NCBI RefSeq assembly: GCF_004339015.1
Contig: NZ_SMFQ01000003.1
Location: 930,001-994,000, forward strand
Length of the DNA: 64,000 bases
DNA from: Cocleimonas flava
GTDB taxonomy: Bacteria; Pseudomonadota; Gammaproteobacteria; Thiotrichales; Thiotrichaceae
Direction: 5' to 3'
Position 1 is the stretch's first letter. The number at the start of each line of letters is the position of its first letter. Below, one piece after another: positions 1 to 64,000 of this stretch. The translations under genes were made by a program, and so were the position numbers. A model generated the notes under the pieces. That model worked only from the letters and a program-made list of their open reading frames with translations. It searched no databases and was not told where the DNA came from.

Positions 1-35
1 CGATTGGCTATTAATATTTTATCAAACATAAGTTT

Positions 36-827
36 CTAGTCTTTTATCCAGTTAGGCGATCTTTTCTCAAGAAATGCGTTTAGTCCTTCCTTACCCTCTT
101 CCGAAGCTCGTGCCTTGGTAATTCGTTCTGCAGTGTCTTCTATTAGCTCATCGGTTGTTGGTCGTGAAGTAACGGCAAATATTAAGTCTTTTGCTGCAGT
201 TAAAGCACACCCCCCACCTTTGAGCAGGTTTTTTGTGATGTCTTCGATTGCAGTATCGAGTTCACTCTCTTCTACTACGTCATGTAAAAGATTCACGCGT
301 AGTGCTTCTTCTGCATTAAAGCGTTCTGCGGTTAAAAAATATCTGCGTGATGGGCGCTCACCCATGGCTCTAACTACATAGGGTGAAATTACCGCAGGCA
401 TTAAACCCAGACGAACCTCAGATAAACAAAATAGCGCTTTAGTCGAGCCTATCGCGATATCACAACACGCGACTAATCCAACACCGCCACCAAAAGCAGC
501 ACCTTGTACTCTGGCAATGGTTGGGATATTTAATGTATTCAGTTTTTTCATTAAAGCGGCTAATTCCATCGCATCCGCTTTATTCTCAGCTTCGGTGTAA
601 TCCGCCATACGGCGCATCCAACGTAAATCTGCCCCTGCTGAGAAACTCTTTCCTTCAGATTGTAAAATCAGTACACGCGCTTCAGAATCATTTTCGACGC
701 TGTCTAGCGCTTCGATGAGTTCTGCAATCAACACATCATCAAACGCATTGTGAATTTCAGAACGATTGATGCTTAAGGTAACAACACCTCGAGCATCTTT
801 ATTTAGTGTAAGTGAGCTATTAGACAT
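36..827 (-). CDS. liuC: Methylglutaconyl-CoA hydratase (crotonase family)
   Basis: 263-residue crotonase-fold protein, normal length for the family. It probably hydrates 3-methylglutaconyl-CoA to HMG-CoA in leucine breakdown. The oxyanion-hole segments FSAGADLRWM (about residues 62-71) and QGAAFGGGVGLVACCDIA (about 108-125) are intact, and the RWMRRMADYTEAEN stretch resembles methylglutaconyl-CoA hydratases more than generic enoyl-CoA hydratases. It follows liuB by 25 bp on the same strand, the usual Liu order. The biotin-carboxylase subunit gene (liuD) would be expected next, beyond the left edge of the window. Family assignment is firm; the exact substrate is inferred from context. Confidence 0.87.
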   Translation of the reverse strand: MSNSSLTLNKDARGVVTLSINRSEIHNAFDDVLIAELIEALDSVENDSEARVLILQSEGKSFSAGADLRWMRRMADYTEAENKADAMELAALMKKLNTLNIPTIARVQGAAFGGGVGLVACCDIAIGSTKALFCLSEVRLGLMPAVISPYVVRAMGERPSRRYFLTAERFNAEEALRVNLLHDVVEESELDTAIEDITKNLLKGGGCALTAAKDLIFAVTSRPTTDELIEDTAERITKARASEEGKEGLNAFLEKRSPNWIKD

Positions 828-852
828 TTTTCCATTACATCCTGAAAGGTGA

Positions 853-2463
853 TTACATTCGGAAAATACCGAACTCGGTCTTTTCTATAGGCTTGTTTAA
901 AGAAGCTGATATTGCCAAGCCAAGCACTTTTCGGGTGTCGACCGGATCGATAATACCGTCGTCCCAAAGTCTGGCGCTGGCGTAATATGGATGACCTTGC
1001 GTTTCATACTGCTCACGCACTGGCTTCATAAATGCCTCTTCCTCTTCTTCTGACCATTGTTTCCCTCGTTTTTCTAATGAATCTCTAGTCACTTGTCCCA
1101 GAACACTCGCCGCTTGTTCGCCACCCATGACTGAGATACGTGCATTTGGCCACATCCAGAGGAATCTACCGCCGTAAGCACGACCACACATCGCATAGTT
1201 ACCGGCACCAAAACTACCGCCCACAACCACTGTGAACTTGGGTACTTTGGCACAGGCAACGGCAGTTACCATTTTTGCGCCGTCTTTGGCGATGCCACCC
1301 TCTTCGTATTTTTTACCTACCATGAATCCAGTGATATTTTGAAGGAAAACAAGAGGTATTCCGCGTTTGGAACATAATTCAATAAAGTGAGCACCTTTGA
1401 GTGCAGACTCAGAAAATAGAATGCCGTTATTCGCCACAATACCCACTGGGTAGCCATGAATATGTGCAAAACCACAAATCAATGTTGTTCCATAGAGACG
1501 TTTGAATTCATCAAACTCACTGCCATCCACCAGCCTCGCAATGACTTCACGAATATCGTAAGGCTTGCGCAAATCGTTGGGGACAATTCCATATAGTTCA
1601 TCAATCGGATACAAAGGATCGACTGATTTTTTGATCACAACATCTGGATCTTTCTTCCGATTCAGGGTGCTGACCACTTCGCGAGCCATTCCCAGTGCAT
1701 GGGAATCGTTCATTGCGTAGTGGTCTGTAACACCCGAAGTTCTCGAATGCACATCAGCACCGCCTAAATCTTCCGCGCTTACAACCTCTCCCGTCGCAGC
1801 TTTGACCAGGGGTGGGCCACCTAAAAAGATGGTTCCCTGATTTTTTACAATAATACTTTGATCAGACATCGCTGGTACATAAGCACCACCTGCTGTACAC
1901 GATCCCATTACCACAGCAATTTGTGGAATTCCCTGAGCTGACATATTGCTCTGATTGAAAAAGATGCGACCGAAGTGTTCCCTGTCAGCAAATACATCAT
2001 CCTGACTGGGTAAATGCGCACCACCAGAATCGACAAGGTAGATACAGGGTAAATTATTTTCCAGAGCGATAGCTTGTGCACGAAGATGCTTTTTAACCGT
2101 AATCGGATAATAGGTTCCACCTTTTACCGTTGCATCATTTGCGACGATCATACATTCCTGACCACTTACGCGACCGATGCCTGCAACAACGCCGCCTGCT
2201 GAAATGGTATCTTTCCCGTACATACCATAGCCTGCGAATTGTGAAATTTCGAGGAATGGTGATCCAACATCGAGCAGTACACGAATGCGTTCACGAGGAA
2301 GTAATTTGCCGCGGCTCAAGTGCTTTTCACGCGCACTCTCACTGCCACCCAAAGAAATCTGGGCGACTTTCTCACGCAAGTCTGCAACGACTTCTTGCAT
2401 CAACTTATGATTGTGTTGAAAGCCTTCAGATCGTGAATTTATTTTACTTTTAATAACACCCAT
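853..2463 (-). CDS. liuB: Methylcrotonyl-CoA carboxylase, carboxyltransferase (beta) subunit
   Basis: 536-residue biotin-dependent carboxyltransferase. It transfers CO2 from carboxybiotin to 3-methylcrotonyl-CoA, step three of leucine degradation, and works with a biotin-carrying alpha subunit not present in this window. Both crotonase-like halves are present: the N-terminal half has [17 protein letters not shown] (acyl-CoA site), the C-terminal half has [18 protein letters not shown] and [16 protein letters not shown] (carboxybiotin site). The length matches MCC beta rather than propionyl-CoA carboxylase beta, and the SGGAHLP wording is typical of MCC. It lies between the acyl-CoA dehydrogenase (29 bp upstream) and liuC, so co-transcription is likely. 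Confidence 0.93.
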
Positions 2464-2492
2464 GTAATTTATGGAACTCCTGTTACTTTCTA

Positions 2493-3629
2493 TTATTCTG
2501 CTGTTATCTGTCGTGCAATAACAATGCGCTGAATGTCGCTAGTACCTTCGTAGATTTGAGCAACACGAACATCTCTGAAGATACGCTCCACCGGAAAATC
2601 TTTGAGGTAGCCGTATCCACCATGAATTTGAATGGCATCAGAACATATTTTTTCTGCCACTTCTGAGGCAAAAAGCTTCGCCATACAGGCTTCTTTCAAA
2701 CAAGGTAGATTGGCATCTCTCAGTTCAGCAGCATTCATCACCATTAAGTGTGCCGCTTCTAATTGAGTTGCCATGTCAGCCAAGCGGAAACTAATAGCTT
2801 GATGTTCCTGAATAAGTTTTCCAAAACTTTCTCGTTCTTTTGCATACTGTAATGAAGCCTCGTAAGCTGCTCGAGCCATACCAACACATTGTGCGGCAAT
2901 ACCGATTCGACCACTTTCCAGATTACTTAATGCAATTTTGTAGCCTTCACCTTCTTGACCAATTAAGTGGTCAGCAGGAATACGGCAATCATCAAAAAAG
3001 ATTTGTGCGGTGTCAGAAGCATGCTGTCCCATTTTTTCTTCCAGGGATGCTACTTTGTATCCAGGATTATCAGTAGGTACTGCAAAAGCACTGATTCCGC
3101 GTTTGCCTGCTTCAGGATCTGTTACCGCAAAGACAATAGCCACATCAGCATATTTACCCGATGTGATGAATTGTTTGGTTCCAGAAATCACGTAGCTGTC
3201 ACCATCCTTTACTGCTTTGGTTTTTAAAGCTGAAGCATCAGAACCTGCTTGAGGTTCAGTCAAACAAAAACAGCCTAACTTCTCACCTGACGCCAATGGT
3301 TTTAGATAGGTTTCTTTTAGGAAATCACTACCAAACTTAAGTAAAGGACCACAGACTACCGAGTTGTTAACACTCAATATGGTTGAGCATGCACCGTCAC
3401 CCGCTGCAATCTCTTCAATAGCTAAAGCGAACGAGACGTAATCAATATCTGAACCGCCCCACTCTTCGGGCATTGTCATACCATAAAGGCCTAACTCACC
3501 CATTTCTTTAAGTTCTTGTGCCGGAAAATGACTGGTTTTATCCCACTCTTCAGCATTCGGCAGAAGTCGTGACTGAGCATAGTCTCTAGCCATGTCACGA
3601 ATCATTTTTTGTTCTTGAGACAGAATCAT
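2493..3629 (-). CDS. Acyl-CoA dehydrogenase, short-chain type
   Basis: 378-residue FAD-dependent acyl-CoA dehydrogenase of standard length, introducing the alpha-beta double bond and passing electrons to ETF. Family signatures are [18 protein letters not shown] (FAD/substrate region, about residue 120) and [20 protein letters not shown] near the C terminus, with the catalytic glutamate in IYEGTSDIQ (about Glu361). That position is the one used by short- and medium-chain enzymes, whereas isovaleryl-CoA dehydrogenase uses a different one, so this is not a second liuA. It lies 3 bp after the thiolase and 29 bp before liuB. Butyryl-CoA or 2-methylbutyryl-CoA are likely substrates; the choice is not visible in the sequence. 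Confidence 0.9.
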
Positions 3630-3632
3630 GAC

Positions 3633-4814
3633 TTAAATTAACTCCACTGCCATTGCCGTCGCTTCTCCACCACCGATACACAGAGACGCCATGCCTTTTT
3701 TAAGACCTTCTCTCTGTAACGCTGAAATTAAAGTAACCAGAATGCGGGCACCAGAAGCTCCAATAGGATGACCTAACGCGCAAGCACCACCGTGTATATT
3801 TACTTTTTCTGGAGACAGATCAAGGTCATGCATTGCCGCCATAGTAACTACGGCAAAGGCTTCATTCACCTCATAGAGGTCAACATCAGTTGATGACCAA
3901 CCGACTTTTTCTAATAATATTTTCATCGCATCAACAGGGGCTGTTGAGAACCAGGCTGGCTCCTGTGCGAAAGTACTGTGACCGCGAATAATTGCAAGAG
4001 GCTTGAGACCTCGCTTTTCAGCCTCGCTTTGCTTCATCATGGTTAACGCTGCTGCACCATCAGAAATAGAGCTTGAGTTAGCGGCGGTTACTGTTCCATC
4101 TTTTCTGAAAGCTGGACGTAATGTTGGAATTTTTTCGAAATTGGCATTGAATGGTTGTTCATCAGAATCAACAACCGTCTCACCTTTTCTGGATTTGATA
4201 GTGACTGGTGCAATTTCAGCCTTAAAAGCACCAGAGGTAGTTGCCTCCTGAGCGCGCTTCAAAGAAGTGATTGCAAAGTCGTCTTGAGACTCTCTGGTGA
4301 ATTCGTACTTGTCTGCACAATCTTCGGCAAAGGTTCCCATCAAACGACCTTTATCGTAAGCATCTTCCAATCCATCGAGGAACATGTGGTCTATAGCCTG
4401 GGCATGTCCCATACGCATTCCGCTGCGCGCTTTTGGTAATAAGTATGGCGCATTTGACATGCTTTCCATGCCGCCTGCGACCATTATGTCGTTGGTACCT
4501 GCTGCTATTAAATCATGCGCTAACATCGACGCTTTCATTCCAGAGCCACACATTTTATTGACGGTGGTACAACCTGCAGCTAATGGTAGACCTGCGCCTA
4601 AACTTGCCTGGCGAGCTGGTGCTTGACCTAGCCCTGCGGGGAGTACACAACCCATAACTACTTCTTGTACGTCTTCTGCGCTGATTCCTGCTCTTTCAAC
4701 TGCTGCTTTTATTGCAGTTGCGCCAAGCTCAGTTGCTGGCACATCAGATAATGAACCTTGAAAACCGCCCATTGGGGTGCGGGCTATACCTACGATGACT
4801 ACTGGGTCATTCAT
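3633..4814 (-). CDS. Acetyl-CoA C-acyltransferase (thiolase)
   Basis: 393-residue thiolase of the acetoacetyl-CoA/short-chain type. The acyl-accepting cysteine is Cys89 in TTVNKMCGSGMKA. The second active-site blocks are NEAFAVV, GGACALGHPIGASGARI and the C-terminal SLCIGGGEATAMA with the proton-shuttling cysteine. It ends HMG-CoA/acetoacetate metabolism or short-chain beta-oxidation by thiolysis to acetyl-CoA. It is the first gene of a tight group (3 bp to the next gene) but is separated from liuA upstream by 126 bp, so it may have its own promoter. Biosynthetic versus degradative direction cannot be told; the neighbours favour degradation. Confidence 0.92.
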   Translation of the reverse strand: MNDPVVIVGIARTPMGGFQGSLSDVPATELGATAIKAAVERAGISAEDVQEVVMGCVLPAGLGQAPARQASLGAGLPLAAGCTTVNKMCGSGMKASMLAHDLIAAGTNDIMVAGGMESMSNAPYLLPKARSGMRMGHAQAIDHMFLDGLEDAYDKGRLMGTFAEDCADKYEFTRESQDDFAITSLKRAQEATTSGAFKAEIAPVTIKSRKGETVVDSDEQPFNANFEKIPTLRPAFRKDGTVTAANSSSISDGAAALTMMKQSEAEKRGLKPLAIIRGHSTFAQEPAWFSTAPVDAMKILLEKVGWSSTDVDLYEVNEAFAVVTMAAMHDLDLSPEKVNIHGGACALGHPIGASGARILVTLISALQREGLKKGMASLCIGGGEATAMAVELI

Positions 4815-4940
4815 CGCTAATCTCCAAATAATTTATGAGTAAAGTTAAACAAGCTTACTAAATCTGTTTAACGTAAATCGAATAAAATTGTTACTTACAA
4901 TTAAACTTAATGTATAAAATAATAATTACAAAACAGACAC

Positions 4941-6104
4941 TTAAGCTGTTTCGTTAAATAATTCTCTACCTATTAACATACGGCGAATCTCAGACGTGCC
5001 TGCACCTATTTCATAGAGCTTTGCATCACGCAACAAACGACCTGTTGGGTATTCATTGGTATATCCGTTTCCACCGAGTGTTTGAATCGCTTCAAGCGCC
5101 ATCCAGGTCGCCTTTTCCGCCGCATATAGAATTGCGCCTGCTGCATCTTTTCTAGAGGTTTCACCACGGTCACAGGCTTTACCGACCGCATATACATACG
5201 CTTTGGTTGCATTCATGGTGGTGTACATATCGGCCATTTTGCCTTGCATCAGTTCGAATTCACCGATGGCACGACCAAATTGTTTACGCTCGTGTATATA
5301 AGGAACAACCACATCCATACAGGCCTGCATGATTCCAGTTGGTCCAGCTGACAACACAGCGCGCTCATAATCTAAACCACTCATGAGAACATTAACGCCT
5401 TTACCAAGTTCGCCAAGGATATTTTCTTCAGGGACTTCTACATCCTCAAACACTAATTCTCCCGTGTTTGAACCACGCATGCCTAATTTATCCAGCTTTT
5501 GCGCAGTCTTCACGCCAAATTCTTTTTCTACTAGAAAGGCAGTAATTCCTTTGGGACCACCTTTCGGATCTGTTTTTGCATAGACCACGATCACATCCGC
5601 ATCGGGACCATTTGTAATCCACATTTTTGTGCCATTCAGCAGGTATCGGTCGCCTTTCTTTTCAGCTTTTAACTGCATGCTGACAACATCTGATCCGGCA
5701 TTTGGCTCTGACATAGCCAACGCACCAATATATTCGCCACTGATCAACTTGGGTAGATACTTCTTCTTTTGCTCTTCTGAACCATTTCGGTTGATTTGAT
5801 TCACGCAAAGATTGGAATGTGCGCCGTAACTCAAGCCAATTGAGGCTGATGCCCTGCTGATTTCTTCCATCGCGATGATATGCGCCAAATAACCCATATC
5901 ACTTCCACCGTATTCTTCAGGAACAGTGATGCCTAATAGGCCCATCTCACCAAAAACTGGCCATAGCTGGTTGGGAAATTCATTAGAGACATCAATCTCT
6001 GCCGCCAGTGGAGCAACCTCTTTTGCCGCAAAATCACGCACAACATCACGTAACATATCTGCAGTATCACCAAGGTCAAAATTAAGTGTTGGGTAATGAA
6101 TCAT
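4941..6104 (-). CDS. liuA: Isovaleryl-CoA dehydrogenase
   Basis: 387-residue acyl-CoA dehydrogenase catalysing isovaleryl-CoA to 3-methylcrotonyl-CoA, the first committed Liu step. The diagnostic feature is the catalytic base in [13 protein letters not shown] (Glu247), the helix position used by isovaleryl-CoA dehydrogenases. The usual C-terminal glutamate is replaced here by the [16 protein letters not shown] sequence. The segment [12 protein letters not shown] (about residues 93-104) is also typical. It is the promoter-proximal gene of the minus-strand Liu group and is preceded at 6168-6188 by a palindrome matching the LiuR-type operator, so it is probably repressed when leucine-derived acyl-CoAs are absent. 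Confidence 0.93.
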
Positions 6105-6167
6105 CTCGCATCCTTAAAAATAGAATAAAGTTTGGTCTTGTTATTTATATGTGAAAGGCAAGATATA

Positions 6168-6188
6168 TTACGTTTACGTAAACGTCAA
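6168..6188. promoter_or_regulatory. Probable LiuR operator upstream of liuA
   Basis: Near-perfect palindrome TTACGTTTACGTAAACGTC, 64 bp upstream of the liuA start. The same 20-21 bp sequence recurs at 7066-7086, 11406-11425 and 35148-35167, each before an acyl-CoA gene. From memory, MerR-family LiuR sites in proteobacteria have a TTTACGTAAACGTAAA-like core; the match and the adjacent liuR support the assignment. Confidence 0.8.
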
Positions 6189-6248
6189 CTAGAAAAGCAC
6201 AGACATTCACGATAAATTTTAATGGTAAACCGTCTAAATCATTTGATA

Positions 6249-6274
6249 AAAACGGCTGTAAGTAGGGGGGTGTG
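6249..6274 (-). repeat. Dispersed C-rich intergenic repeat, copy 1
   Basis: Minus-strand copy (CACACCCCCCTACTTACAGCCGTTTT) of the short repeat found about 18 times in this window. It sits 60 bp after the liuR stop codon, where a terminator would be expected, but it forms no strong stem. Confidence 0.7.
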
Positions 6275-6333
6275 TTAATTTAAGAACAATTAACAACTAG
6301 ATAGAGCTGAAATTTAAAGACAGGAAGATTACT

Positions 6334-6747
6334 CTAAATTTTCTCTTTTTCAGAAGCTTCGATCTCATCTAGAGACTTACGCACCTTTTGGTACACTCTT
6401 TCGATCTCTTCTAACGCTAAATCCACATCCTGTCTTTGAACTTGTAGTTTCTTTCTTCTTGCATCCATCTTTTCCAGAAGCAGCAATATCTGCCCTTTTT
6501 CACCAGACTTAGTTTCATACAAATCAAAAATATCTTTAATTTCAGACAAGGTGCAGCCTAATCTTTTACCACGCAGCAGCAGTCTTAATCTAACTCTGTC
6601 ACGCTCTAGATAGATGCGTTTATTGCCTTCCCTTTTGGGGCTTAATAAATCAGACTCTTCATAAAGCCGCAAAGCTCGTGGTGTTACATCAAATTCTTTG
6701 GACAAATCAGATATGGTATAAGTCTTGAAATCGGGCTCCTTACTCAT
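6334..6747 (-). CDS. liuR: MerR-family regulator, LiuR-like
   Basis: 137-residue MerR-family regulator. The N-terminal winged helix begins YTISDLSKEFDVTPRALRLYEE (about residues 11-32), followed by the REGNKRIYLERDRVRLRLLLRGKRLGCTLSEIKDIF wing and helices, then a dimerisation coiled coil (about 85-130) and no large effector domain. This size and the placement beside liuA match LiuR, which controls leucine and branched-chain acyl-CoA catabolism. It faces away from icmF. Palindromes at 6168 and 7066 flank it, consistent with control of both sides. An SoxR-like iron-sulphur cysteine cluster is absent, so redox sensing is unlikely. Confidence 0.85.
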   Translation of the reverse strand: MSKEPDFKTYTISDLSKEFDVTPRALRLYEESDLLSPKREGNKRIYLERDRVRLRLLLRGKRLGCTLSEIKDIFDLYETKSGEKGQILLLLEKMDARRKKLQVQRQDVDLALEEIERVYQKVRKSLDEIEASEKEKI

Positions 6748-6893
6748 CTATCTTCCTATTTAGTTTTATAGTTGGCTTGTGCGATTAACCGCACTATTTT
6801 TACGCTGCGTATACTGCTCTATTGCCTGCAATATTCACAACCCTTTGTTCGCATCAATTTCGCATCAATGTTTTCAGTTAATTATTCTATACT

Positions 6894-6930
6894 TTATCTA
6901 TGCACGTTATCTATGCACGTTATCTATGCA
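6894..6930. repeat. 13-bp tandem repeat, 2.8 copies
   Basis: Unit TTATCTATGCACG at 6894-6906 and 6907-6919, then TTATCTATGCA at 6920-6930. It is unrelated to the LiuR-type palindromes. It could be a regulator landing array or a slippage product; function unknown. Confidence 0.75.
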
Positions 6931-7065
6931 ACAATTAAATAAAGAAAAGCCAAAGCCATCATCTTTATTGCTGGATAAAATTATTAGCAATCATACTGTT
7001 ATATGAGAATCTTTCAAACTACTCCTACTACAATTAGTAGAACATAAAAATTAGATTGAAATATG

Positions 7066-7086
7066 TTGACGTTTACGTAAACGTAA
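7066..7086. promoter_or_regulatory. Probable LiuR operator upstream of icmF
   Basis: Palindrome TTGACGTTTACGTAAACGTA, 89 bp before the icmF start codon. It is the mirror image of the site at 6168-6188. Confidence 0.8.
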
Positions 7087-7174
7087 TATAACTTAAGTCA
7101 CCTATTTGAGCAAATCCATTACAAAACAGATTTAAGGCTCACCTTAAGACCCGCAATTTTTTCAGGATGAATTC

Positions 7175-10100
7175 ATGACTAAAACCAACAAAAGCAATAC
7201 GTTAGCTAAAACTATGCCAGCAGACAAAGTGCGTTTTGTTACAGCCGCTAGTTTATTTGATGGTCATGATGCTGCGATAAATATTATGCGTCGCATCCTT
7301 CAATCTACCGGCGCAGAAGTTATTCATTTAGGTCACAATCGCTCTGTTGCCGAGATTGTTGATGCTGCGATCCAAGAAGATGTCCAGGGTATTGCAATCA
7401 GTTCTTATCAAGGTGGTCACGTTGAATACCTTAAATACATGGTCGACATGCTTAAGGAAAAAGATGCTGCTGATATACGTATCTTTGCAGGTGGCGGTGG
7501 CGTTATTGTTCCGGAAGAAATCAAAGAACTGGAGAAACACGGTGTAACTAAAATCTATTCTCCTGAAGATGGTCAGAAAATGGGACTACAAGGAATGATT
7601 AGCGACATGATAGAGCGCAGTTCATTCGACCCGGGAGAATTATCACCGAAAAAAATCGGACCATTATTAGAGGGAGATTGGCGCGCCCTTTCCCGAGTGA
7701 TTACGACACTTGAAAACAACACCATAGAAGATAGTTTTAAAGCTGAAATACTTGAAACAGCAGAGAATTTAGATAAACCTGTTCCTGCACTGGGTATTAC
7801 CGGAACAGGTGGTTCAGGTAAGTCATCACTCACCGATGAAATCATCAGACGTTTCCGCCTTGGTCAGAAAGACAATTTGAAAATTGCGATTATCGCAGTT
7901 GATCCTACCCGCCGTAAGACGGGGGGTGCCTTATTGGGCGACCGTATCCGTATGAATGCGATTGAACACCCAAACATCTTTATGCGTTCTATTGCGACCA
8001 GAGACTCTATCGGTGAAATACCTGATGTGGTTGGCGACATTGTTGCCGCATGCAAAATTTCCGGTTTCGATCTGGTTATAGTAGAAACACCCGGCATTGG
8101 CCAGGGTGATGCTGCAATCGTACCGCTTGTAGATGCCTCTTTATATGTTATGACGCCTGAATTTGGCGCGCAAAGTCAGTTAGAAAAAATCGACATGCTG
8201 GATTTTGCAGACCTCGTTGCAATTAACAAGTTTGACCGTAAAGGCGCAGAAGATGCCTACCGTGATGTGTGCAAACAGGTTCAGCGTAACCAAGAAGCAT
8301 TCATGCAACCACCAGAAGAAATGCCAGTGTTTGGCACGATCGCCGCACGTTTTAATGATGATGGTGTTACTGCGCTTTATCATGGATTACTGGATAAATT
8401 ACAAGAGCTTGGGCTCCCTGTTGAAGAAGATGTCTTACCTAAATCAGACATAAGAAAATCCTCTGGAAACTCAGTCATCGTTCCACCTGAAAGAACAAGA
8501 TACCTCGCAGAAATCGCAGAAACCGTTAGAGACTACAAAAAGACAGTGCGCATACAAGCGAGAATTGCGCGTGAGCGACAACAGCTGATTGAATCTAAGA
8601 GAATGCTGAGAGAAGCAAAAGCGGATTCTAAAAATCTAGATAGTTTAATTACAAAACGCGAAGAAGCTTTAGACCCTAAAGCAAAGAAACTATTAGAGCT
8701 CTGGCCGGAAACTAAAGAGAAATATGCAGCTGAAGAATATGTCGTAAAAATTAGAGACCGTGAAATTCGCACCGCCCTAACCTACACGACACTCTCGGGA
8801 ACTGTAATACCCAAAGTCTCACTCCCACAGTATGAAGACCATGGTGAGATTCTAAAATGGCTATTGCTGGATAATCTTCCAGGTGAGTTTCCTTATACCG
8901 CTGGCGTTTTTCCTTTTAAACGCGAAGGCGAAGATCCAACAAGAATGTTTGCGGGTGAAGGCGACGCCTTTAGAACTAACAATCGCTTTAAGAGGCTTTC
9001 GGAACACTCTGATGCAAAAAGACTTTCTACTGCATTCGATTCCGTTACCTTATATGGTCAAGATCCGGATGAGCGTCCTGATATTTACGGAAAAGTAGGT
9101 AACTCAGGCGTATCGATTGCCACACTTGATGACATGAAAGCGTTGTATGATGGATTTGATTTATGTAATCCAACAACCTCAGTTTCAATGACCATCAATG
9201 GCCCTGCCCCAATGATATTGGCCATGTTTTTGAATACTGCAATAGATCAACAAATTGCAAAATTTGAAAAAGAAAATAAACGCCAACCGACAGAAGAAGA
9301 GTTTCAGGAAATTCGCTCCTGGGCACTAGAAAATGTTCGAGGAACGGTTCAGGCAGATATCCTTAAAGAAGATCAAGGTCAAAACACCTGTATATTCTCT
9401 ACTGAATTTGCACTGAAAATGATGGGAGATATTCAAGAATACTTCGTTCATAACCGTGTTCGTAATTTCTACTCTGTTTCAATTTCTGGCTACCATATCG
9501 CAGAAGCCGGAGCTAACCCGATATCACAATTAGCGTTCACGCTTTCTAATGGCTTCACTTATGTAGAAACCTATTTAGCTAGAGGCATGGAAATAGATGA
9601 TTTCGCTGGAAATCTATCCTTCTTCTTCAGTAATGGTATGGACCCGGAATATACCGTAATGGGACGCGTAGCCCGTCGTATCTGGTCTACAGCTATGCGT
9701 TTCAAATATGGCGCAAATGAGAAGAGCCAAAAACTCAAATACCATATTCAAACTTCTGGACGTTCTCTGCATGCGCAAGAAATGGACTTCAATGATATCC
9801 GTACTACTTTGCAGGCATTGATCGCTATTTACGATAACTGTAACAGCTTACACACCAATGCCTACGATGAAGCGATTACGACACCTACAGAAGAATCAGT
9901 AAGACGTGCATTAGCGATCCAACTCATTATCAATAACGAATGGGGACTGGCCAAGAATGAAAATCCTAACCAAGGGGCATTTATTCTAGAAGAGCTAACT
10001 GAACTTGTTGAAGAGGCCGTGCTTTCTGAATTTGAAAGAATCTCAGAACGTGGTGGCGTATTAGGTGCAATGGAAACAGGCTATCAACGTGGAAAGATTC

Positions 10101-10435
10101 AGGACGAGTCACTGTCTTATGAACATAAGAAACACGATGGCAGTCTCCCTATTATTGGCGTGAATACTTTCTTGAACCCTAAAGGTAATAAAGAATTCAC
10201 GATTGAATTGGCACGTTCTACTGACGATGAGAAAGACAGCCAAATCAAACGATTACGCAGCTTTAATAAGTTACACAGCGAACATTCCAAAGAAGCACTT
10301 GAAAGAGTCAAAAATGCGGCAATCAACGACGGCAATATTTTTGCTGAACTTGTGGAAGCTGCAAGACATTGTTCTCTGGGCGAACTATCCAATGCCTTAT
10401 TTGAAGTTGGCGGACAATATCGAAGAAACATGTAA
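7175..10435 (+). CDS. icmF: Fused isobutyryl-CoA mutase with MeaB-like GTPase (IcmF)
   Basis: 1086-residue fusion enzyme interconverting isobutyryl-CoA and n-butyryl-CoA with adenosylcobalamin. Three parts are visible: an N-terminal cobalamin-binding domain (about residues 17-160) with [14 protein letters not shown], where the histidine ligates cobalt; a central G-protein chaperone (about 200-480) with P-loop GTGGSGKSS (from about 211) and [13 protein letters not shown]; and a C-terminal acyl-CoA mutase barrel (about 560-1086) with [15 protein letters not shown] and [12 protein letters not shown]. This domain order is specific to IcmF and differs from methylmalonyl-CoA mutase. AGGA lies 8 nt before the ATG. 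A LiuR-type operator precedes it. Cofactor could be supplied by the PduO-type enzyme at 31499-32086. Confidence 0.94.
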
Positions 10436-10498
10436 CTACAACTGATTTAGTTTTTTTACTTATTTTATAAACACTTTCCAAAGGATCAAAAAATTAAG

Positions 10499-11347
10499 AT
10501 GCAAATAAAAACAGTTGGCGTTGTTGGCGCTGGAACAATGGGAAATGGAATTGCACAGGTATTTGCTGCTTCAGGTTTTGATGTCATCCTACAAGATATC
10601 AGTGAAGAACAATTAGAAAAAGGTGTTGCAACGATTGCTAATAGCCTTGATCGTCTTATCAAAAAAGAAAAAATTACCGATGAAGACAAGCAAACTACCC
10701 TAAGTAAAATAACTACAACTGTTTCATTAGAGAGTTTTTCTGATACCGATTTAATCGTTGAAGCTGCAAGTGAAAACCTTGCAATCAAATCAGAGATTTT
10801 TCAAAAGCTTGATGCGATCTGTAAAGCTGATGCGATCCTGGCAACCAATACGTCATCAATCTCGCTGACTCGAATCGCCAGAGAAACAAAACGCCCTGAG
10901 AAAGTAATTGGCATGCATTTCATGAACCCAGTGCCTGTGATGAAACTGGTAGAAATTATTCGTGCCCTACAAACCGATGATGCTACCTATGCATCTATTG
11001 AAGAACTGTCTAAGCAAATCGGCAAAGTACCCGTTGAATGTAACGACAGCCCTGGTTTTGTTTCAAATAGAATTCTGATGCCAATGATCAATGAGGCAAT
11101 CTACACATACTACGAAGGTGTCGCCAAGCCAGAAGCAATCGATGAAATCATGATGTTAGGCATGGCTCACCCAATGGGACCTCTCGCCTTAGCAGACTTA
11201 ATTGGGCTTGATACCTGCCTTTCAATCATGAAAGTTTTACACGAAGGTTTGGGTGATTCCAAGTATCGTCCCTGCCCGTTATTAACCAGAATGGTTGATG
11301 CAGGCTATCTTGGAAGAAAAACCGGCCAAGGCTTTTACGAATATTAA
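10499..11347 (+). CDS. 3-hydroxybutyryl-CoA dehydrogenase
   Basis: 282-residue NAD-dependent 3-hydroxyacyl-CoA dehydrogenase of single-function length. It has an N-terminal Rossmann motif [15 protein letters not shown] (residues 6-20), [13 protein letters not shown], and the catalytic histidine segment [17 protein letters not shown] followed by [14 protein letters not shown]. It oxidises 3-hydroxybutyryl-CoA to acetoacetyl-CoA. It lies 63 bp after icmF on the same strand, so butyryl-CoA made by the mutase could be degraded via this enzyme, the crotonases and the thiolase in this window. AAAGGA is about 14 nt from the ATG, rather far for a strong ribosome-binding site. Confidence 0.92.
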
Positions 11348-11369
11348 TACTGTTTCAAATCAGTATTAA
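11344..11369 (+). terminator. Stem-loop at the end of the icmF-hbd unit
   Basis: TTAATACTG (11344-11352) pairs with CAGTATTAA (11361-11369), 8-nt loop, and overlaps the stop codon. No T tract follows, so it may be an mRNA 3'-end stabiliser rather than a true intrinsic terminator. Confidence 0.4.
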
Positions 11370-11405
11370 TAAAATACTGATTACAGACGATTTATTCACT
11401 GGACA

Positions 11406-11425
11406 TTACCTTTACGTAAACGTAA
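11406..11425. promoter_or_regulatory. Probable LiuR operator upstream of the ligase/LIV transporter operon
   Basis: TTACCTTTACGTAAACGTAA, one mismatch from a perfect palindrome of the same family as 6168 and 7066. It is 116 bp before the ligase start, linking the whole ligase-livGHM unit to the Liu regulon. Confidence 0.75.
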
Positions 11426-11540
11426 TGTAGCACCAGTTGTAAAGCGCAGAAAAATCTAACAATTAGAAAGACCAATACCCGCTAAAAAGGTCTCGCAAAT
11501 ATCAAACCCATCATTTGGACATTGAGAAGGAGCTCTGGGA

Positions 11541-13523
11541 ATGGCAGACACCCCCATAGAAACAAATAAGATTAATAACGATTTAGATACCTTCCCAAAA
11601 CTATTATTGGATCATGCCAAAAAGCGTCCTAACAAAGACGCCATCCGTGAAAAAGATTTAGGCATCTGGCAATCATGGACATGGTCAAAAGCCGCAGAAG
11701 AAATAGCAGCATTAGCTAATGGCTTAGCGTCTCTGGGATTCAAACGAGGAGACAAACTAGCGATAGTGGGAAATAACCGCCCTCGCCTCTATTGGGGTAT
11801 GTGTTCGGCACAAAGCCTAGGCGGAATACCTGTTCCGGTTTATCAAGATTCAGTCGCTGATGAAATTCAATATGTATTAGATCATTCAGAAGTGCGTTTT
11901 GCGTTGGTAGAAGATCAGGAACAAGTAGATAAGATGCTTGAGATCTATGACAGCTGCCCAGCCATGGAAACCATCATTTATGATGATCCCCGTGGTTTAA
12001 GAGATTATGACAAAACTCATTTATATGACTTTGAAAAACTTCAAGATATTGGAAGAGAATTCGCCAAAGAAAACCCTGATTATTTTTTACAGGAAGTCAA
12101 TAAAGGTTCTGGCGAAGACATAGGCATATTCCTTTATACCTCAGGAACCACGGGCAAGCCGAAAGGCGTTGTCATGACCAATAACAACATTCTGATTACT
12201 GCTAGAAACAGTGTTAAGTTTGACAATTTAACCGAAAACGAAGAAATCGTTTCTTACCTACCAATGGCTTGGGTTGGTGATCACATCTTTTCTTACGCAC
12301 AAGCGTATGTCACCGGATTCTGTGTTAACTGTCCAGAAAGTACCGAAACAGTAGCTACCGATTTAAGAGAAATTGGCCCTACTTATTACTTTGCTCCTCC
12401 ACGAGTATTCGAAAACATTTTAACCACTGTAACCATCAGAATGCATGATGCCAGTAAGCTTAAGCAGAAAATGTTTAATTACTTCATGGGCGTTGCCAAA
12501 AAAACCGGTGTTGACATGCTTGATGGTAAGCAAGTCACAGCCAAAGAACGCTTCTTGTATTGGTTAGGAAATATTCTGGTTTACGGTCCACTAAAAAACA
12601 CCATGGGTTTCAGCCGAATACGCTTAGCTTATACAGCTGGTGAAGCTATCGGGCCTGAAATCTTTGACTTCTTCCGTTCATTAGGAATTAACGTCAAACA
12701 ACTTTATGGTCAAACAGAAGCTGCTGTATTTATCACCATGCAACCCGATGGCGAAATATTCGCTGATACTGTTGGTATCCCTGCCCCCGGCGTTGAAGTA
12801 AAAGTGAATGACGATGGTGAAGTAATTTACCGTGGACCTGGCGTCTTCCACAGCTATTACAAAAATGAAGAATCAACAAAAGAAACCAAAAATGAAGAAG
12901 GCTGGGTTCTTACAGGTGATGCTGGTTACTTCGCTGATAATGGCCACCTAAAAATTATCGACCGTGCCAAGGATGTAGGTAAGTTTGTTGACGGCACTAT
13001 GTTTGCGCCGAAGTATATTGAAAATAAACTGAAATTCTTCCCGCACATTAAAGAAGTCGTAGCTATTGGCGATGGTAAAGATCATTGCACCGCGTTTATC
13101 AATATAGATTTAGAAGCGGTTGGTAACTGGGCTGAACGAAATAATGTGGGCTACGCGAGTTATCAAGAATTGGCAGGTCATGAAGAAGTTTACAAAATGA
13201 TGTTAGAAAGCATCGAGCAAGTAAACAAAGATCTATCGACCGATAGTTTGATGTCCAAATCTCAAATACACCGTTTCCTCATACTGCATAAAGAACTCGA
13301 TCCTGATGATGGCGAGCTCACTCGTACAGGTAAAGTCCGAAGGCGTATTGTTGCTGAAAAGTACAGTGTATTGATAGACGCTTTATATAACGGCTCAAAG
13401 GATTGCTACATCAATACCGAAGTTGCATTTGAAGACGGCCGTAAAGGATCTATCGAGGCAACACTCAGAATACAAGAGGCAGAAACATATACCCCTGCCC
13501 CAGCAACCAAGGGGGCAAACTAA
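11541..13523 (+). CDS. Long-chain-type acyl-CoA ligase (AMP-forming)
   Basis: 660-residue ANL-superfamily ligase that would activate a carboxylic acid to its CoA thioester. The AMP-binding motif LYTSGTTGKPKGVVMTN starts near residue 198, with later motifs LYGQTEA and GWVLTGDAGYF. Length and layout match long-chain fatty-acid ligases of the FadD15 type. GAAGGAG 10 nt upstream supports the start. The stop codon overlaps the livG start by one base (TAATG), so ligase and transporter are translationally linked. This suggests that the acid taken up by the transporter is the ligase substrate. Such ligase-LIV transporter operons are common in proteobacteria; the substrate is not established here. Confidence 0.88.
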   Translation: MADTPIETNKINNDLDTFPKLLLDHAKKRPNKDAIREKDLGIWQSWTWSKAAEEIAALANGLASLGFKRGDKLAIVGNNRPRLYWGMCSAQSLGGIPVPVYQDSVADEIQYVLDHSEVRFALVEDQEQVDKMLEIYDSCPAMETIIYDDPRGLRDYDKTHLYDFEKLQDIGREFAKENPDYFLQEVNKGSGEDIGIFLYTSGTTGKPKGVVMTNNNILITARNSVKFDNLTENEEIVSYLPMAWVGDHIFSYAQAYVTGFCVNCPESTETVATDLREIGPTYYFAPPRVFENILTTVTIRMHDASKLKQKMFNYFMGVAKKTGVDMLDGKQVTAKERFLYWLGNILVYGPLKNTMGFSRIRLAYTAGEAIGPEIFDFFRSLGINVKQLYGQTEAAVFITMQPDGEIFADTVGIPAPGVEVKVNDDGEVIYRGPGVFHSYYKNEESTKETKNEEGWVLTGDAGYFADNGHLKIIDRAKDVGKFVDGTMFAPKYIENKLKFFPHIKEVVAIGDGKDHCTAFINIDLEAVGNWAERNNVGYASYQELAGHEEVYKMMLESIEQVNKDLSTDSLMSKSQIHRFLILHKELDPDDGELTRTGKVRRRIVAEKYSVLIDALYNGSKDCYINTEVAFEDGRKGSIEATLRIQEAETYTPAPATKGAN

Positions 13524-14317
13524 TGGATCAAGATAATAGAATTGGTGACACATTACTTGAAGTTAAAAACATATCGTTATCATTTGGTGGTGTAAAAGCC
13601 CTTACTGATATCAGTTTTGACATCAAAGAAGGTGAAATACGCGCGATTATTGGTCCGAATGGTGCCGGTAAAAGCTCGATGCTGAATGTTATTAACGGCT
13701 TCTACCATCCTCAAGAAGGTGAAGTCTGGTTCCGTGGCAAAAAACGCGAATCGATGAAGCCTTATCAAGTAGCAAGACAAGGTGTAGCTCGTACCTTCCA
13801 GAACATCGCTTTGTTTAAAGGAATGTCGACACTGGACAACTTGATGACGGGCTGTATCACACACATGAAAACCAATATCTTTTTGCAGGCAATCTGGAAA
13901 GGCCCTGCTGAAAGAGAAGAATTAGAATTCCGTGAACGCGTTGAACACATCATAGATTTTCTTGGTATTCAAGCCATTCGTAAAACACCTGTAGGCAGAC
14001 TGCCTTACGGTATGCAGAAACGAGTTGAGTTAGGTAGAGCATTAGCTGCTCAGCCCAAGCTATTGTTATTAGACGAGCCAATGGCCGGCATGAACCTCGA
14101 AGAAAAAGAGGATATGAGTCGCTTCATTCTGGATGTTAATGATGAATTCGGAACAACCATTACCTTAATCGAACATGATATCGGCGTGGTGATGGACTTA
14201 TCAGACAGAATCGTAGTGCTTGATTACGGTTGCAAACTCGCAGATGGAACGCCGGATGTGGTGCGTAATGACCAAGCCGTAATTGATGCATATTTGGGGG
14301 TGAGTCATGATGACTAA
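13523..14317 (+). CDS. livG: LIV-type ABC transporter ATPase (LivG)
   Basis: 264-residue cytoplasmic ATPase of the branched-chain amino-acid/amide (HAAT) transporter family. It has Walker A GPNGAGKSS, signature region LPYGMQKRVELGRAL (the LivG-style variant of LSGGQ) and Walker B LLLLDEPMAGM, followed by the switch histidine in TLIEHDIGVVMDLSDRI. Its start overlaps the ligase stop by one base, and livH follows after 45 bp. It energises uptake together with LivF. Given its partners (two acyl-CoA ligases and a CoA transferase), the cargo may be a carboxylic acid rather than an amino acid; that is inference. Confidence 0.93.
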   Translation: MDQDNRIGDTLLEVKNISLSFGGVKALTDISFDIKEGEIRAIIGPNGAGKSSMLNVINGFYHPQEGEVWFRGKKRESMKPYQVARQGVARTFQNIALFKGMSTLDNLMTGCITHMKTNIFLQAIWKGPAEREELEFRERVEHIIDFLGIQAIRKTPVGRLPYGMQKRVELGRALAAQPKLLLLDEPMAGMNLEEKEDMSRFILDVNDEFGTTITLIEHDIGVVMDLSDRIVVLDYGCKLADGTPDVVRNDQAVIDAYLGVSHDD

Positions 14318-14362
14318 TATAACTTTAACTCAAGTTTTAAATACACACGCAAGGAGCCAACA

Positions 14363-15364
14363 ATGAGTCCATTATTTCTCAATGCACTTGAGGTTATCTT
14401 GAATGGTCTAATGGCCGGAATCATGTACTCTCTCGTCGCTTTAGGATTTGTTTTAATCTTTAAAGCATCAGGTATATTCAACTACGCTCAAGGCGTTATG
14501 GCATTATTTGCCGCACTTACACTGGTTGGCTTTCAAACGGGACAAGTTCCCTTTGCCCATCTGATTAATGCCATGTTCGGTACCGAAATTCATCACTGGG
14601 GAAGCGGCATGAACACCTTCCTCGCGATCATCCTGACGATGATTGTGATGATTATCTTTGCCTGGCTATTAGAAAAAATAGTCCTCAAACACATGGTCAA
14701 TCAGGCGCCTATTATCCTGTTTATGACAACCATAGGATTAGCGTACTTCATGGAAGGTTTTGGCGATCTTATGTGGGGCGCTGATATCAAAACCATGGAT
14801 GTAGGTTTACCTTCTGGTGGTTCTCTCTGGCTAGAAGATTTCACCAAAGGCTGGGCGGCAGAAGGCACAGAATATTACGGTATGTATATTGATGTATTAG
14901 ATGTATGGGCCGCAGGTATCGCCATATTACTGGTTATTGCACTTACCCTATTCTCGCAATACACAAAAACCGGACGTGCTTTACGTGCCGTAGCAGACGA
15001 TCACCAGGCAGCATTAACCGTAGGTATATCTCTTCGAACTATCTGGATAATCGTTTGGTCACTCGCAGGCTTCGTTGCATTGGTTGCAGGCATCATGTGG
15101 GGCTCTAAATCCGGTGTTCAATTCTCCTTATCTTTAATCGCACTGAAAGCGCTTCCCGTATTAATACTTGGTGGGTTTACATCTATCCCCGGAGCAATCA
15201 TCGGCGGCTTAATTATCGGTGTGGGTGAGAAATTATTTGAATTTTCAATTGGCGGCATGATTGGTGGAGCAACCGAAAACTGGTTTGCTTATGTTCTGGC
15301 TTTAGCCTTCCTAATGTTCAGACCACAAGGTCTGTTCGGCGAAAAAATCATAGAGAGGGTTTAA
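14363..15364 (+). CDS. livH: LIV-type ABC transporter permease (LivH)
   Basis: 333-residue inner-membrane permease with about eight hydrophobic segments. N-terminal NGLMAGIMYSLVALGFVLIFKASGIFNYAQG and later ALRAVADDHQAALTVGIS and LPVLILGGFTSIPGAIIGG are LivH signatures; the second is the cytoplasmic loop that docks on the ATPase. A strong AAGGAG precedes the ATG by 7 nt. It is somewhat longer than typical LivH (about 300 residues) because of a periplasmic insertion around residues 65-80 and 150-170. LivM follows 3 bp after the stop. Confidence 0.92.
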   Translation: MSPLFLNALEVILNGLMAGIMYSLVALGFVLIFKASGIFNYAQGVMALFAALTLVGFQTGQVPFAHLINAMFGTEIHHWGSGMNTFLAIILTMIVMIIFAWLLEKIVLKHMVNQAPIILFMTTIGLAYFMEGFGDLMWGADIKTMDVGLPSGGSLWLEDFTKGWAAEGTEYYGMYIDVLDVWAAGIAILLVIALTLFSQYTKTGRALRAVADDHQAALTVGISLRTIWIIVWSLAGFVALVAGIMWGSKSGVQFSLSLIALKALPVLILGGFTSIPGAIIGGLIIGVGEKLFEFSIGGMIGGATENWFAYVLALAFLMFRPQGLFGEKIIERV

Positions 15365-15367
15365 TCA

Positions 15368-16444
15368 ATGTTTTATAGAGAATCTGGGGATTTCAAAACC
15401 AATTACGCTGATGATCAGCAGTCCTTTCCAATAAAGTTAGATCGCTATGCGGTATGGGTACTGCTTGCCTTTGCTTTTTTTGTAGTACCTTTTTTCATCA
15501 ACGACTATTGGGAAAAATCTGTATTAGTACCCTTCCTTGTTTGGTCAATGGCTGCGTTGGGTTTAAACATTCTAACCGGATATTGTGGTCAGGTAAGTTT
15601 AGGAACTGGCGGTTTCATGGCAGTAGGTGCCTACTCTTGTTATAAATTGATGATCGCCTTTCCGGGTTTGAATATCTTTTTTGTCGTTATTCTTGCAGGC
15701 ATTATCACCGCCATCGTCGGAATCGCCTTTGGACTGCCCAGTTTAAGGATTAAAGGTTTCTACCTGGCTGTTGCCACATTGGCCTCGCAATTCTTCTTGA
15801 TCTGGATGTTCAATAAAATCCCGTGGTTTTACAACTACTCATCATCAGGAATGATCACGGCCCCAGAGCGTACGATGTTTGGTATAGCTATATCAGGGCC
15901 ATCAGCACCCTCCTGGGCAACCTATCTATTCTGTTTAACCCTGGTAACCATATTTGCCTTTATTGCGCGAAACCTGACCAGGGGCCGAATAGGTCGCGCA
16001 TGGAAGTCTATTCATGACATGGATATCGCGGCAGAAATTATAGGAATCCCACCACTACAGGCAAAATTATCTGCATTTGCGGTGAGTTCGTTCTATATAG
16101 GTATGTCAGGGGCGATGTTATTTGGTGTATACCTTGGTTCAGCAGAACCGGGCGAAGCCTTTGGTATCGACAAATCATTCTTAGTGTTATTCATGGTTAT
16201 CATCGGCGGGCTTGGCAGTATTTTAGGATCTTTCCTGGGTGCAGCATTCCTGATACTGGTACCTGTTTTAATGAAGAATATCATGGTTGGTGCGTTTGGT
16301 TGGCCAGCCGATTTAGCAGCACATCTTGAACTATTGTTTATAGGTGCGTTGATAATGTTTTTCCTAGTCGTTGAACCTCATGGGCTTGCACAGCTATGGC
16401 GTATGACGAAAGAGAAATTACGACTCTGGCCGTTCCCCCATTAG
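15368..16444 (+). CDS. livM: LIV-type ABC transporter permease (LivM)
   Basis: 358-residue second permease. It has a hydrophilic start of about 25 residues, then eight to nine membrane segments. LivM hallmarks are AALGLNILTGYCGQVSLGTGGFMAVGAYS, GLPSLRIKGFYLAVATLASQFF and the docking loop IHDMDIAAEIIGIPPLQAKLSAFAVSSFY. It starts 3 bp after livH, so the two subunits are probably translated together. The C terminus ends in VEPHGLAQLWRMTKEKLRLWPFPH, matching family members that lack a fused ATPase. Confidence 0.92.
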   Translation: MFYRESGDFKTNYADDQQSFPIKLDRYAVWVLLAFAFFVVPFFINDYWEKSVLVPFLVWSMAALGLNILTGYCGQVSLGTGGFMAVGAYSCYKLMIAFPGLNIFFVVILAGIITAIVGIAFGLPSLRIKGFYLAVATLASQFFLIWMFNKIPWFYNYSSSGMITAPERTMFGIAISGPSAPSWATYLFCLTLVTIFAFIARNLTRGRIGRAWKSIHDMDIAAEIIGIPPLQAKLSAFAVSSFYIGMSGAMLFGVYLGSAEPGEAFGIDKSFLVLFMVIIGGLGSILGSFLGAAFLILVPVLMKNIMVGAFGWPADLAAHLELLFIGALIMFFLVVEPHGLAQLWRMTKEKLRLWPFPH

Positions 16445-16531
16445 GTCAGGAAGTGAAAAAGGCGTCAGTGCAGTGTAATAGTTATTTAAATAAATACATT
16501 GACGATTAGTATGTTTATAAGAGGAGTAAAT

Positions 16532-17824
16532 ATGAAAATAAAACAATTTGGTGCAGCTCTTGTGGCAGCAACGATACTGGCGACATCTGTCCCTGTAGCG
16601 GCTGACCTTACATTCCCAATGCTTAGTTATCGTACTGGACCTTACGGGCCTAACGGAGCTGAGTTTGCAGATGGATACGCAGATTACTTCACATTATTGA
16701 ATGAACGTGATGGTGGAATTGGCGGCGCAAAGATCCTGACACCTGAATGTGAAACTGCCTATAACACCGCTAAGGGTGTTGAGTGTTATGAATCTACCAA
16801 AGAAGGCGCTTTGATTTATCAGCCACTTTCGACCGGTATTACATATCAGTTAATTCCTAAAGTAACGGCTGACGATATTCCAATGCACACAATGGGTTAT
16901 GGTCGTACATCAGCTGCTAACGGTAAAGTGTTCAGTCACGTATTTAACTACCCTGCTAATTACTGGGATGGCGCGTCAGTTATTATCAAACACATTTCTG
17001 ATGAAGAAAAAGGTGATTTGAAAGGTAAGAAAATTTCTCTTGTTTACCATAACTCTGCCTACGGTAAAGAGCCAATTCGTACACTGGAAGAACTGGCTAA
17101 AAAACACGGTTATAAGTTAACGCTCATTCCTGTAGACCATCCTGGTCAAGAGCAAAAATCACAATGGCTTCAACTTCGTCGTGACCGTCCTGATTACATC
17201 ATCATGTATGGTTGGGGTGTAATGAATCAGGTAGCAATCAAAGAAGCGACTAACATTCGCTTTGATATGAGCAAGTTCATCGGTATTTGGTGGTCAGGTT
17301 CTGAAAATGATGTATTACCAGCTGGCGATAAAGCAAACGGCTATAAAGCGGTTACGTTCCATGGTGTTGGTGATGACTATCCAATATTTGAAGAACTTAA
17401 AAAGTATGTGAAAGATACAGGTAAAGCAGCCGGTGACGGTTCTAACCTTGGTACAGCTTTATACAATCGTGGCATGTACGCAGCAATGCTTGCAGCAGAA
17501 GCGGCCGCTAACGCGCAAAAAATCCACAACACCAAAGATCTTACAGGTGCACAGATGCGTGACGGTATGGAATCTCTCAAGATTGACCAGGATCGTATGA
17601 AAGCACTTGGTTTAGAAGGATTTGGTCCTGAAATCAGTGTGACTTGTGCGAATCATGGTGGACCTGGTTTAGGTGCTATCCAGCAATGGGATGCTAAAGC
17701 GAAGAAATGGTCATTAATTACTGACTTCGTAGAATCAGATCGTTCAGTGATTGATCCATTAATCGCAGAAGACTCTGCAGCTTACGCTAAAGAAAATAGT
17801 ATGAAAGAACGTGATTGTAAGTAA
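16532..17824 (+). CDS. Periplasmic substrate-binding protein of the LIV-type transporter
   Basis: 430-residue type-I periplasmic binding protein (LivJ/LivK superfamily). A clear signal peptide (KIKQF, hydrophobic core, cleavage near PVAA|DLTF) fixes the start at 16532, with GAGGAG 8 nt upstream; an in-frame ATG at 16499 would add 11 residues before the signal peptide and is unlikely. Motifs include GGIGGAKI near residue 60, the hinge segment KGKKISLVYHNSAYGKEPIR and RRDRPDYIIMYGWG. Four cysteines could form two disulphides. It captures the ligand for LivGHMF. It differs from amino-acid-binding LivJ in length (about 370) and belongs to the longer group found next to acyl-CoA ligases. Confidence 0.88.
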   Translation: MKIKQFGAALVAATILATSVPVAADLTFPMLSYRTGPYGPNGAEFADGYADYFTLLNERDGGIGGAKILTPECETAYNTAKGVECYESTKEGALIYQPLSTGITYQLIPKVTADDIPMHTMGYGRTSAANGKVFSHVFNYPANYWDGASVIIKHISDEEKGDLKGKKISLVYHNSAYGKEPIRTLEELAKKHGYKLTLIPVDHPGQEQKSQWLQLRRDRPDYIIMYGWGVMNQVAIKEATNIRFDMSKFIGIWWSGSENDVLPAGDKANGYKAVTFHGVGDDYPIFEELKKYVKDTGKAAGDGSNLGTALYNRGMYAAMLAAEAAANAQKIHNTKDLTGAQMRDGMESLKIDQDRMKALGLEGFGPEISVTCANHGGPGLGAIQQWDAKAKKWSLITDFVESDRSVIDPLIAEDSAAYAKENSMKERDCK

Positions 17825-17879
17825 ATCATAGTAACAAGCTAAATTAAGCTACTGCAATAACAAGTAGTCTTTAATCTGG

Positions 17880-17907
17880 GAGAGCCTCCTTTTTAACGGC
17901 GGCTCTC
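17880..17907 (+). terminator. Stem-loop between the binding protein and livF
   Basis: GAGAGCC (17880-17886) pairs with GGCTCTC (17901-17907) around a T-rich loop. The following sequence is TCTTAAAAAAA, a poor T tract. Such a stem would stabilise the abundant binding-protein mRNA and reduce read-through into livF. Confidence 0.6.
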
Positions 17908-17953
17908 TCTTAAAAAAATTCATTTTATAACCCTAACCTGGTGATAGTTAATT

Positions 17954-18766
17954 ATGTCGACAGAAAACAATATCCTCAGCATTAAGAATATCGAAGTGAT
18001 TTATGATCACGTCATTCTTGTACTTAAAGGGGTATCCCTAGATGTGCCTAAAGGTGGAATCGTAGCTCTACTAGGTGCTAACGGAGCTGGCAAAACAACT
18101 ACCATCAAATCCATATCAAACATTCTTAAAACAGAACGTGGTGAAGTTACCAAAGGCTCTATCACTTTTGAAGGCGAACAAATCCAGGACCTCTCCCCTA
18201 CCGAGTTAGTTAAAAAAGGTGTGGTACAAGTCATGGAAGGCCGTCACTGTTTTGAACATTTAACGGTAGAAGAAAACCTGTTAACCGGTGCTTACATCCG
18301 TAAAGATGGTCGCAAAGCCATCGCCGAAGATCTGGAAAAAGTATATACATACTTTCCACGCCTAAAAGAACGCCGCAAAAGCCAGGCAGGTTATACCTCT
18401 GGTGGAGAGCAACAAATGGTTGCTGTTGGTCGCGCGCTCATGGCAAAACCCAAATTAATCCTACTGGATGAACCATCGATGGGATTAGCCCCTCAGTTGG
18501 TTGAAGAAATTTTTGAAATCGTAAAGTCTTTGAATGAAAAAGAAGGCGTTACGTTTTTACTCGCCGAGCAAAATGTCTCGGTCGCATTACGCTACGCAAC
18601 CTATGGTTATATTTTAGAAAATGGCCGTGTGGTTATGGATGGCGAAGCCAAAGCACTTTCTGAAAACGAAGACGTTAAAGAATTCTATCTCGGACTCAGT
18701 GATGGTGATAAGAAAAGCTTCCGCGATGTTAAACACTACCGTCGTCGTAAACGTTGGTTAGCGTGA
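17954..18766 (+). CDS. livF: LIV-type ABC transporter ATPase (LivF)
   Basis: 270-residue second ATPase of the transporter. It has Walker A GANGAGKTT, the signature YTSGGEQQMVAVGRALMAKP, Walker B LILLDEPSMGLAPQLVEEIF and the LivF-style LLAEQNVSVALRYATYGYILENGRVV. A C-terminal basic tail (KHYRRRKRWLA) is unusual for LivF, which normally ends after the YLG segment, but resembles relatives in ligase-linked LIV operons. The gene is 129 bp from the binding-protein gene with a stem-loop in between, and is followed by a copy of the dispersed repeat. Confidence 0.92.
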   Translation: MSTENNILSIKNIEVIYDHVILVLKGVSLDVPKGGIVALLGANGAGKTTTIKSISNILKTERGEVTKGSITFEGEQIQDLSPTELVKKGVVQVMEGRHCFEHLTVEENLLTGAYIRKDGRKAIAEDLEKVYTYFPRLKERRKSQAGYTSGGEQQMVAVGRALMAKPKLILLDEPSMGLAPQLVEEIFEIVKSLNEKEGVTFLLAEQNVSVALRYATYGYILENGRVVMDGEAKALSENEDVKEFYLGLSDGDKKSFRDVKHYRRRKRWLA

Positions 18767-18787
18767 TAAACCATTAAATAGCCTAAT

Positions 18788-18822
18788 AAAAAAGTGCCTC
18801 AAAGGTGGGGGGTGTCTTTTTT
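18788..18822. repeat. Dispersed C-rich repeat, copy 2 (after livF)
   Basis: On the minus strand reads GACACCCCCCACCTTTGAGG then CACTTTTTT. T runs flank it on both strands (TGTCTTTTTT on plus, GCACTTTTTT on minus), so it could end transcription in either direction. Confidence 0.7.
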
Positions 18823-18911
18823 ACTTAACATTAAGCGAATATTATCAACACCTGCTATTTTATTTTATATTTAAACCGTATTTGTATTTAAACCGTTGAG
18901 ACTAAAGCACT

Positions 18912-20144
18912 ATGTCAGATTTTTACGATGCACTTGAAACCCGAGACCCAGCTGATCGTGAACAAGCCCTAATACAAGCCGTTGCAGATCAAGTCGCGCA
19001 CGCCAAAGAGAATACTGCGGCTTACGCAACCGTATTAAAAGATGTAGACCCAACGAGCATTACTTCTGCGGAAGATATTGCAAAGTTGCCAATCACACGC
19101 AAATCTGAACTCATCGAACAACAAAAGACAAATCGTCCTTTTGGTGGATTAGACGCGAAAGGCATTACGCTCGCCAATATCTTTGCCTCACCCGGCCCTA
19201 TCTACGAACCCGGTACAAAAAAAGAAGATTTTGCTCGATTTGCACGCTCGCTTTACGCAGCAGGATTTCGTTCGGGCGGGATCTCTCACAACTGTTTTTC
19301 CTATCACTTTACACCCGCTGGCTTGATGCTCGAAAACAGTGCGCAAGCTCTGGGTTGTGCTGTTATACCAGCAGGAACGGGACAAACTGAATTACAAGTA
19401 CAAACCATTGCAGACTTAAAACCTGATAGCTATATCGGCACCCCCTCTTTTCTAAAAATCATTTTAGAAAAAGCAGAAGCACTAGGTTCTGATGTCACAT
19501 CAATCGACAAAGCATTAGTCACAGGTGAAGCACTTCCACCTTCTATTCGCGCAGGTTTCGCCGAGAAAGGTATCGCGGTATATCAATGCTATTCTTCTGC
19601 TGATTTAGGTTTAATCGCCTATGAATCAGAAGCTCAGGAAGGTTTAATTGTGGATGAAGGTATCTATCTGGAAATCGTCAGACCCGGTACTGGCGACCCA
19701 GTCGCAAAGGGAGAAGTCGGTGAAGTCATCGTTACTAGCCTCAATCCAGATTACCCATTAATCCGTTTTGCGACAGGTGATTTATCCGCCATTATGGAAG
19801 GACAAAGCCCATGTGGACGCACCAACAAACGCATTAAAGGCTGGATGGGAAGAGCCGATCAAACCGCCAAAGTACGCGGCATGTTCATCCACCCGGAACA
19901 GGTTGATAAAGTTTTCAAACGCCACCCAGAATTAACAAAGGTTCGTTTGGTTGTTAGCTGGGAAAATGAAAGCGATCAACTCACCTTAAAGTGTGAAACA
20001 GATAACGCGTCTGACGAACTCAATAGCAATATAAGCAACAGTATCAGAGAAATCTGCAAGCTGCGTGGTGAAGTTGAATTTGTCGATATTGGTAGCCTTC
20101 CTAACGATGGCACGGTTATCGAAGATGCACGAGACTACGACTAG
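18912..20144 (+). CDS. Phenylacetate-CoA ligase (PaaK)-like AMP-forming ligase
   Basis: 410-residue adenylating enzyme of the PaaK branch, a little shorter than PaaK (about 440). Recognisable parts are the N-terminal LPITRKSELIEQQ, the motif YSSADLGLIAYESE in place of the ANL YGxTE motif, the ATP-ribose motif LIRFATGDLSAI and the C-terminal hinge GRADQTAKVRGMFIHPEQVDKV. The glycine-rich P-loop segment is degraded (ASPGPIYEPG), as in several PaaK relatives. It follows the LIV transporter and precedes a CoA transferase, so it may activate an acid taken up by that system. The true substrate is unknown and need not be aromatic. Confidence 0.8.
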   Translation: MSDFYDALETRDPADREQALIQAVADQVAHAKENTAAYATVLKDVDPTSITSAEDIAKLPITRKSELIEQQKTNRPFGGLDAKGITLANIFASPGPIYEPGTKKEDFARFARSLYAAGFRSGGISHNCFSYHFTPAGLMLENSAQALGCAVIPAGTGQTELQVQTIADLKPDSYIGTPSFLKIILEKAEALGSDVTSIDKALVTGEALPPSIRAGFAEKGIAVYQCYSSADLGLIAYESEAQEGLIVDEGIYLEIVRPGTGDPVAKGEVGEVIVTSLNPDYPLIRFATGDLSAIMEGQSPCGRTNKRIKGWMGRADQTAKVRGMFIHPEQVDKVFKRHPELTKVRLVVSWENESDQLTLKCETDNASDELNSNISNSIREICKLRGEVEFVDIGSLPNDGTVIEDARDYD

Positions 20145-20173
20145 TTAATCATGATTAGGGCAACGTTGAGAAT

Positions 20174-21268
20174 ATGAACACTTTTCTTTCTCAATATAAA
20201 ATACTCGATCTCTCACAATATATACCTGGTCCCTACGCGACCAGGCAACTCGCCGATCTTGGTGCTAATGTCATCAAAGTGGAACCACCAGCGGGTGATC
20301 CGATGCGACACTTCATGTCAGATTCCAATAATAAATCTGACTACTCTCCCATCTACCAACATCTCAATCGTGGCAAACGCATTGTTAATATAGACCTGAA
20401 ACAAGCATCCGGAAAAGAATCGCTGAGGAAACTGATTAAAGATGCCGATGTACTCCTCGAATCTTTTCGACCCGGAGTCATGGCTCGTTTAGGGTTTGAT
20501 CGGGCATCCTTAGATAAGATCAACCCGACACTGATTCATTGTGCCCTTTCAGGCTTCGGACAAAACGGTCCATACGAACAGAGAGCCGGACATGACCTGA
20601 CCTACTGCGCAGTCAGTGGCGCATTGAGCAATTCAGGGACTCGCGAACGACCCGTTATGTCATTCCCACCCATTGCAGACCATGCAGGGGCAATGCAAGC
20701 CGCTAATACGATACTGGCAGCGCTATTGAGTCGCACGCATACTCATCAAGGCGCTTTCATTGATATCAGCTTGTATGAATCGGCACTGGCCTGGCAATAC
20801 TTAAACTTTTATGAAAGTGCGAATAACGATAACCCACAACGCGAAACGCTGTTATTAAATGGCGGCGCGGCTTATTACAATATCTATCAAACGGCTGATG
20901 GACGCTTTATCGCCTTAGGGCCGATAGAAGCAAAGTTCTGGGTGGCGTTTTGTGAGGCTGTCTCCAAACCAGAATGGATTGATCAACAAACCGATGCTTT
21001 ACCGCAAACATCACTGATTCAATCCCTAAGCGATATGTTTAAAAGCGAAACACTGTCTCACTGGAATGTTCTTTTTGAAAATGTGGATTGCTGTTACGAA
21101 CCTATTTTATTGGCTGATGAAGTGGCTAAGCATCCGCAGGTTATTTCGCGGAATAATTTGAAAGATGCTAATCCACAATTTGCAGCGTGGGTAGATGGTC
21201 AGGCAGTAGAAACAGCAGATGCCCTCACCCTAATAGACAATGTGGATGATATTAACTGGGTTTACTAA
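20174..21268 (+). CDS. Family III CoA transferase (CaiB/BaiF type)
   Basis: 364-residue class III CoA transferase or alpha-methylacyl-CoA racemase-like protein. The N-terminal signature LSQYIPGPYATRQLADLGANVIKVEPPAGDPMR and the segment GQNGPYEQRAGHDLTYCAVSG carry the expected catalytic aspartate (in GHDLTY, about residue 137). The SLYESALAW and GRFIALGPIEAKFW blocks follow. It moves CoA between acids or epimerises 2-methylacyl-CoA. Its position after two ligases and the LIV transporter favours a role in the same acyl-CoA route; a racemase would make the 2S isomer for an acyl-CoA dehydrogenase. Confidence 0.85.
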   Translation: MNTFLSQYKILDLSQYIPGPYATRQLADLGANVIKVEPPAGDPMRHFMSDSNNKSDYSPIYQHLNRGKRIVNIDLKQASGKESLRKLIKDADVLLESFRPGVMARLGFDRASLDKINPTLIHCALSGFGQNGPYEQRAGHDLTYCAVSGALSNSGTRERPVMSFPPIADHAGAMQAANTILAALLSRTHTHQGAFIDISLYESALAWQYLNFYESANNDNPQRETLLLNGGAAYYNIYQTADGRFIALGPIEAKFWVAFCEAVSKPEWIDQQTDALPQTSLIQSLSDMFKSETLSHWNVLFENVDCCYEPILLADEVAKHPQVISRNNLKDANPQFAAWVDGQAVETADALTLIDNVDDINWVY

Positions 21269-21779
21269 CGTTAAAATTATTAACAATTAGCCAAACAGAA
21301 AATAGCTCTTTATCCACCCCCCTACTTTTAAGTGACTTTTCATTTTGTTGTTTAAAAATGACCAAAGGAATCTCTGCTTTGCGGAATCATATTTATGCGG
21401 TTTCGCCTTCCCTACGGGTAAGCATTAAAAACAATGCTTTTGTCTCGTTAAATCTCGGCTCATTTTGTTTTTTTAAAAACGTAAATAGAATTTATACAAA
21501 GCTAGGCTCTTTTATAATTACTATTTAAATCTATAAAAAACAGCAAAAATCTTGTATGCTACACAACCTAAAAAATCACCAGAATTGAAGCATCGCAAGG
21601 CTTTACAAAAACGAATGATCCTTAAACCATAGAAATGACATTGTTGATCAAAGAAATTCACAGAAAACAATCGTGAATTTTCCAAACATCCCGCTAAAAA
21701 ATAGTCAATTTCTCTACTTAATAATTCATTACCTTCAATCATCTTCCCATCCAAAAGAATCTATCAATAAATAGCACCT
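21269..21779. other. Intergenic region with long repeat
   Basis: 511 bp between the CoA transferase and the family-3 binding protein. The first part is filled by a 201-bp copy of the dispersed repeat (21314-21514). The rest (21515-21779) is AT-rich, with short reading frames on the minus strand that show no family features; I see nothing else there except a possible promoter for 21780. Confidence 0.65.
21314..21514 (+). repeat. Dispersed C-rich repeat, copy 3 (long form)
   Basis: Begins CCACCCCCCTACTTTTAAGT and ends with the tail AACGTAAATAGAATTTATAC and GCTAGGCTCTTTTA. The tail matches copy 7 (24640-24676). The middle holds a hairpin-forming stretch (CGCCTTCCCTACGGGTAAGC) comparable to the CCC..GGG hairpins inside copies 10 and 16. 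Confidence 0.75.
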
Positions 21780-22571
21780 ATGAACATAAGCCAAAAAGTT
21801 AGATTCAAAATGATAAGCTCTTTAGCAATGATCATGTGTAGTGGTTTTATTTCACTTCACACGGCTTATGCCCAACCGCTTAAGTTTGGATTTGGTGATA
21901 CTGAAACCTACCCCCGCAAATGGAAAGAAAATGGGGAATATGTGGGCGTATATATTGATATCATCAAAGAAGTAATTTTACGTAGCGGTATCGACATAGA
22001 CCTCGAACCATATCCCCATGAACGACTCCTACAATATCTGGAAGATGGTAAGTTAGATGGAGCTATCGGTTTATACAAAAATAAAGAACGCGAACAATAT
22101 GCGGTTTATGTTGATATCCCGATAGCATGGTCATCAATGAGGATATTTGTCAAAAAGGAAGACCTATCCTCGATCACAGGACTCAACGACCTTAGTGGAA
22201 AAGTAATAGGAAAAATTCGAGGTGTATCTTTCAATAAGGACTTAGAAAAAGCGATTGAAGAAGGTCAATTTACCATCGAAGAAACGGCCACCTATGAACA
22301 ATCTATCAAGAAGCTTCTTGCTGGAAGAATTGACGTTTTGATAGCTCCAAATTTCTCCACGCAATACCTTCTGAGAGAAATGGGTGTATCAGAAGAAATA
22401 TCATTATTGCCTCTGTACTTTGAGCCCGTCAGACCCGTGTATATTCTCTTCTCCAAACCTTCGATTATCACTGATAAAATGGGCATGTTCGAGAAGATGA
22501 TAGATGTACTTACCGATATGGAATATGAAAAAACATTTGAAGAAATTCAGCGAAATTTTGACTTCCATTAA
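21780..22571 (+). CDS. Family-3 periplasmic solute-binding protein
   Basis: 263-residue exported protein of the bacterial extracellular solute-binding family 3 (PBPb/HisJ fold). A long signal peptide (about residues 1-31, cleavage after AYAQ or AYA) is followed by FGDTETYPRKWKENGEYVGVYIDIIKEV, the start of lobe 1, and GKVIGKIRGVSFNKDLEKAIEEG, the lobe-2 crossover. No permease or ATPase gene is adjacent, so it may serve as a stand-alone sensor-type binding protein or partner a distant transporter. The ligand is unknown. It is flanked on both sides by long dispersed repeats. Confidence 0.78.
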   Translation: MNISQKVRFKMISSLAMIMCSGFISLHTAYAQPLKFGFGDTETYPRKWKENGEYVGVYIDIIKEVILRSGIDIDLEPYPHERLLQYLEDGKLDGAIGLYKNKEREQYAVYVDIPIAWSSMRIFVKKEDLSSITGLNDLSGKVIGKIRGVSFNKDLEKAIEEGQFTIEETATYEQSIKKLLAGRIDVLIAPNFSTQYLLREMGVSEEISLLPLYFEPVRPVYILFSKPSIITDKMGMFEKMIDVLTDMEYEKTFEEIQRNFDFH

Positions 22572-22631
22572 ATCCATCAACTTTCATTTACGCTGTTCAA
22601 AACAATAACTAAAAGCTCAAAAATAAATAAA

Positions 22632-22715
22632 GCCACCCCCACCTTTGAATTGATATTAGGTTTTTGTTGTTTGAAAACGTAAATAAAATTTATGCTTTGC
22701 GGGGGCACATTTTTA
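22632..22715 (+). repeat. Dispersed C-rich repeat, copy 4 (medium form)
   Basis: Starts GCCACCCCCACCTTTGAATT, continues with ATATTAGGTTTTTG and AAAACGTAAATAAAATTTAT, and ends GGGGGCACATTTTT. It shares both ends and the inner hairpin arms with copies 7 and 16. The 302-bp gap 22572-22873 holds nothing else that I can name. Confidence 0.78.
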
Positions 22716-22873
22716 ATCTATTACTCTAATAAACACTGAATGGCACTAGCACATTCGTTCGACCAAATTGTTTATTTCGAGCTATCTGAATCTCATCGCT
22801 TCAACCACTTTCATCAATATGTACTACAATCAAAAACCCAATAAAACATATATTCTATAAAGGTAAATTAACA

Positions 22874-23578
22874 ATGGAAGTAAAAGGCAAAAAAGCGCTC
22901 GTATTCGGCGGCACATCGGGTATCGGTTTAGCCACAGTACAACAGCTATCTGACTTGGGCGCTGAGGTTATTGCTGTTGGTCGTAACCCGGATAAAGTCA
23001 CAGAACTACCTGCAAACACCAGCGTAAAGAAATGTGATGTACTCGACAAAGAAGCCGTTCAAGCATTATTTGCAGAATGCGGCCCTATCGATATTTTAGT
23101 CAGTGCAGCCACCGGTGGCGGACGTGCAATTGGCCCATTCGCCGAAATGGATATGGATGGTTACCAAGCGTCATTCGCGAAACTCTGGGGTTATACCAAT
23201 GTGGTTCGTTATGGTTTAGAACAACTCTCTGATTCCGGTGCAATCGTATTAGTCAGTGGCACACCTGCACGTTATTGCAATCCGGGACAAATCGCCATTT
23301 CATCGGTCGGTGGCGCGGTTGAAGCCTTTGTTCGTGGCGTTGCAAAAGAAATTAAGCCAAAGCGTATTAATACCGTATCGCCTGGTTTAATCGACACGCC
23401 AATGGTGGCACTTGAAGGTGAAGCGCGTGAAGCACATTACAATAAACTCACCGCAAAAAATCTAATCCCAAGGGCCGGTAAACCAGAAGAAGTGGCTCAA
23501 GGTATAATCTTCGCGATTCAGAATGATTTTGTTACCGGTACGACGATTGATGTTGACGGTGGCTTGCTACTTTCTTAA
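22874..23578 (+). CDS. SDR-fold protein lacking the catalytic Tyr-Lys pair
   Basis: 234-residue short-chain dehydrogenase/reductase fold. The NAD(P)-binding start GGTSGIGLATVQQLSDLGAEVIAVGRN (residues 11-37) and the C-terminal VSPGLIDTPM and GTTIDVDGG are normal. The usual active site YxxxK is not there: the region aligned to it reads PGQIAISSVGGAVEAFVRG, with Ile and Gly where Tyr and Lys are expected. The serine in VLVSGTPA is kept. It may be a non-catalytic or altered-mechanism member; similar Tyr-less SDRs exist among bacteria. AAAGGT precedes the ATG. It is a lone gene between repeats, so context gives no function. Confidence 0.82.
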   Translation: MEVKGKKALVFGGTSGIGLATVQQLSDLGAEVIAVGRNPDKVTELPANTSVKKCDVLDKEAVQALFAECGPIDILVSAATGGGRAIGPFAEMDMDGYQASFAKLWGYTNVVRYGLEQLSDSGAIVLVSGTPARYCNPGQIAISSVGGAVEAFVRGVAKEIKPKRINTVSPGLIDTPMVALEGEAREAHYNKLTAKNLIPRAGKPEEVAQGIIFAIQNDFVTGTTIDVDGGLLLS

Positions 23579-23624
23579 TCCAATTCTGTAGATGCAATCA
23601 ATACAGGGGGATGATTTATCTTAA

Positions 23625-23652
23625 GTCACCCCCCTACTTTGGGGCATTTTTT
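23625..23652 (+). repeat. Dispersed C-rich repeat, copy 5 (short form)
   Basis: GTCACCCCCCTACTTTGGGG then CATTTTTT. CCCC and GGGG can pair around TACTTT, followed by a T run, so it resembles a small intrinsic terminator 47 bp after the SDR stop. Confidence 0.75.
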
Positions 23653-23725
23653 AAATATACTTTGATCTGAAAATAAAATATAAAATATAAAAAGTATTCG
23701 TCCTCTTTCCCAGGTAAAGAAAATC

Positions 23726-24190
23726 ATGGCTAAAGAAATAGAAAGAAAGTTTTTGATAGATCTTAAGCTCATCGGCGATCTGCCTGATGGAAAGCTAATA
23801 TCACAAGGCTTTATCGGCACCAATGATAAAACCGTGGTAAGAGCAAGAATCAAAGGTGATGAAGCCTTTCTTACATTAAAAGGAGAGGTTACTGGTTTCA
23901 CGCGCTCAGAATTTGAATATCAAATCCCGGTAGATGATGCGACGAATATTATCAAGGAGCTATGTAGTGGAGGCGTTGTCGAGAAAACCAGATATGAAAT
24001 TATTTATGAAAACCACACGTGGGAAATCGATATCTTTCACGGCCAGAATGAGGGCTTAGTGGTTGCTGAGGTTGAGGTTCAGTCTGAATCTGAAAGTGTA
24101 TCTCTACCTAAATGGATTGTTGAAGAGGTTACAGGTGACCCGAAATATTTTAATGTTTCGTTATTGAGTAATCCTTATAGCCAATGGTAA
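23726..24190 (+). CDS. CYTH-domain protein (inorganic triphosphatase/class IV cyclase-like)
   Basis: 154-residue CYTH tunnel protein. The ExExK signature is EIERKF at residues 4-9. Further charged tunnel residues are in VVRARIKGDEAFLTLKGE and KTRYEI, and the terminal WEIDIFHGQNEGLVVAEVEVQSE carries the acidic metal-binding strand (EVEVE-like). It acts on triphosphates, often tripolyphosphate, and is cytoplasmic. It is a short stand-alone form without a CHAD domain. It lies alone between two repeat copies. Substrate cannot be chosen from sequence alone. Confidence 0.88.
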   Translation: MAKEIERKFLIDLKLIGDLPDGKLISQGFIGTNDKTVVRARIKGDEAFLTLKGEVTGFTRSEFEYQIPVDDATNIIKELCSGGVVEKTRYEIIYENHTWEIDIFHGQNEGLVVAEVEVQSESESVSLPKWIVEEVTGDPKYFNVSLLSNPYSQW

Positions 24191-24256
24191 TAATTTTATG
24201 AGGCTGTAAGAGATCCAAATTATTGGATTGATGTTCAATTTAATTACTTATTCTTA

Positions 24257-24287
24257 GGTCACCCCCCTACTTTCGAGCACTTTTTTA
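24257..24287 (+). repeat. Dispersed C-rich repeat, copy 6 (short form)
   Basis: GGTCACCCCCCTACTTTCGA then GCACTTTTTTA, 66 bp after the CYTH gene. Confidence 0.75.
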
Positions 24288-24293
24288 TTTAGA

Positions 24294-24545
24294 TTTGAGT
24301 GGGCTTTTTCGTAGCTTGTGAACTTTGTTCTTTCCCTCGTACTTTTGGTTAACGGCTACGAGTCACTTTCTTGTCTACAGCTACAAGAAAGTAACCAAAG
24401 AATAGCCGTCCCGATAAAGCACCCTGCGGGTTCACTGCGCTTCTACTAAATAATGGGGATGAAGGGAACTCGCTCCTAACGTCGCTCAAACAACCTTCAT
24501 CCTGATCCATTATTTACTGCGATGCTCGTTGCTTTCTAAGGGAAT
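24294..24545. repeat. MITE-like repeat element, member A
   Basis: Begins with a 76-bp segment (24294-24369) repeated at 24685-24760 with only a few differences (both contain CTTTTTCGTAGCTT and CGGCTACGAGTCACTTT). Further in, AATAATGGGGATGAAGG pairs with CCTTCATCCTGATCCATTATT, enclosing GAACTCGCTCCTAACGTCGC (24466-24485). No reading frame. It resembles the palindromic non-coding repeats common between genes in gammaproteobacteria, but I cannot name the family. Confidence 0.6.
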
Positions 24546-24587
24546 TAGGTCGTTAGATTGGACTTTGGGTTGTTTTAGTTATTTTTA

Positions 24588-24676
24588 GGTCACCCCCCCC
24601 CCCACTTTGAATGATATTACGTTTTTGTTTTTTGAAAACGTAAATAGAATTTATGCAGAGCTAGGCACTTTTTTTT
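24588..24676 (+). repeat. Dispersed C-rich repeat, copy 7 (medium form)
   Basis: Starts with a long C run and ACTTTGAATGATATTACG. The inner hairpin ACGTTTTTG...AAAACGT is followed by AAATAGAATTTATGCAGAGC and TAGGCACTTTTTTTT. This is the clearest complete medium-length copy and the best model for the element. Confidence 0.8.
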
Positions 24677-24684
24677 GATTAATA

Positions 24685-25030
24685 TTTGAGTGGGCTTTTT
24701 CGTAGCTTATGAACTTTGTTCTTTCCCTCGTGTTTTGGGTTATCGGCTACGAGTCACTTTTTTAAATCTGGCGATGTCGTTTGATCCCATTCAAACAAGC
24801 CGAGCCACGCAGATAATTAACGTTAAAGATTTTAGCTGTTTGAGTGACGTCAGGAACGAGTTCTAAAATCTAGTTAATTATCGAGTAGTGAGGGAACCGC
24901 TTGCGGCTTGTTTGTGGGCAGCCTTTTGTTTGGTTCGTTTATTTTGGCTGAGCAAAATAAATGAACTCGTAGCCGATAACTAATTATTCGAGGAAAAGAA
25001 ACAAGTCACCAAGCTACGAAAAAATTACTC
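24685..25030. repeat. MITE-like element, member B, with nested inverted repeats
   Basis: About 345 bp built as a long imperfect palindrome. Outer arms are 24688-24754 and 24963-25030 (both contain TCGTAGCTT and TATCGGCTACGAGT when read in the same sense). Inside, CAAACAAGCCG (24792-24802) pairs with CGGCTTGTTTG (24904-24914), GATAATTAAC with GTTAATTATC and GATTTTAG with CTAAAATC. The centre GAGTGACGTCAGGAACGAGT matches the inverse of the core in member A. It encodes no protein; transcribed, it would fold into one long hairpin. Confidence 0.7.
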
Positions 25031-25060
25031 GGTGATAGATAACAGATTTCAATCTGGAAA

Positions 25061-25076
25061 AGTCACCCCCTACTTA
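25061..25076 (+). repeat. Dispersed C-rich repeat, copy 8 (left end only)
   Basis: AGTCACCCCCTACTTA without the GGCACTTTTTT right end; probably a truncated copy. Confidence 0.5.
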
Positions 25077-25181
25077 TGTAATAAATGAACACATAGAACC
25101 AATGAGTAGGTAACAAAAATCTGGCATAATAACTAAAACTTATTTGGTTAATTTAGTTTACATACAATAATCGAACAAAAA

Positions 25182-25332
25182 CAGGGACGAGTCCCTGCTT
25201 CTCAGTACTATAAACCAGACGGAAATCAGAAAGCTCTTTTTTATTAAGAACTTATATGATCAGTAAAAAAACGAAAAAAGAATTAGAAGGATTCCCTATA
25301 ATATTATTAAGAGGGACTTAGTCCTTCTTAAT
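25182..25332. other. Two hairpins upstream of the first cassette
   Basis: Hairpin 1: CAGGGAC/GTCCCTG (25182-25197). Hairpin 2: ATTAAGAGGGACT/AGTCCTTCTTAAT (25306-25332), 13 pairs with one mismatch and almost no loop. Hairpin 2 ends 6 bp before the cassette boundary GTTATGC. They could be remnants of a recombination site or transcription signals for the array. No attI or complete attC is recognisable here. Confidence 0.5.
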
Positions 25333-25340
25333 AGACTGTT

Positions 25341-26111
25341 ATGCAACAATACAAAGGTATGTTAATGAAAGAAGAATGGATTTTACCTTTTAAAGGAAGA
25401 AACGTTTCAACTGCCTTTAATCAAAACTTTCTTTGGAAAAAAGATAATATTTATATAATGGACAATCATCGAGCAGCTTTATGGTGTTGGCTAGAAGAGA
25501 TTTCTGTTGAAAATAAGTACAACCTATTTCACATAGATGCGCATTACGATACAAGAACTATAGAAAACCAAGAATGGGTTAAAAATTTACCCGACTTAAC
25601 TAAGATTGACCTACAACAATATCTAGATATTAAAGGTGATGATACAGGCCTAGGAAAACACCCAGCAATCACATGGGATAATTATTTATCGCTTTTTTAC
25701 TATTTATATCCAGATACATTAGATGAATTATTTACAGCAACACATCTTCAAGGGACCAAACCTGATATTCTATTTGAAGAAGTTAAACCATATTTTTTTA
25801 TAGAAAACACCAAAGAATATTTATCAACTTACTCAAACAATAAATGGATTATAAACTTAGATTTAGATTATTTTTTTAGTAAGCAAAACGACCAATACGA
25901 ACTTATGTATTCGGATACTTTTATTGAGGGAGCATTTCAAATAATAAAAGATTCACTAGATAAAGGTATTATTTCGGTTCTTACAATCTGCCTTAGCCCA
26001 GAGTGTTGCGGAGGGTGGGAAAAAGCCGAAAGCCTATGTTCTTTACTAACTAAAAAACTAGAAATTGATTTTACCCTACCACCAAATTCTGCTTTGTTAG
26101 AAAATAGCTAA
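25341..26111 (+). CDS. UPF0489-family protein (cassette 1)
   Basis: 256-residue protein with two motifs typical of the UPF0489 family: LFHIDAHYDTR (about residues 65-75) and KWIINLDLDYFFSK (about 172-185). These Asp/His pairs resemble the metal-binding loops of arginase/deacetylase-fold enzymes, so a metal-dependent hydrolase is possible, but no activity is known to me. The ATG at 25341 lies inside the recombination boundary GTTATGC; in-frame ATGs at 25359 and 25365 could also serve. No promoter is visible immediately upstream. The attC site follows 7 bp after the stop. Confidence 0.75.
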   Translation: MQQYKGMLMKEEWILPFKGRNVSTAFNQNFLWKKDNIYIMDNHRAALWCWLEEISVENKYNLFHIDAHYDTRTIENQEWVKNLPDLTKIDLQQYLDIKGDDTGLGKHPAITWDNYLSLFYYLYPDTLDELFTATHLQGTKPDILFEEVKPYFFIENTKEYLSTYSNNKWIINLDLDYFFSKQNDQYELMYSDTFIEGAFQIIKDSLDKGIISVLTICLSPECCGGWEKAESLCSLLTKKLEIDFTLPPNSALLENS

Positions 26112-26118
26112 ATAAAAT

Positions 26119-26190
26119 GCATAACAATTTGCTGCATCGGAAAAACTACTCGCTCTCGCTCGCATTTTTCCGCTGAGCAAGGCGTTAGTG
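26119..26190 (+). repeat. attC site of cassette 1
   Basis: 72 bp. Left box GCATAAC, TTTGC/GCAAG inner boxes, stem CGGAAAAA...TTTTTCCG around CTACTCGCTCTCGCTCGC, right box GTTAGTG. The best-formed site of the array. Confidence 0.85.
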
Positions 26191-26216
26191 AGTGAAGCAC
26201 CTTAGATAGAGATACC

Positions 26217-26810
26217 ATGTTAGATTCAATAAAACTGAGAAAGTCTACTTTTGAGTTATATAAAAAAGCAATTATAGAGATTAGCGAATCTGTAAACTTG
26301 CTAACATCAAAAAATCTAAATTTATGTATTATCACTTTTACTAGACAATTATTTGAAGTAGCTCGAACTTTAGAAATCCTTGCGGAAAATCACAAACTTA
26401 CATCTGCATATTACTTGGAAGTTAGAAAAACAGAATTTAATAAAATGCAAAAATCTGAATTAGATGTAGAAGGAAAAGATGAATACATATCAAATTCAAT
26501 AGAACCAAATATTAAAGAGTTAAACGATTTAATGTCTGCTGACAATGTCGAACTAAACGATTTTGTAAAAGCCAAAAAACTATGGGATGAACAAAACAAA
26601 GACGTTAGCTTCTATAACAAGATATCTGAGGGTTTGCACTTAGATATAAATTTTTTAATAGTTCATTACTTGCAAAACAAAGATGTTGCTGAAAAATACA
26701 ATTTGCAAACAGATTGGGATGAAAATAAAAGGTTACAATTAAGCAAAGAACTTTTCGATCATTGGTTAAGAAGGTGTGACAATGCAATTACAAGCATTAC
26801 AAATCACTAA
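26217..26810 (+). CDS. Hypothetical helical protein (cassette 2)
   Basis: 197-residue protein that I do not recognise. It is rich in charged residues and predicted helix throughout, with no signal peptide or membrane segment. The stretch LCIITFTRQLFEVARTLEILAE (about residues 36-57) looks like a packed helix of the kind found in DUF5677/HEPN-like families, but the Rx4-6H motif of active HEPN RNases is not clear (GLHLDINFLIVHYL is the nearest histidine region). A short leader of 32 bp separates it from the previous attC right box. As a cassette gene next to a Shedu-like gene it could be a defence or toxin component; that is speculation. Confidence 0.6.
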   Translation: MLDSIKLRKSTFELYKKAIIEISESVNLLTSKNLNLCIITFTRQLFEVARTLEILAENHKLTSAYYLEVRKTEFNKMQKSELDVEGKDEYISNSIEPNIKELNDLMSADNVELNDFVKAKKLWDEQNKDVSFYNKISEGLHLDINFLIVHYLQNKDVAEKYNLQTDWDENKRLQLSKELFDHWLRRCDNAITSITNH

Positions 26811-26873
26811 CAAGTTGCTTAATCAGGGAAAACCTACGCCTTGCTTCGGTTTCCCCTTAGCAAGGCGTTAGAC
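26805..26873 (+). repeat. attC site of cassette 2
   Basis: 69 bp. Left box CACTAAC overlaps the stop codon; GTTGC/GCAAG inner boxes; stem GGGAAAACC...GGTTTCCC; right box GTTAGAC fits the GTTRRRY consensus exactly. Confidence 0.87.
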
Positions 26874-26906
26874 AAATGATAATAATTAGTTTGGAAATAG
26901 AATATA

Positions 26907-27644
26907 ATGGAATCCAATGAAAATAAAGATACAACATTAGCAGATGTTATTTCTGAAACTTTATCAGATATAGAAAAGAATGCTCCTAAGTTACAAAATT
27001 CCATCCAACAGTTTCATAAATTACTAGACAATTGCCAGAATGAATCTGAAATGCAAAAGTTCCTGGAAGGTTCTTTATACTACTTACCAGGTTTACGAGA
27101 TTTACATAATGGTGTCATGGAAGACACTATAGTTACAAAAATGCCTCTTGGTTCTGATCACATTACCGATTTTGCATTCGTTTCTAGGAATTCTATGAAC
27201 ATGCAATACACATTAATTGAGATAGAAGATCCTAATAAAAATATATTTACGAAAGGAGATCAGTTTTCATCATACTTTAACCATGCTTTACAACAAATTA
27301 AAGACTGGCAACTATGGTTCAATAAAAACGGCACATACTTGGATAAATCATTTAATGACATAGTGAATTACAGGGTTGATACCTCCGATGATTATAAATC
27401 TTTTAAGGCTTATTTAGTTTATGGGAGAAGGTCAGAAATAAACAATAGGGTTAGGAAAGATAGATGGCAAAACCTTGAAAAGTCTCTTGGCGAAGAATTA
27501 AAAGTAATGAGTTATGATAGACTTGCAAGCAATATAGAGTGTGCATCTAGCAACACCATTGATATTTTAACTGTCTTTCGACACTTTGAATCTTTAAAGT
27601 TACGTTCGTACAGAAAAAAAACTTTTTACCCTAAAAATATCTAA
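26907..27644 (+). CDS. Shedu-like DUF4263 protein, putative anti-phage nuclease (cassette 3)
   Basis: 245-residue protein resembling the DUF4263/SduA C-terminal nuclease of Shedu defence systems. The PD-(D/E)xK-like core is seen as HITDFAFV (aspartate strand, about residue 92) followed by YTLIEIEDPNKNIFTKGD (about 110-127), then the helix HALQQIKDWQLWFNKNG that marks this family. The expected E-x-K reads E-I-E with a lysine five residues later, so catalysis is possible but not certain. It is shorter than many SduA proteins because the variable N-terminal sensor domain is only about 80 residues. It is a single-gene cassette; the stop codon lies within the attC left box. Confidence 0.68.
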   Translation: MESNENKDTTLADVISETLSDIEKNAPKLQNSIQQFHKLLDNCQNESEMQKFLEGSLYYLPGLRDLHNGVMEDTIVTKMPLGSDHITDFAFVSRNSMNMQYTLIEIEDPNKNIFTKGDQFSSYFNHALQQIKDWQLWFNKNGTYLDKSFNDIVNYRVDTSDDYKSFKAYLVYGRRSEINNRVRKDRWQNLEKSLGEELKVMSYDRLASNIECASSNTIDILTVFRHFESLKLRSYRKKTFYPKNI

Positions 27645-27710
27645 CAAATTGCCGGATAGGAAAACCAACTCGCTCGCGCTCGTCGTTTTCAGCTGAGCAA
27701 GGCGTTATGT
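27639..27710 (+). repeat. attC site of cassette 3
   Basis: 72 bp. Left box ATCTAAC contains the stop codon of the Shedu-like gene. Stem GGAAAAC...GTTTTC around CAACTCGCTCGCGCTCGTC; GAGCAAGGC, right box GTTATGT. Confidence 0.86.
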
Positions 27711-27749
27711 GCCCGTGTTCCCCACGAAAAGTACTAGAAAATATATCGC

Positions 27750-28241
27750 ATGAATGACTTTGAATTAATTACAGGTTATACCCCAGGTGTAATTGGACGT
27801 GTCTCTGAGTTGCACTCCTTATATTATTTTGAAAATTGGGGATTTGAAGAGTATTTTGAAATCAAAGTAGCAACTGAAATGTCTGAATTTATTTCAAAGT
27901 ACAATGAAGCTGATGATCGAATTTTTTCTATTGCAGTTAATGGAAATATTGAAGGTTCTATTTCTATTGATGCTTCATCTGAAAAGAATAAAACAGCTCA
28001 CCTACGTTGGTTTATAGTATCTGATAAGCTCAGAGGTAAAGGAGCTGGAAATTATTTAATGAAACAGGCAATGGGGTTCTGCGAACAAAAAAAATATAGT
28101 AATGTTTATCTTTGGACATTTCAGGGGCTAGGGTCGGCTAGACATCTCTATGAAAAATATGGGTTTTCCTTAACCAAAGAAAGCACTGGTAAACAATGGG
28201 GTAAAAAAGTAACTGAACAACGATTCGATGCAAACATTTGA
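27750..28241 (+). CDS. GNAT N-acetyltransferase (cassette 4)
   Basis: 163-residue GCN5-related acetyltransferase. The acetyl-CoA-binding motif A is present as VSDKLRGKGAGNYLMKQAMGFC (about residues 90-111; R-G-K-G-A-G core), followed by NVYLWTFQGLGSARHLYEKYGF, the usual strand-helix that ends the fold. The acceptor substrate is unknown; GNAT cassettes are frequent in integrons and some acetylate drugs, toxins or proteins. Start at 27750 leaves a 40-bp leader after the attC boundary. No antibiotic-specific subfamily signature is evident. Confidence 0.85.
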   Translation: MNDFELITGYTPGVIGRVSELHSLYYFENWGFEEYFEIKVATEMSEFISKYNEADDRIFSIAVNGNIEGSISIDASSEKNKTAHLRWFIVSDKLRGKGAGNYLMKQAMGFCEQKKYSNVYLWTFQGLGSARHLYEKYGFSLTKESTGKQWGKKVTEQRFDANI

Positions 28242-28250
28242 ATATATAAT

Positions 28251-28319
28251 GTATAACAAGTAACCATACAAGTTGCTTCATCGGAAAACTACTCGCTTTC
28301 ACTAAGCAAGACGTTATAT
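28251..28319 (+). repeat. attC site of cassette 4 (degenerate)
   Basis: 69 bp. Left box GTATAAC, then an apparent 12-bp duplication-type insertion (ACAAGT twice), CGGAAAACTACTCGCTTTC and right box ACGTTATAT. The right half of the stem (TTTTCC) found in the other sites is missing, so this last site may not fold or recombine well. Confidence 0.72.
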
Positions 28320-28320
28320 T

Positions 28321-28352
28321 AAAAAAGTGCCTATAAGTATGGGGGTGGCCTT
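28321..28352 (-). repeat. Dispersed C-rich repeat, copy 9
   Basis: Minus-strand reading GGCCACCCCCATACTTATAG then GCACTTTTTT. It begins 2 bp after the last attC box, at the outer edge of the cassette array. Confidence 0.72.
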
Positions 28353-28383
28353 AATTTTTTAAATACATTAAGAATACTGAATT

Positions 28384-28527
28384 AATCTACGATGTACTTC
28401 CTTGGCTTTTTGGTAAGCATTACGAACCCCTTAACATACTTCGTATTTAATCCATCCCTAGTTCGACCACTGCGCATCGACAATTCCTTACGGAATCTAC
28501 GATGTACTTCCTTGGCTTTTGGTAAGC
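28384..28527. repeat. 34-35 bp direct repeat pair
   Basis: AATCTACGATGTACTTCCTT followed by GGCTTTTTGGTAAGC at 28384-28418 recurs at 28494-28527 with one T fewer. The second copy touches the 3' end of the Nudix-MBL gene at 28529. It looks like a local duplication of about 110 bp period. Confidence 0.75.
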
Positions 28528-28528
28528 C

Positions 28529-29863
28529 TCAGAAGGCAACACCAATTTTCCTCAAATGTTGCCTCACATTCTGATGCGCTAACGGCAGTAATCTCTCATC
28601 CAAACCACCATACAATTTATCGACAATTGCATTTTCGTCTAAACCACCATTCACCAAATTGATAATTTGCTGTTCGCGTTCTATCCGATGTTGCAAGGTT
28701 TGCTCTAGCAAATGAATCCCTCCCATGGGAATTCCGTGTGAGGGAATAATCACTTTGGGATTCATATCAATCACCCGTTGCAGGGTATCGAAATACACCT
28801 GCATATCCCCTTCTGGCTCAGGGATTACGACTGTGGTAAATGGCTCGACTAAATCACTGACATAAAACCATGACATATCATCGGTGGCTAAACCGACCAT
28901 GCCGTCATCGTGTCCGGGGAGTTCGTGGCAAATCACGTCTTTGCCTAACCATGTTGTTATTTTGTCATTTTGTGAAATCGTTTTAATTTCGATGCCGTCT
29001 AAATAGTCTTTTCCATATCTGTTTAATAAGCGTTGCTGGGTGATTTTCGAACACAAAATGGGAAGTTTTAAATGACGCGCGAGTTGTGGTGCTCTTTCGT
29101 GATGATCGGGGTGGTGATGTGTTAGCAGAATGGCTTCCACGTTGAGATCTTGCAGGGTATTGATGAGCTTGGTTAGAACCTCATCGGATTCAGGAGAAGG
29201 ATCGGTAATCAACGTTAGACTGCTTTCTTCACCTAATAATAAACTATTGGTGGTATGCGCCGGAGGCAAGGTATTTGATGGTACGGGTATATAGCCCACG
29301 CCTTTTAATAATTCGACATAGGGTAATTCTTGTTCTACATCGTATTCCAGATTTAGCTTTGGAATTTCCTGAGTGGTGATATCTTCACACAGGTGTTCGA
29401 TGGTTCTTACCGTGGGCACGACCATCAGGCTTTCACCCGAGTGGTATTTTTCATTCAGTTCGGAATGCGGCAGCCAACCTGCCCAGGCGATTTCACCATC
29501 ATCAGCGGCTAACTCGGGTTTTTCTGTTAACACGACTTTGTAGTAGTGCGCGTTGAAACGAAACTTTTCAAAAGGTGGCGTGACTGCGGTGCCCAGTTTT
29601 GAGACTTCGGTGACGTTATTCTGACTCATCGCTGTTTCGATGGAGTAACCCAGCTCTTCATCTATTTCGCGGAATAATGCGCCCATTTCATGCGCGGGAT
29701 ACTCTTCAATCAAAGGATGTTGAAAATCGAATTCGTAATCTTCCGGATCGACCTTGCCACCAGGAAAGGCTATGTATCCGGGGAATGCTTTGAGGTAATT
29801 TTGACGTCTGATACTGTAAATATCATTCTCGTGGACAAATATCGCTACAACGGCTTCTAACAT
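28529..29863 (-). CDS. Nudix hydrolase fused to metallo-beta-lactamase-fold hydrolase
   Basis: 444-residue two-domain protein. N-terminal Nudix domain (about residues 1-150): IAFPGGKVDPEDYEF and, after a longer spacer than usual, LFREIDEELGYSIE give the Nudix box glutamates. C-terminal MBL domain (about 195-444): zinc ligands in LLTHHHPDHHERA, the later PGHDDG histidine and IIPSHGIPMGG. Such fusions occur in proteobacteria and resemble LACTB2-like MBL proteins. Likely acts on nucleoside-diphosphate or CoA-linked substrates plus a thioester or phosphodiester, but the substrate is unknown. No close operon partner. Confidence 0.85.
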   Translation of the reverse strand: MLEAVVAIFVHENDIYSIRRQNYLKAFPGYIAFPGGKVDPEDYEFDFQHPLIEEYPAHEMGALFREIDEELGYSIETAMSQNNVTEVSKLGTAVTPPFEKFRFNAHYYKVVLTEKPELAADDGEIAWAGWLPHSELNEKYHSGESLMVVPTVRTIEHLCEDITTQEIPKLNLEYDVEQELPYVELLKGVGYIPVPSNTLPPAHTTNSLLLGEESSLTLITDPSPESDEVLTKLINTLQDLNVEAILLTHHHPDHHERAPQLARHLKLPILCSKITQQRLLNRYGKDYLDGIEIKTISQNDKITTWLGKDVICHELPGHDDGMVGLATDDMSWFYVSDLVEPFTTVVIPEPEGDMQVYFDTLQRVIDMNPKVIIPSHGIPMGGIHLLEQTLQHRIEREQQIINLVNGGLDENAIVDKLYGGLDERLLPLAHQNVRQHLRKIGVAF

Positions 29864-30062
29864 GCCACCCCCCTACTTAGCATGAGATTGTCATTTCGTT
29901 TTTCAGAAATGGACAACTCAGCCGAGGCAAAGCCGAGACAACGTTGGAATGCAATGACGACGACCCGAAGGGTGAGGCGCAGCCGAATATCTATGCCAAA
30001 GCTTAGACATAGCTCGCTTGCTAAAGCGACACTATGACTTAGCGTGTATACGGGAGCTTTTT
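29864..30062 (+). repeat. Dispersed C-rich repeat, copy 10 (long form)
   Basis: Starts GCCACCCCCCTACTTAGCAT, contains GACCCGAAGGGTGAGGCGCA with GCCGAAT (also in copy 16) and ends GGGAGCTTTTT. It fills most of the 304-bp divergent gap between the Nudix-MBL gene and the crotonase, and abuts the Nudix-MBL start codon. Confidence 0.7.
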
Positions 30063-30167
30063 CAGAATTGTTAAAACGCTGTTCCAACTCTTTTATTACG
30101 TTAATTATGGTAAAATTCAAAATCAAATATTCCTCTTTATTACTCAAGCAAAGCCAAGGTTTTACGT

Positions 30168-30983
30168 ATGTCCGCACTCGCCAAAACAATCGATTCTACT
30201 CTCACTTTAAAAGACCGTATTGCCACGCTCACCTTTGAACGTGACGATGTCCGTAATGCGCTAACGGGCACCACGCTGGTAGATGACATTGTGAATACCG
30301 TTGCCTGGGCAAATGCGAATAGTGATGTGTCTGTACTCATTATTACGGGTTCTGGTAAGTCATTTAGTGCCGGTGGAAACATTAAAGAAATGCAGGATAA
30401 AACCGGCATGTTTGGTGGTTCTGTTGATGATATCCAAAAGCAATACCGACAAAATATTCAACGCATTCCTTTAGCTATTCATAAAGCTGAAATTCCTATT
30501 ATTGCTGCGGTTAATGGGGCTGCCATTGGCGCAGGTATGGATCTTAGCTGTATGTGCGATTTCCGTATTGGTTCTACGAATGCGCTATTTGGTGAAACCT
30601 TTATCAACCTGGGTATTATTCCCGGCGATGGTGGTGCCTGGTTTTTACAGCGACTCATCGGTTATCAAAAAGCCGCTGAATTAACCTTTACGGGTCGTCT
30701 GGTTGAGGCACAAGAAGCTAAAGAGCTTGGCTTATTACTCGATGTTGTCGAGGCCGATAATCTGTTAGATAGAACAATGGAACTGGCTGGCTCCATTGCC
30801 TCTAAACCTCCCTTAACGATTCGACACACCAAACGTTTACTGAAACACGCGCAACAACAAGAGTTGCCCGAATTTCTGGAAAACTGCGCTAATGTTCAGG
30901 CAATGTGCCATCACACTAATGACCACCATGAAGCGGTTGATGCATTTCTGGCGAAACGAAAGCCTAAATTTAGCGGTTCTTAA
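30168..30983 (+). CDS. Enoyl-CoA hydratase/isomerase family protein
   Basis: 271-residue crotonase. Oxyanion-hole segments are SFSAGGNIKEMQ (about residues 65-76) and NGAAIGAGMDLSCMCDFRIG (about 111-130), and LGIIPGDGGAWFLQRLIG supplies the second catalytic glutamate position with Asp instead of Glu (PGDGG), seen in some family members that act as hydratases or on other chemistries. It ends 4 bp inside the convergent thioesterase gene. It is separate from the Liu cluster and has no visible LiuR-type site; substrate unknown. Confidence 0.87.
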   Translation: MSALAKTIDSTLTLKDRIATLTFERDDVRNALTGTTLVDDIVNTVAWANANSDVSVLIITGSGKSFSAGGNIKEMQDKTGMFGGSVDDIQKQYRQNIQRIPLAIHKAEIPIIAAVNGAAIGAGMDLSCMCDFRIGSTNALFGETFINLGIIPGDGGAWFLQRLIGYQKAAELTFTGRLVEAQEAKELGLLLDVVEADNLLDRTMELAGSIASKPPLTIRHTKRLLKHAQQQELPEFLENCANVQAMCHHTNDHHEAVDAFLAKRKPKFSGS

Positions 30984-31450
30984 GCGGGTGTAATTCGCTC
31001 GAAATCGATAATCATTTTTCGGTTTTCTTCTGGAATGGGTTTATTCACATTGGCTTTGTAATCAAACCAGACCAGAATTGCTCTTGAGGTACTAATCAAG
31101 GTGTCGCTACCCTTAAGAAAAATAGCGGCATCTAAATCCAGACTGCTATTTCCCATGCGACTAATTCGACAGCCAACGTCTATATCGGAGGGATAATGTA
31201 ACTGTTTGATATACGCGATCTTCATGTCTGCGTGTATTACACCCGAAGATAGTTCAGGGTCAAAACGCATATCCATTAATGATTCAAAATAACCGAGTCT
31301 GGCTGACTCGTAATAACGCGCATACAGGGTATTATTAACATGCCCAAACGCGTCTAAATCTCCCCAACGGGTTGGCATTTCAAAGAAGTAATTAAAGTCA
31401 GATCGTTCCATCTGACGATAATCTTCAAGGTGTTTGGTTTCTTCTCCCAT
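30980..31450 (-). CDS. Hotdog-fold acyl-CoA thioesterase (4HBT family)
   Basis: 156-residue 4-hydroxybenzoyl-CoA thioesterase-like protein. The catalytic segment is PTRWGDLDAFGHVNNTLYARYYESAR (about residues 26-51), with the conserved Asp and GHVNN turn. It hydrolyses acyl-CoA thioesters, releasing CoA. GAGG lies 10 nt before the ATG at 31450. Its last four bases overlap the 3' end of the crotonase on the other strand. It follows the adenosyltransferase by 48 bp in the same direction. Confidence 0.87.
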   Translation of the reverse strand: MGEETKHLEDYRQMERSDFNYFFEMPTRWGDLDAFGHVNNTLYARYYESARLGYFESLMDMRFDPELSSGVIHADMKIAYIKQLHYPSDIDVGCRISRMGNSSLDLDAAIFLKGSDTLISTSRAILVWFDYKANVNKPIPEENRKMIIDFERITPA

Positions 31451-31498
31451 GTTAAATCGGCCTCTTTTTTATTGTATGAAACTTAGAACTTTTTGGCT

Positions 31499-32086
31499 TT
31501 ATGTGGTGCGGTGGCTCGCCCACATGATTTCATCGGTATTGCTGCGGCTATTCAAAACACGTCCCATGGTAAACAATAAATCCGAGAGTCGATTGATATA
31601 ACGAATAGCACCGATGATTTGAAATTCACTGGCATTTTCAAAGTCGACATCATTCTTTGCATAAAAGTGCATTAAGGTAACCAGACCGCGCTCAACTCTG
31701 CGGCAAACTGCGCGTGCTTTTAAGGCGAGAGCTGCTTCTTTATTTCCACCTGGCAAAATAAACTCTTTGAGTGGTTGTAATTCACCGTTGTATTTATCGA
31801 TAGACGCTTCCAGATCATCAACGCGGGATACCGTAAAACCATCGAATTCTGGATAGGCAAACATGCCACCAATATTGAATAAATCGTGCTGGATGCCTTG
31901 TAGCTCAGCGTTGATTTCAGAATCAAAAGAAAAAGCCACGATTACCCCAATTTCAGAATTGAGTTCGTCAACCTCTCCTATCGCTTGTATTAGCAAATCG
32001 TCTTTATCCAGACGAATATTTCCGGCAATGCCCGTTCTACCTTTGTCACCCGTGCGGGTATAAACTTTTGATATTCTATTTCCCAT
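31499..32086 (-). CDS. pduO: Corrinoid adenosyltransferase, PduO type
   Basis: 195-residue ATP:cob(I)alamin adenosyltransferase of the PduO family. The N-terminal ATP-binding motif is KVYTRTGDKGRTGIAG (residues 7-22), followed by GEVDELNSEIG and the C-terminal RAVCRRVERGLV and YINRLSDLLFTMGR. It converts cobalamin to adenosylcobalamin, the cofactor of IcmF. It lies near a BtuF-like gene (95 bp upstream), which fits a cobalamin-handling role. Start at 32086 has only a weak ribosome-binding site. Confidence 0.92.
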   Translation of the reverse strand: MGNRISKVYTRTGDKGRTGIAGNIRLDKDDLLIQAIGEVDELNSEIGVIVAFSFDSEINAELQGIQHDLFNIGGMFAYPEFDGFTVSRVDDLEASIDKYNGELQPLKEFILPGGNKEAALALKARAVCRRVERGLVTLMHFYAKNDVDFENASEFQIIGAIRYINRLSDLLFTMGRVLNSRSNTDEIMWASHRTT

Positions 32087-32181
32087 ATTTATTTACTCGT
32101 TTGTCTCTTCCTGTTTTTTTTGCCTGTTCTTTTACCTGTATAGACAGGCTACTTGTTACAGCTTTTTACATCTTCTTGTAG

Positions 32182-33000
32182 TTATTCTAGCTTGTTTTTC
32201 AGAGAACGCAGGTAATCTGCTGTTCCTAATAATCGACTACCGTACCAAGAGAAGTACATTGCATCGACTAAAATCACTTTTGAATCGGGTAATATTTTCT
32301 GCAGCGCTTCAACATGAGATTCTTTAAACGGATAAGGCTCGGTGGATAGCATCACCACATCAGGCTTTTGTTGTTGCAGAATATCTATTTCCGTTTCTGG
32401 ATATCGGTCTTGATTGGCGAAGATATTTTGCAAGCCACAACACTTCATCATTTCATCAATAAAGGTATCGCTACCCGCAACCATATAGGGCTTTTGCCAG
32501 ATAAAGTAAGCGGCTGTTTTGTTTAAACCTTTCCCTAGATGACTCATGTCATTATGGATAGTATCAGCCATATTCTTGGCTTTGGTTTCGGCACCTACTA
32601 ACACCCCGATTTGCCGAATCATGTCTAAGGCGTCATCCAGCGTGACGATATCGCTCATCCAGACAGGGTAATCCTGTTTCAGCTGATTGATTCCGTCTTC
32701 GTAGTTTTCTTCTTTATTACCGATAATAAAGTCGGGTTTAAGTTCGGCAATGACATCAAAATTAAACTTTTTGGTACCTCCTACCTTTTTCACATTTTTT
32801 ACTTTATCTTCAGGATCAGTGCAGAATTTGGTGATTCCGACGACTTCCGCATATAGCCCCAAATCAAACAGTAATTCAGTTTGTGAAGGCACTAAAGAAA
32901 CGATACGAATCGGCCTGGCAGCCAAGGTGCATGTCTCTCCCATTTGGTCTATCACCGAAATGGGAAAGCTCTGCTGTCGATTTTCTGGCGAATTTAACAC
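32182..33000 (-). CDS. BtuF-like helical-backbone metal-receptor protein, no signal peptide
   Basis: 272-residue class III (BtuF/FhuD-type) binding-protein fold. Signatures are RIVSLVPSQTELLFDLGLYAEVVGITKFC (about residues 31-59), ELKPDFIIGNKEENYED and the inter-lobe helix ending ETKAKNMADTI. GTG is the start codon, 3 bp after the DUF1289 stop. The N terminus (polar, SPENRQQSFPIS) has no signal peptide or lipobox, so the protein is predicted to be cytoplasmic unless the start is misplaced. No ABC permease is adjacent. It may bind a corrinoid or another metal complex; the nearby adenosyltransferase favours cobalamin. Confidence 0.78.
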   Translation of the reverse strand: MLNSPENRQQSFPISVIDQMGETCTLAARPIRIVSLVPSQTELLFDLGLYAEVVGITKFCTDPEDKVKNVKKVGGTKKFNFDVIAELKPDFIIGNKEENYEDGINQLKQDYPVWMSDIVTLDDALDMIRQIGVLVGAETKAKNMADTIHNDMSHLGKGLNKTAAYFIWQKPYMVAGSDTFIDEMMKCCGLQNIFANQDRYPETEIDILQQQKPDVVMLSTEPYPFKESHVEALQKILPDSKVILVDAMYFSWYGSRLLGTADYLRSLKNKLE

Positions 33001-33003
33001 TGT

Positions 33004-33219
33004 TTATTCGGCAGCTTCCCGACGTTTTTTAGCAAGTTCGAGAACGTCCCGTTTTTCAACGTTATCCAACATACCCCATCCTGCAATTTCCTCAATAGCG
33101 CGATAGCAACCAACGCAGATGCTATCGTCATCTAAATCACAAATATTAATACAAGGAGACTGTACCGCAGTCTGAAAAGCGCCTTTTTCAGCGCTAGCCT
33201 GTTGATTTGATTCGCTCAT
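33004..33219 (-). CDS. DUF1289 small cysteine-rich protein
   Basis: 71-residue protein with the DUF1289 signature SPCINICDLDDDSICVGCYR (four cysteines, C-x3-C and C-x2-C) followed by IEEIAGWGML and a basic helical tail. The cysteines could bind a metal or Fe-S cluster. It sits 3 bp after the acyl-CoA dehydrogenase stop and 3 bp before the BtuF-like start, so the three genes form one unit. Function unknown. Confidence 0.87.
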   Translation of the reverse strand: MSESNQQASAEKGAFQTAVQSPCINICDLDDDSICVGCYRAIEEIAGWGMLDNVEKRDVLELAKKRREAAE

Positions 33220-33222
33220 CTA

Positions 33223-35004
33223 TCAGAAGTTTTCGATGGATAAATCCATGATCGCACCTACGCCCGATTGCACGGTAGTGGCGTAAGCCTCACTGCGTGG
33301 CAGGATATGTTCTGCATAGAAACGTGCCGTCAGAATCTTCGTTTTGAAGAATTCATCCGTTGAGCCCGCATCGATTTCACGTTGCGCCGCCAATGCACTT
33401 TTCGCCATCAACCAACCACCTAATACAGTACCCATTAGCATCAAGTAATTAACCGAAGCAGCACCAGCGCTATGTGGTGTTTCCATACCTTTTTCTAATA
33501 CCCATTTCGTTGACTCTGTAACAGCTTTCAATGCCGCAGAAAACTGTGTCGACATAATGGCAAAGTCATCACCCGATTGTGCTTTAAGCGTCGTCTCGAA
33601 CTCATTCAATTCTGCAATCAATTCTGACACTGTAGCGCCTTTGTCTCTGAGCACTTTACGACCGATTAAGTCACCCGCCTGAATACCGGTTGTGCCTTCA
33701 TAAATGGTAATGATTCGCGCATCACGCATATATTGTGCAGCGCCAGTTTCTTCGATGAAGCCCATACCACCGTGAACTTGAACTCCTAATGAAGTGACTT
33801 CCTGAGCAACTTCAGTACACCATGCTTTAACGATAGGTGTGAGTAAATCCATACGACGACGTTGGAAATCAGCTACTTTCTCATCTGTCGATTGGTAAGC
33901 GTGGTCATGTGCACCAGCTGCAACGTAAGCCAAGGCGCGCCCTGCTTCTGTGAATGCCTTCATTTGCATTAGCATACGACGTACATCAGCATGGTGAATA
34001 ATTGATACTCGACCTTCTGAACCCGGGCTATAACCTTGAGTTCTATCTTTTGCATACGCGAGTGCGTGTTGGTATGCGCCTTCAGATAAGCCAACGCCTT
34101 CCATTCCCACTTCTAATCTTGCGTGATTCATCATCGTGAACATGCAAGATAGACCATTGTTTTCTTCGCCGATTAAATAACCAACTGCACCTGTTTCATC
34201 GCCAAAGCTCATGACACAGGTCGGGCTCGCGTGAATACCTAGCTTGTGCTCCAGTGATACTGCTTTTGCATCATTACGTTCGCCCAGGCTTCCGTCTTCA
34301 TTGATCAGGTATTTAGGTACGATAAACAATGAGATACCTTTTACACCTTCTGGTGCATCTGGCAGACGTGCTAACACAAGGTGCGCGATATTGTCTGTCA
34401 TCTCATGGTCGCCCCATGTGATGAATATTTTAGAGCCTTTGATTAAATAATGGTCCCCTTCTTTGGTCGCTTGTGTACGAACCGCAGAAAGATCAGAACC
34501 TGCCTGAGGTTCCGTCAGATTCATTGTGCCTGTCCATTCTCCACTCACCATTTTTGGTAAGTAGGTTTTTTTGATCTCGTCAGAACCGTGAGCATTAATC
34601 GCTTCGATAGCTCCTGCCGTTAGCATCGGGCACAACGCAAATGCCATGTTTGATGCATTCCACATTTCAGAAACCGCAGACTGCATTAAGAAAGGTAAAC
34701 CCTGACCATCAAATTCGGTCGGCTGATGAAGCCCCGGCCAGCCATTTTCTACAAATTGTTGATACGCTTCTTTAAACCCATCAGGATTCACTACCACGCC
34801 ATTCTCTAATCGAGAACCTTGCTGATCCCCAATATTATTTAATGGTTCGATGACAAGTGAAGCCAGCTTACCTGCTTCTTTCAGGATCGCTTCCACCATA
34901 TCTGGTGTAGCATCTTCAAACCCCGGGTGTTGTGCTATAGCGTTAATATCTGCCAGTTCTTTTAATACGAACTGCATCTCTTTTAATGGTGCTTCATAAG
35001 ACAT
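33223..35004 (-). CDS. Large acyl-CoA dehydrogenase (AcdB/DmdC type)
   Basis: 593-residue acyl-CoA dehydrogenase of the long form, with an extra N-terminal segment and a C-terminal extension (about 470-593) beyond the 380-residue core. Core motifs are [38 protein letters not shown] and catalytic IYEGTTGIQAGDLIGRK. This group includes DmdC (3-methylmercaptopropionyl-CoA dehydrogenase) as well as general fatty acyl-CoA dehydrogenases; the sequence alone does not separate them. A LiuR-type palindrome lies 144 bp upstream, so it probably responds to the same signal as the Liu genes. GAGGAG precedes the ATG by 11 nt. Confidence 0.9.
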   Translation of the reverse strand: MSYEAPLKEMQFVLKELADINAIAQHPGFEDATPDMVEAILKEAGKLASLVIEPLNNIGDQQGSRLENGVVVNPDGFKEAYQQFVENGWPGLHQPTEFDGQGLPFLMQSAVSEMWNASNMAFALCPMLTAGAIEAINAHGSDEIKKTYLPKMVSGEWTGTMNLTEPQAGSDLSAVRTQATKEGDHYLIKGSKIFITWGDHEMTDNIAHLVLARLPDAPEGVKGISLFIVPKYLINEDGSLGERNDAKAVSLEHKLGIHASPTCVMSFGDETGAVGYLIGEENNGLSCMFTMMNHARLEVGMEGVGLSEGAYQHALAYAKDRTQGYSPGSEGRVSIIHHADVRRMLMQMKAFTEAGRALAYVAAGAHDHAYQSTDEKVADFQRRRMDLLTPIVKAWCTEVAQEVTSLGVQVHGGMGFIEETGAAQYMRDARIITIYEGTTGIQAGDLIGRKVLRDKGATVSELIAELNEFETTLKAQSGDDFAIMSTQFSAALKAVTESTKWVLEKGMETPHSAGAASVNYLMLMGTVLGGWLMAKSALAAQREIDAGSTDEFFKTKILTARFYAEHILPRSEAYATTVQSGVGAIMDLSIENF

Positions 35005-35147
35005 CTAGATTTTCTCTCCTCTGAATTTAATTCAGATTATTATTGGATTCTTTTTCATGACGTTACCATTTCGATAACCTTTCAATAACATCATGGTGTT
35101 TGAAATATAGCTTAGCAAGTAATCAAAAAAAATCCCAGATAAATAAT

Positions 35148-35167
35148 TTACGTTTACGTAAACGTAA
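35148..35167. promoter_or_regulatory. Probable LiuR operator upstream of the large acyl-CoA dehydrogenase
   Basis: Perfect palindrome TTACGTTTACGTAAACGTAA, 144 bp before the dehydrogenase start. It is the only site of this family outside the first 12 kb. Confidence 0.8.
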
Positions 35168-35242
35168 GATGAAAATGTAACATAAAAACATAGAAAGAAT
35201 ATGTAGTTATGTCAACAATAGGAGCGAGTAAAGCAAACCCAG

Positions 35243-36280
35243 TCAGTCAAAATAATACGACACATTCAGAGAACCGAAGTTAGCGTATTTATCTTGTGAT
35301 TCGAATTCCTTTGAGCGCAATACATGGCTATAGGAAAAACGCATATTATCGTGCTGATACGAAAATCCTAACTGAGCATCCAGCACTAGATTCTCTTTAT
35401 CCACGCTATGGCTATCTTTAAAGGTATTTCCATCAAGAAATATATTTTGCGCAACCGCACGCCCTTCTACTCCACCAAAGAAATACCAGTTATGGTTTTT
35501 TGTCGGACTAAAGAATGCACTGCCCGGAAAGCCCGGTTTGATATTAGGAGGGCCAAAATCTGTTTTTAAGTTATCGCCAAAACGAAACATGACTCCGCCG
35601 CCCGCATAGGTATAAACATTGCCTAAAGCAAGTACCTGATGGGGTGACCATGAGTATTCCAGACCGTTGTTCAAGCTTCTGAAGTGCTCACTTTTACGTA
35701 CATAAGTCGCCATTAAACCGAGTTCATCATGCAACTGATTATCCCAACCTTCTGCTGTTTCAGAGCCAGTAATCCGGTGTATTTCTTCCTGTAGATTTCC
35801 AGCTTGAGATGATGGCCCAACAATACCTACGGTAAATTCATAAGCATTCATGGCACGGTAGTTAGCCTTATCCTCGTAGACTGCTCCTAAGGAAGCACTT
35901 CCATATAACCAGCCAGCATAAGGGCGATCATCTTCGATGACTTCACTCACGGATATATCTTCGGGGGTAAATATTTTTTGTCCGAATGAATATCCGCCAC
36001 CTTTATTTTCACTGTCTATAAAAAAGGGAAGCTTGTGACTAATATTATCCAGCCACTGCGGAGGAGAATGTCGCTTAGTCCGGTTTACCTGAAGTCCGCT
36101 GGTATAAAAACGGTCGTCTCCACCAGACAATAAATCATTCTCTAACTGGACACTCCAATAAACAGGTTCTTTGGTTTTATTGGTGTTTGTGTCGTTGTTG
36201 TTTGTATCTGCCTGTGACTGACTAGCGGTTATCAGACAAATAACAAGGGCGGCAATTTTTGGGGATATTCTATTTTTCAT
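35243..36280 (-). CDS. Outer-membrane LpxR-like protein (DUF2219)
   Basis: 345-residue predicted outer-membrane beta-barrel. The signal peptide is residues 1-24 (cleavage near SQSQA|DTN). The family pattern SVQLENDLLSGGDDRFYTSGLQVNRT (about residues 43-68) carries the N-D pair and the YTSG serine that correspond to LpxR active-site positions; DRPYAGWLYGSASLG and a C-terminal strand ending in aromatic YYFD also fit. LpxR removes the 3'-acyloxyacyl group of lipid A; whether this protein has that activity is inferred from family only. It is a lone gene. Confidence 0.82.
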   Translation of the reverse strand: MKNRISPKIAALVICLITASQSQADTNNNDTNTNKTKEPVYWSVQLENDLLSGGDDRFYTSGLQVNRTKRHSPPQWLDNISHKLPFFIDSENKGGGYSFGQKIFTPEDISVSEVIEDDRPYAGWLYGSASLGAVYEDKANYRAMNAYEFTVGIVGPSSQAGNLQEEIHRITGSETAEGWDNQLHDELGLMATYVRKSEHFRSLNNGLEYSWSPHQVLALGNVYTYAGGGVMFRFGDNLKTDFGPPNIKPGFPGSAFFSPTKNHNWYFFGGVEGRAVAQNIFLDGNTFKDSHSVDKENLVLDAQLGFSYQHDNMRFSYSHVLRSKEFESQDKYANFGSLNVSYYFD

Positions 36281-36327
36281 GAGTTTACTTTTTTATCGGG
36301 TCAAAACAGCAAAAATGGGAGGTTTAA

Positions 36328-36357
36328 GGCACCCCCATACTTTCAGGCAGTTTTTTC
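36328..36357 (+). repeat. Dispersed C-rich repeat, copy 11
   Basis: GGCACCCCCATACTTTCAGG then CAGTTTTTTC, 48 bp upstream of the LpxR-like gene and oriented against it. Confidence 0.7.
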
Positions 36358-36369
36358 ATCACTTAATGC

Positions 36370-36403
36370 CCGTTATATGTTTATAGAGATAAACATATAA
36401 CGG
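36370..36403. other. Perfect 14-bp stem-loop downstream of the RND gene
   Basis: CCGTTATATGTTTA (36370-36383) pairs with TAAACATATAACGG (36390-36403), loop TAGAGA. No T tract follows in either direction, so it is more likely an mRNA end protector or protein-binding palindrome than an intrinsic terminator. Confidence 0.6.
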
Positions 36404-36478
36404 CCTGATACTTTAAAACGTTTCTATTTTTTAAATAGATGCAACTAGCCTTAGCTGTCTATTTCTCTGCGGCTTTAT

Positions 36479-36500
36479 GCTTCTGCTTCTGCTTCTGCTT
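36479..36500. repeat. Hexanucleotide microsatellite (GCTTCT)
   Basis: About 3.7 copies of GCTTCT, 7 bp beyond the RND stop codon. It is non-coding here; copy-number change would not alter a protein. Confidence 0.7.
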
Positions 36501-36507
36501 GGCGCGG

Positions 36508-39500
36508 TTACTTAGCGCTATCTTCTGACAATTCTTTCGCATCGAGAAGTTCTTCAGTTTCACCACCTCGGTGATACCAATCACCCTCACGCATACGCTG
36601 AAATACCACGTAAAGCATCGGAATCAGGAAGATACCCACTGTTGAAGCCGCAAGCATTCCCGAAAGAACCGGCAGACCTACCGCGAACATACTGTCAGCA
36701 CCAGGACCCGTAGAGGTAACCAATGGAATAAGACTCACAATAAACGCAAAAGACGTCATCATAACTGCACGGAAACGTTGATGTGCACCTGTCACCGCAG
36801 ATTGAAGAATGCTTTGACCTTCGGCGCGCCGTTCTAATGAGAATTCAATCATCAGAATGGCGTTCTTCGCCGCCAGTGCTATGAGCACGACGATACCTAT
36901 CTGTGCATACAGAACAAAGGTTGAGCTCGTTAGCATTAACGCCAACATGGCTCCCAACATCGCCACTAATACCGACAATAGTACCGGTATTGGAACACTC
37001 CAGCTTTCATACAGTGCAACCAGGAATAAATAAGCGAAAAGTAACGCCAAACCTAAAACGATTAAAGTCTGTCCTGATGACTTTTGTTGTTCAAGCGCTT
37101 GACCGGTCCATTCAAAACCATATCCATTCGGTAGCGTTTTTGCAGATAAGTCTGCCATCGCCTGCTGTGCTTCACCGTCACCAGCTCCCGCAGCAGCACT
37201 ACCATTAATGCTAATCGCACGATAGTTATTGTAACGAACCACTGTTCTTGGGCCGACGCCCAAAGTAGCGCGTGCAACCGTCGAAAGTGGAATCATTTCA
37301 CCCGCACTATTTCTAATCTGTATCGCATAGATAGACTCAGGGCTGGTTCTGAATTCCTTTTCAGCCTGCATACGTACTGTCCAGGTACGACCAAACATAT
37401 TAAAATCATTGATGTAATATCCACCCAGTGTTGCCTGGAGTGCAGTAAATACATCCGCGAGATTCACACCCAGAGTCTGTACCTTGTCACGATCAATCTC
37501 TAGATTAATCTGTGGGGTAGACGCTTCATACGTTGAAAATACACGTGATAATTGTGGCGCCTGATTAGCGGCAACAACGATGCCGCGCATGGTCGCAGCC
37601 ATTTCCGAAGGTTCCTGACCCTGTAGACCTTCCAGTATAAATTCGAAACCACCCGCCTGACCCACACCTTGAATAGCTGGTGGATTCAGTGCAATGAAGA
37701 AACCATCGGGAATGGTAGACAACGATCCGAACAAGCGTCTTACCACTGCTGTAGAATGCATATCAGCTGATTCACGTTCCTCGTAATCTTTAAGACGCAC
37801 GAATAACACTCCGGCATTTGATGCCGCTCCACCACCGAGCAAATCAATACCAACAACCGCTGTAACACTAGAAACGGCAGATTCCTTTTTGATGACTGCT
37901 TCTGCTTTCTGCGCTGCTAGCGTACTTCGATTAAGCGATGCACCCGGAGGCAGATTGAAGATTACCATGATGTAACCTTTATCCTCTGAAGGTAAAAAGC
38001 CACTAGGAGTAGACTGGAAAATACTAAAGTTTGCGTAACCAACACCAAAAATGATAACCACGCCTAAAATAGCAACACGAACCAGACGCTTAACGATCGC
38101 CGCATAGCCATTTCCGACTTTATTGATACCATTTGTGATACTACGCATGATTCCGCGCGGCTGACCCGGCTTCAAAAATACTGCACACAATGCAGGCGAT
38201 AAACTCAATGCATTGATTGCAGAGATAACCATTGCCGCAGAAATCGTAATCGAGAACTGACGGAATAAAACACCACTACTTCCAGAGAGGAATGCGACAG
38301 GAATAAACACCGATAACAACACCAGCGTTATCGCGATTATCGGTCCGGCAATTTCTCCCATGGCCTTACTCGTCGCCTCCGCGGAGGTCAATTCGGGGTT
38401 TTCTTCCATCACCCTTTCGACGTTCTCGACCACCAGTATGGCATCATCAACAACGATACCTATGGCTAACACCAGCGCAAGTAATGAGATGGTATTGACC
38501 GAGTATCCAAACGCTAACAGAACCGCGAAGGTTCCTATGACAGCAACAGGAACGGCAATTAAAGGAATCAATGTTGCTTTAAAACGACCAAGGAAAATAA
38601 ACACAACCAAGGCAACCAAAGCAAATGCTTCAAGCAATGTACCTATAACTCTTTCCATCATCGCAGAGACAAATTCTGCGGTGCTGTAGATAAAGGCGTA
38701 ACTCACACCATCAGGGAAACGTACCTGAAGTTCTTCCAGACGTTTAGATACAGCCGATGCCACTTCAACCGCATTTGCACCCGGAGAAAGGTAAATACCT
38801 ACTGGCGCTGCTGGTCGTCCATCGTTGGTAGCGACGGTGTCAAAATTAGCCGCAGAAAGCTCTATTTTTGCCACGTCTTTTAAACGTACTTGAGAACCAT
38901 CGGTTTGGCTACGAAGGATGACATTGCCAAACTCTTCCGTTGATTTCAGACGACCTTTGGTCGTAATGGTTAACTGCAAACGTTGATCTGAACTCAGCGG
39001 CGCTGCACCAATTCTACCAGCCGCAGCCTGCAAGTTTTGCGATTCAATCGCTGCAATCACGTCACTGGATGTCATTGAGAAATCAGCAAGCTTTTGTGGA
39101 TCAATCCAGATACGCATGGAGTAATCACGCACACCAAATACAGAGGCATCACCTACGCCCGGCACACGTTTCAACTCATCGAGTACATTCAGAGAGACAA
39201 AATTACTTAAGAATAATTGATCGTGACTGTCATCTGTTGAACGGAACATAAAGACTTGCAACATATCTGTTGAAACCTTAGATACCGTAACTCCAGTCGA
39301 GCGCACTTCCTGAGGTAAACGAGATTCCGCCTGATTCACCCGGTTTTGCACGTTAACCGTATCGATATCCGGATCAGTATCCAAATCAAAGGTTACGTTC
39401 AAGGAATATGAACCATCATTAGCGGATGTAGACTTCATGTAAGTCATACCCGTCACACCATTAATGGCATTTTCCAGCGGTTGAGCGACAGACTCTTCCA

Positions 39501-39672
39501 CCGTAAGGGCATCAGCACCAGAATAATTCGCCGTCACTTTAACCGTAGGTGGAGCGATATTCGGGTATTGAGATACTGGAATGACCAGAATTGAAATCAA
39601 ACCCGCTAGCGTAATTATCAGCGAAATAACGATCGCAAGACGAGGCCTGCGTATAAAGAGATCGAAAATCAT
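36508..39672 (-). CDS. RND multidrug efflux pump inner-membrane subunit (HAE1 family)
   Basis: 1054-residue AcrB/MexF-type proton antiporter, full length. N-terminal [19 protein letters not shown], the proton-relay aspartates in [19 protein letters not shown] (about residues 408-409), two large periplasmic loops and the C-terminal [20 protein letters not shown] are all present. It exports hydrophobic compounds with the membrane-fusion protein encoded 6 bp upstream and an outer-membrane channel. No TolC-type gene lies next to it, so the channel must be shared or distant. The local regulator is also absent. Confidence 0.93.
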
Positions 39673-39678
39673 GACCGC

Positions 39679-40887
39679 TTATTCCTTTGTGCTTTTAATG
39701 TTGCCAGTAGTGGGCACTGCGCCACTTTGGTCTTCAGCCATTTGCGGGGAGACTTTTCCACCTGGCTTGGCCTTCTGATGACCACTGATAATGACCTTGT
39801 CACCCTCTTCAAGCCCAGAATCAATGACAATCAAAGACCCTTGTTGCTCACCCGTGGTGATGCGTTTAATCACAACTTTATCTTCAGCGTCTACCGCTAA
39901 AACATAAGTGCCTTGCTGGTCGAGTAAAAGCGCTGCCTGTGATACTACAAGTTTCCTTTCTGGCTGTTTTCTAATCACAGAAACCTGCACTAATTGCTGG
40001 TCAATTAACAGACGTTCCGGGTTAGGAATACTGGCACGTACCGTCACCGAATCTGTGGTTGAATTACCTTGTACATTTGTAAATTTGATGGTGCCTTTAT
40101 GCGCGTAAGTCGAACCATCAGGCAGTTCTAAACTGACATATACGCCGTCTGTTTTTCGTCCCGTTTTACGAATTTCAGTCATTAGCCACTGTGGCACAGG
40201 AAAAGAAACATACATCGGGTCTTGAGCAACTAGCGTAACAAGAGCATTGCTGTCTGGTCCTACCAGATTACCTACTGAGTAGGTGGTACGACCGACCAAG
40301 CCATTCATTGGGGCGGTAATTCTGGTGTAACCCAGATTAAGTTTAGCGCTGCTTAGTTCGGCTTCGCGGACTTGAACGTTTGCTTGCGCTTGTAATAGCG
40401 CAGATTGCGCATCATCCAGAGATGCTTGAGCCAGCGTTCTTTGTTTTACCAGTTTGTTATTCCGATTAAACGTTTGCTGTGCCAAGGTCAATGCGGCTTT
40501 GGCACTGGCAAGACTTGCCTCTGCCTGGCGTACTGTAATTTCAAAAGAGTCTCGCTCTATTTCAAACAGTACCTGCCCTTTTTTGACTTCACCACCTTCA
40601 ACAAATGATTTCTTTTTCAGGTAGCCTTGCACACGTGCACGAATCTGAACCGTATCTACCGCTTCAACGCGTCCGGTAAATGTTCTCTCTTCCGTGACGT
40701 CTTTAAATTTTGCCGCTTCAACAATAACCGTAGCGGGTGGAGGAGCCGCAGCCGGAGCCTTGGTTTCTGCACTGGTACTACTGCCACATCCAGAAAGCAA
40801 AAGTGAACCAAAAAGGAAAAGCACGAGAAAGTGCATACGAGTCTTAGCTGAATAGCCGTGTTTAACTGTAGTAGACATTGGAATCAT
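39679..40887 (-). CDS. RND efflux membrane-fusion lipoprotein
   Basis: 402-residue periplasmic adaptor (AcrA/MexE type). Lipobox LLLSGC near residue 34 predicts lipid anchoring. The order is standard: a lipoyl half (GRVEAVDTVQIRARVQGYLKKKSFVEGGEVKKGQVLFEI), an alpha-hairpin (about 105-175), the second lipoyl half (ITAPMNGLVGRTTYSVGNLVG), beta-barrel and membrane-proximal domains. An in-frame start at MSTTVKHG (four codons later) is equally possible. It precedes the pump gene by 6 bp in one operon. Confidence 0.92.
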   Translation of the reverse strand: MIPMSTTVKHGYSAKTRMHFLVLFLFGSLLLSGCGSSTSAETKAPAAAPPPATVIVEAAKFKDVTEERTFTGRVEAVDTVQIRARVQGYLKKKSFVEGGEVKKGQVLFEIERDSFEITVRQAEASLASAKAALTLAQQTFNRNNKLVKQRTLAQASLDDAQSALLQAQANVQVREAELSSAKLNLGYTRITAPMNGLVGRTTYSVGNLVGPDSNALVTLVAQDPMYVSFPVPQWLMTEIRKTGRKTDGVYVSLELPDGSTYAHKGTIKFTNVQGNSTTDSVTVRASIPNPERLLIDQQLVQVSVIRKQPERKLVVSQAALLLDQQGTYVLAVDAEDKVVIKRITTGEQQGSLIVIDSGLEEGDKVIISGHQKAKPGGKVSPQMAEDQSGAVPTTGNIKSTKE

Positions 40888-41235
40888 TGTTTATTTGCAA
40901 AAAGGGAGCAATCGTACAATACAACGTAAGTTGACACACCCAGAAAAGTATTATGTTTCATTAAATATCTGTAATAAAACTATGCACTGACTGTGCAAAA
41001 AAATCGCTTAAAGATCATTCATTCATTTAAAATATAAGGTTGGCACCTCCCTACTTATAAGCCGTTTTTTTTAAAACACTTTAAAGCTCTTTAGAAACAA
41101 AGACCTAAGAAAATTACTGTAACGAAGCTGCCATCAGAGCAGGTTCATTAACTTATCGTAAGGTTTGGGCATGTGTTAACACACATTATGCATCTCATTA
41201 TCTGCGACCCAGTATCAGCGACTAATTCACGTGCA
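40888..41235. other. Intergenic region with repeat copy 12
   Basis: 348 bp between the efflux operon promoter side and the arcC 3' end. The only recognised item is the dispersed repeat at 41041-41073; the AT-rich segment 40900-41030 probably contains the efflux promoter. Confidence 0.6.
41041..41073 (+). repeat. Dispersed C-rich repeat, copy 12
   Basis: TGGCACCTCCCTACTTATAA then GCCGTTTTTTTT. The AGCCGTTTT end matches copy 1. Confidence 0.7.
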
Positions 41236-42144
41236 TTAAAATATTAAAGTCCCTGAGATACCTCCAATAATTTTCAGCGCATCTTTTAACGATCCAATAC
41301 CCGCTTTCGCACTGATGCTTGAGCTTGCAAAGTCACACGCTGCCAACACCTTGGGCTGCATCGATCCCTTTGCTAACGACATCAGTCTTATTTCAGCTGC
41401 TGACGCCTGTTTTATGGGACTTTGATCTGCTGTTCCAAAGTTTTCATAGACCGCATCGACGTCGGTTAACATTAACAACATATCTGCACCGATTTTTTTT
41501 GCAAGTAACGCACTGGCTTTGTCTTTATCGATAACCGCTTCAATACCGGTGCTTTTACCTTCTTTGTCACGAACGATGGGAATTCCCCCGCCGCCCGCGC
41601 AAATCACAACCACATTATTCTTTAGCAACAACTCAATAATTGGGATATCAGGTATTGAAACAGGGTTTGGTGATGGCACTACTCGACGATAACTGTCACC
41701 ATCTGCGGCGATACTCCAGCCTCTTTTTGCCGCTATTTTTTCTGCTTCCTCTTTAGTGTAGATTGGGCCAACAGGTTTGCTAGGGTCCTCAAAAGCCGGA
41801 TCATCCGGATTCACTTCGATCTGTGTCAAAAGCATCGCTACTTGCCGATCGGAAGGTAAGGCATTCTCAAGTTCTTGTTCAATCAAATAACCAATCATAC
41901 CTTCCGTTTCTGCGCCCAAAACATCCAGCGGATAAGCTTCATCTGGCTTGTATGCAGCACCTTGCAGCGCCAGTAATCCAACTTGAGGCCCATTACCATG
42001 AGTGACCACGACCTGATGTCCTGCCGAGATCACTTCTGCTATGGCTTTAGCAGCAACCTTGGTATTTATGCGCTGGTTTTCCATGGTCAGAGGTTCGCCA
42101 CGTTTCAATAGTGCGTTCCCTCCAAGTGCGATCACAATTAACAT
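41236..42144 (-). CDS. arcC: Carbamate kinase
   Basis: 302-residue carbamate kinase of the amino-acid kinase fold, last gene of the arginine deiminase operon. It makes ATP from carbamoyl phosphate and ADP, releasing CO2 and ammonia. Motifs are VIALGGNALLKRG (residues 4-16), VVTHGNGPQVGLLALQ (about 45-60) and the C-terminal DKDKASALLAKKIGADMLLMLTDVDAVY. It begins 2 bp after the arcB stop. Length and all substrate loops are normal. Confidence 0.94.
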   Translation of the reverse strand: MLIVIALGGNALLKRGEPLTMENQRINTKVAAKAIAEVISAGHQVVVTHGNGPQVGLLALQGAAYKPDEAYPLDVLGAETEGMIGYLIEQELENALPSDRQVAMLLTQIEVNPDDPAFEDPSKPVGPIYTKEEAEKIAAKRGWSIAADGDSYRRVVPSPNPVSIPDIPIIELLLKNNVVVICAGGGGIPIVRDKEGKSTGIEAVIDKDKASALLAKKIGADMLLMLTDVDAVYENFGTADQSPIKQASAAEIRLMSLAKGSMQPKVLAACDFASSSISAKAGIGSLKDALKIIGGISGTLIF

Positions 42145-42146
42145 AA

Positions 42147-43148
42147 CTAATCTCCCATCATCGATACTAGAACGGCTTTTATAGTATGCATGCGGTTTTC
42201 AGCCTGATCAAAAACAATGGATGCTTCAGACTCAAACACCTCGTCTGTCACTTCCATACTATCAAGACCGAATTTTTCTTTCATTTCCATACCGACTGTT
42301 GTGTCGGTGTTATGAAATGAGGGTAAACAATGCATAAATTTGGTATTGGGGTTACCCGTTTTTTGCATGAGTTCAGTGTTTACCTGATAAGGACTTAACA
42401 AATCAATTCTTTGCTGCCATTTTTCAGCGGGCTCTCCCATTGACACCCAAACGTCCGTGTAAATAAAATCACAGTCTTTCACCGCCTCATCGGGGTTATC
42501 GGTGACCAGCAATTTAGCGCCCGTTTGATTAGCGACAGATTGCGCATAGTCGATGATTTCTGCTTGTGGCCAACAGGCTTTGGGTGCACACAAACGCACA
42601 TCCATACCCAGCTTAGCGCCACCAATAAGTAAGGAATCACCCATATTGTTTTCGGCATCACCGATAAAACAGTAACTGATTTGGCTCATCGGCTTTTCAC
42701 TGTGTTCGCGCATCGTTAAAGCATCAGCCAAAAACTGTGTAGGGTGATATTCATTGGTGAGTCCATTAAAAACCGGCACCCCAGAAAATTCAGCGAGTTG
42801 TTCAACAATGTCCTGACCGAAGCCACGATACTCAATACCGTCGTAAATTCTGCCTAACACTCGCGCGGTATCTTTAATCGTTTCTTTATGACCTATATGG
42901 GAACCTGTTGGACCCAGAAAAGTCACATTAGCGCCTTGATCATAAGCCGCAACTTCAAACCCTACACGTGTTCGTGTCGAGTTCTTTTCGAAGATAAGCG
43001 CAATATTCTTGCCTTTTAAGCGCTGTTGTTCGGTCCCTGTATATTTCGCAGTTTTTAAATCTGCAGCAAGCTTGAGTAAAAATTTGAGTTCAGTAGGACT
43101 GAAATCTCTTACGGTTAGTAAACTTCTATTGCGTAAATTAAATGGCAT
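42147..43148 (-). CDS. arcB: Catabolic ornithine carbamoyltransferase
   Basis: 333 residues from the ATG at 43148, which has AAGGAA 6 nt upstream; an ATG at 43178 would add ten residues not expected for the family. Carbamoyl-phosphate binding uses [13 protein letters not shown] (about residues 53-65) and the [11 protein letters not shown] block; ornithine binding uses MHCLPSFHN. In this operon it runs in reverse, splitting citrulline into ornithine and carbamoyl phosphate. The arcDABC context supports the catabolic rather than the biosynthetic (ArgF) role. Confidence 0.93.
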
Positions 43149-43265
43149 TTCTATTTCCTTGTTCGAGCATTCGAACATCTATCACCTTCACACACTTCAC
43201 TCCTTTAATAAAAAATTGGAATAAAGTGTGCGAATTCAGCCTGTAAGTTAATCTTTGAGAATCAC

Positions 43266-44507
43266 TTAAAAAATCGGATCGCGTTGAATCGGACAAGTCA
43301 TACAATGCGCGCCACCACGGGCACGACCCAGCTCTGAACCTTTAACGGTAATCACCTCAATACCAGCCTGACGTAATTTATCGTTGGTAAATGTATTGCG
43401 TTCATACCCAATGACTACACCCGGTTCTAGTGCAAATACATTATTGCCGTCATCCCATTGCTCGCGTTCTCGTTCATAGCTATCACCACCGGTTGCTACT
43501 ATCTGAAGTTCTTTAACATCCAGACATTCTGCGGCTACTTCAAACAAGGATTTTGACTCTTCACGAATATCGATCGTGCCTTTTGCCTCACCTGGACGTA
43601 AGGAATAGCATTTAATGGTTGATGCCACTTCGATGTAGCTGGTTGCAATATCGTGATCACATAAACTAAATACAGTATCCAGATGCATTGCTGAACGCGC
43701 TTTAGGCATTTCACATGCAACTACGCGCTGTGCCGCACCTGATTTAAACAAGGATTTAGCAACCTGCCCCACAGCTTGTGGCGTTGAGCGTTCACCCATT
43801 CCAATCAATACTGCACCGTTACCGATTGGCATAACATCGCCGCCTTCCAAAGTCGCAGGACCGTGATCGATATCCGGATCACCCCACCAGATGTTCGTTT
43901 TTTGTAACTTGAACAGAGGATGAAAATGATAGATGGCTGCCATCAACAAGGTTTCTTGTCGACGTGCCTGCCAATGCATTGGGTTGAGGGTTAGACCGTT
44001 GTAAATCCAGCAACTGTTGTCACGAGTAAAAATCATATTGGGAACGGGTGGAATCACAAACCCTTCTGAACCCAGATAATTTCCGAACATGCCATGTTGC
44101 TTAAAAGGAAGGTCATGAACCGCAATACCACCGATGAGAAATTGAGCCAGATCAGCATCACTCATCTCATTTAGCCAACCCCGTAATTCATCAATCATGC
44201 CGACTCCGACATGGTCTTCGGTGATACGTCGATCTAATACCCAGGCTCGTCCCTGCGGTAATGAAAGAACTTCAGCAAGTAACTCATGAACATCGAGCAC
44301 TTCTACACCGCGTTCTGTCATTCGGTCACAGAATTCAGCGTGGTCTTTTTTTGCCTGATCTACCCAAAAGACATCATCGAAAAGGAGATCGTTACAATTC
44401 ATCGGTGTTACACGGGTGTGTGCCAAACCAGGTCGACAAACAATCACTTTATGTAACTTTCCAACTTCGGAATGTACGCCTAGCGTTTCTGTTATGTTAT
44501 TAGACAT
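43266..44507 (-). CDS. arcA: Arginine deiminase
   Basis: 413-residue guanidino-modifying enzyme converting arginine to citrulline and ammonia. The catalytic cysteine is Cys402 in GGAHCMTCPI; other active-site elements are FTRDNSCWIYNGLTLNPMHW, LEGGDVMPIGNG and the HLDTVFSLCDHD histidine block. AAGGTAAACAAA before the ATG provides the ribosome-binding site. It follows the transporter gene by 107 bp and is separated from arcB by 117 bp, so some processing or internal promoters are possible. Full length, no odd features. Confidence 0.95.
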   Translation of the reverse strand: MSNNITETLGVHSEVGKLHKVIVCRPGLAHTRVTPMNCNDLLFDDVFWVDQAKKDHAEFCDRMTERGVEVLDVHELLAEVLSLPQGRAWVLDRRITEDHVGVGMIDELRGWLNEMSDADLAQFLIGGIAVHDLPFKQHGMFGNYLGSEGFVIPPVPNMIFTRDNSCWIYNGLTLNPMHWQARRQETLLMAAIYHFHPLFKLQKTNIWWGDPDIDHGPATLEGGDVMPIGNGAVLIGMGERSTPQAVGQVAKSLFKSGAAQRVVACEMPKARSAMHLDTVFSLCDHDIATSYIEVASTIKCYSLRPGEAKGTIDIREESKSLFEVAAECLDVKELQIVATGGDSYEREREQWDDGNNVFALEPGVVIGYERNTFTNDKLRQAGIEVITVKGSELGRARGGAHCMTCPIQRDPIF

Positions 44508-44614
44508 TTTGTTTACCTTTTATTTACCTTTGTTTGTTTGAATACTTGTTAGAAAATATTTTGTTTGAATATTCGTTTAAGTATTTAATTAAATAGTCAT
44601 TAGATTGTTAAGGA

Positions 44615-46078
44615 TCAGGCCATCGCGCCAAAGCTCAGTACAGCCATAATCAAAATGGAAAGAATGAGCAATAAAGGCCAAACAAACTTCAACCACTTTT
44701 CATAAGACACCCGACCTATTGCAAGACCACCAACCACAACCGCTGATGTTGGAGTCACCAAATTGACAAGACCACAAGCAGACTGGAATGCAGTCACAAC
44801 GAGATCACGACCTACACCGGAAAAGTCCCCAAGTGGCGCCATGATGGGCATACTTAATACTGCTAGACCTGAAGTTGAAGGAACAAAGAATGAAAGTAAT
44901 ACTTCAATCCAGTACATGATGTTGATGAAGAGAATATTGGAAAAGCCTTTAATCGCCTCTGCTGAGGTATTCAAAATGGTATCGGTCATGTGACCTGCAT
45001 CCATTATCACGACGATGCCGCGCGCAACTCCGATAATTAAAGCAACCCGAAGAAGGTCACGAGCGCCATCAACAAATGAGTCTGTGAAACCTTTTTCACC
45101 TACCCTGCCGATCACACCAATAATGAGTGAAGAGGCGAGAAATAGAACGGCCATTTTAGCCATCCACCAGCCTTGTGTTGCCACACCCCAAACCATGATT
45201 CCGAAGGTCGCGATAAACACCACTAAAATCAGTTTATGCGTGGTGGTTAGAACCGCATCAGGTGCTGCTGCAAATTTCAGGAAATGGTCTTTATTACTTT
45301 CTTGCTGTTCTGCAACCAGTGATTTTGAAGGGTCTTTACGAACGCGTTCCGCATACCACATTACATAAGCGGTACAAATCAACCAGCCGACACCCAGAAT
45401 GATTAATCGCAAGTCCATGCCTTCGGTAAAGGGAATTCCCGCAGCATTTGCCGCAATAGTGGTAGAAAATGGATTGATCGTAGAGCCTAAAACACCGATG
45501 CCCGCTCCCAGCAAAATGACTGCGACACCGGTTAAAGCATCATAGCCAGCGACGATCATAATTGGGACAATCAGGATATAGAACGCCATTGTTTCTTCTG
45601 CCATGCCGTAGGTAGTACCCCCAGCGGCGAACAGCGCCATCATGATCGGTATCATCCATTTCTCATGGCCTTTCAGAGCAGCCATGGCGCGTGCAATCCC
45701 AGTGTTTACAGAACCTGTTGAATTGACAACACCCAAAAAACCACCCAGAACTAATACGAACATAACCACATCAATCGCATTGGCTGTGCCAGAGTCTGGA
45801 TCGTAGAAACCCTTTATCGGTGCCATCAAAACATCAAAGATACCTTGAGGGTTGGCATCTACCGCGTGATAGGTTCCAGGTACTGGAAGATCTTTACCGA
45901 CTGACTCACTCGCAACACGATCGAATTCACCTGACGGCACTATCCACGTCAGCGCTGCCATAACGATAATCAAACCAAATAGAATCGTGAGTGCACTCGG
46001 GAATTTGGATTGAATGGCACTGACTAAGCCAGCTTTATCATTGGCTGTGGAGGGAGTACTTTCTGTTGAAGTAGTCAT
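44615..46078 (-). CDS. arcD: Arginine/ornithine antiporter-like permease (YfcC/ArcD2 type)
   Basis: 487 residues from the ATG at 46078 (GAGGAA 6 nt upstream); the upstream ATG at 46129 would add 17 residues without a ribosome-binding site. About 12 membrane segments. It belongs to the C4-dicarboxylate carrier-like YfcC family (PTSAVVVGGLAIGRVSYEKWLKF near the C terminus, STINPFSTTIAANAAGIPF in the middle), not to the APC-type ArcD of Pseudomonas. Members in this operon position are believed to exchange arginine for ornithine. It is the first gene of the arc operon and is preceded by TACGTA-type sites at 46171-46234. Confidence 0.8.
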   Translation of the reverse strand: MTTSTESTPSTANDKAGLVSAIQSKFPSALTILFGLIIVMAALTWIVPSGEFDRVASESVGKDLPVPGTYHAVDANPQGIFDVLMAPIKGFYDPDSGTANAIDVVMFVLVLGGFLGVVNSTGSVNTGIARAMAALKGHEKWMIPIMMALFAAGGTTYGMAEETMAFYILIVPIMIVAGYDALTGVAVILLGAGIGVLGSTINPFSTTIAANAAGIPFTEGMDLRLIILGVGWLICTAYVMWYAERVRKDPSKSLVAEQQESNKDHFLKFAAAPDAVLTTTHKLILVVFIATFGIMVWGVATQGWWMAKMAVLFLASSLIIGVIGRVGEKGFTDSFVDGARDLLRVALIIGVARGIVVIMDAGHMTDTILNTSAEAIKGFSNILFINIMYWIEVLLSFFVPSTSGLAVLSMPIMAPLGDFSGVGRDLVVTAFQSACGLVNLVTPTSAVVVGGLAIGRVSYEKWLKFVWPLLLILSILIMAVLSFGAMA

Positions 46079-46170
46079 TTGAATTTCCTCTAAAGTTTTG
46101 TAAACACAAATAAAAATAATTTTTAACAACTTGTGATGACAAACTTTATTCTCCGGGGAGAGGCTTTACT

Positions 46171-46234
46171 ATTCGTAAATGTGCGTATTAAAGTACGTAC
46201 TTTGCACAGATATAGTGCATTTGAATTACGTACT
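46171..46234 (-). promoter_or_regulatory. FixJ-type regulator motif cluster before arcD
   Basis: Minus strand reads TACGCACATTTACGAAT (46171-46187), preceded by TACGTA at 46194-46199 and 46228-46233. The first block matches the site before the 51005 lipoprotein (TACGCACATCTACGGAT) at 15 of 17 positions. It lies about 93 bp from the arcD start. Confidence 0.6.
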
Positions 46235-46334
46235 AGACGGCAGAATGCGCCAAGCCTTTTTTCAAGATTGTTTCAAAGACGTATTCCAACAAGATTGCAA
46301 AGAGTTATGCAGTAGAACACTTATAGTTTGCTAG

Positions 46335-46371
46335 AAAAAACCCGTATAAGTGGGGGGGTGCCTTTTGTTTT
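46335..46371 (-). repeat. Dispersed C-rich repeat, copy 13
   Basis: Minus strand GGCACCCCCCCACTTATACG then GGTTTTTT, between the HdeD-like gene and the arc promoter region. With the hairpin element at 46490-46597 it accounts for most of the 570-bp gap 46079-46648. Confidence 0.72.
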
Positions 46372-46489
46372 AAACTAGATCTGGACTAGATTTAAACCTG
46401 ATGGAAACCAGGTTTTAGACGGAGCTTTCGACGAGGTTTCCGGCAAAGCTATCAATAAAAAAAACAAATAGAACGCACAAATAAATGTA

Positions 46490-46597
46490 CATCAAATATT
46501 GTCAAAACCATGAGGGACTAACTATTCAGGATACGCGCTAACAACTTCTCTTTTTAAGCTCGTTTTCTGAGTTAGCTAGGTCTGACAATATTTGATG
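46490..46597. repeat. Inverted-repeat element with 15-bp perfect ends
   Basis: CATCAAATATTGTCA (46490-46504) and its exact inverse TGACAATATTTGATG (46583-46597) enclose about 78 bp with an inner GCTAAC/GTTAGC pairing. Size and structure are MITE-like; no coding capacity. Single copy in this window. Confidence 0.65.
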
Positions 46598-46648
46598 CAC
46601 TGACTGCCTAATTCAATGACTAAGTTACTAAATCTCTAAGCTATCAAA

Positions 46649-47245
46649 TCACTGTGCGTTTAACTTACGTTGCATCCAGCCCATGTATAACAAAGCCCAG
46701 CCATCAAAAAACAGACTGATAGATATATACAAACCAACAATCAACAGTGTTGATTCAGGCCAACCGACCAGAAATAAGATGGCGAGAGCTAATGAAGTGA
46801 CGCCGTTAAATATCATCCAACCCCAACCTACTAATGGCCGTAACATATAAGCAAAGGTGAAGCTACCGATGGCATCGATAATGAGATAAATCACTAGCAA
46901 TACGCCAATTGCCGCAACCCCATCCAAAGGGTAAAACAACATAACGCCACCTGTGATGAGTAGCATCAATGGTTTCACCCATTGAGTCCAACCGTATAAC
47001 TTGTATTTAAAGGTATGCACCAGCCAGAAAATACTGCCTACCATTAATAAACCGGCAATAAATATTGTCGCCTGCAATGCCATGATTTCCGGGAGTAAAA
47101 CGCCAATACACCCAAGCGCTATCAGTAATATCCCTGTAATAACGGAGAAGCTACCAAATTTTGGCAGTGTTGCCATAACCTCCAGTTGTTGCTGATGAAT
47201 ATCTCCATCGTGTGTTTCGTGACTGTTTATTGATATATGTTTCAT
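46649..47245 (-). CDS. HdeD-family (DUF308) membrane protein
   Basis: 198-residue protein with a 28-residue soluble start and six hydrophobic segments arranged in the DUF308/HdeD repeat (LIALGCIGVLLPEIMALQATIFIAGLLMVGSIFW; later ITGGVMLFYPLDGVAAIGVLLVIYLIIDAIGS). HdeD is linked to acid resistance in Escherichia coli. It sits between the arc operon and the two-component genes, and its promoter region carries two TACGTA sites (47367-47396), suggesting membership of the same stress regulon. Mechanism unknown. Confidence 0.85.
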   Translation of the reverse strand: MKHISINSHETHDGDIHQQQLEVMATLPKFGSFSVITGILLIALGCIGVLLPEIMALQATIFIAGLLMVGSIFWLVHTFKYKLYGWTQWVKPLMLLITGGVMLFYPLDGVAAIGVLLVIYLIIDAIGSFTFAYMLRPLVGWGWMIFNGVTSLALAILFLVGWPESTLLIVGLYISISLFFDGWALLYMGWMQRKLNAQ

Positions 47246-47366
47246 GATCTTGTCCTTAAAAATGCACCTAAAAATACTTCTTAAAATATTCCTAAAATGT
47301 TAGAAAAATACACTTAAGACATGTTTATATAATGATACTTATTCACATATTGAAACAGTCGATGTT

Positions 47367-47396
47367 GTACGTAATTATGCTGTGGAAAATACGTAC
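47367..47396 (-). promoter_or_regulatory. TACGTA-type sites before the HdeD-like gene
   Basis: Two TACGTA blocks 23 bp apart. The minus-strand TACGTATTTTCCACAGC resembles TACGTAGTTATCACAGC at 60719 and 62998, supporting one regulator. Confidence 0.5.
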
Positions 47397-47398
47397 AA

Positions 47399-47429
47399 AG
47401 TCACCCCCCTACTTTGGGGCACTTTTTTT
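47399..47429 (+). repeat. Dispersed C-rich repeat, copy 14 (short form)
   Basis: AGTCACCCCCCTACTTTGGG then GCACTTTTTTT, with CCCC/GGGG pairing. It lies in the divergent gap (47246-47667) between the HdeD-like and kinase genes, next to the TACGTA sites; the rest of that gap is AT-rich with nothing recognised. Confidence 0.75.
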
Positions 47430-47667
47430 GCAGTACTTTTTTCTGCAGTACTTCTTTTTTTACAGAACTTATTTGAAAGAAAACGAAAGCCCCACATAAA
47501 CAATAAAATATATAAATCACGTTAACGTATTCCATCAGACGTAACTTCTTTGAAAAAAACTGAATTCCTTTGACTTATATCCACAAGTCGTCACTGACTT
47601 CGTTGTTATTATTGGGAACTTCTGTTTTAGAAGTACAAATCTAAAATACAAAAACACACTGAGAAAA

Positions 47668-49263
47668 ATGCCTAGAAATAAACTCATACAAACAGAGAAT
47701 AATCAAACACGTGATAATGTCTTTGAAAATATAGCCGACCATCTGCCTGGAATGGTTATTCGCTGTATGAATAATAAGCAGTGGGATATGTTATTTATCA
47801 GTCGTGGGGCTTACGAACTGACAGGTTATACTGCAGAAGAGTTGATGTCTGAAAATGGTCAAAAATTCTCTTTATTAATTTTTGAAGAAGATCAGGCGCG
47901 TATCTGGCAAGAAGTACAAACAGCGGTCAAACAGGAAAAGCCTTTCGAAATTATTTATCGTTTTAACAGCAAAAATGGCAAGCAGAAATGGGTCATGGCG
48001 AGAGGTCAGGCTATCTGCACGGATAAGTACTACGAGAATCCCAAAGCCGCTACTTCTGAACTCATTCTAGAAGCCATCCTGCTTGATATTACCCAGCAAA
48101 AACAGACCGAACTTGAACTGCGACAAAACAAAAAATTACAACGCAGTATTCTGGATTATTCGATTGAAGGCATTCTGATCCATCGCGACTTGAAGCCTCT
48201 GTTTATCAATCAATCATTTTTAAAAATGCTGGGCTACGATAGTTATCAGGAATTATTGAAGTTAGATTCCATCACTTCACTGATTTCACCACCATTTCGT
48301 GAAAGCATGAAGACCTTTGCAGAGGCTCGAATGAAAGGCGAGGATGCCCCGGAAGAATATGAATTCGAAGCTTTGCACAAAGATGGCACGAAACGCTACT
48401 TGGAAATCAAGTCAAATGTCATTGACTGGCATGGAACACCCGCCATATTAAGTACCATTTTTAACATTACACAACGCAAAATTGCTATGGAACAGGCAAA
48501 ACAACAACGTGAGCAATTAGCCCACACCAATAGAATAAATATGATGGGTGAAATGACGGCAGGAATTGCACACGAACTTAATCAACCACTTACTGCCATT
48601 GTTAACCGTTGTTCTGCGGCAAAAAACAGAATCGAACGCGATAATCCAGACCTGGAAAAAATTAAAGAAGCTTTGATAAGTATCGAAGAACAGGCAATGC
48701 GCAGTGGCAAAATTATTAAACAGCTACGATCGATGGTGAAATCAAATAATTCCCAACTAGAAAAAATCAACATCAACGAGCTACTCAATACCTGCCTTAA
48801 ATTCTTTCAAATGGAAGGTCTGTTTCATAGCGTCGATATCATCACCAATATTGCTCCTAACCTGCCAGAGGTAAAGGGTGACCCGATTCAGATACAACAA
48901 GTGGTATTAAACCTGATTCACAATGCCAACGATGCGATGCAACACATCCCCAAGGATGAGCGCTGTTTAACACTAACCGCCTTACAACACGATGACAGCG
49001 CTGTTCAAATTTCTGTAAGTGATTGCGGAGAAGGTATCGAAAAAGAACAGGAGACCAAGCTATTTGACTCTTTCTTTACCACCAAAAGCACCGGTATGGG
49101 CATGGGTTTATCCATTTGTCGTACGATTATCGATTCGCATAATGGACAACTCTGGTTTAGCCAAAACCCCGAACAAGGCATAACGTTTCGTTTTACTCTG
49201 CCTATTCATACCGCTAAAGAAGAGTCTAAAAATCAAACAGATAACATTGAGTCGAGGGAATGA
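47668..49263 (+). CDS. PAS-domain sensor histidine kinase (FixL-like, soluble)
   Basis: 531-residue kinase without membrane segments, so probably cytoplasmic. Two PAS domains (about residues 18-140 and 155-275, the second with GYDSYQELLKLDSI), an H-box GEMTAGIAHELNQPLTAIVNR with phosphorylated His302, and an ATPase domain with N-box NLIHNANDAM, SDCGEGI and GMGMGLSICRTI. Each PAS ends in WVMARG or YLEIKSN followed by a PAC-like segment. No obvious heme or flavin ligand can be named. The 3' end overlaps the response regulator start by 4 bp, so they form a cognate pair. The signal may be redox, oxygen or energy state. Confidence 0.9.
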   Translation: MPRNKLIQTENNQTRDNVFENIADHLPGMVIRCMNNKQWDMLFISRGAYELTGYTAEELMSENGQKFSLLIFEEDQARIWQEVQTAVKQEKPFEIIYRFNSKNGKQKWVMARGQAICTDKYYENPKAATSELILEAILLDITQQKQTELELRQNKKLQRSILDYSIEGILIHRDLKPLFINQSFLKMLGYDSYQELLKLDSITSLISPPFRESMKTFAEARMKGEDAPEEYEFEALHKDGTKRYLEIKSNVIDWHGTPAILSTIFNITQRKIAMEQAKQQREQLAHTNRINMMGEMTAGIAHELNQPLTAIVNRCSAAKNRIERDNPDLEKIKEALISIEEQAMRSGKIIKQLRSMVKSNNSQLEKININELLNTCLKFFQMEGLFHSVDIITNIAPNLPEVKGDPIQIQQVVLNLIHNANDAMQHIPKDERCLTLTALQHDDSAVQISVSDCGEGIEKEQETKLFDSFFTTKSTGMGMGLSICRTIIDSHNGQLWFSQNPEQGITFRFTLPIHTAKEESKNQTDNIESRE

Positions 49264-49880
49264 TAATGACTAATCAAACACAGACTGTATTTATTGTCGA
49301 CGACGATCAAGCCGTTCGAGATTCATTGGCAGATTTAATGGATTCAGTCGGTATCAATGTAGAAACCTATGCCACTGCCAATGATTTTCTGGGTCAATAT
49401 ACTTCTGATCGTTTGGGTTGCCTGATACTGGATATACGTATGCCGGGTATGAGCGGTTTGGAGCTACAACAGGAATTGATTCGACGTGATACTGTGTTAC
49501 CTATCATCTTCATCACGGGTCATGGTGATGTGCCTATGGCGGTTCAGGCAATACAGGCTGGCGCATTAGATTTCATTCAAAAACCGTTTCGGGATCAGGA
49601 TTTACTTGACCGTGTTAACTACGCATTGAAAAGCTGTGACTCTCAACAAAATAATCAGCAACAAACGCAATCTGTGAAAAAACATATTCATAACCTAACG
49701 CCACGAGAGCATCAGGTCATGGAAATGATTGTTGAAGGTAAAGCCAATAAAGTGATTGCGATTGACCTTGGATTGAGTCAACGCACTATTGAGGTTCACC
49801 GTAAGAACGTGATGCAAAAACTAGAAGCACGCTCATTGGCTGAATTGGTTAGAATTGTGACTCAAACCGGACTGGCTTAA
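49260..49880 (+). CDS. FixJ/StyR-type response regulator
   Basis: 206-residue two-domain regulator. Receiver domain with acidic pocket VDDDQ, phospho-acceptor Asp58 in CLILDIRMPGMSG and lysine in FIQKPF. LuxR-type helix-turn-helix LTPREHQVMEMIVEGKANKVIAIDLGLSQRTIEVHRKNVMQKL (about residues 141-183). TIEVHRxNVMxKLxAxSLAELVR is typical of the FixJ branch. Start at 49260 or 49266 (both ATG). It is likely to control the arc, HdeD, lipoprotein, hsp20, usp and nhaA genes through the TACGTA/ATCTMCGRAT motif seen before them. Confidence 0.9.
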   Translation: MIMTNQTQTVFIVDDDQAVRDSLADLMDSVGINVETYATANDFLGQYTSDRLGCLILDIRMPGMSGLELQQELIRRDTVLPIIFITGHGDVPMAVQAIQAGALDFIQKPFRDQDLLDRVNYALKSCDSQQNNQQQTQSVKKHIHNLTPREHQVMEMIVEGKANKVIAIDLGLSQRTIEVHRKNVMQKLEARSLAELVRIVTQTGLA

Positions 49881-49910
49881 GCCACCCCCCTACTTTAAGG
49901 GCATTTTTTT
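49881..49910 (+). repeat. Dispersed C-rich repeat, copy 15 (terminator-like)
   Basis: Starts at the base after the response-regulator stop codon: GCCACCCCCCTACTTTAAGG then GCATTTTTTT. CCCT/AGGG pairing and a T run suggest it terminates this operon. Confidence 0.78.
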
Positions 49911-50011
49911 ATGAGTTTATTTAGCGCGTACTAAAAACCAGGTCGAATACAAAATGTGCTATCCGATCTGATTATCCTGGTTAAGGCTATCCTCGTTATG
50001 ATTGTCTTAAT

Positions 50012-50380
50012 CTAATCTGCTACTTTCTCAAATTGATCCATTGCTTCGATCACATGTGTGGCATACATAACGCTGGGGCCACCACCCATAAGAACAGCAA
50101 CGCCTAGCGCATCGGTTATCTCTGCGCGCGTAGCACCGGCTTTCATCGCATCATGAGTGTGAAACGCAATACAACCATCACAACGAGCTGTCACTGCTAT
50201 GGCTAATGAGATAAGTTCTTTAGTTTTAGTATCTAAAGCACCATTTGCAGAACCTGCCGCATGAAGCGCACCAAAGGCTTTCATGACATCTGGTTGGTCT
50301 TGAGATAAAACACCCATATTGCCTTGAATTTTTTCCAACTGTTGTGGGTAGGTTAATGTGCTGGGTAGTTCACTAGTCAT
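50012..50380 (-). CDS. AhpD/carboxymuconolactone decarboxylase-like protein
   Basis: 122-residue CMD-family protein. The active motif AVTARCDGCIAFHTHDAMKAGAT (about residues 64-86) has the C-x2-C...H arrangement of AhpD-type disulphide reductases, so a peroxidase-linked redox role is more likely than lactone decarboxylation. It lies alone between the two-component genes and a lipoprotein gene, opposite in direction to both. It could contribute to oxidant defence in this stress island. Confidence 0.88.
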   Translation of the reverse strand: MTSELPSTLTYPQQLEKIQGNMGVLSQDQPDVMKAFGALHAAGSANGALDTKTKELISLAIAVTARCDGCIAFHTHDAMKAGATRAEITDALGVAVLMGGGPSVMYATHVIEAMDQFEKVAD

Positions 50381-50624
50381 TTTAATCTCCTTAATTTCAC
50401 TAATTTCTGTATTCCAGTTTCTGGGTTTAAGTACTTATTAAGCACCCTCTTTCATCACCATTAATTTTAATACCAGGCAAAGATCCGTTTATTGAGATAG
50501 GTTATGAAATTAAACGTTTGTTGTATTTAAAGGTGTATTTAAAGCTTTTTTTTTGATGTGTTTTTCTGAAAAATTCATCCGTTTGAAAATAGTGAATACA
50601 AGAAAAGAAAGATAAAGAAATGAA

Positions 50625-50767
50625 AGGCACCACCCTACTTTGAATGATATTAGGTTTTTGTTTTCTAAAAACCTAAATAGAGCCGAGCTTGCGAGACAAA
50701 AGCTTTAGCTGACCCTTTAGGGTGAGGCGTAGCCGAATAATTTATGCAGAGCTAGGGCCTTTTTATT
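50625..50767 (+). repeat. Dispersed C-rich repeat, copy 16 (long form)
   Basis: Starts GGCACCACCCTACTTTGAAT, inner hairpin TAGGTTTTTG...AAAAACCTA, then GACCCTTTAGGGTGAGGCGT with AGCCGAAT, and ends TTTATGCAGAGCTAGGGCCT with TTTTA. It joins the left end, inner hairpin, CCC/GGG hairpin and right end in one copy and shows the full architecture. It is the main content of the 624-bp gap 50381-51004. Confidence 0.78.
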
Positions 50768-50910
50768 TCGCCGTTTGAAATAACCAAAAGAACTTATTAA
50801 GAGGCTACTGCTTGGCTGAAGCCATACGGAATCCATGCCAAAGTATCACAAAATATGATCAAACAACCCTGTTTCATATCGATCAAATTACCTCAGCCTT
50901 ATTCGCAAAA

Positions 50911-50940
50911 TACGTAACTACATACGCACATCTACGGATT
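50911..50940 (+). promoter_or_regulatory. FixJ-type regulator motif before the lipoprotein gene
   Basis: TACGTAACTACATACGCACA then TCTACGGATT, 65 bp before the start codon. It contains both halves of the shared motif. Confidence 0.6.
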
Positions 50941-51004
50941 AAAAACGGCTGGATTTAACCTTACAATCTCTACTGAAAGTAACTTAGAGATATAAGGAAA
51001 TAAC

Positions 51005-51409
51005 ATGAAAAAGTTAGCAATAGCGGTATGTGTTTTGGCGGCAGTTAATCTCACTGCGTGTACACAATACAAAAGCATGAAACATGAGAAGCAAAAAGAG
51101 TATCTGATTGAGGATACAATTAATGCGACAGATCCAAGCGATCGAGCAGCGATCATCACCAGTAAAATGGTTGAAGCGCTCGGACTGAATGAAGCGCAAA
51201 GAGTTAAAGTGGCACTGCTCAACGAAGACTTTTCAAATCGTTATAGTGTTCTTGCGGCGTCTAACAACCCCAAAATCAACAAACGTAAAGAATTTATTAA
51301 ACTCACCGATGAGAAGAACCAAGAACTTAAAAAGGTTTTCAATAATGCTCAGGTGACAAAGTGGAATGAAATCCGAAAAGAATTTTGGGATGAATATCGC
51401 ATGCTTTAA
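51005..51409 (+). CDS. Small predicted lipoprotein
   Basis: 134-residue protein with a lipoprotein signal: hydrophobic core followed by lipobox NLTAC at residues 16-20, so the mature protein is about 115 residues and membrane anchored. The rest is highly charged and helical (DRAAIITSKMVEALGLNEAQRVKVALLNEDFSNRY; KNQELKKVFNNAQVTKWNEIRKEFWDEY). The pattern loosely resembles Spy/LTxxQ chaperone-type helices, but I cannot assign a family. AAGGAA lies 7 nt before the ATG. A regulator motif upstream and a strong terminator downstream make it a single-gene unit of the stress island. Confidence 0.8.
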   Translation: MKKLAIAVCVLAAVNLTACTQYKSMKHEKQKEYLIEDTINATDPSDRAAIITSKMVEALGLNEAQRVKVALLNEDFSNRYSVLAASNNPKINKRKEFIKLTDEKNQELKKVFNNAQVTKWNEIRKEFWDEYRML

Positions 51410-51434
51410 CTAATCGAATTCTTACAGTAATAGC

Positions 51435-51475
51435 AATCAGCACACACCAAGATATTTGGTGTGTGCTGATTTTTT
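51435..51475 (+). terminator. Strong intrinsic terminator
   Basis: AATCAGCACACACCAA pairs perfectly with TTGGTGTGTGCTGATT (16 pairs, loop GATAT) and is followed by a T run. It ends the lipoprotein transcript; the reverse strand could also help end the atp operon, which finishes at 51560. Confidence 0.92.
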
Positions 51476-51559
51476 ATAGGTGAAAGCTTTTTTAATCAGT
51501 ACTTTTTTAATTAATACTATGTGTAATTAATAAAAAGACAAATAAGTAATAACGCTAAA

Positions 51560-52459
51560 CTATGCTTTCTTCTTTTTTTTCTTGTTACCTGACATCGCTT
51601 CAAAGCTTGCAATAATATCGAGCAACTCATTAGTTATGATGTCTTGACGCGCCTGGCGATACTCGCCACCCAATTCCTCTATGTGTTCATCCAGGTTTTT
51701 CTCCGCAGCTTGCATCGCAGTGAGACGACTGCCGTGTTCAGCCGATTGACTCTCGGCACAGGCACGAAACAGTGAGATGAAAAAGTATTGGTTTAGTAAT
51801 GATGAGAGTAATGACTCTCGGTTCATTGTATAGGTTGGTAAACTCCTGCCTGGCCAGTCCTTGATATTAAAATTGCTAAATTGGTCTAATTGTAACGGCA
51901 ATAAATGAAATTTAGTTGGATGGTATGAAGCTCTATTTTTAGGTCGATTGTGATACAGAAATAGATTTTTTATCCCTGATTTTTCACGCCAGCTATCGAT
52001 ATACATCAATATTTGCTGAACACTCGAGGCTATCTGATTGGCTGTTCCCGGTAAGGTTAGTACCTCATCAACCGGTTGTCCTGCACGTTCTAGTAAATCC
52101 CCTGCCCGTAAGCCCAAACAAAGCACTTTAGGCTTAACACCACTCGGCAAGGTTTTGAAATGCTTCAGCATATAGCCTGTAACATCTTCATTAAAGCGAC
52201 CACACATACCATGATCTGACCCAAAGACCACGGCAGCCATGCCACCGTTAAGTGAAGGCACGATATGTCTTGGATTGAGCTCATCACGCATCACAACACG
52301 CAAGCCGAGTTCTACGGTATGCCAATAGTCTGTCAGTGATTCAATAGACTGTTCATACTGATGAATATTCGACGCAGACAAGGCTTTCATGGTTGCAACT
52401 ATATTGTGCAACCCTTCCATGCTTTTGATTTGTTCTTGTAAGCGTTCAGGCGTTTCCAT
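51560..52459 (-). CDS. atpG: N-ATPase gamma subunit
   Basis: 299-residue rotor-shaft subunit, last gene of the N-type ATPase operon. N-terminal QEQIKSMEGLHNIVATMKALSASNIHQYEQ and C-terminal SRLTAMQAAEKNLDEHIEELGGEYRQARQDIITNELLDIIASFEAM match the gamma coiled coil that penetrates the alpha3beta3 head. A lysine-rich tail (KKKKKK) ends the protein. It differs from housekeeping F-ATPase gamma in the central domain and in its place at the operon end, both typical of N-ATPases. Confidence 0.9.
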   Translation of the reverse strand: METPERLQEQIKSMEGLHNIVATMKALSASNIHQYEQSIESLTDYWHTVELGLRVVMRDELNPRHIVPSLNGGMAAVVFGSDHGMCGRFNEDVTGYMLKHFKTLPSGVKPKVLCLGLRAGDLLERAGQPVDEVLTLPGTANQIASSVQQILMYIDSWREKSGIKNLFLYHNRPKNRASYHPTKFHLLPLQLDQFSNFNIKDWPGRSLPTYTMNRESLLSSLLNQYFFISLFRACAESQSAEHGSRLTAMQAAEKNLDEHIEELGGEYRQARQDIITNELLDIIASFEAMSGNKKKKKKA

Positions 52460-52468
52460 GACTTTTTA

Positions 52469-54037
52469 TCACTGTTTGATAATCCCGCTGAGAAAATCTA
52501 CTAACGACTGCCAATCTTCATCACTGAGCTTTTCACCAGATTCGATTTTCGTCGCCAGTGGCTTCATCTGTTGTTGAAGTGCATCGGCAATTTTTTTCTG
52601 TGTTACTGATATTTGGTTCAGTGCTAGCCCATCGAACAAGCCTTCATTCACCGCTTTGAGCATCGCTATTTGCTGAATAACCGTGAGTGGCTGATGCTCG
52701 CCCTGCTTTAACACCTCACGCACGCGTCGACCACGATTAATCGCCGCCTGACTGGCGTCATCAAGACGCGTTGCAAAGCGTGCAAACGATTCAAGCTCTT
52801 CAAACTGTGAATAGGCGAGTCTAAGATCACCCGCGACAGCTCTGTATGCTGGCAATTGTGCCTTGCCTCCCACACGTGAAACTGATTTACCAGTATCCAC
52901 CGCTGGCAATAATCCCTTGCGGAATAACCCGGGCGATAAGTAAATTTGGCCATCGGTAATCGAGACCAAATTAGTCGGGATATAGGCTGAGATGTCTTCT
53001 GCCTGAGTTTCAATAATTGGCAACGCAGTAAGAGAACCACCACCCAATGCTTCACTCAATTGGGTAGAGCGTTCAAGTAAACGTGAATGTATGTAAAAGA
53101 TATCACCGGGAAAAGCTTCGCGTCCCGGAGCGCGTCTCAATAACAACGACAATTCGCGATAAGCACGCGCATGTCGGATCAAATCATCGTAAACAATCAG
53201 TACGTGTTTACCCTGATCACGAAACCATTCTGCCATGGTAGTGGCTGCATACGGTGTCATATATTGTAATCCTGGCTGATCTTCACCTGAAGTAACAACC
53301 ACGATAGTTTGTTCTAACATCTCCGCGTCGCGCAGTGTTTCAACGACTCTGGCAACGGCTGTACCGCGTTGTCCTATGGCACAATAAATACAAATCATAC
53401 CTGTGCCGCGCTGATTGATAATGGTATCCACGGCCACCGAGGTTTTTCCCGTTTGGCGATCACCTACGATTAATTCACGCTGACCATGACCAATCGGAAT
53501 TAACGCATCTATGGATTTAATGCCCGTTTGTAAAGGCACCTTTACTGGCGCCCTTTCCATAATTTTGGGGGCTTCGCGCTCCATTGGCATGCGTGTGTGG
53601 ATATTTAGCGGTGAACCACCATCCAACACTTTACCGGTAGCATCGATTACCCGCCCCAATAAGGCATCACCCACAGGTGTATCGGCGATATGCCCGGTTC
53701 GTTTGACGGATGCTCCTGCTTTAATTAAAGGATCATCAGCCAGTAAAATTACGCCTATCTCATCTTCCCCAAGATCAATGGCAATACCGGGCACATTTCC
53801 CGGAAATAACAGAATTTCTTCAGACTGCGTTTTGGGTAAACCTTCCACGTGAGCAATGCCACCTCCGACAAAAGTGATAATACCCGTTTCGGTCAGAATC
53901 AAATCAGAAGAAGGCTTAGATAGAGCCTCGTCATACATTGACTCTACTTGGCCAAGTGTTTGCTTGAGGTTTTGTTTCAGGCTTTGTTTCAAGTCGCTTT
54001 GCTCTAAATTCGCATCAGTCATTGGTCTTAGACTCAT
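52469..54037 (-). CDS. atpA: N-ATPase alpha subunit
   Basis: 522-residue non-catalytic nucleotide-binding subunit. P-loop [13 protein letters not shown] is near residue 190, with [15 protein letters not shown] and GIMSGRIGHV-like regions in family order. An N-terminal extension of about 25 polar residues ([18 protein letters not shown]) is longer than in F-ATPase alpha. Its start overlaps the 3' end of atpF by 23 bp, so translation is probably coupled. Together with AtpD it forms the head that hydrolyses ATP. Confidence 0.94.
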
Positions 54038-54788
54038 AATCAGAATTATAATTAAGGCTTTTTAATAAGCGTTGATCAAACTCTTTCAAGTACTCATCGA
54101 TATTCCAGCCTACCTGATATCCACCGGTATCCAGAGAAATCCCGCAGAGCAAATCACTCGATACGATGTAATTCACGTTGGCGGAATCGTTAATATTTTT
54201 ATGGATGGCTTGTGTGATTTTTTGTTTCATCGGCGCTTCAAGTTCAAAAGCGCTAACGATATGAAAATCGCTGGTTGAGGCTTTTAGATGCTTCAATAAA
54301 TCATCATCCAGATCGTGCAAACGCTTCAGAAATACGGTGATAATCTGTGTTTCGAGTGAGGAATCAGATAAGTCAGAAAATACCCGTCGCCCAGTATCCT
54401 GAATCGCTTTTACAGTCGTTTTACTCAAATCATCAAGATAATTCTTTTGCTCTTGGTGCAAGTGTTTTTGCCACAATTCCTTTTGCTGCTGTACATCTTT
54501 ACGCGCAGCTTCTTCCAGCGCGAGACGTTTCTCTTGCGCTGCCGCTTCAGCTTCTTGCATCAACTTTGTTTTGTCTTGTTCCAGAGCTGCAATTTTATTT
54601 TCGTAATCCTGCATGGTTAATTGCGCTTTATGATCACGATCTTTGGCTTCATTGATATTATCCGCGATACCTTTCTGGCGTCGATCCATTGCATCAATGA
54701 TTGGCTTATAAAGAAAACGCTTTAACAGCCATACCAGAACCAGGAAGTTGACGATCTGAGCACTAACTGTCAACCAGTCGATTTCCAT
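54015..54788 (-). CDS. atpF: N-ATPase b subunit (long, replaces b+delta)
   Basis: 257-residue stator subunit: one N-terminal membrane segment ([20 protein letters not shown]), a long charged coiled coil (about residues 35-125, [30 protein letters not shown]), then a globular C-terminal region (about 130-257) with delta-like character ([12 protein letters not shown]-type strands; [22 protein letters not shown]). N-ATPase operons lack a separate delta gene, and this C-terminal part probably takes its role. It overlaps atpA by 23 bp and follows atpE by 1 bp. Confidence 0.9.
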
Positions 54789-54789
54789 C

Positions 54790-55068
54790 TTAGTTGCCTG
54801 CTGCCGTTTTTGCGAATTCCCAGAAAGGGTTTGCGAAGATCAGAATCATTGAAACCACAAAACAATAAATAGCCACTGATTCAATCATCGCCAATCCCAC
54901 AAACAGTGTTCGGGTAATGGTGCTAGAGGCATCTGGTTGCTGGGCAATGGCACTTAAAGCTTGAGAAACCGCACGTCCCTCACCGAGTGCAGGCCCTACT
55001 GAGCCGATTGCGATTGTTAGACCTGCCGTAATAATTGAGGCTACGGCGATGATGCTAAAACTGTCCAT
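54790..55068 (-). CDS. atpE: N-ATPase c subunit (rotor ring)
   Basis: 92-residue two-helix proteolipid. Helix 1 carries GSVGPALGEGRAVSQAL and the loop IAQQPDAS; helix 2 carries the ion-binding glutamate in GLAMIESVAIYCFVV. The neighbouring Ser and Tyr (ES..IY) are part of the known sodium-binding signature, but the helix-1 position that is Gln in classical sodium c-rings is Glu here (GEG). This leaves sodium versus proton coupling open; two carboxylates face the site. Strong AGGAG-type leader upstream, as expected for the most abundant subunit. Confidence 0.93.
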   Translation of the reverse strand: MDSFSIIAVASIITAGLTIAIGSVGPALGEGRAVSQALSAIAQQPDASSTITRTLFVGLAMIESVAIYCFVVSMILIFANPFWEFAKTAAGN

Positions 55069-55088
55069 TTTTATTCTCCTTTCTAAAG

Positions 55089-55850
55089 TTAATTAGGATT
55101 TGATTCGGGTTTAATGTCTGATTCACTGGGCTTGTTTGGCTCGTCAGAATTTTTTGTTTTATTGATCGCACTGGCTCTGGTTTTATCATGGGCAGCTGTT
55201 GCCGATGCAATGTAAACCATCGCCAGCATGGCAAAGATATATGCCTGAACAGTACCAGTGATAAGTCCCAGCAATTGCATAACCAGTGGAAAGAAAAACG
55301 GAGTCAGGCTTAATAAAATGCCGACAATCACTGTGCCGCTCATAATGTTGCCGTATAGCCTAACAGCCAGAGAAATAGTGCGTGTGAGTTCACCAATGAT
55401 ATTAAATGGCATCATCAGAATGGTTGGCTGAATATATTGTTTTAGGTAGCCACCGATTCCATCATTCGCGATACCAAATAAAGGCACGGCTACAAACACA
55501 CTTATTGCGAGCGCAGTGGTTGTAGATAATGAGCCCGTAGGAGCAACAAAACCGGGAATATTCTCCAACAAATTAGAACTCAAAATATAGAGAAACAAGG
55601 TGCCAATAAATGGCAGGTATCGACTTGAGTCCTTACCACTTGCATCGCTAATTTGATCATTAATGGTAGTAACGATGACTTCTAGTAGATTCTGCCAACG
55701 AGGAATTTCGGCCTCAATCGTCAGTTTTCGGGTAATTATCCATGAACCACCCACCAACACAAACATGACGACCCATGTAAAAACCATAGTCTCATTGATA
55801 TGCAGCCATTCCCACTGCCACAAAATTGATTGATCAGGGGTGATATTCAT
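55089..55850 (-). CDS. atpB: N-ATPase a subunit
   Basis: 253-residue membrane stator with five to six membrane segments. The essential arginine is in GELTRTISLAVRLYGNIMSG (about residues 153-172), the helix that faces the c ring. N-terminal WQWEWLHINETMVFTWVVMFVLV and C-terminal GLITGTVQAYIFAMLAMVYIA complete the pattern. The last 30 residues are hydrophilic and poorly conserved. Its start overlaps atpR by 4 bp. Confidence 0.93.
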   Translation of the reverse strand: MNITPDQSILWQWEWLHINETMVFTWVVMFVLVGGSWIITRKLTIEAEIPRWQNLLEVIVTTINDQISDASGKDSSRYLPFIGTLFLYILSSNLLENIPGFVAPTGSLSTTTALAISVFVAVPLFGIANDGIGGYLKQYIQPTILMMPFNIIGELTRTISLAVRLYGNIMSGTVIVGILLSLTPFFFPLVMQLLGLITGTVQAYIFAMLAMVYIASATAAHDKTRASAINKTKNSDEPNKPSESDIKPESNPN

Positions 55851-56230
55851 ATCGGTTTTGCTGTATCAACTCTATCAACTGCAGCTACCGTTGCAGCTTG
55901 TTTTACAGATTGATTTACAGGCTCTGGCTTGTATTTTCTGGTGAGAATAAAGCGAACCACGATAAGTCCTAATAGCGCGATCAACAGTCCCTGCCAACCA
56001 ATATTTCGCATGATCAGATAAAAAATGAACATCACAAAAGCCATGCGTAAGATCAAACTGGATAGCATTAATAATGCGGGATTATTACTTATTGTTAATT
56101 TTTTTAGCGTTAACCAAAGCCCGAAAAAATAGACAAATCCAGCAAATCCACCCACTAAAAAAGCCATTAGCCAAGCTGACCAGTTTGCAAATGTATTTAT
56201 CGCTTCAAAATTTATAGATTCAATCATCAT
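55847..56230 (-). CDS. atpR: N-ATPase subunit AtpR
   Basis: 127-residue membrane protein with three hydrophobic segments (NWSAWLMAFLVGGFAGFVYFFGLWLTL; LLMLSSLILRMAFVMFIFYLIM; WQGLLIALLGLIVVRFIL). AtpR is found only in N-ATPase operons, between atpQ and atpB, and is thought to assist assembly or c-ring function. It overlaps atpQ by 11 bp and atpB by 4 bp. Its conserved arginines (ILRMAF and VVRFILTRKY) are present. This gene is the clearest marker that the operon is N-type. Confidence 0.9.
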   Translation of the reverse strand: MMIESINFEAINTFANWSAWLMAFLVGGFAGFVYFFGLWLTLKKLTISNNPALLMLSSLILRMAFVMFIFYLIMRNIGWQGLLIALLGLIVVRFILTRKYKPEPVNQSVKQAATVAAVDRVDTAKPI

Positions 56231-56514
56231 TGTTACTTTCCTTTTTCACCCAAACCCAGGCATTGATACAACCCGCTATTAAGCCAATAATGAGCAGATT
56301 TAATGTCCATGAAACTGGCCCAGGCCAGTGCTTGTCAATCCATACGCCCAATGCAACACCAATCAACGTAGGAACGACCACAGCCCACCCGACAAGACCA
56401 AACATTCCTAGACCAAACCACACAGAATGATTTTTTTCCCGTTGCGCACGCAATTTAAGGTCTGCCTTGCGATCGACAGATTTCTCAAAATGTTCCTGCG
56501 GTTTTGGTTTTTGA

Positions 56515-56522
<8 letters not shown>
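56220..56522 (-). CDS. atpQ: N-ATPase subunit AtpQ (AtpI/AtpZ family)
   Basis: About 100 residues from the ATG at 56522; a TTG at 56537 would add five residues. Soluble basic start, then two membrane helices (GLGMFGLVGWAVVVPTLIGVALGVWIDK and WTLNLLIIGLIAGCINAWVWV) of the AtpI/AtpZ type, with the glycine-rich first helix and WIDKHWPGP loop. Probably helps assemble the c ring or carry magnesium/calcium, as suggested for AtpI/Z. Overlaps the end of atpC and the start of atpR. Confidence 0.87.
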
Positions 56523-58466
<1,944 letters not shown>

Positions 58467-58585
58467 TTATTACCTAATAAGTCAATCTGTATATCGGTAT
58501 GTTTGTCTCGTAAAGATTGAACGAGTTTTCAAAACTAATTTCGGGAAACCTGTTAGCAACAAATTCCCCGAAAATATTTTGGTCG

Positions 58586-59089
58586 TTAATCTACTTTCAC
58601 TTTATGTCGCTTGGTGGCTTCCACTTTAGGAATTGTTACCTCCAACATACCGTCCTTAAATTTCGCTTTGGCTTTGTCGCAGACTACTTCACAGGGCAAA
58701 GGTAACGTTCGTGAATAACTTCCACTACAAGTCTCACGACGGTAATAGTCACCCTTCTCTTCTTCCTTATCATGCTGAACACTACCCTTGATGGTAATGC
58801 TGTTATTGGTAACCGATAGATCAACATCTTCCTTTTTCATTCCAGCGACTTCTGCTCGAACCAGAACTTCATCATCACGATCTATAATATCCACCGATGG
58901 AGATTGGGTATTAAGTAGACTTGGAAAGTTTCCCCATGCCGGAAAGTTGTTCTGAAAACGATTCATCCACTGTGCCGGAAACATATTTTCAAACCATTGG
59001 TCCATATCTTTGCTTGAAACTGGCCAAGCCATCTCAGAACCCTTACTTTTTTGCATAGGTTTAGTTAACGTTTTATCTTCGTTTTTCAT
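58586..59089 (-). CDS. Small heat-shock protein (Hsp20 family)
   Basis: 167-residue alpha-crystallin-type chaperone. Alpha-crystallin domain about residues 62-160, starting SVDIIDRDDEVLVRAEVAGMKKEDVDLSVTNNSITIKG and including RRETCSGSYSRTLPLPCEV and the terminal strand DGMLEVTIPKVE (IPK variant of the IxI-type tail). N-terminal region is rich in Trp/Phe (WFENMFPAQWMNRF). It holds unfolded proteins without ATP. Upstream of the N-ATPase operon and preceded by a regulator motif at 59161-59190. Confidence 0.92.
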   Translation of the reverse strand: MKNEDKTLTKPMQKSKGSEMAWPVSSKDMDQWFENMFPAQWMNRFQNNFPAWGNFPSLLNTQSPSVDIIDRDDEVLVRAEVAGMKKEDVDLSVTNNSITIKGSVQHDKEEEKGDYYRRETCSGSYSRTLPLPCEVVCDKAKAKFKDGMLEVTIPKVEATKRHKVKVD

Positions 59090-59160
59090 CTGATTTCTCC
59101 CTAATTAAAAGTTAGTAGGTATATGCAATTTATTGCAGTGACATAGTCTCACCAAGTGAG

Positions 59161-59190
59161 CGTATTTGTGAATCCGTAGATAAACGTATC
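59161..59190 (-). promoter_or_regulatory. FixJ-type regulator motif before hsp20
   Basis: Minus strand TACGTTTATCTACGGATTCA, about 80 bp from the hsp20 start. Shares ATCTACGGATT with the 50911 site. Confidence 0.58.
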
Positions 59191-59241
59191 TGGGGTGTGG
59201 GATATACTTAGAGAAATTAAAAAACAGTACAAATGAGAAGA

Positions 59242-59871
59242 TCAGGTAAACAGAAAACGCTTAATTCCAGTCAAAGCCATCTGCGCCCCCATGACGACCA
59301 GAATAAATCCCATGAATTTCAGAAAGATTCGTTGTCCTCGCTCACTTACTCTTTTTTCTACCCAAACTGAAGCGGAAAGAACAATAAACATCAGAACAGC
59401 CTCGGTAACCACTGCCAATGTCACACTGATATGGCCCATTACCGTAGGATTATGGGCAGCCAAAGTCATCACTGTCGCTATCGAGCCTGGACCTGCAATT
59501 AATGGCATCGCAAGTGGTACTAACAGTTGATCCGTTTCATCATCTTGAAGGCTTTCATGCTGTACGTGCGTCGGTCTGCCCTTCATCATTTCCAGCCCCA
59601 TTAACAAAACGATAAGACCACCACCCGCCTGAAATGCAGATAATGAAATGCCAAATAGTTTTAATAAACCACTTCCTGCCAAAGTTGCAACGAACAGGAT
59701 GATGAAAATATACAGTGAAACGCGTAAAGCGGCGTATCTTCGTTTAACAGGATCGACATCTCCCACAAGCGCAAGAAAGACTGGTGCAGCTCCCAATGGA
59801 TTTGAGATTGCCACAATGGCAATAGTCGCTTGAATAAAGTGCTCTATATTTGCGGAGAATACGCTGTTCAT
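59242..59871 (-). CDS. MarC-family membrane protein
   Basis: 209-residue protein with six membrane segments. Family signatures are IAIVAISNPLGAAPVFLALVGD near the start, the GGGLIVLLMGLEMMKG segment and the repeat-like LLVPLAMPLIAGPGSIATVM. MarC proteins are integral membrane proteins of unknown transport function; earlier claims of drug resistance were not upheld. It sits between usp and hsp20 on the same strand, 43 bp after usp, so it may belong to the stress unit. Confidence 0.9.
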   Translation of the reverse strand: MNSVFSANIEHFIQATIAIVAISNPLGAAPVFLALVGDVDPVKRRYAALRVSLYIFIILFVATLAGSGLLKLFGISLSAFQAGGGLIVLLMGLEMMKGRPTHVQHESLQDDETDQLLVPLAMPLIAGPGSIATVMTLAAHNPTVMGHISVTLAVVTEAVLMFIVLSASVWVEKRVSERGQRIFLKFMGFILVVMGAQMALTGIKRFLFT

Positions 59872-59914
59872 GGTTAGGTTACTTTTTAGATTAAACGACT
59901 AATAAATCGTATTC

Positions 59915-60370
59915 TTAAGCGGCATCTGCATGCACGACCAGAACGTCACACGGTGCTTTTTGCTGTACTTTTTTGGTATCAAGCTCTGGTGAAATGGATA
60001 CACTATTTTCTTCGTGTTCTCCCATAATAACGAGATCAGCCTTGATATCTCGGGCAACCTTTATGATCACATCCTCAGTCGATTCCTTAGACAAAGTGAT
60101 CATGGGTATCATCCGCAAAATAGGAATTGAACGCGCAAAAGCTTCAAGACGTTGGCGATTGTCAGCAATGATATTTTTATTGAGATCTTCGTCTTTACTG
60201 GATTCCAGGGTTTCGTTAGCCTGAGTGTTTTCCTGCGGATACTCCTTCACCACATGCAACAAGGTAATTCTTGCGTTGAAATGGCCTGCAAGAGTAACGG
60301 CTTTTCGTGCGACAACTTCACTGAATTTCGAAAAATCTGTGGTCAGTAAAATGTGTTGATAAGCTTTCAT
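59915..60370 (-). CDS. Universal stress protein (UspA type)
   Basis: 151 residues from the ATG at 60370 (GGA 9 nt upstream); an ATG at 60409 adds a 13-residue basic stretch outside the family and is unlikely. Starts KAYQHILLTTDFSKFSEVVARKAVTLAGHFNARITLLHVVKE; ends DVLVVHA. The ATP-binding loop G-2x-G-9x-G(S/T) is missing (GEHEENSVSISPELDTKKV), so it belongs to the non-ATP-binding group. A cytoplasmic stress protein often induced by energy limitation, fitting the ADI and N-ATPase genes nearby. Confidence 0.9.
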   Translation of the reverse strand: MKAYQHILLTTDFSKFSEVVARKAVTLAGHFNARITLLHVVKEYPQENTQANETLESSKDEDLNKNIIADNRQRLEAFARSIPILRMIPMITLSKESTEDVIIKVARDIKADLVIMGEHEENSVSISPELDTKKVQQKAPCDVLVVHADAA

Positions 60371-60451
60371 TTTATTTTTCCACTGTCTCCTATATAAATT
60401 TCTAACCATCGATTCGATTAAATCGACGCCTCCTTCATTCGCTAATCACTA

Positions 60452-60487
60452 GTGACTAGTCTCTAGTCACTAATCACTAATCACTAA
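60452..60487. repeat. Hairpin with TCACTAA tandem repeats
   Basis: GTGACTAG (60452-60459) pairs with CTAGTCAC (60463-60470), followed by three perfect copies of TCACTAA (60467-60487). It lies in the usp 5' region (about 80-120 bp before its start). Confidence 0.65.
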
Positions 60488-60550
60488 TGATTTTTTGTTC
60501 GTTCTTTTTAATGAATTATCAGATATATACAGTAAAGACTAAATGCGGAG

Positions 60551-60566
60551 TTATTCGTAGATGCGG
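60551..60566 (-). promoter_or_regulatory. FixJ-type regulator motif before usp
   Basis: Minus strand CCGCATCTACGAATAA, 181 bp from the usp start. Matches the shared ATCTMCGRAT core. Confidence 0.5.
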
Positions 60567-60627
60567 TGTGGAAACTACTTAGTTTTCACTACCGACTATC
60601 TGGAAAGGGAATTTCTGGAATGAAATT

Positions 60628-60658
60628 GGCACCCCCCTACTTAGAGGCGTTTTTTTTT
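60628..60658 (+). repeat. Dispersed C-rich repeat, copy 17
   Basis: GGCACCCCCCTACTTAGAGG then CGTTTTTTTTT, in the 616-bp gap 60371-60986 between usp and nhaA. Confidence 0.75.
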
Positions 60659-60711
60659 GTATGTTTTTTTGTATGTTTTTTTTACTTCATCATTACGCAT
60701 GAATTACATAT

Positions 60712-60760
60712 TCAAAACTACGTAGTTATCACAGCTTTTCTAAGCACATCTCCGAATATT
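60712..60760 (+). repeat. 49-bp regulatory repeat, copy 1 (before nhaA)
   Basis: TCAAAACTACGTAGTTATCA ... CACATCTCCGAATATT. Identical to 62991-63039 except for one base. Contains CTACGTAG and the ATCTMCGRAT core, so it is probably a regulator site kept at two promoters rather than a mobile repeat. Confidence 0.8.
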
Positions 60761-60826
60761 GTATGCACCCCAATATTGTTAATGTAAGTCTAGGTTATTC
60801 GACAAATAAACAAATAGTTTAGCCCG

Positions 60827-60893
60827 GATTCATAGGCCTTCCTTCCTATTGAATCTTTTAATCATCTTCTGATCTTTAGAAGGTGATTTTTTT
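60827..60893 (+). promoter_or_regulatory. nhaA leader with two hairpins, the second terminator-like
   Basis: Hairpin 1: GATTCATAGG/CCTATTGAATC (60827-60855). Hairpin 2: ATCATCTTCT/AGAAGGTGAT (60861-60887) followed by seven T residues. It lies 93 bp before the nhaA start and downstream of the regulator motif, the position of a transcription attenuator. Confidence 0.6.
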
Positions 60894-60986
60894 ATGGTGT
60901 CGATTTAATGCTTGTTTAGATGTTTTACTTTTCAAAACTTGTCTTACGGGGTTTGTCTTTCTGGTTTTAATGATAGAGATGGGACT

Positions 60987-62930
60987 ATGAAAAATCACTT
61001 GATACCAGCGTTTGGCGCAGACAATGAGCTGTTCTACGTTAAGGGTAATCCGAATAATAATCTGGTCGCTTTCGTTGACTATACCTGCCCTTATTCACGT
61101 CGCCTTCGATCTGTTTTAGAAAGATCATCCGAGAAGTTCAAACACCTGAATCTTACTTTAGCTATCCGCTTGGCACCAACTGAACAGCGTCGTACTGAAT
61201 CTGCTGAATTAGCCATACGAGCCGCTATTGCCGCAAACAAACAGGGTAAGTTTCCAGCGATGCATGATGCGCTGTTTGAGGAACAACCAGAGTATTCACA
61301 AGACAGTTTAATTAAACTCGCAGAACATTTGGGGCTGAGCATTGACCAGTTTCTAACCGACATGATGTCGCCTGAGACTGATGAGAAAATAAAACACGAT
61401 CAACAATCCGCAGCCGCATCAGCCGTCCTACCGCAGACACCGATGCTGTTTATAGACGGCCGCCTTTACCGTGGTGTATGGGACGACACTGCCATTTTGG
61501 AGTCCGTTGAACGTCCGCTGGGAGTTCGACTGCGCATTGCCAGCAACGAATTCTTTGAATGGGCGGCATCCGCAGGGCTTGTTTTAGTGATTGCGACACT
61601 TGCCGCCTTGCTGATCGTCAATCTTGGCTGGGAACAACCCTACGAAAATATCCGAAAATCATTAATAGGCATCTACTTCGGTCAAAATTTTCAACTTGAA
61701 TTGACGCTAGAGGCTTTCATCAATGACGCATTGATGGCTATTTTCTTCTTGATAGTAGGCATTGAAATCAAACGAGAAATACTCGATGGGGAATTATCAA
61801 ATCCAGCCAGTGCAGCATTACCTCTGTTTGCAGCGGTTGGCGGTATGCTGATACCTGCCGCTATCTATTACTTGATAAACGCAGGACAAACCACGGCACA
61901 TGGCTGGGGAATACCGATGTCGACCGATATTGCATTCACCCTAGGCATTTTGGCCTTACTGGGTAGCCTTGTACCAACGTCGTTGAAGGTATTCGTTTCG
62001 GCACTCGCAATAGCAGATGATATTGGCGCTATTCTTGTTATCGCACTTTTTTATAGTAATGGGTTCCACTTCGATTCCTTTCTATTTGCAGCTGGTATTT
62101 TTGCAGTAATGATAGCGATGAATAGTGCGCGTATTTATTCATGCACGCCCTATATTATTCTGGGTGTTGTGCTGTGGTATTTTATTTATGAAAGCGGTAT
62201 TCACGCGACATTGGCTGGTGTATTAACAGCGATCGCTATTCCGTCGAGACCATCTGCGCAAGTCATCGGAGCTGCAGCCCAGGCCGATGCACTAATCAAA
62301 CATGAAATAAACAAAGGCGGAACGACAATAGGATCAAAAACCGTTCTGATACTCGAAAATATTGTCGAACGGCTTAGAGGCCCCGGGTTTCATCTGCAAT
62401 ATGCATTAGAGAACTGGAATAATTTTTTCGTGCTTCCTCTATTCGCATTTTTTAATACCGGCATCTTAATTATCGGCGCTCAGTTTTCCATCCTCCAACC
62501 GGAAGTACTCGGGGCGATGCTGGGTCTGGTTTTGGGAAAACCCATTGGCATATTATTGTTTGTCTTCATTTCCTTAAAATTTGGCTTCGCAAAACTCTCT
62601 CCTGAAATCAACTGGCTGCATTTACTTGGTGCAGGTTGTCTTGCAGGCGTCGGTTTTACCATGTCGATATTCATCGCTTCAGCTTCATTTTCGGGTGAAC
62701 AACTACAGGCTGTAAAACTAGGCGTACTCATTGCATCGCTGATAGACGCCAATATCGGTATCGTCATTTTATTATTTGCCGCGAAAAAAAGCCGTAACTC
62801 CGCCAGCCCTGCGCTTGAGATTCCAGAGGCAATCCTGGAAGAGATCAAAGAAAAAGAACAGACAAACGAACAGATTACAAAAAATAGCACTGAAAATGGT
62901 ACTGAAAAAGACACAAAGAAAAGCCAATAA
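60987..62930 (+). CDS. nhaA: DsbA-like domain fused to Na+/H+ antiporter NhaA
   Basis: 647 residues from the ATG at 60987; an upstream ATG at 60912 adds 25 residues with no family support. N-terminal thioredoxin/DsbA-like domain (about residues 10-180) starts KGNPNNNLVAFVDYTCPYSRRL, with CPYS where DsbA has CPYC or CPHC. C-terminal NhaA domain (about 190-600) has 11-12 membrane segments: DALMAIFFLIVGIEIKRE, MSTDIAFTLGILALLG and the ion-binding aspartates in ALAIADDIGAILVIALF. A charged tail of about 35 residues follows. It exchanges sodium for protons; the fusion occurs in several bacteria, with unknown purpose for the first domain. Confidence 0.92.
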   Translation: MKNHLIPAFGADNELFYVKGNPNNNLVAFVDYTCPYSRRLRSVLERSSEKFKHLNLTLAIRLAPTEQRRTESAELAIRAAIAANKQGKFPAMHDALFEEQPEYSQDSLIKLAEHLGLSIDQFLTDMMSPETDEKIKHDQQSAAASAVLPQTPMLFIDGRLYRGVWDDTAILESVERPLGVRLRIASNEFFEWAASAGLVLVIATLAALLIVNLGWEQPYENIRKSLIGIYFGQNFQLELTLEAFINDALMAIFFLIVGIEIKREILDGELSNPASAALPLFAAVGGMLIPAAIYYLINAGQTTAHGWGIPMSTDIAFTLGILALLGSLVPTSLKVFVSALAIADDIGAILVIALFYSNGFHFDSFLFAAGIFAVMIAMNSARIYSCTPYIILGVVLWYFIYESGIHATLAGVLTAIAIPSRPSAQVIGAAAQADALIKHEINKGGTTIGSKTVLILENIVERLRGPGFHLQYALENWNNFFVLPLFAFFNTGILIIGAQFSILQPEVLGAMLGLVLGKPIGILLFVFISLKFGFAKLSPEINWLHLLGAGCLAGVGFTMSIFIASASFSGEQLQAVKLGVLIASLIDANIGIVILLFAAKKSRNSASPALEIPEAILEEIKEKEQTNEQITKNSTENGTEKDTKKSQ

Positions 62931-62940
62931 TTTACTTAAA

Positions 62941-62970
62941 AGCCCCCCCCCCTACCTTGGGGAGTTTTTT
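62941..62970 (+). repeat. Dispersed C-rich repeat, copy 18 (terminator-like)
   Basis: Long C run, TACCTTGGGGAGTTTTTTAT; CCCC/GGGG pairing then a T run, 10 bp after the nhaA stop. Confidence 0.75.
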
Positions 62971-62990
62971 ATAACATTTGATTAATAGAA

Positions 62991-63039
62991 TCAAAACTAC
63001 GTAGTTATCACAGCTTTTCTAAGCATATCTCCGAATATT
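62991..63039 (+). repeat. 49-bp regulatory repeat, copy 2 (before the 79-residue gene and clc)
   Basis: One mismatch to 60712-60760 (C to T in the CAYATCTCCG block). It ends 109 bp before the start of the small gene at 63148. Confidence 0.8.
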
Positions 63040-63147
63040 AAGACAAATCAACAATCGGTATTCTAAAAACCATTGATTCATCTTTACTCTCAAGCGAAGC
63101 ATGAATCATGTCAGATTGGTTTTTTACTCTCACAAAGGAATGAACAC

Positions 63148-63387
63148 ATGGATAACTTGATGAACCAGGTTTTAAATAATATACCTGAGATATTAAAACG
63201 TGCAGATGAACCTTCAACGACGATTGCAGATAAGGATTATTCCTTTGAGAAGTGGCAACCCTTGATGGCTACGATGAAACCTTTTCTAAACGAAGAAGTA
63301 ACGCGTCTGGGCATATCGACAGAAGGAAAATCTGAAATGGATTTGGTGAAAGAAGTATTCACGACTCAAGAAAAACTGAGTATGTGA
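63148..63387 (+). CDS. Small conserved-looking acidic protein
   Basis: 79 residues from the ATG at 63148, which has AAAGGA 8 nt upstream; the longer frame from 63073 lacks a ribosome-binding site. Sequence DNLMNQVLNNIPEILKRADEPS..., helical, no signal peptide or membrane segment. I do not recognise a family. It lies between the 49-bp regulator repeat and the CLC gene (60 bp), so it is probably co-expressed with the channel as part of the stress regulon. Confidence 0.65.
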   Translation: MDNLMNQVLNNIPEILKRADEPSTTIADKDYSFEKWQPLMATMKPFLNEEVTRLGISTEGKSEMDLVKEVFTTQEKLSM

Positions 63388-63447
63388 CTTTACTATTTTT
63401 TCTAAGCCATATTTCCAAACCAAATAAGACCATTTAACTAAACCTTG

Positions 63448-64000
63448 ATGAACTGGATAAAAAGTCAACATCCTGTAATGCGGATGACATTGCTGAGTAT
63501 CGTACTCGGATTCATTGGTGCATTTTCAGGGTTGGCTTTTATCTGGATGCTGGTTCAGGCGCAAACGTATTTACTAAGTGGTATTGGACATTACACCCCA
63601 CCTACCGTTTTAGACACCACACAAACCGCCCTACCTGTTGAATTATGGTGGATTCCGGTGGTTACCACGCTCGGGGGATTAATCTCTGGGGTGATTGTGT
63701 TTCTGTTTGCGCCTGAAGCAGAAGGTCACGGAACCGATGCCTTTATCAAATCGTTCCATCAAGATGCTGGTTATATTCGTGGTCGTGTCCCGATCGTAAA
63801 AGCCGTTGCGAGTGCAATCACTATCGGTTCGGGAGGCTCAGCAGGCCGCGAAGGTCCAGTGGCGCAAATCGCTGCCGGAACTGCCTCCAGATTATCTGAC
63901 GGATTAGGTTTAACCGTACAGGAACGACGGCAAATGACCGTCATAGGGACTGCTGCGGGATTAGCTGCAATTTTTAAAAGCCCTTTGGGAACCGCGCTGT
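63448..64000 (+). CDS. CLC-family chloride channel/transporter, 5' part
   Basis: First 184 residues of a CLC protein, cut by the window end. Translated from the sequence: start NWIKSQHPVMRM, membrane helices TLLSIVLGFIGAFSGLAFIWM and VELWWIPVVTTLGGLISGVIVFLF, then EGHGTDAFI in place of the usual GSGIP loop, and the strongly conserved GSGGSAGREGPVAQI with the gating glutamate. The last residues are KSPLGTAL. Proton-chloride exchangers of this family help in acid stress, fitting ADI, HdeD and NhaA nearby. Confidence 0.9.
   Translation, partial: MNWIKSQHPVMRMTLLSIVLGFIGAFSGLAFIWMLVQAQTYLLSGIGHYTPPTVLDTTQTALPVELWWIPVVTTLGGLISGVIVFLFAPEAEGHGTDAFIKSFHQDAGYIRGRVPIVKAVASAITIGSGGSAGREGPVAQIAAGTASRLSDGLGLTVQERRQMTVIGTAAGLAAIFKSPLGTAL

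Follow-up and report, generated by a model that had tools for sequence, protein, structure and literature searches.

A candidate small RNA gene with a C/U-rich hairpin loop and an intrinsic terminator ahead of nhaA in Cocleimonas flava

We describe a structured element that lies ahead of nhaA in a 64,000-nucleotide stretch of the Cocleimonas flava genome (the window). The analysis suggests that its two hairpins are probably the body and the terminator of a small RNA (sRNA) gene of ~102 nt that carries a C/U-rich loop and would stand under FixJ-type control. In our best reading the element represents a new family of a known kind of RNA; if this is true, it adds an sRNA family without an Rfam match at the searched loci and points to a specific regulator candidate, to both ends of the RNA and to a loop motif, all of which can be tested. 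The main rival is that the hairpins form an attenuated leader of nhaA. Among the titles and abstract openings returned from an open-access library, none names the RNA, which is not proof of its absence from print.

Results

Two hairpins and an intrinsic terminator

An earlier note on this DNA, made from the sequence alone, had reported two consecutive hairpins, the second followed by seven T residues, between a putative regulator site and nhaA. Both hairpins are present (60826-60856 and 60860-60888), as is the T run (60887-60893), two of whose seven T lie inside the stem. The start codon of nhaA is the ATG at 60987, and a 56% identical homologue (L071) also has an ATG at the aligned position. 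The features of this segment are as follows.

60826..60856, + strand: hairpin 1, with 11 pairs, one bulged T and the 8-nt loop CCTTCCTT
60837-60844, + strand: C/U-rich loop of hairpin 1, CCUUCCUU
60860..60893, + strand: intrinsic terminator, with a 13-pair stem (60860-60888), a 3-nt loop and T7
60792..60893, + strand: predicted noncoding RNA of ~102 nt, its 5' end taken from a -10-like hexamer and its 3' end from the terminator
60987..62930, + strand: nhaA with an N-terminal DsbA-like thioredoxin domain (Na_H_antiport_1 E 7.8e-129, DSBA E 4e-12)

The 73-nt segment 60824-60896 folds with -23.4 kcal/mol compared to a mean of -11.1 for shuffled sequences (z -5.08), with 0 of 200 shuffles as good, and a terminator scan over both strands of 60300-61200 returned one site where shuffles lead one to expect 0.6. 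The claim of a structured RNA with a real intrinsic terminator is supported. For the predicted RNA as a whole (60792-60893) the fold has a z of -4.43, equalled by 0 of 200 shuffles. In both copies of the element that the genome contains, each of the seven bases CUUCCUU of the loop has a predicted probability of 1.0 of being unpaired.

The earlier note also considered a simple attenuator. What stands of this proposal is that a terminator is located upstream of nhaA; what does not is the alternative structure, as minimum-free-energy folding of one 200-nt leader segment with the terminator forbidden yielded no anti-terminator, a calculation that a protein-stabilised fold would escape. The terminator itself has a pair probability of 0.999, and forbidding it costs 13.3 kcal/mol. 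That cost, paid without gaining a rival anti-terminator, weighs against the attenuated leader, in which the FixJ-like promoter drives nhaA, the terminator holds until a signal arrives or termination leaks, and the short RNA may act as an sRNA as well. The same hypothesis draws support from the arrangement of the locus: nhaA is co-oriented, with its ATG (60987) 93 nt past the T run; no good nhaA promoter was found between 60893 and 60987, where a crude score reached at most 8 of 12 consensus matches, a level also seen elsewhere; and the same operator stands before a nearby 79-aa gene, whose leader has a weaker hairpin and T6. Overall we regard the attenuated leader as rather unlikely.

The window copy differs from a 3'-UTR-derived sRNA in its position (gene in front, common terminator), its nearest upstream gene being divergent. 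No open reading frame of at least 20 aa starts between operator and terminator in the window copy, so that there is no gene for the terminator to end, which speaks against a plain terminator with an accessory hairpin that would merely end transcripts or insulate nhaA and do nothing in trans.

Operator and predicted promoter

The putative regulator site noted earlier upstream of the hairpins is probably the palindrome AACTACGTAGTT (60716-60727), which is real and repeated. This perfect palindrome is carried by a 61-nt direct repeat, 90% identical between 60700-60760 and 62979-63039, and the repeat is probably the shared operator/promoter of two transcription units in a stress island. The operator modules and the hexamer from which the start was placed are the following.

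60717..60753, + strand: FixJ-like operator module (ACTACGTAGTTATCACAGCTTTTCTAAGCACATCTCC), 37 bp, which would drive the RNA; 1/30 mismatches (the site helped make the consensus)
60547..60583, - strand: operator module facing usp; 0/30 mismatches (the site helped make the consensus)
62996..63032, + strand: operator module facing the 79-aa gene at 63148; 0/30 mismatches (the site helped make the consensus)
59176..59212, - strand: weak operator-like site shortly before hsp20 (start 59089); 7/30 mismatches
60780..60785, + strand: -10-like hexamer TAATGT of the predicted promoter, starting after 26 bases from the operator's end

The 30-position operator consensus was made from three window sites (those of the element, usp and the 79-aa gene) and two sites in G027, another genome of the family, which fit it with 0-1 mismatches by construction. 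Outside the consensus set, two places in G027 have 7/30 mismatches, one of them preceding one of the G027 versions of the element, and the HdeD-like gene of the window is preceded by a site with 8/30; the best sites in six mononucleotide shuffles of the window had 9-10 mismatches. The module precedes an outer-membrane-protein (OMP) gene in G027, and a second form precedes another homologue of the 79-aa gene there. The 61-nt repeat contains the 11-mer ACTACGTAGTT, which, with at most one mismatch allowed, is found at three places in the 64 kb, giving six strand-wise matches where 0.7 are expected, a number reached by 0 of 100 shuffles.

A TANNNT hexamer follows after exactly 26 bases at 5 of 9 operator sites, namely those of the window element, the 79-aa gene of the window, the OMP gene of G027, the G027 element and a G027 site facing an unknown gene, and no other of 45 offsets has it at two or more sites. 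The other four sites carry GATAAT (usp), AGACTA (hsp20), CATTAT (HdeD-like gene) and AGGATT (G027) at this offset. A sigma-70 consensus scan of the + strand upstream of the RNA returned no promoter; TAATGT is a poor match, and no good -35 was found. Placed by the -10-like hexamer, the RNA would start near 60792, that is, upstream of the hairpins and not downstream of 60893, a location which the earlier note had held to count against a structured leader.

Candidate FixJ-type regulator

The window also encodes a two-component pair that could act on the operator.

49260..49880, + strand: FixJ-type response regulator (Response_reg and GerE domains), candidate for the operator
47668..49263, + strand: PAS histidine kinase (PAS, HisKA and HATPase_c domains), the presumed partner

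The regulator reaches 248.6 bits with the NCBIfam FixJ model, ~6 under the cut-off of 255, and its best match in PDB is 1yio, a 'response regulatory protein' (E 3.7e-55), followed by FixJ 5xso (E 7.8e-51). The kinase scores 240 bits with the NCBIfam FixL model, far below the cut-off of 850. Known FixJ SELEX motifs are GTAGTTTCCC and GTAMGTAG, and FixJ footprints at fixK extend over -69/-44 and -57/-31, as given in the available part of PMC4999443. Like the FixJ-activated promoters treated in that part of the source, the operator described here carries TAMGTAGTT, and at ~-75 to -39 from the predicted start it lies near the fixK footprints reported there (PMC4999443). It differs from FixJ sites in its second part, TCTAMGNATAWCTCC, which is absent from the motifs quoted in the same available part of PMC4999443. 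The sequence resemblance leads us to infer that the FixJ-type pair of the window may act on the operator at 60717-60753.

Copies of the element

A second copy in the C. flava genome (locus L002) is 80% identical to the window copy over 65 nt (E 2e-8). It is located away from nhaA, its hairpin 1 beginning 29 nt past the stop codon of an outer-membrane beta-barrel gene, and 23 nt of hairpin 1 are identical between the two copies. The flanks tried around the two copies have no significant similarity outside ~70 nt, which makes the RNA itself the unit that is conserved. Hairpin 1 is unneeded for termination, yet it is this part that is kept identical between copies with dissimilar flanks, a further argument against the plain terminator. 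Two candidate interpretations were rejected: an origin of the window copy as a duplicated OMP gene end found no support, similarity beyond ~70 nt not being significant, and the BLAST matches L003-L005 were rejected as family copies because they cover the terminator alone.

A covariance model built from the window copy alone (R1) was run against 63 genomes of the family with a threshold of E 0.1. Matches were found in 3 of the 63: the C. flava genome itself (107.7 and 49.7 bits), the sister species G011 (45.4 bits, E 3.4e-6) and G027 (32.8, 30.0 and 27.5 bits). The G011 copy occupies the same position as L002, behind the orthologous OMP gene (80% identical), and its hairpin 1 retains CTTCCTTCC while the inner stem has changed. 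A second model (R2), made from the window, L002 and G011 copies and searched in 12 genomes, gave these three scores of 90.9, 83.4 and 80.1 bits, which are high by construction; the three diverged versions in G027 scored 40.5, 40.1 and 32.2 bits, and everything else in the 12 genomes had at most 23.2 bits.

One of the G027 versions (L042:1579-1501, - strand) comes after a homologue of the 79-aa gene of the window and behind an operator-like site. The gene downstream of it, a phosphoketolase by Pfam, is on the opposite strand with its stop codon at L042:1460, and as the two are convergent the RNA leads into no gene. The design of the element recurs in its predicted fold: an outer stem and a short inner stem, with a single base bulged out on the 3' side between them, lead to a C-rich loop, and the terminator follows (z -3.86). 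Among the listed open reading frames of at least 50 aa, none lies on the strand of the element between the operator-like site and the element, which, as for the window copy, is at odds with a plain terminator. We take this copy as the main argument against a function as a leader only; the operator match there is weak (7/30 mismatches), and the element may be the 3' end of the mRNA of the small gene that precedes it.

The other two G027 versions stand behind OMP-type genes, one of which exceeds the Pfam OMP_b-brl cut-off while the other reaches 24.9 bits against a cut-off of 28.7. In a survey of OMP 3' ends by eye, which took in 26 of 27 loci (L068 omitted; L059 gave no match), a C/U-rich hairpin preceded the terminator in 4 of 25: two in G027 and one each in C. 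flava and G011. Being behind a coding gene, the copies at L002 and in G011 fit a 3'-UTR-derived sRNA in position. The copies behind OMP genes resemble the 3'-UTR-derived CcsR and UdsB/C of Rhodobacter in ending in an intrinsic terminator, as do several of those described in the available part of PMC8625941; unlike the RNAs of that account (PMC8625941), the window copy is without an upstream co-oriented gene and would have its own promoter.

The proposal of a specific nhaA leader is weakened. The gene nhaA does lie downstream of the window copy, but the element is found behind OMP genes in two genomes and, in a diverged version, ahead of a convergent gene in a third genome, and this retention of the element by relatives in the absence of nhaA also counts against the attenuated leader. 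By contrast, the location of copies at gene 3' ends favours a plain terminator, and it counts against the sRNA reading: two of the three close copies are at gene 3' ends and could be plain terminators there.

Among 369 genomes drawn from the class, 3 had a match, the C. flava genome itself and two at 29.8 and 28.6 bits. In both of these weak matches the alignment rests on the terminator, with hairpin 1 little represented or absent, which counts in favour of a plain terminator. Allowing at most 3 mismatches, a search for the 23-nt core in the 63 family genomes gave only the two C. flava copies; a search at the level of the order covered the same 63 genomes. The exact core pattern with T tail gave 0 matches in GTDB, a search from which the C. 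flava genome and those near it are possibly absent, while plasmids gave 0 matches and phages 2 records at E 0.7.

Covariation in the hairpins

The earlier note had named a lack of covariation in relatives as evidence against a structured leader. Covariation is present, but away from nhaA. In an alignment of six sequences, 11 of 23 pairs are changed on both sides and 95.2% of cells are paired; 0 of 500 shuffles reach any of five measures. When the pairing partner is displaced by 1-3 columns, the paired share falls to 37-52%. With three sequences, 3 of 24 pairs are changed on both sides, 95.5% of cells are paired, and 6 to 37 of 500 shuffles reach the five measures. These values are to be read with the alignment (A10) in mind, which was fitted to the structure of the model and so favours pairing; the window copy was the starting point of the model, and an alignment of six related sequences is small. 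Of the six copies, the three close ones retain the loop motif CUUCCUUCC; the loops of the three G027 versions are C/U-rich too but differ in sequence. For G011 the prediction leaves the motif only partly unpaired (0.31-1.0). The terminator stem shows compensatory changes in relatives. The stem of hairpin 1 covaries around a C/U-rich loop, which counts against a plain terminator, and taking all of this evidence together we consider that explanation improbable.

Comparison with ion riboswitches

The suggestion that the element could be an ion-responsive nhaA riboswitch is not supported, as it matches neither the nhaA-I nor the nhaA-II model of Rfam and also occurs away from nhaA. A search of the whole window with Rfam 15 at the gathering score gave 0 matches, in a run without a positive control for the nhaA-I and nhaA-II models, and with E up to 10 the segment 60300-61300 gave two matches, one to a PyrR site and one to a microRNA model, each scoring far below its cut-off. 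Rfam searches of 20 nhaA loci and of four loci of the element family detected no ion riboswitch. A Xanthine riboswitch match (54.5 bits) was recorded at L083:1884-1933 (- strand), in a Xanthobacteraceae nhaA locus.

The R2 model had no match at E 0.1 in 91 nhaA loci, which included fused relatives of the nhaA considered here, and the sole match with E up to 1 had E 0.68. The 91 loci comprise 80 from GTDB genomes and 11 from the family, a few with little upstream DNA, and leave out the family loci L020-L037. This result also disfavours the attenuated leader. The Li+-I and Li+-II riboswitches (nhaA-I and nhaA-II) are likewise located upstream of nhaA according to the available part of PMC9646797; unlike those described there, the element has no covariance-model match and occurs without nhaA (PMC9646797). 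A Li+/Na+ riboswitch of nhaA, whether nhaA-I, nhaA-II or a new class, has its position before nhaA in its favour and nothing else; against it are the lack of an Rfam match in the window and at the four family loci and the copies away from nhaA, and we give it almost no credence. If the sRNA reading is true, a hairpin and a terminator ahead of nhaA are, taken alone, no evidence for an ion riboswitch.

Proposed mode of action and possible targets

In the sRNA reading, which we prefer, a FixJ-type regulator, probably that of the gene 11 kb upstream, would bind the operator at 60717-60753 and switch on the RNA together with the divergent stress gene usp and the 79-aa gene. Hairpin 1 would expose the single-stranded loop CCUUCCUU, which is complementary to purine-rich ribosome-binding sites, and the terminator would form the 3' end of the RNA. 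The loop would presumably repress mRNAs by pairing at translation-start regions, by analogy with sX13 of Xanthomonas, which represses mRNAs with G-rich motifs near their translation starts and works without Hfq (available part of PMC3771888). Related copies might be made as 3' ends of OMP mRNAs, judging by their position, and nhaA would be reached only by read-through or from its own promoter. Several results speak against this reading: the -10-like hexamer is poor, the target search was negative, Hfq was not found in the genome, the loop motif of the G011 copy is predicted to be only partly unpaired, and the element was found in no more than 3 of the 63 family genomes.

The element is like sX13 in its stable stems and C-rich apical loops, and unlike it in having one C/U-rich hairpin and a terminator in place of the three C-rich loops described in that part of PMC3771888. 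It is also unlike sX13 in that the RNA has no Rfam match and the target search was negative. The pattern AAGGAAGG-N3-11-ATG is present 14 times in the genome, the two elements included, and its reverse 7 times; this is no convincing enrichment and concerns one exact 8-mer pattern. Loop duplexes of -9 kcal/mol or better were found for 5 of 59 window genes, fewer than the mean of 7.6 for shuffled loops; the best of the 59 by loop pairing is the usp leader GAAGGAGG (-11.2 kcal/mol), which is a lead only. A search of the C. flava genome (G000, completeness 100) for Hfq (PF17209) found none, and an assembly gap is as likely a cause as loss; Hfq is present in 60 of 63 family genomes, G011 and G027 included.

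A broader proposal, which we advance tentatively and hold to be somewhat doubtful, is that of an sRNA family under a FixJ-type system, made both from its own regulated promoters in a stress/ion-transport island and from the 3' ends of OMP mRNAs, which would link the sensing of oxygen or energy to homeostasis of the envelope and of cations; the copy next to nhaA would also set the read-through into that gene.

Neighbouring genes and repeats

Of the full-length matches to the nhaA fusion in GTDB, the one with the highest identity (56%) comes from a Rhodobacteraceae MAG, and among the nhaA matches of the family a comparable DsbA-like fusion is found only in G027 (37%). This distribution hints that the NhaA fusion may have undergone horizontal transfer. 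The 79-aa protein (63148-63387) has no Pfam or NCBIfam match; its homologues in G027 adjoin the element and the operator, the neighbour of the element being 41% identical. The leader of the 79-aa gene (63040-63135), behind the operator copy, contains T6 and a hairpin whose stem is GATTCAT/ATGAATC (z -2.28 to -2.94).

There are two exact copies of GGYGTCGATTTAAT in the window, one in the leader of usp (60417-60430, - strand) and one just past the terminator (60896-60909, + strand), in the same orientation relative to usp and nhaA, respectively; its near-matches with up to 3 mismatches number 16 against 11.9 expected, which is no excess. Upstream of usp, at 60439-60486, there are three degenerate 20-nt repeats of the CACTAGTGACTA type with a spacing of 14 nt.
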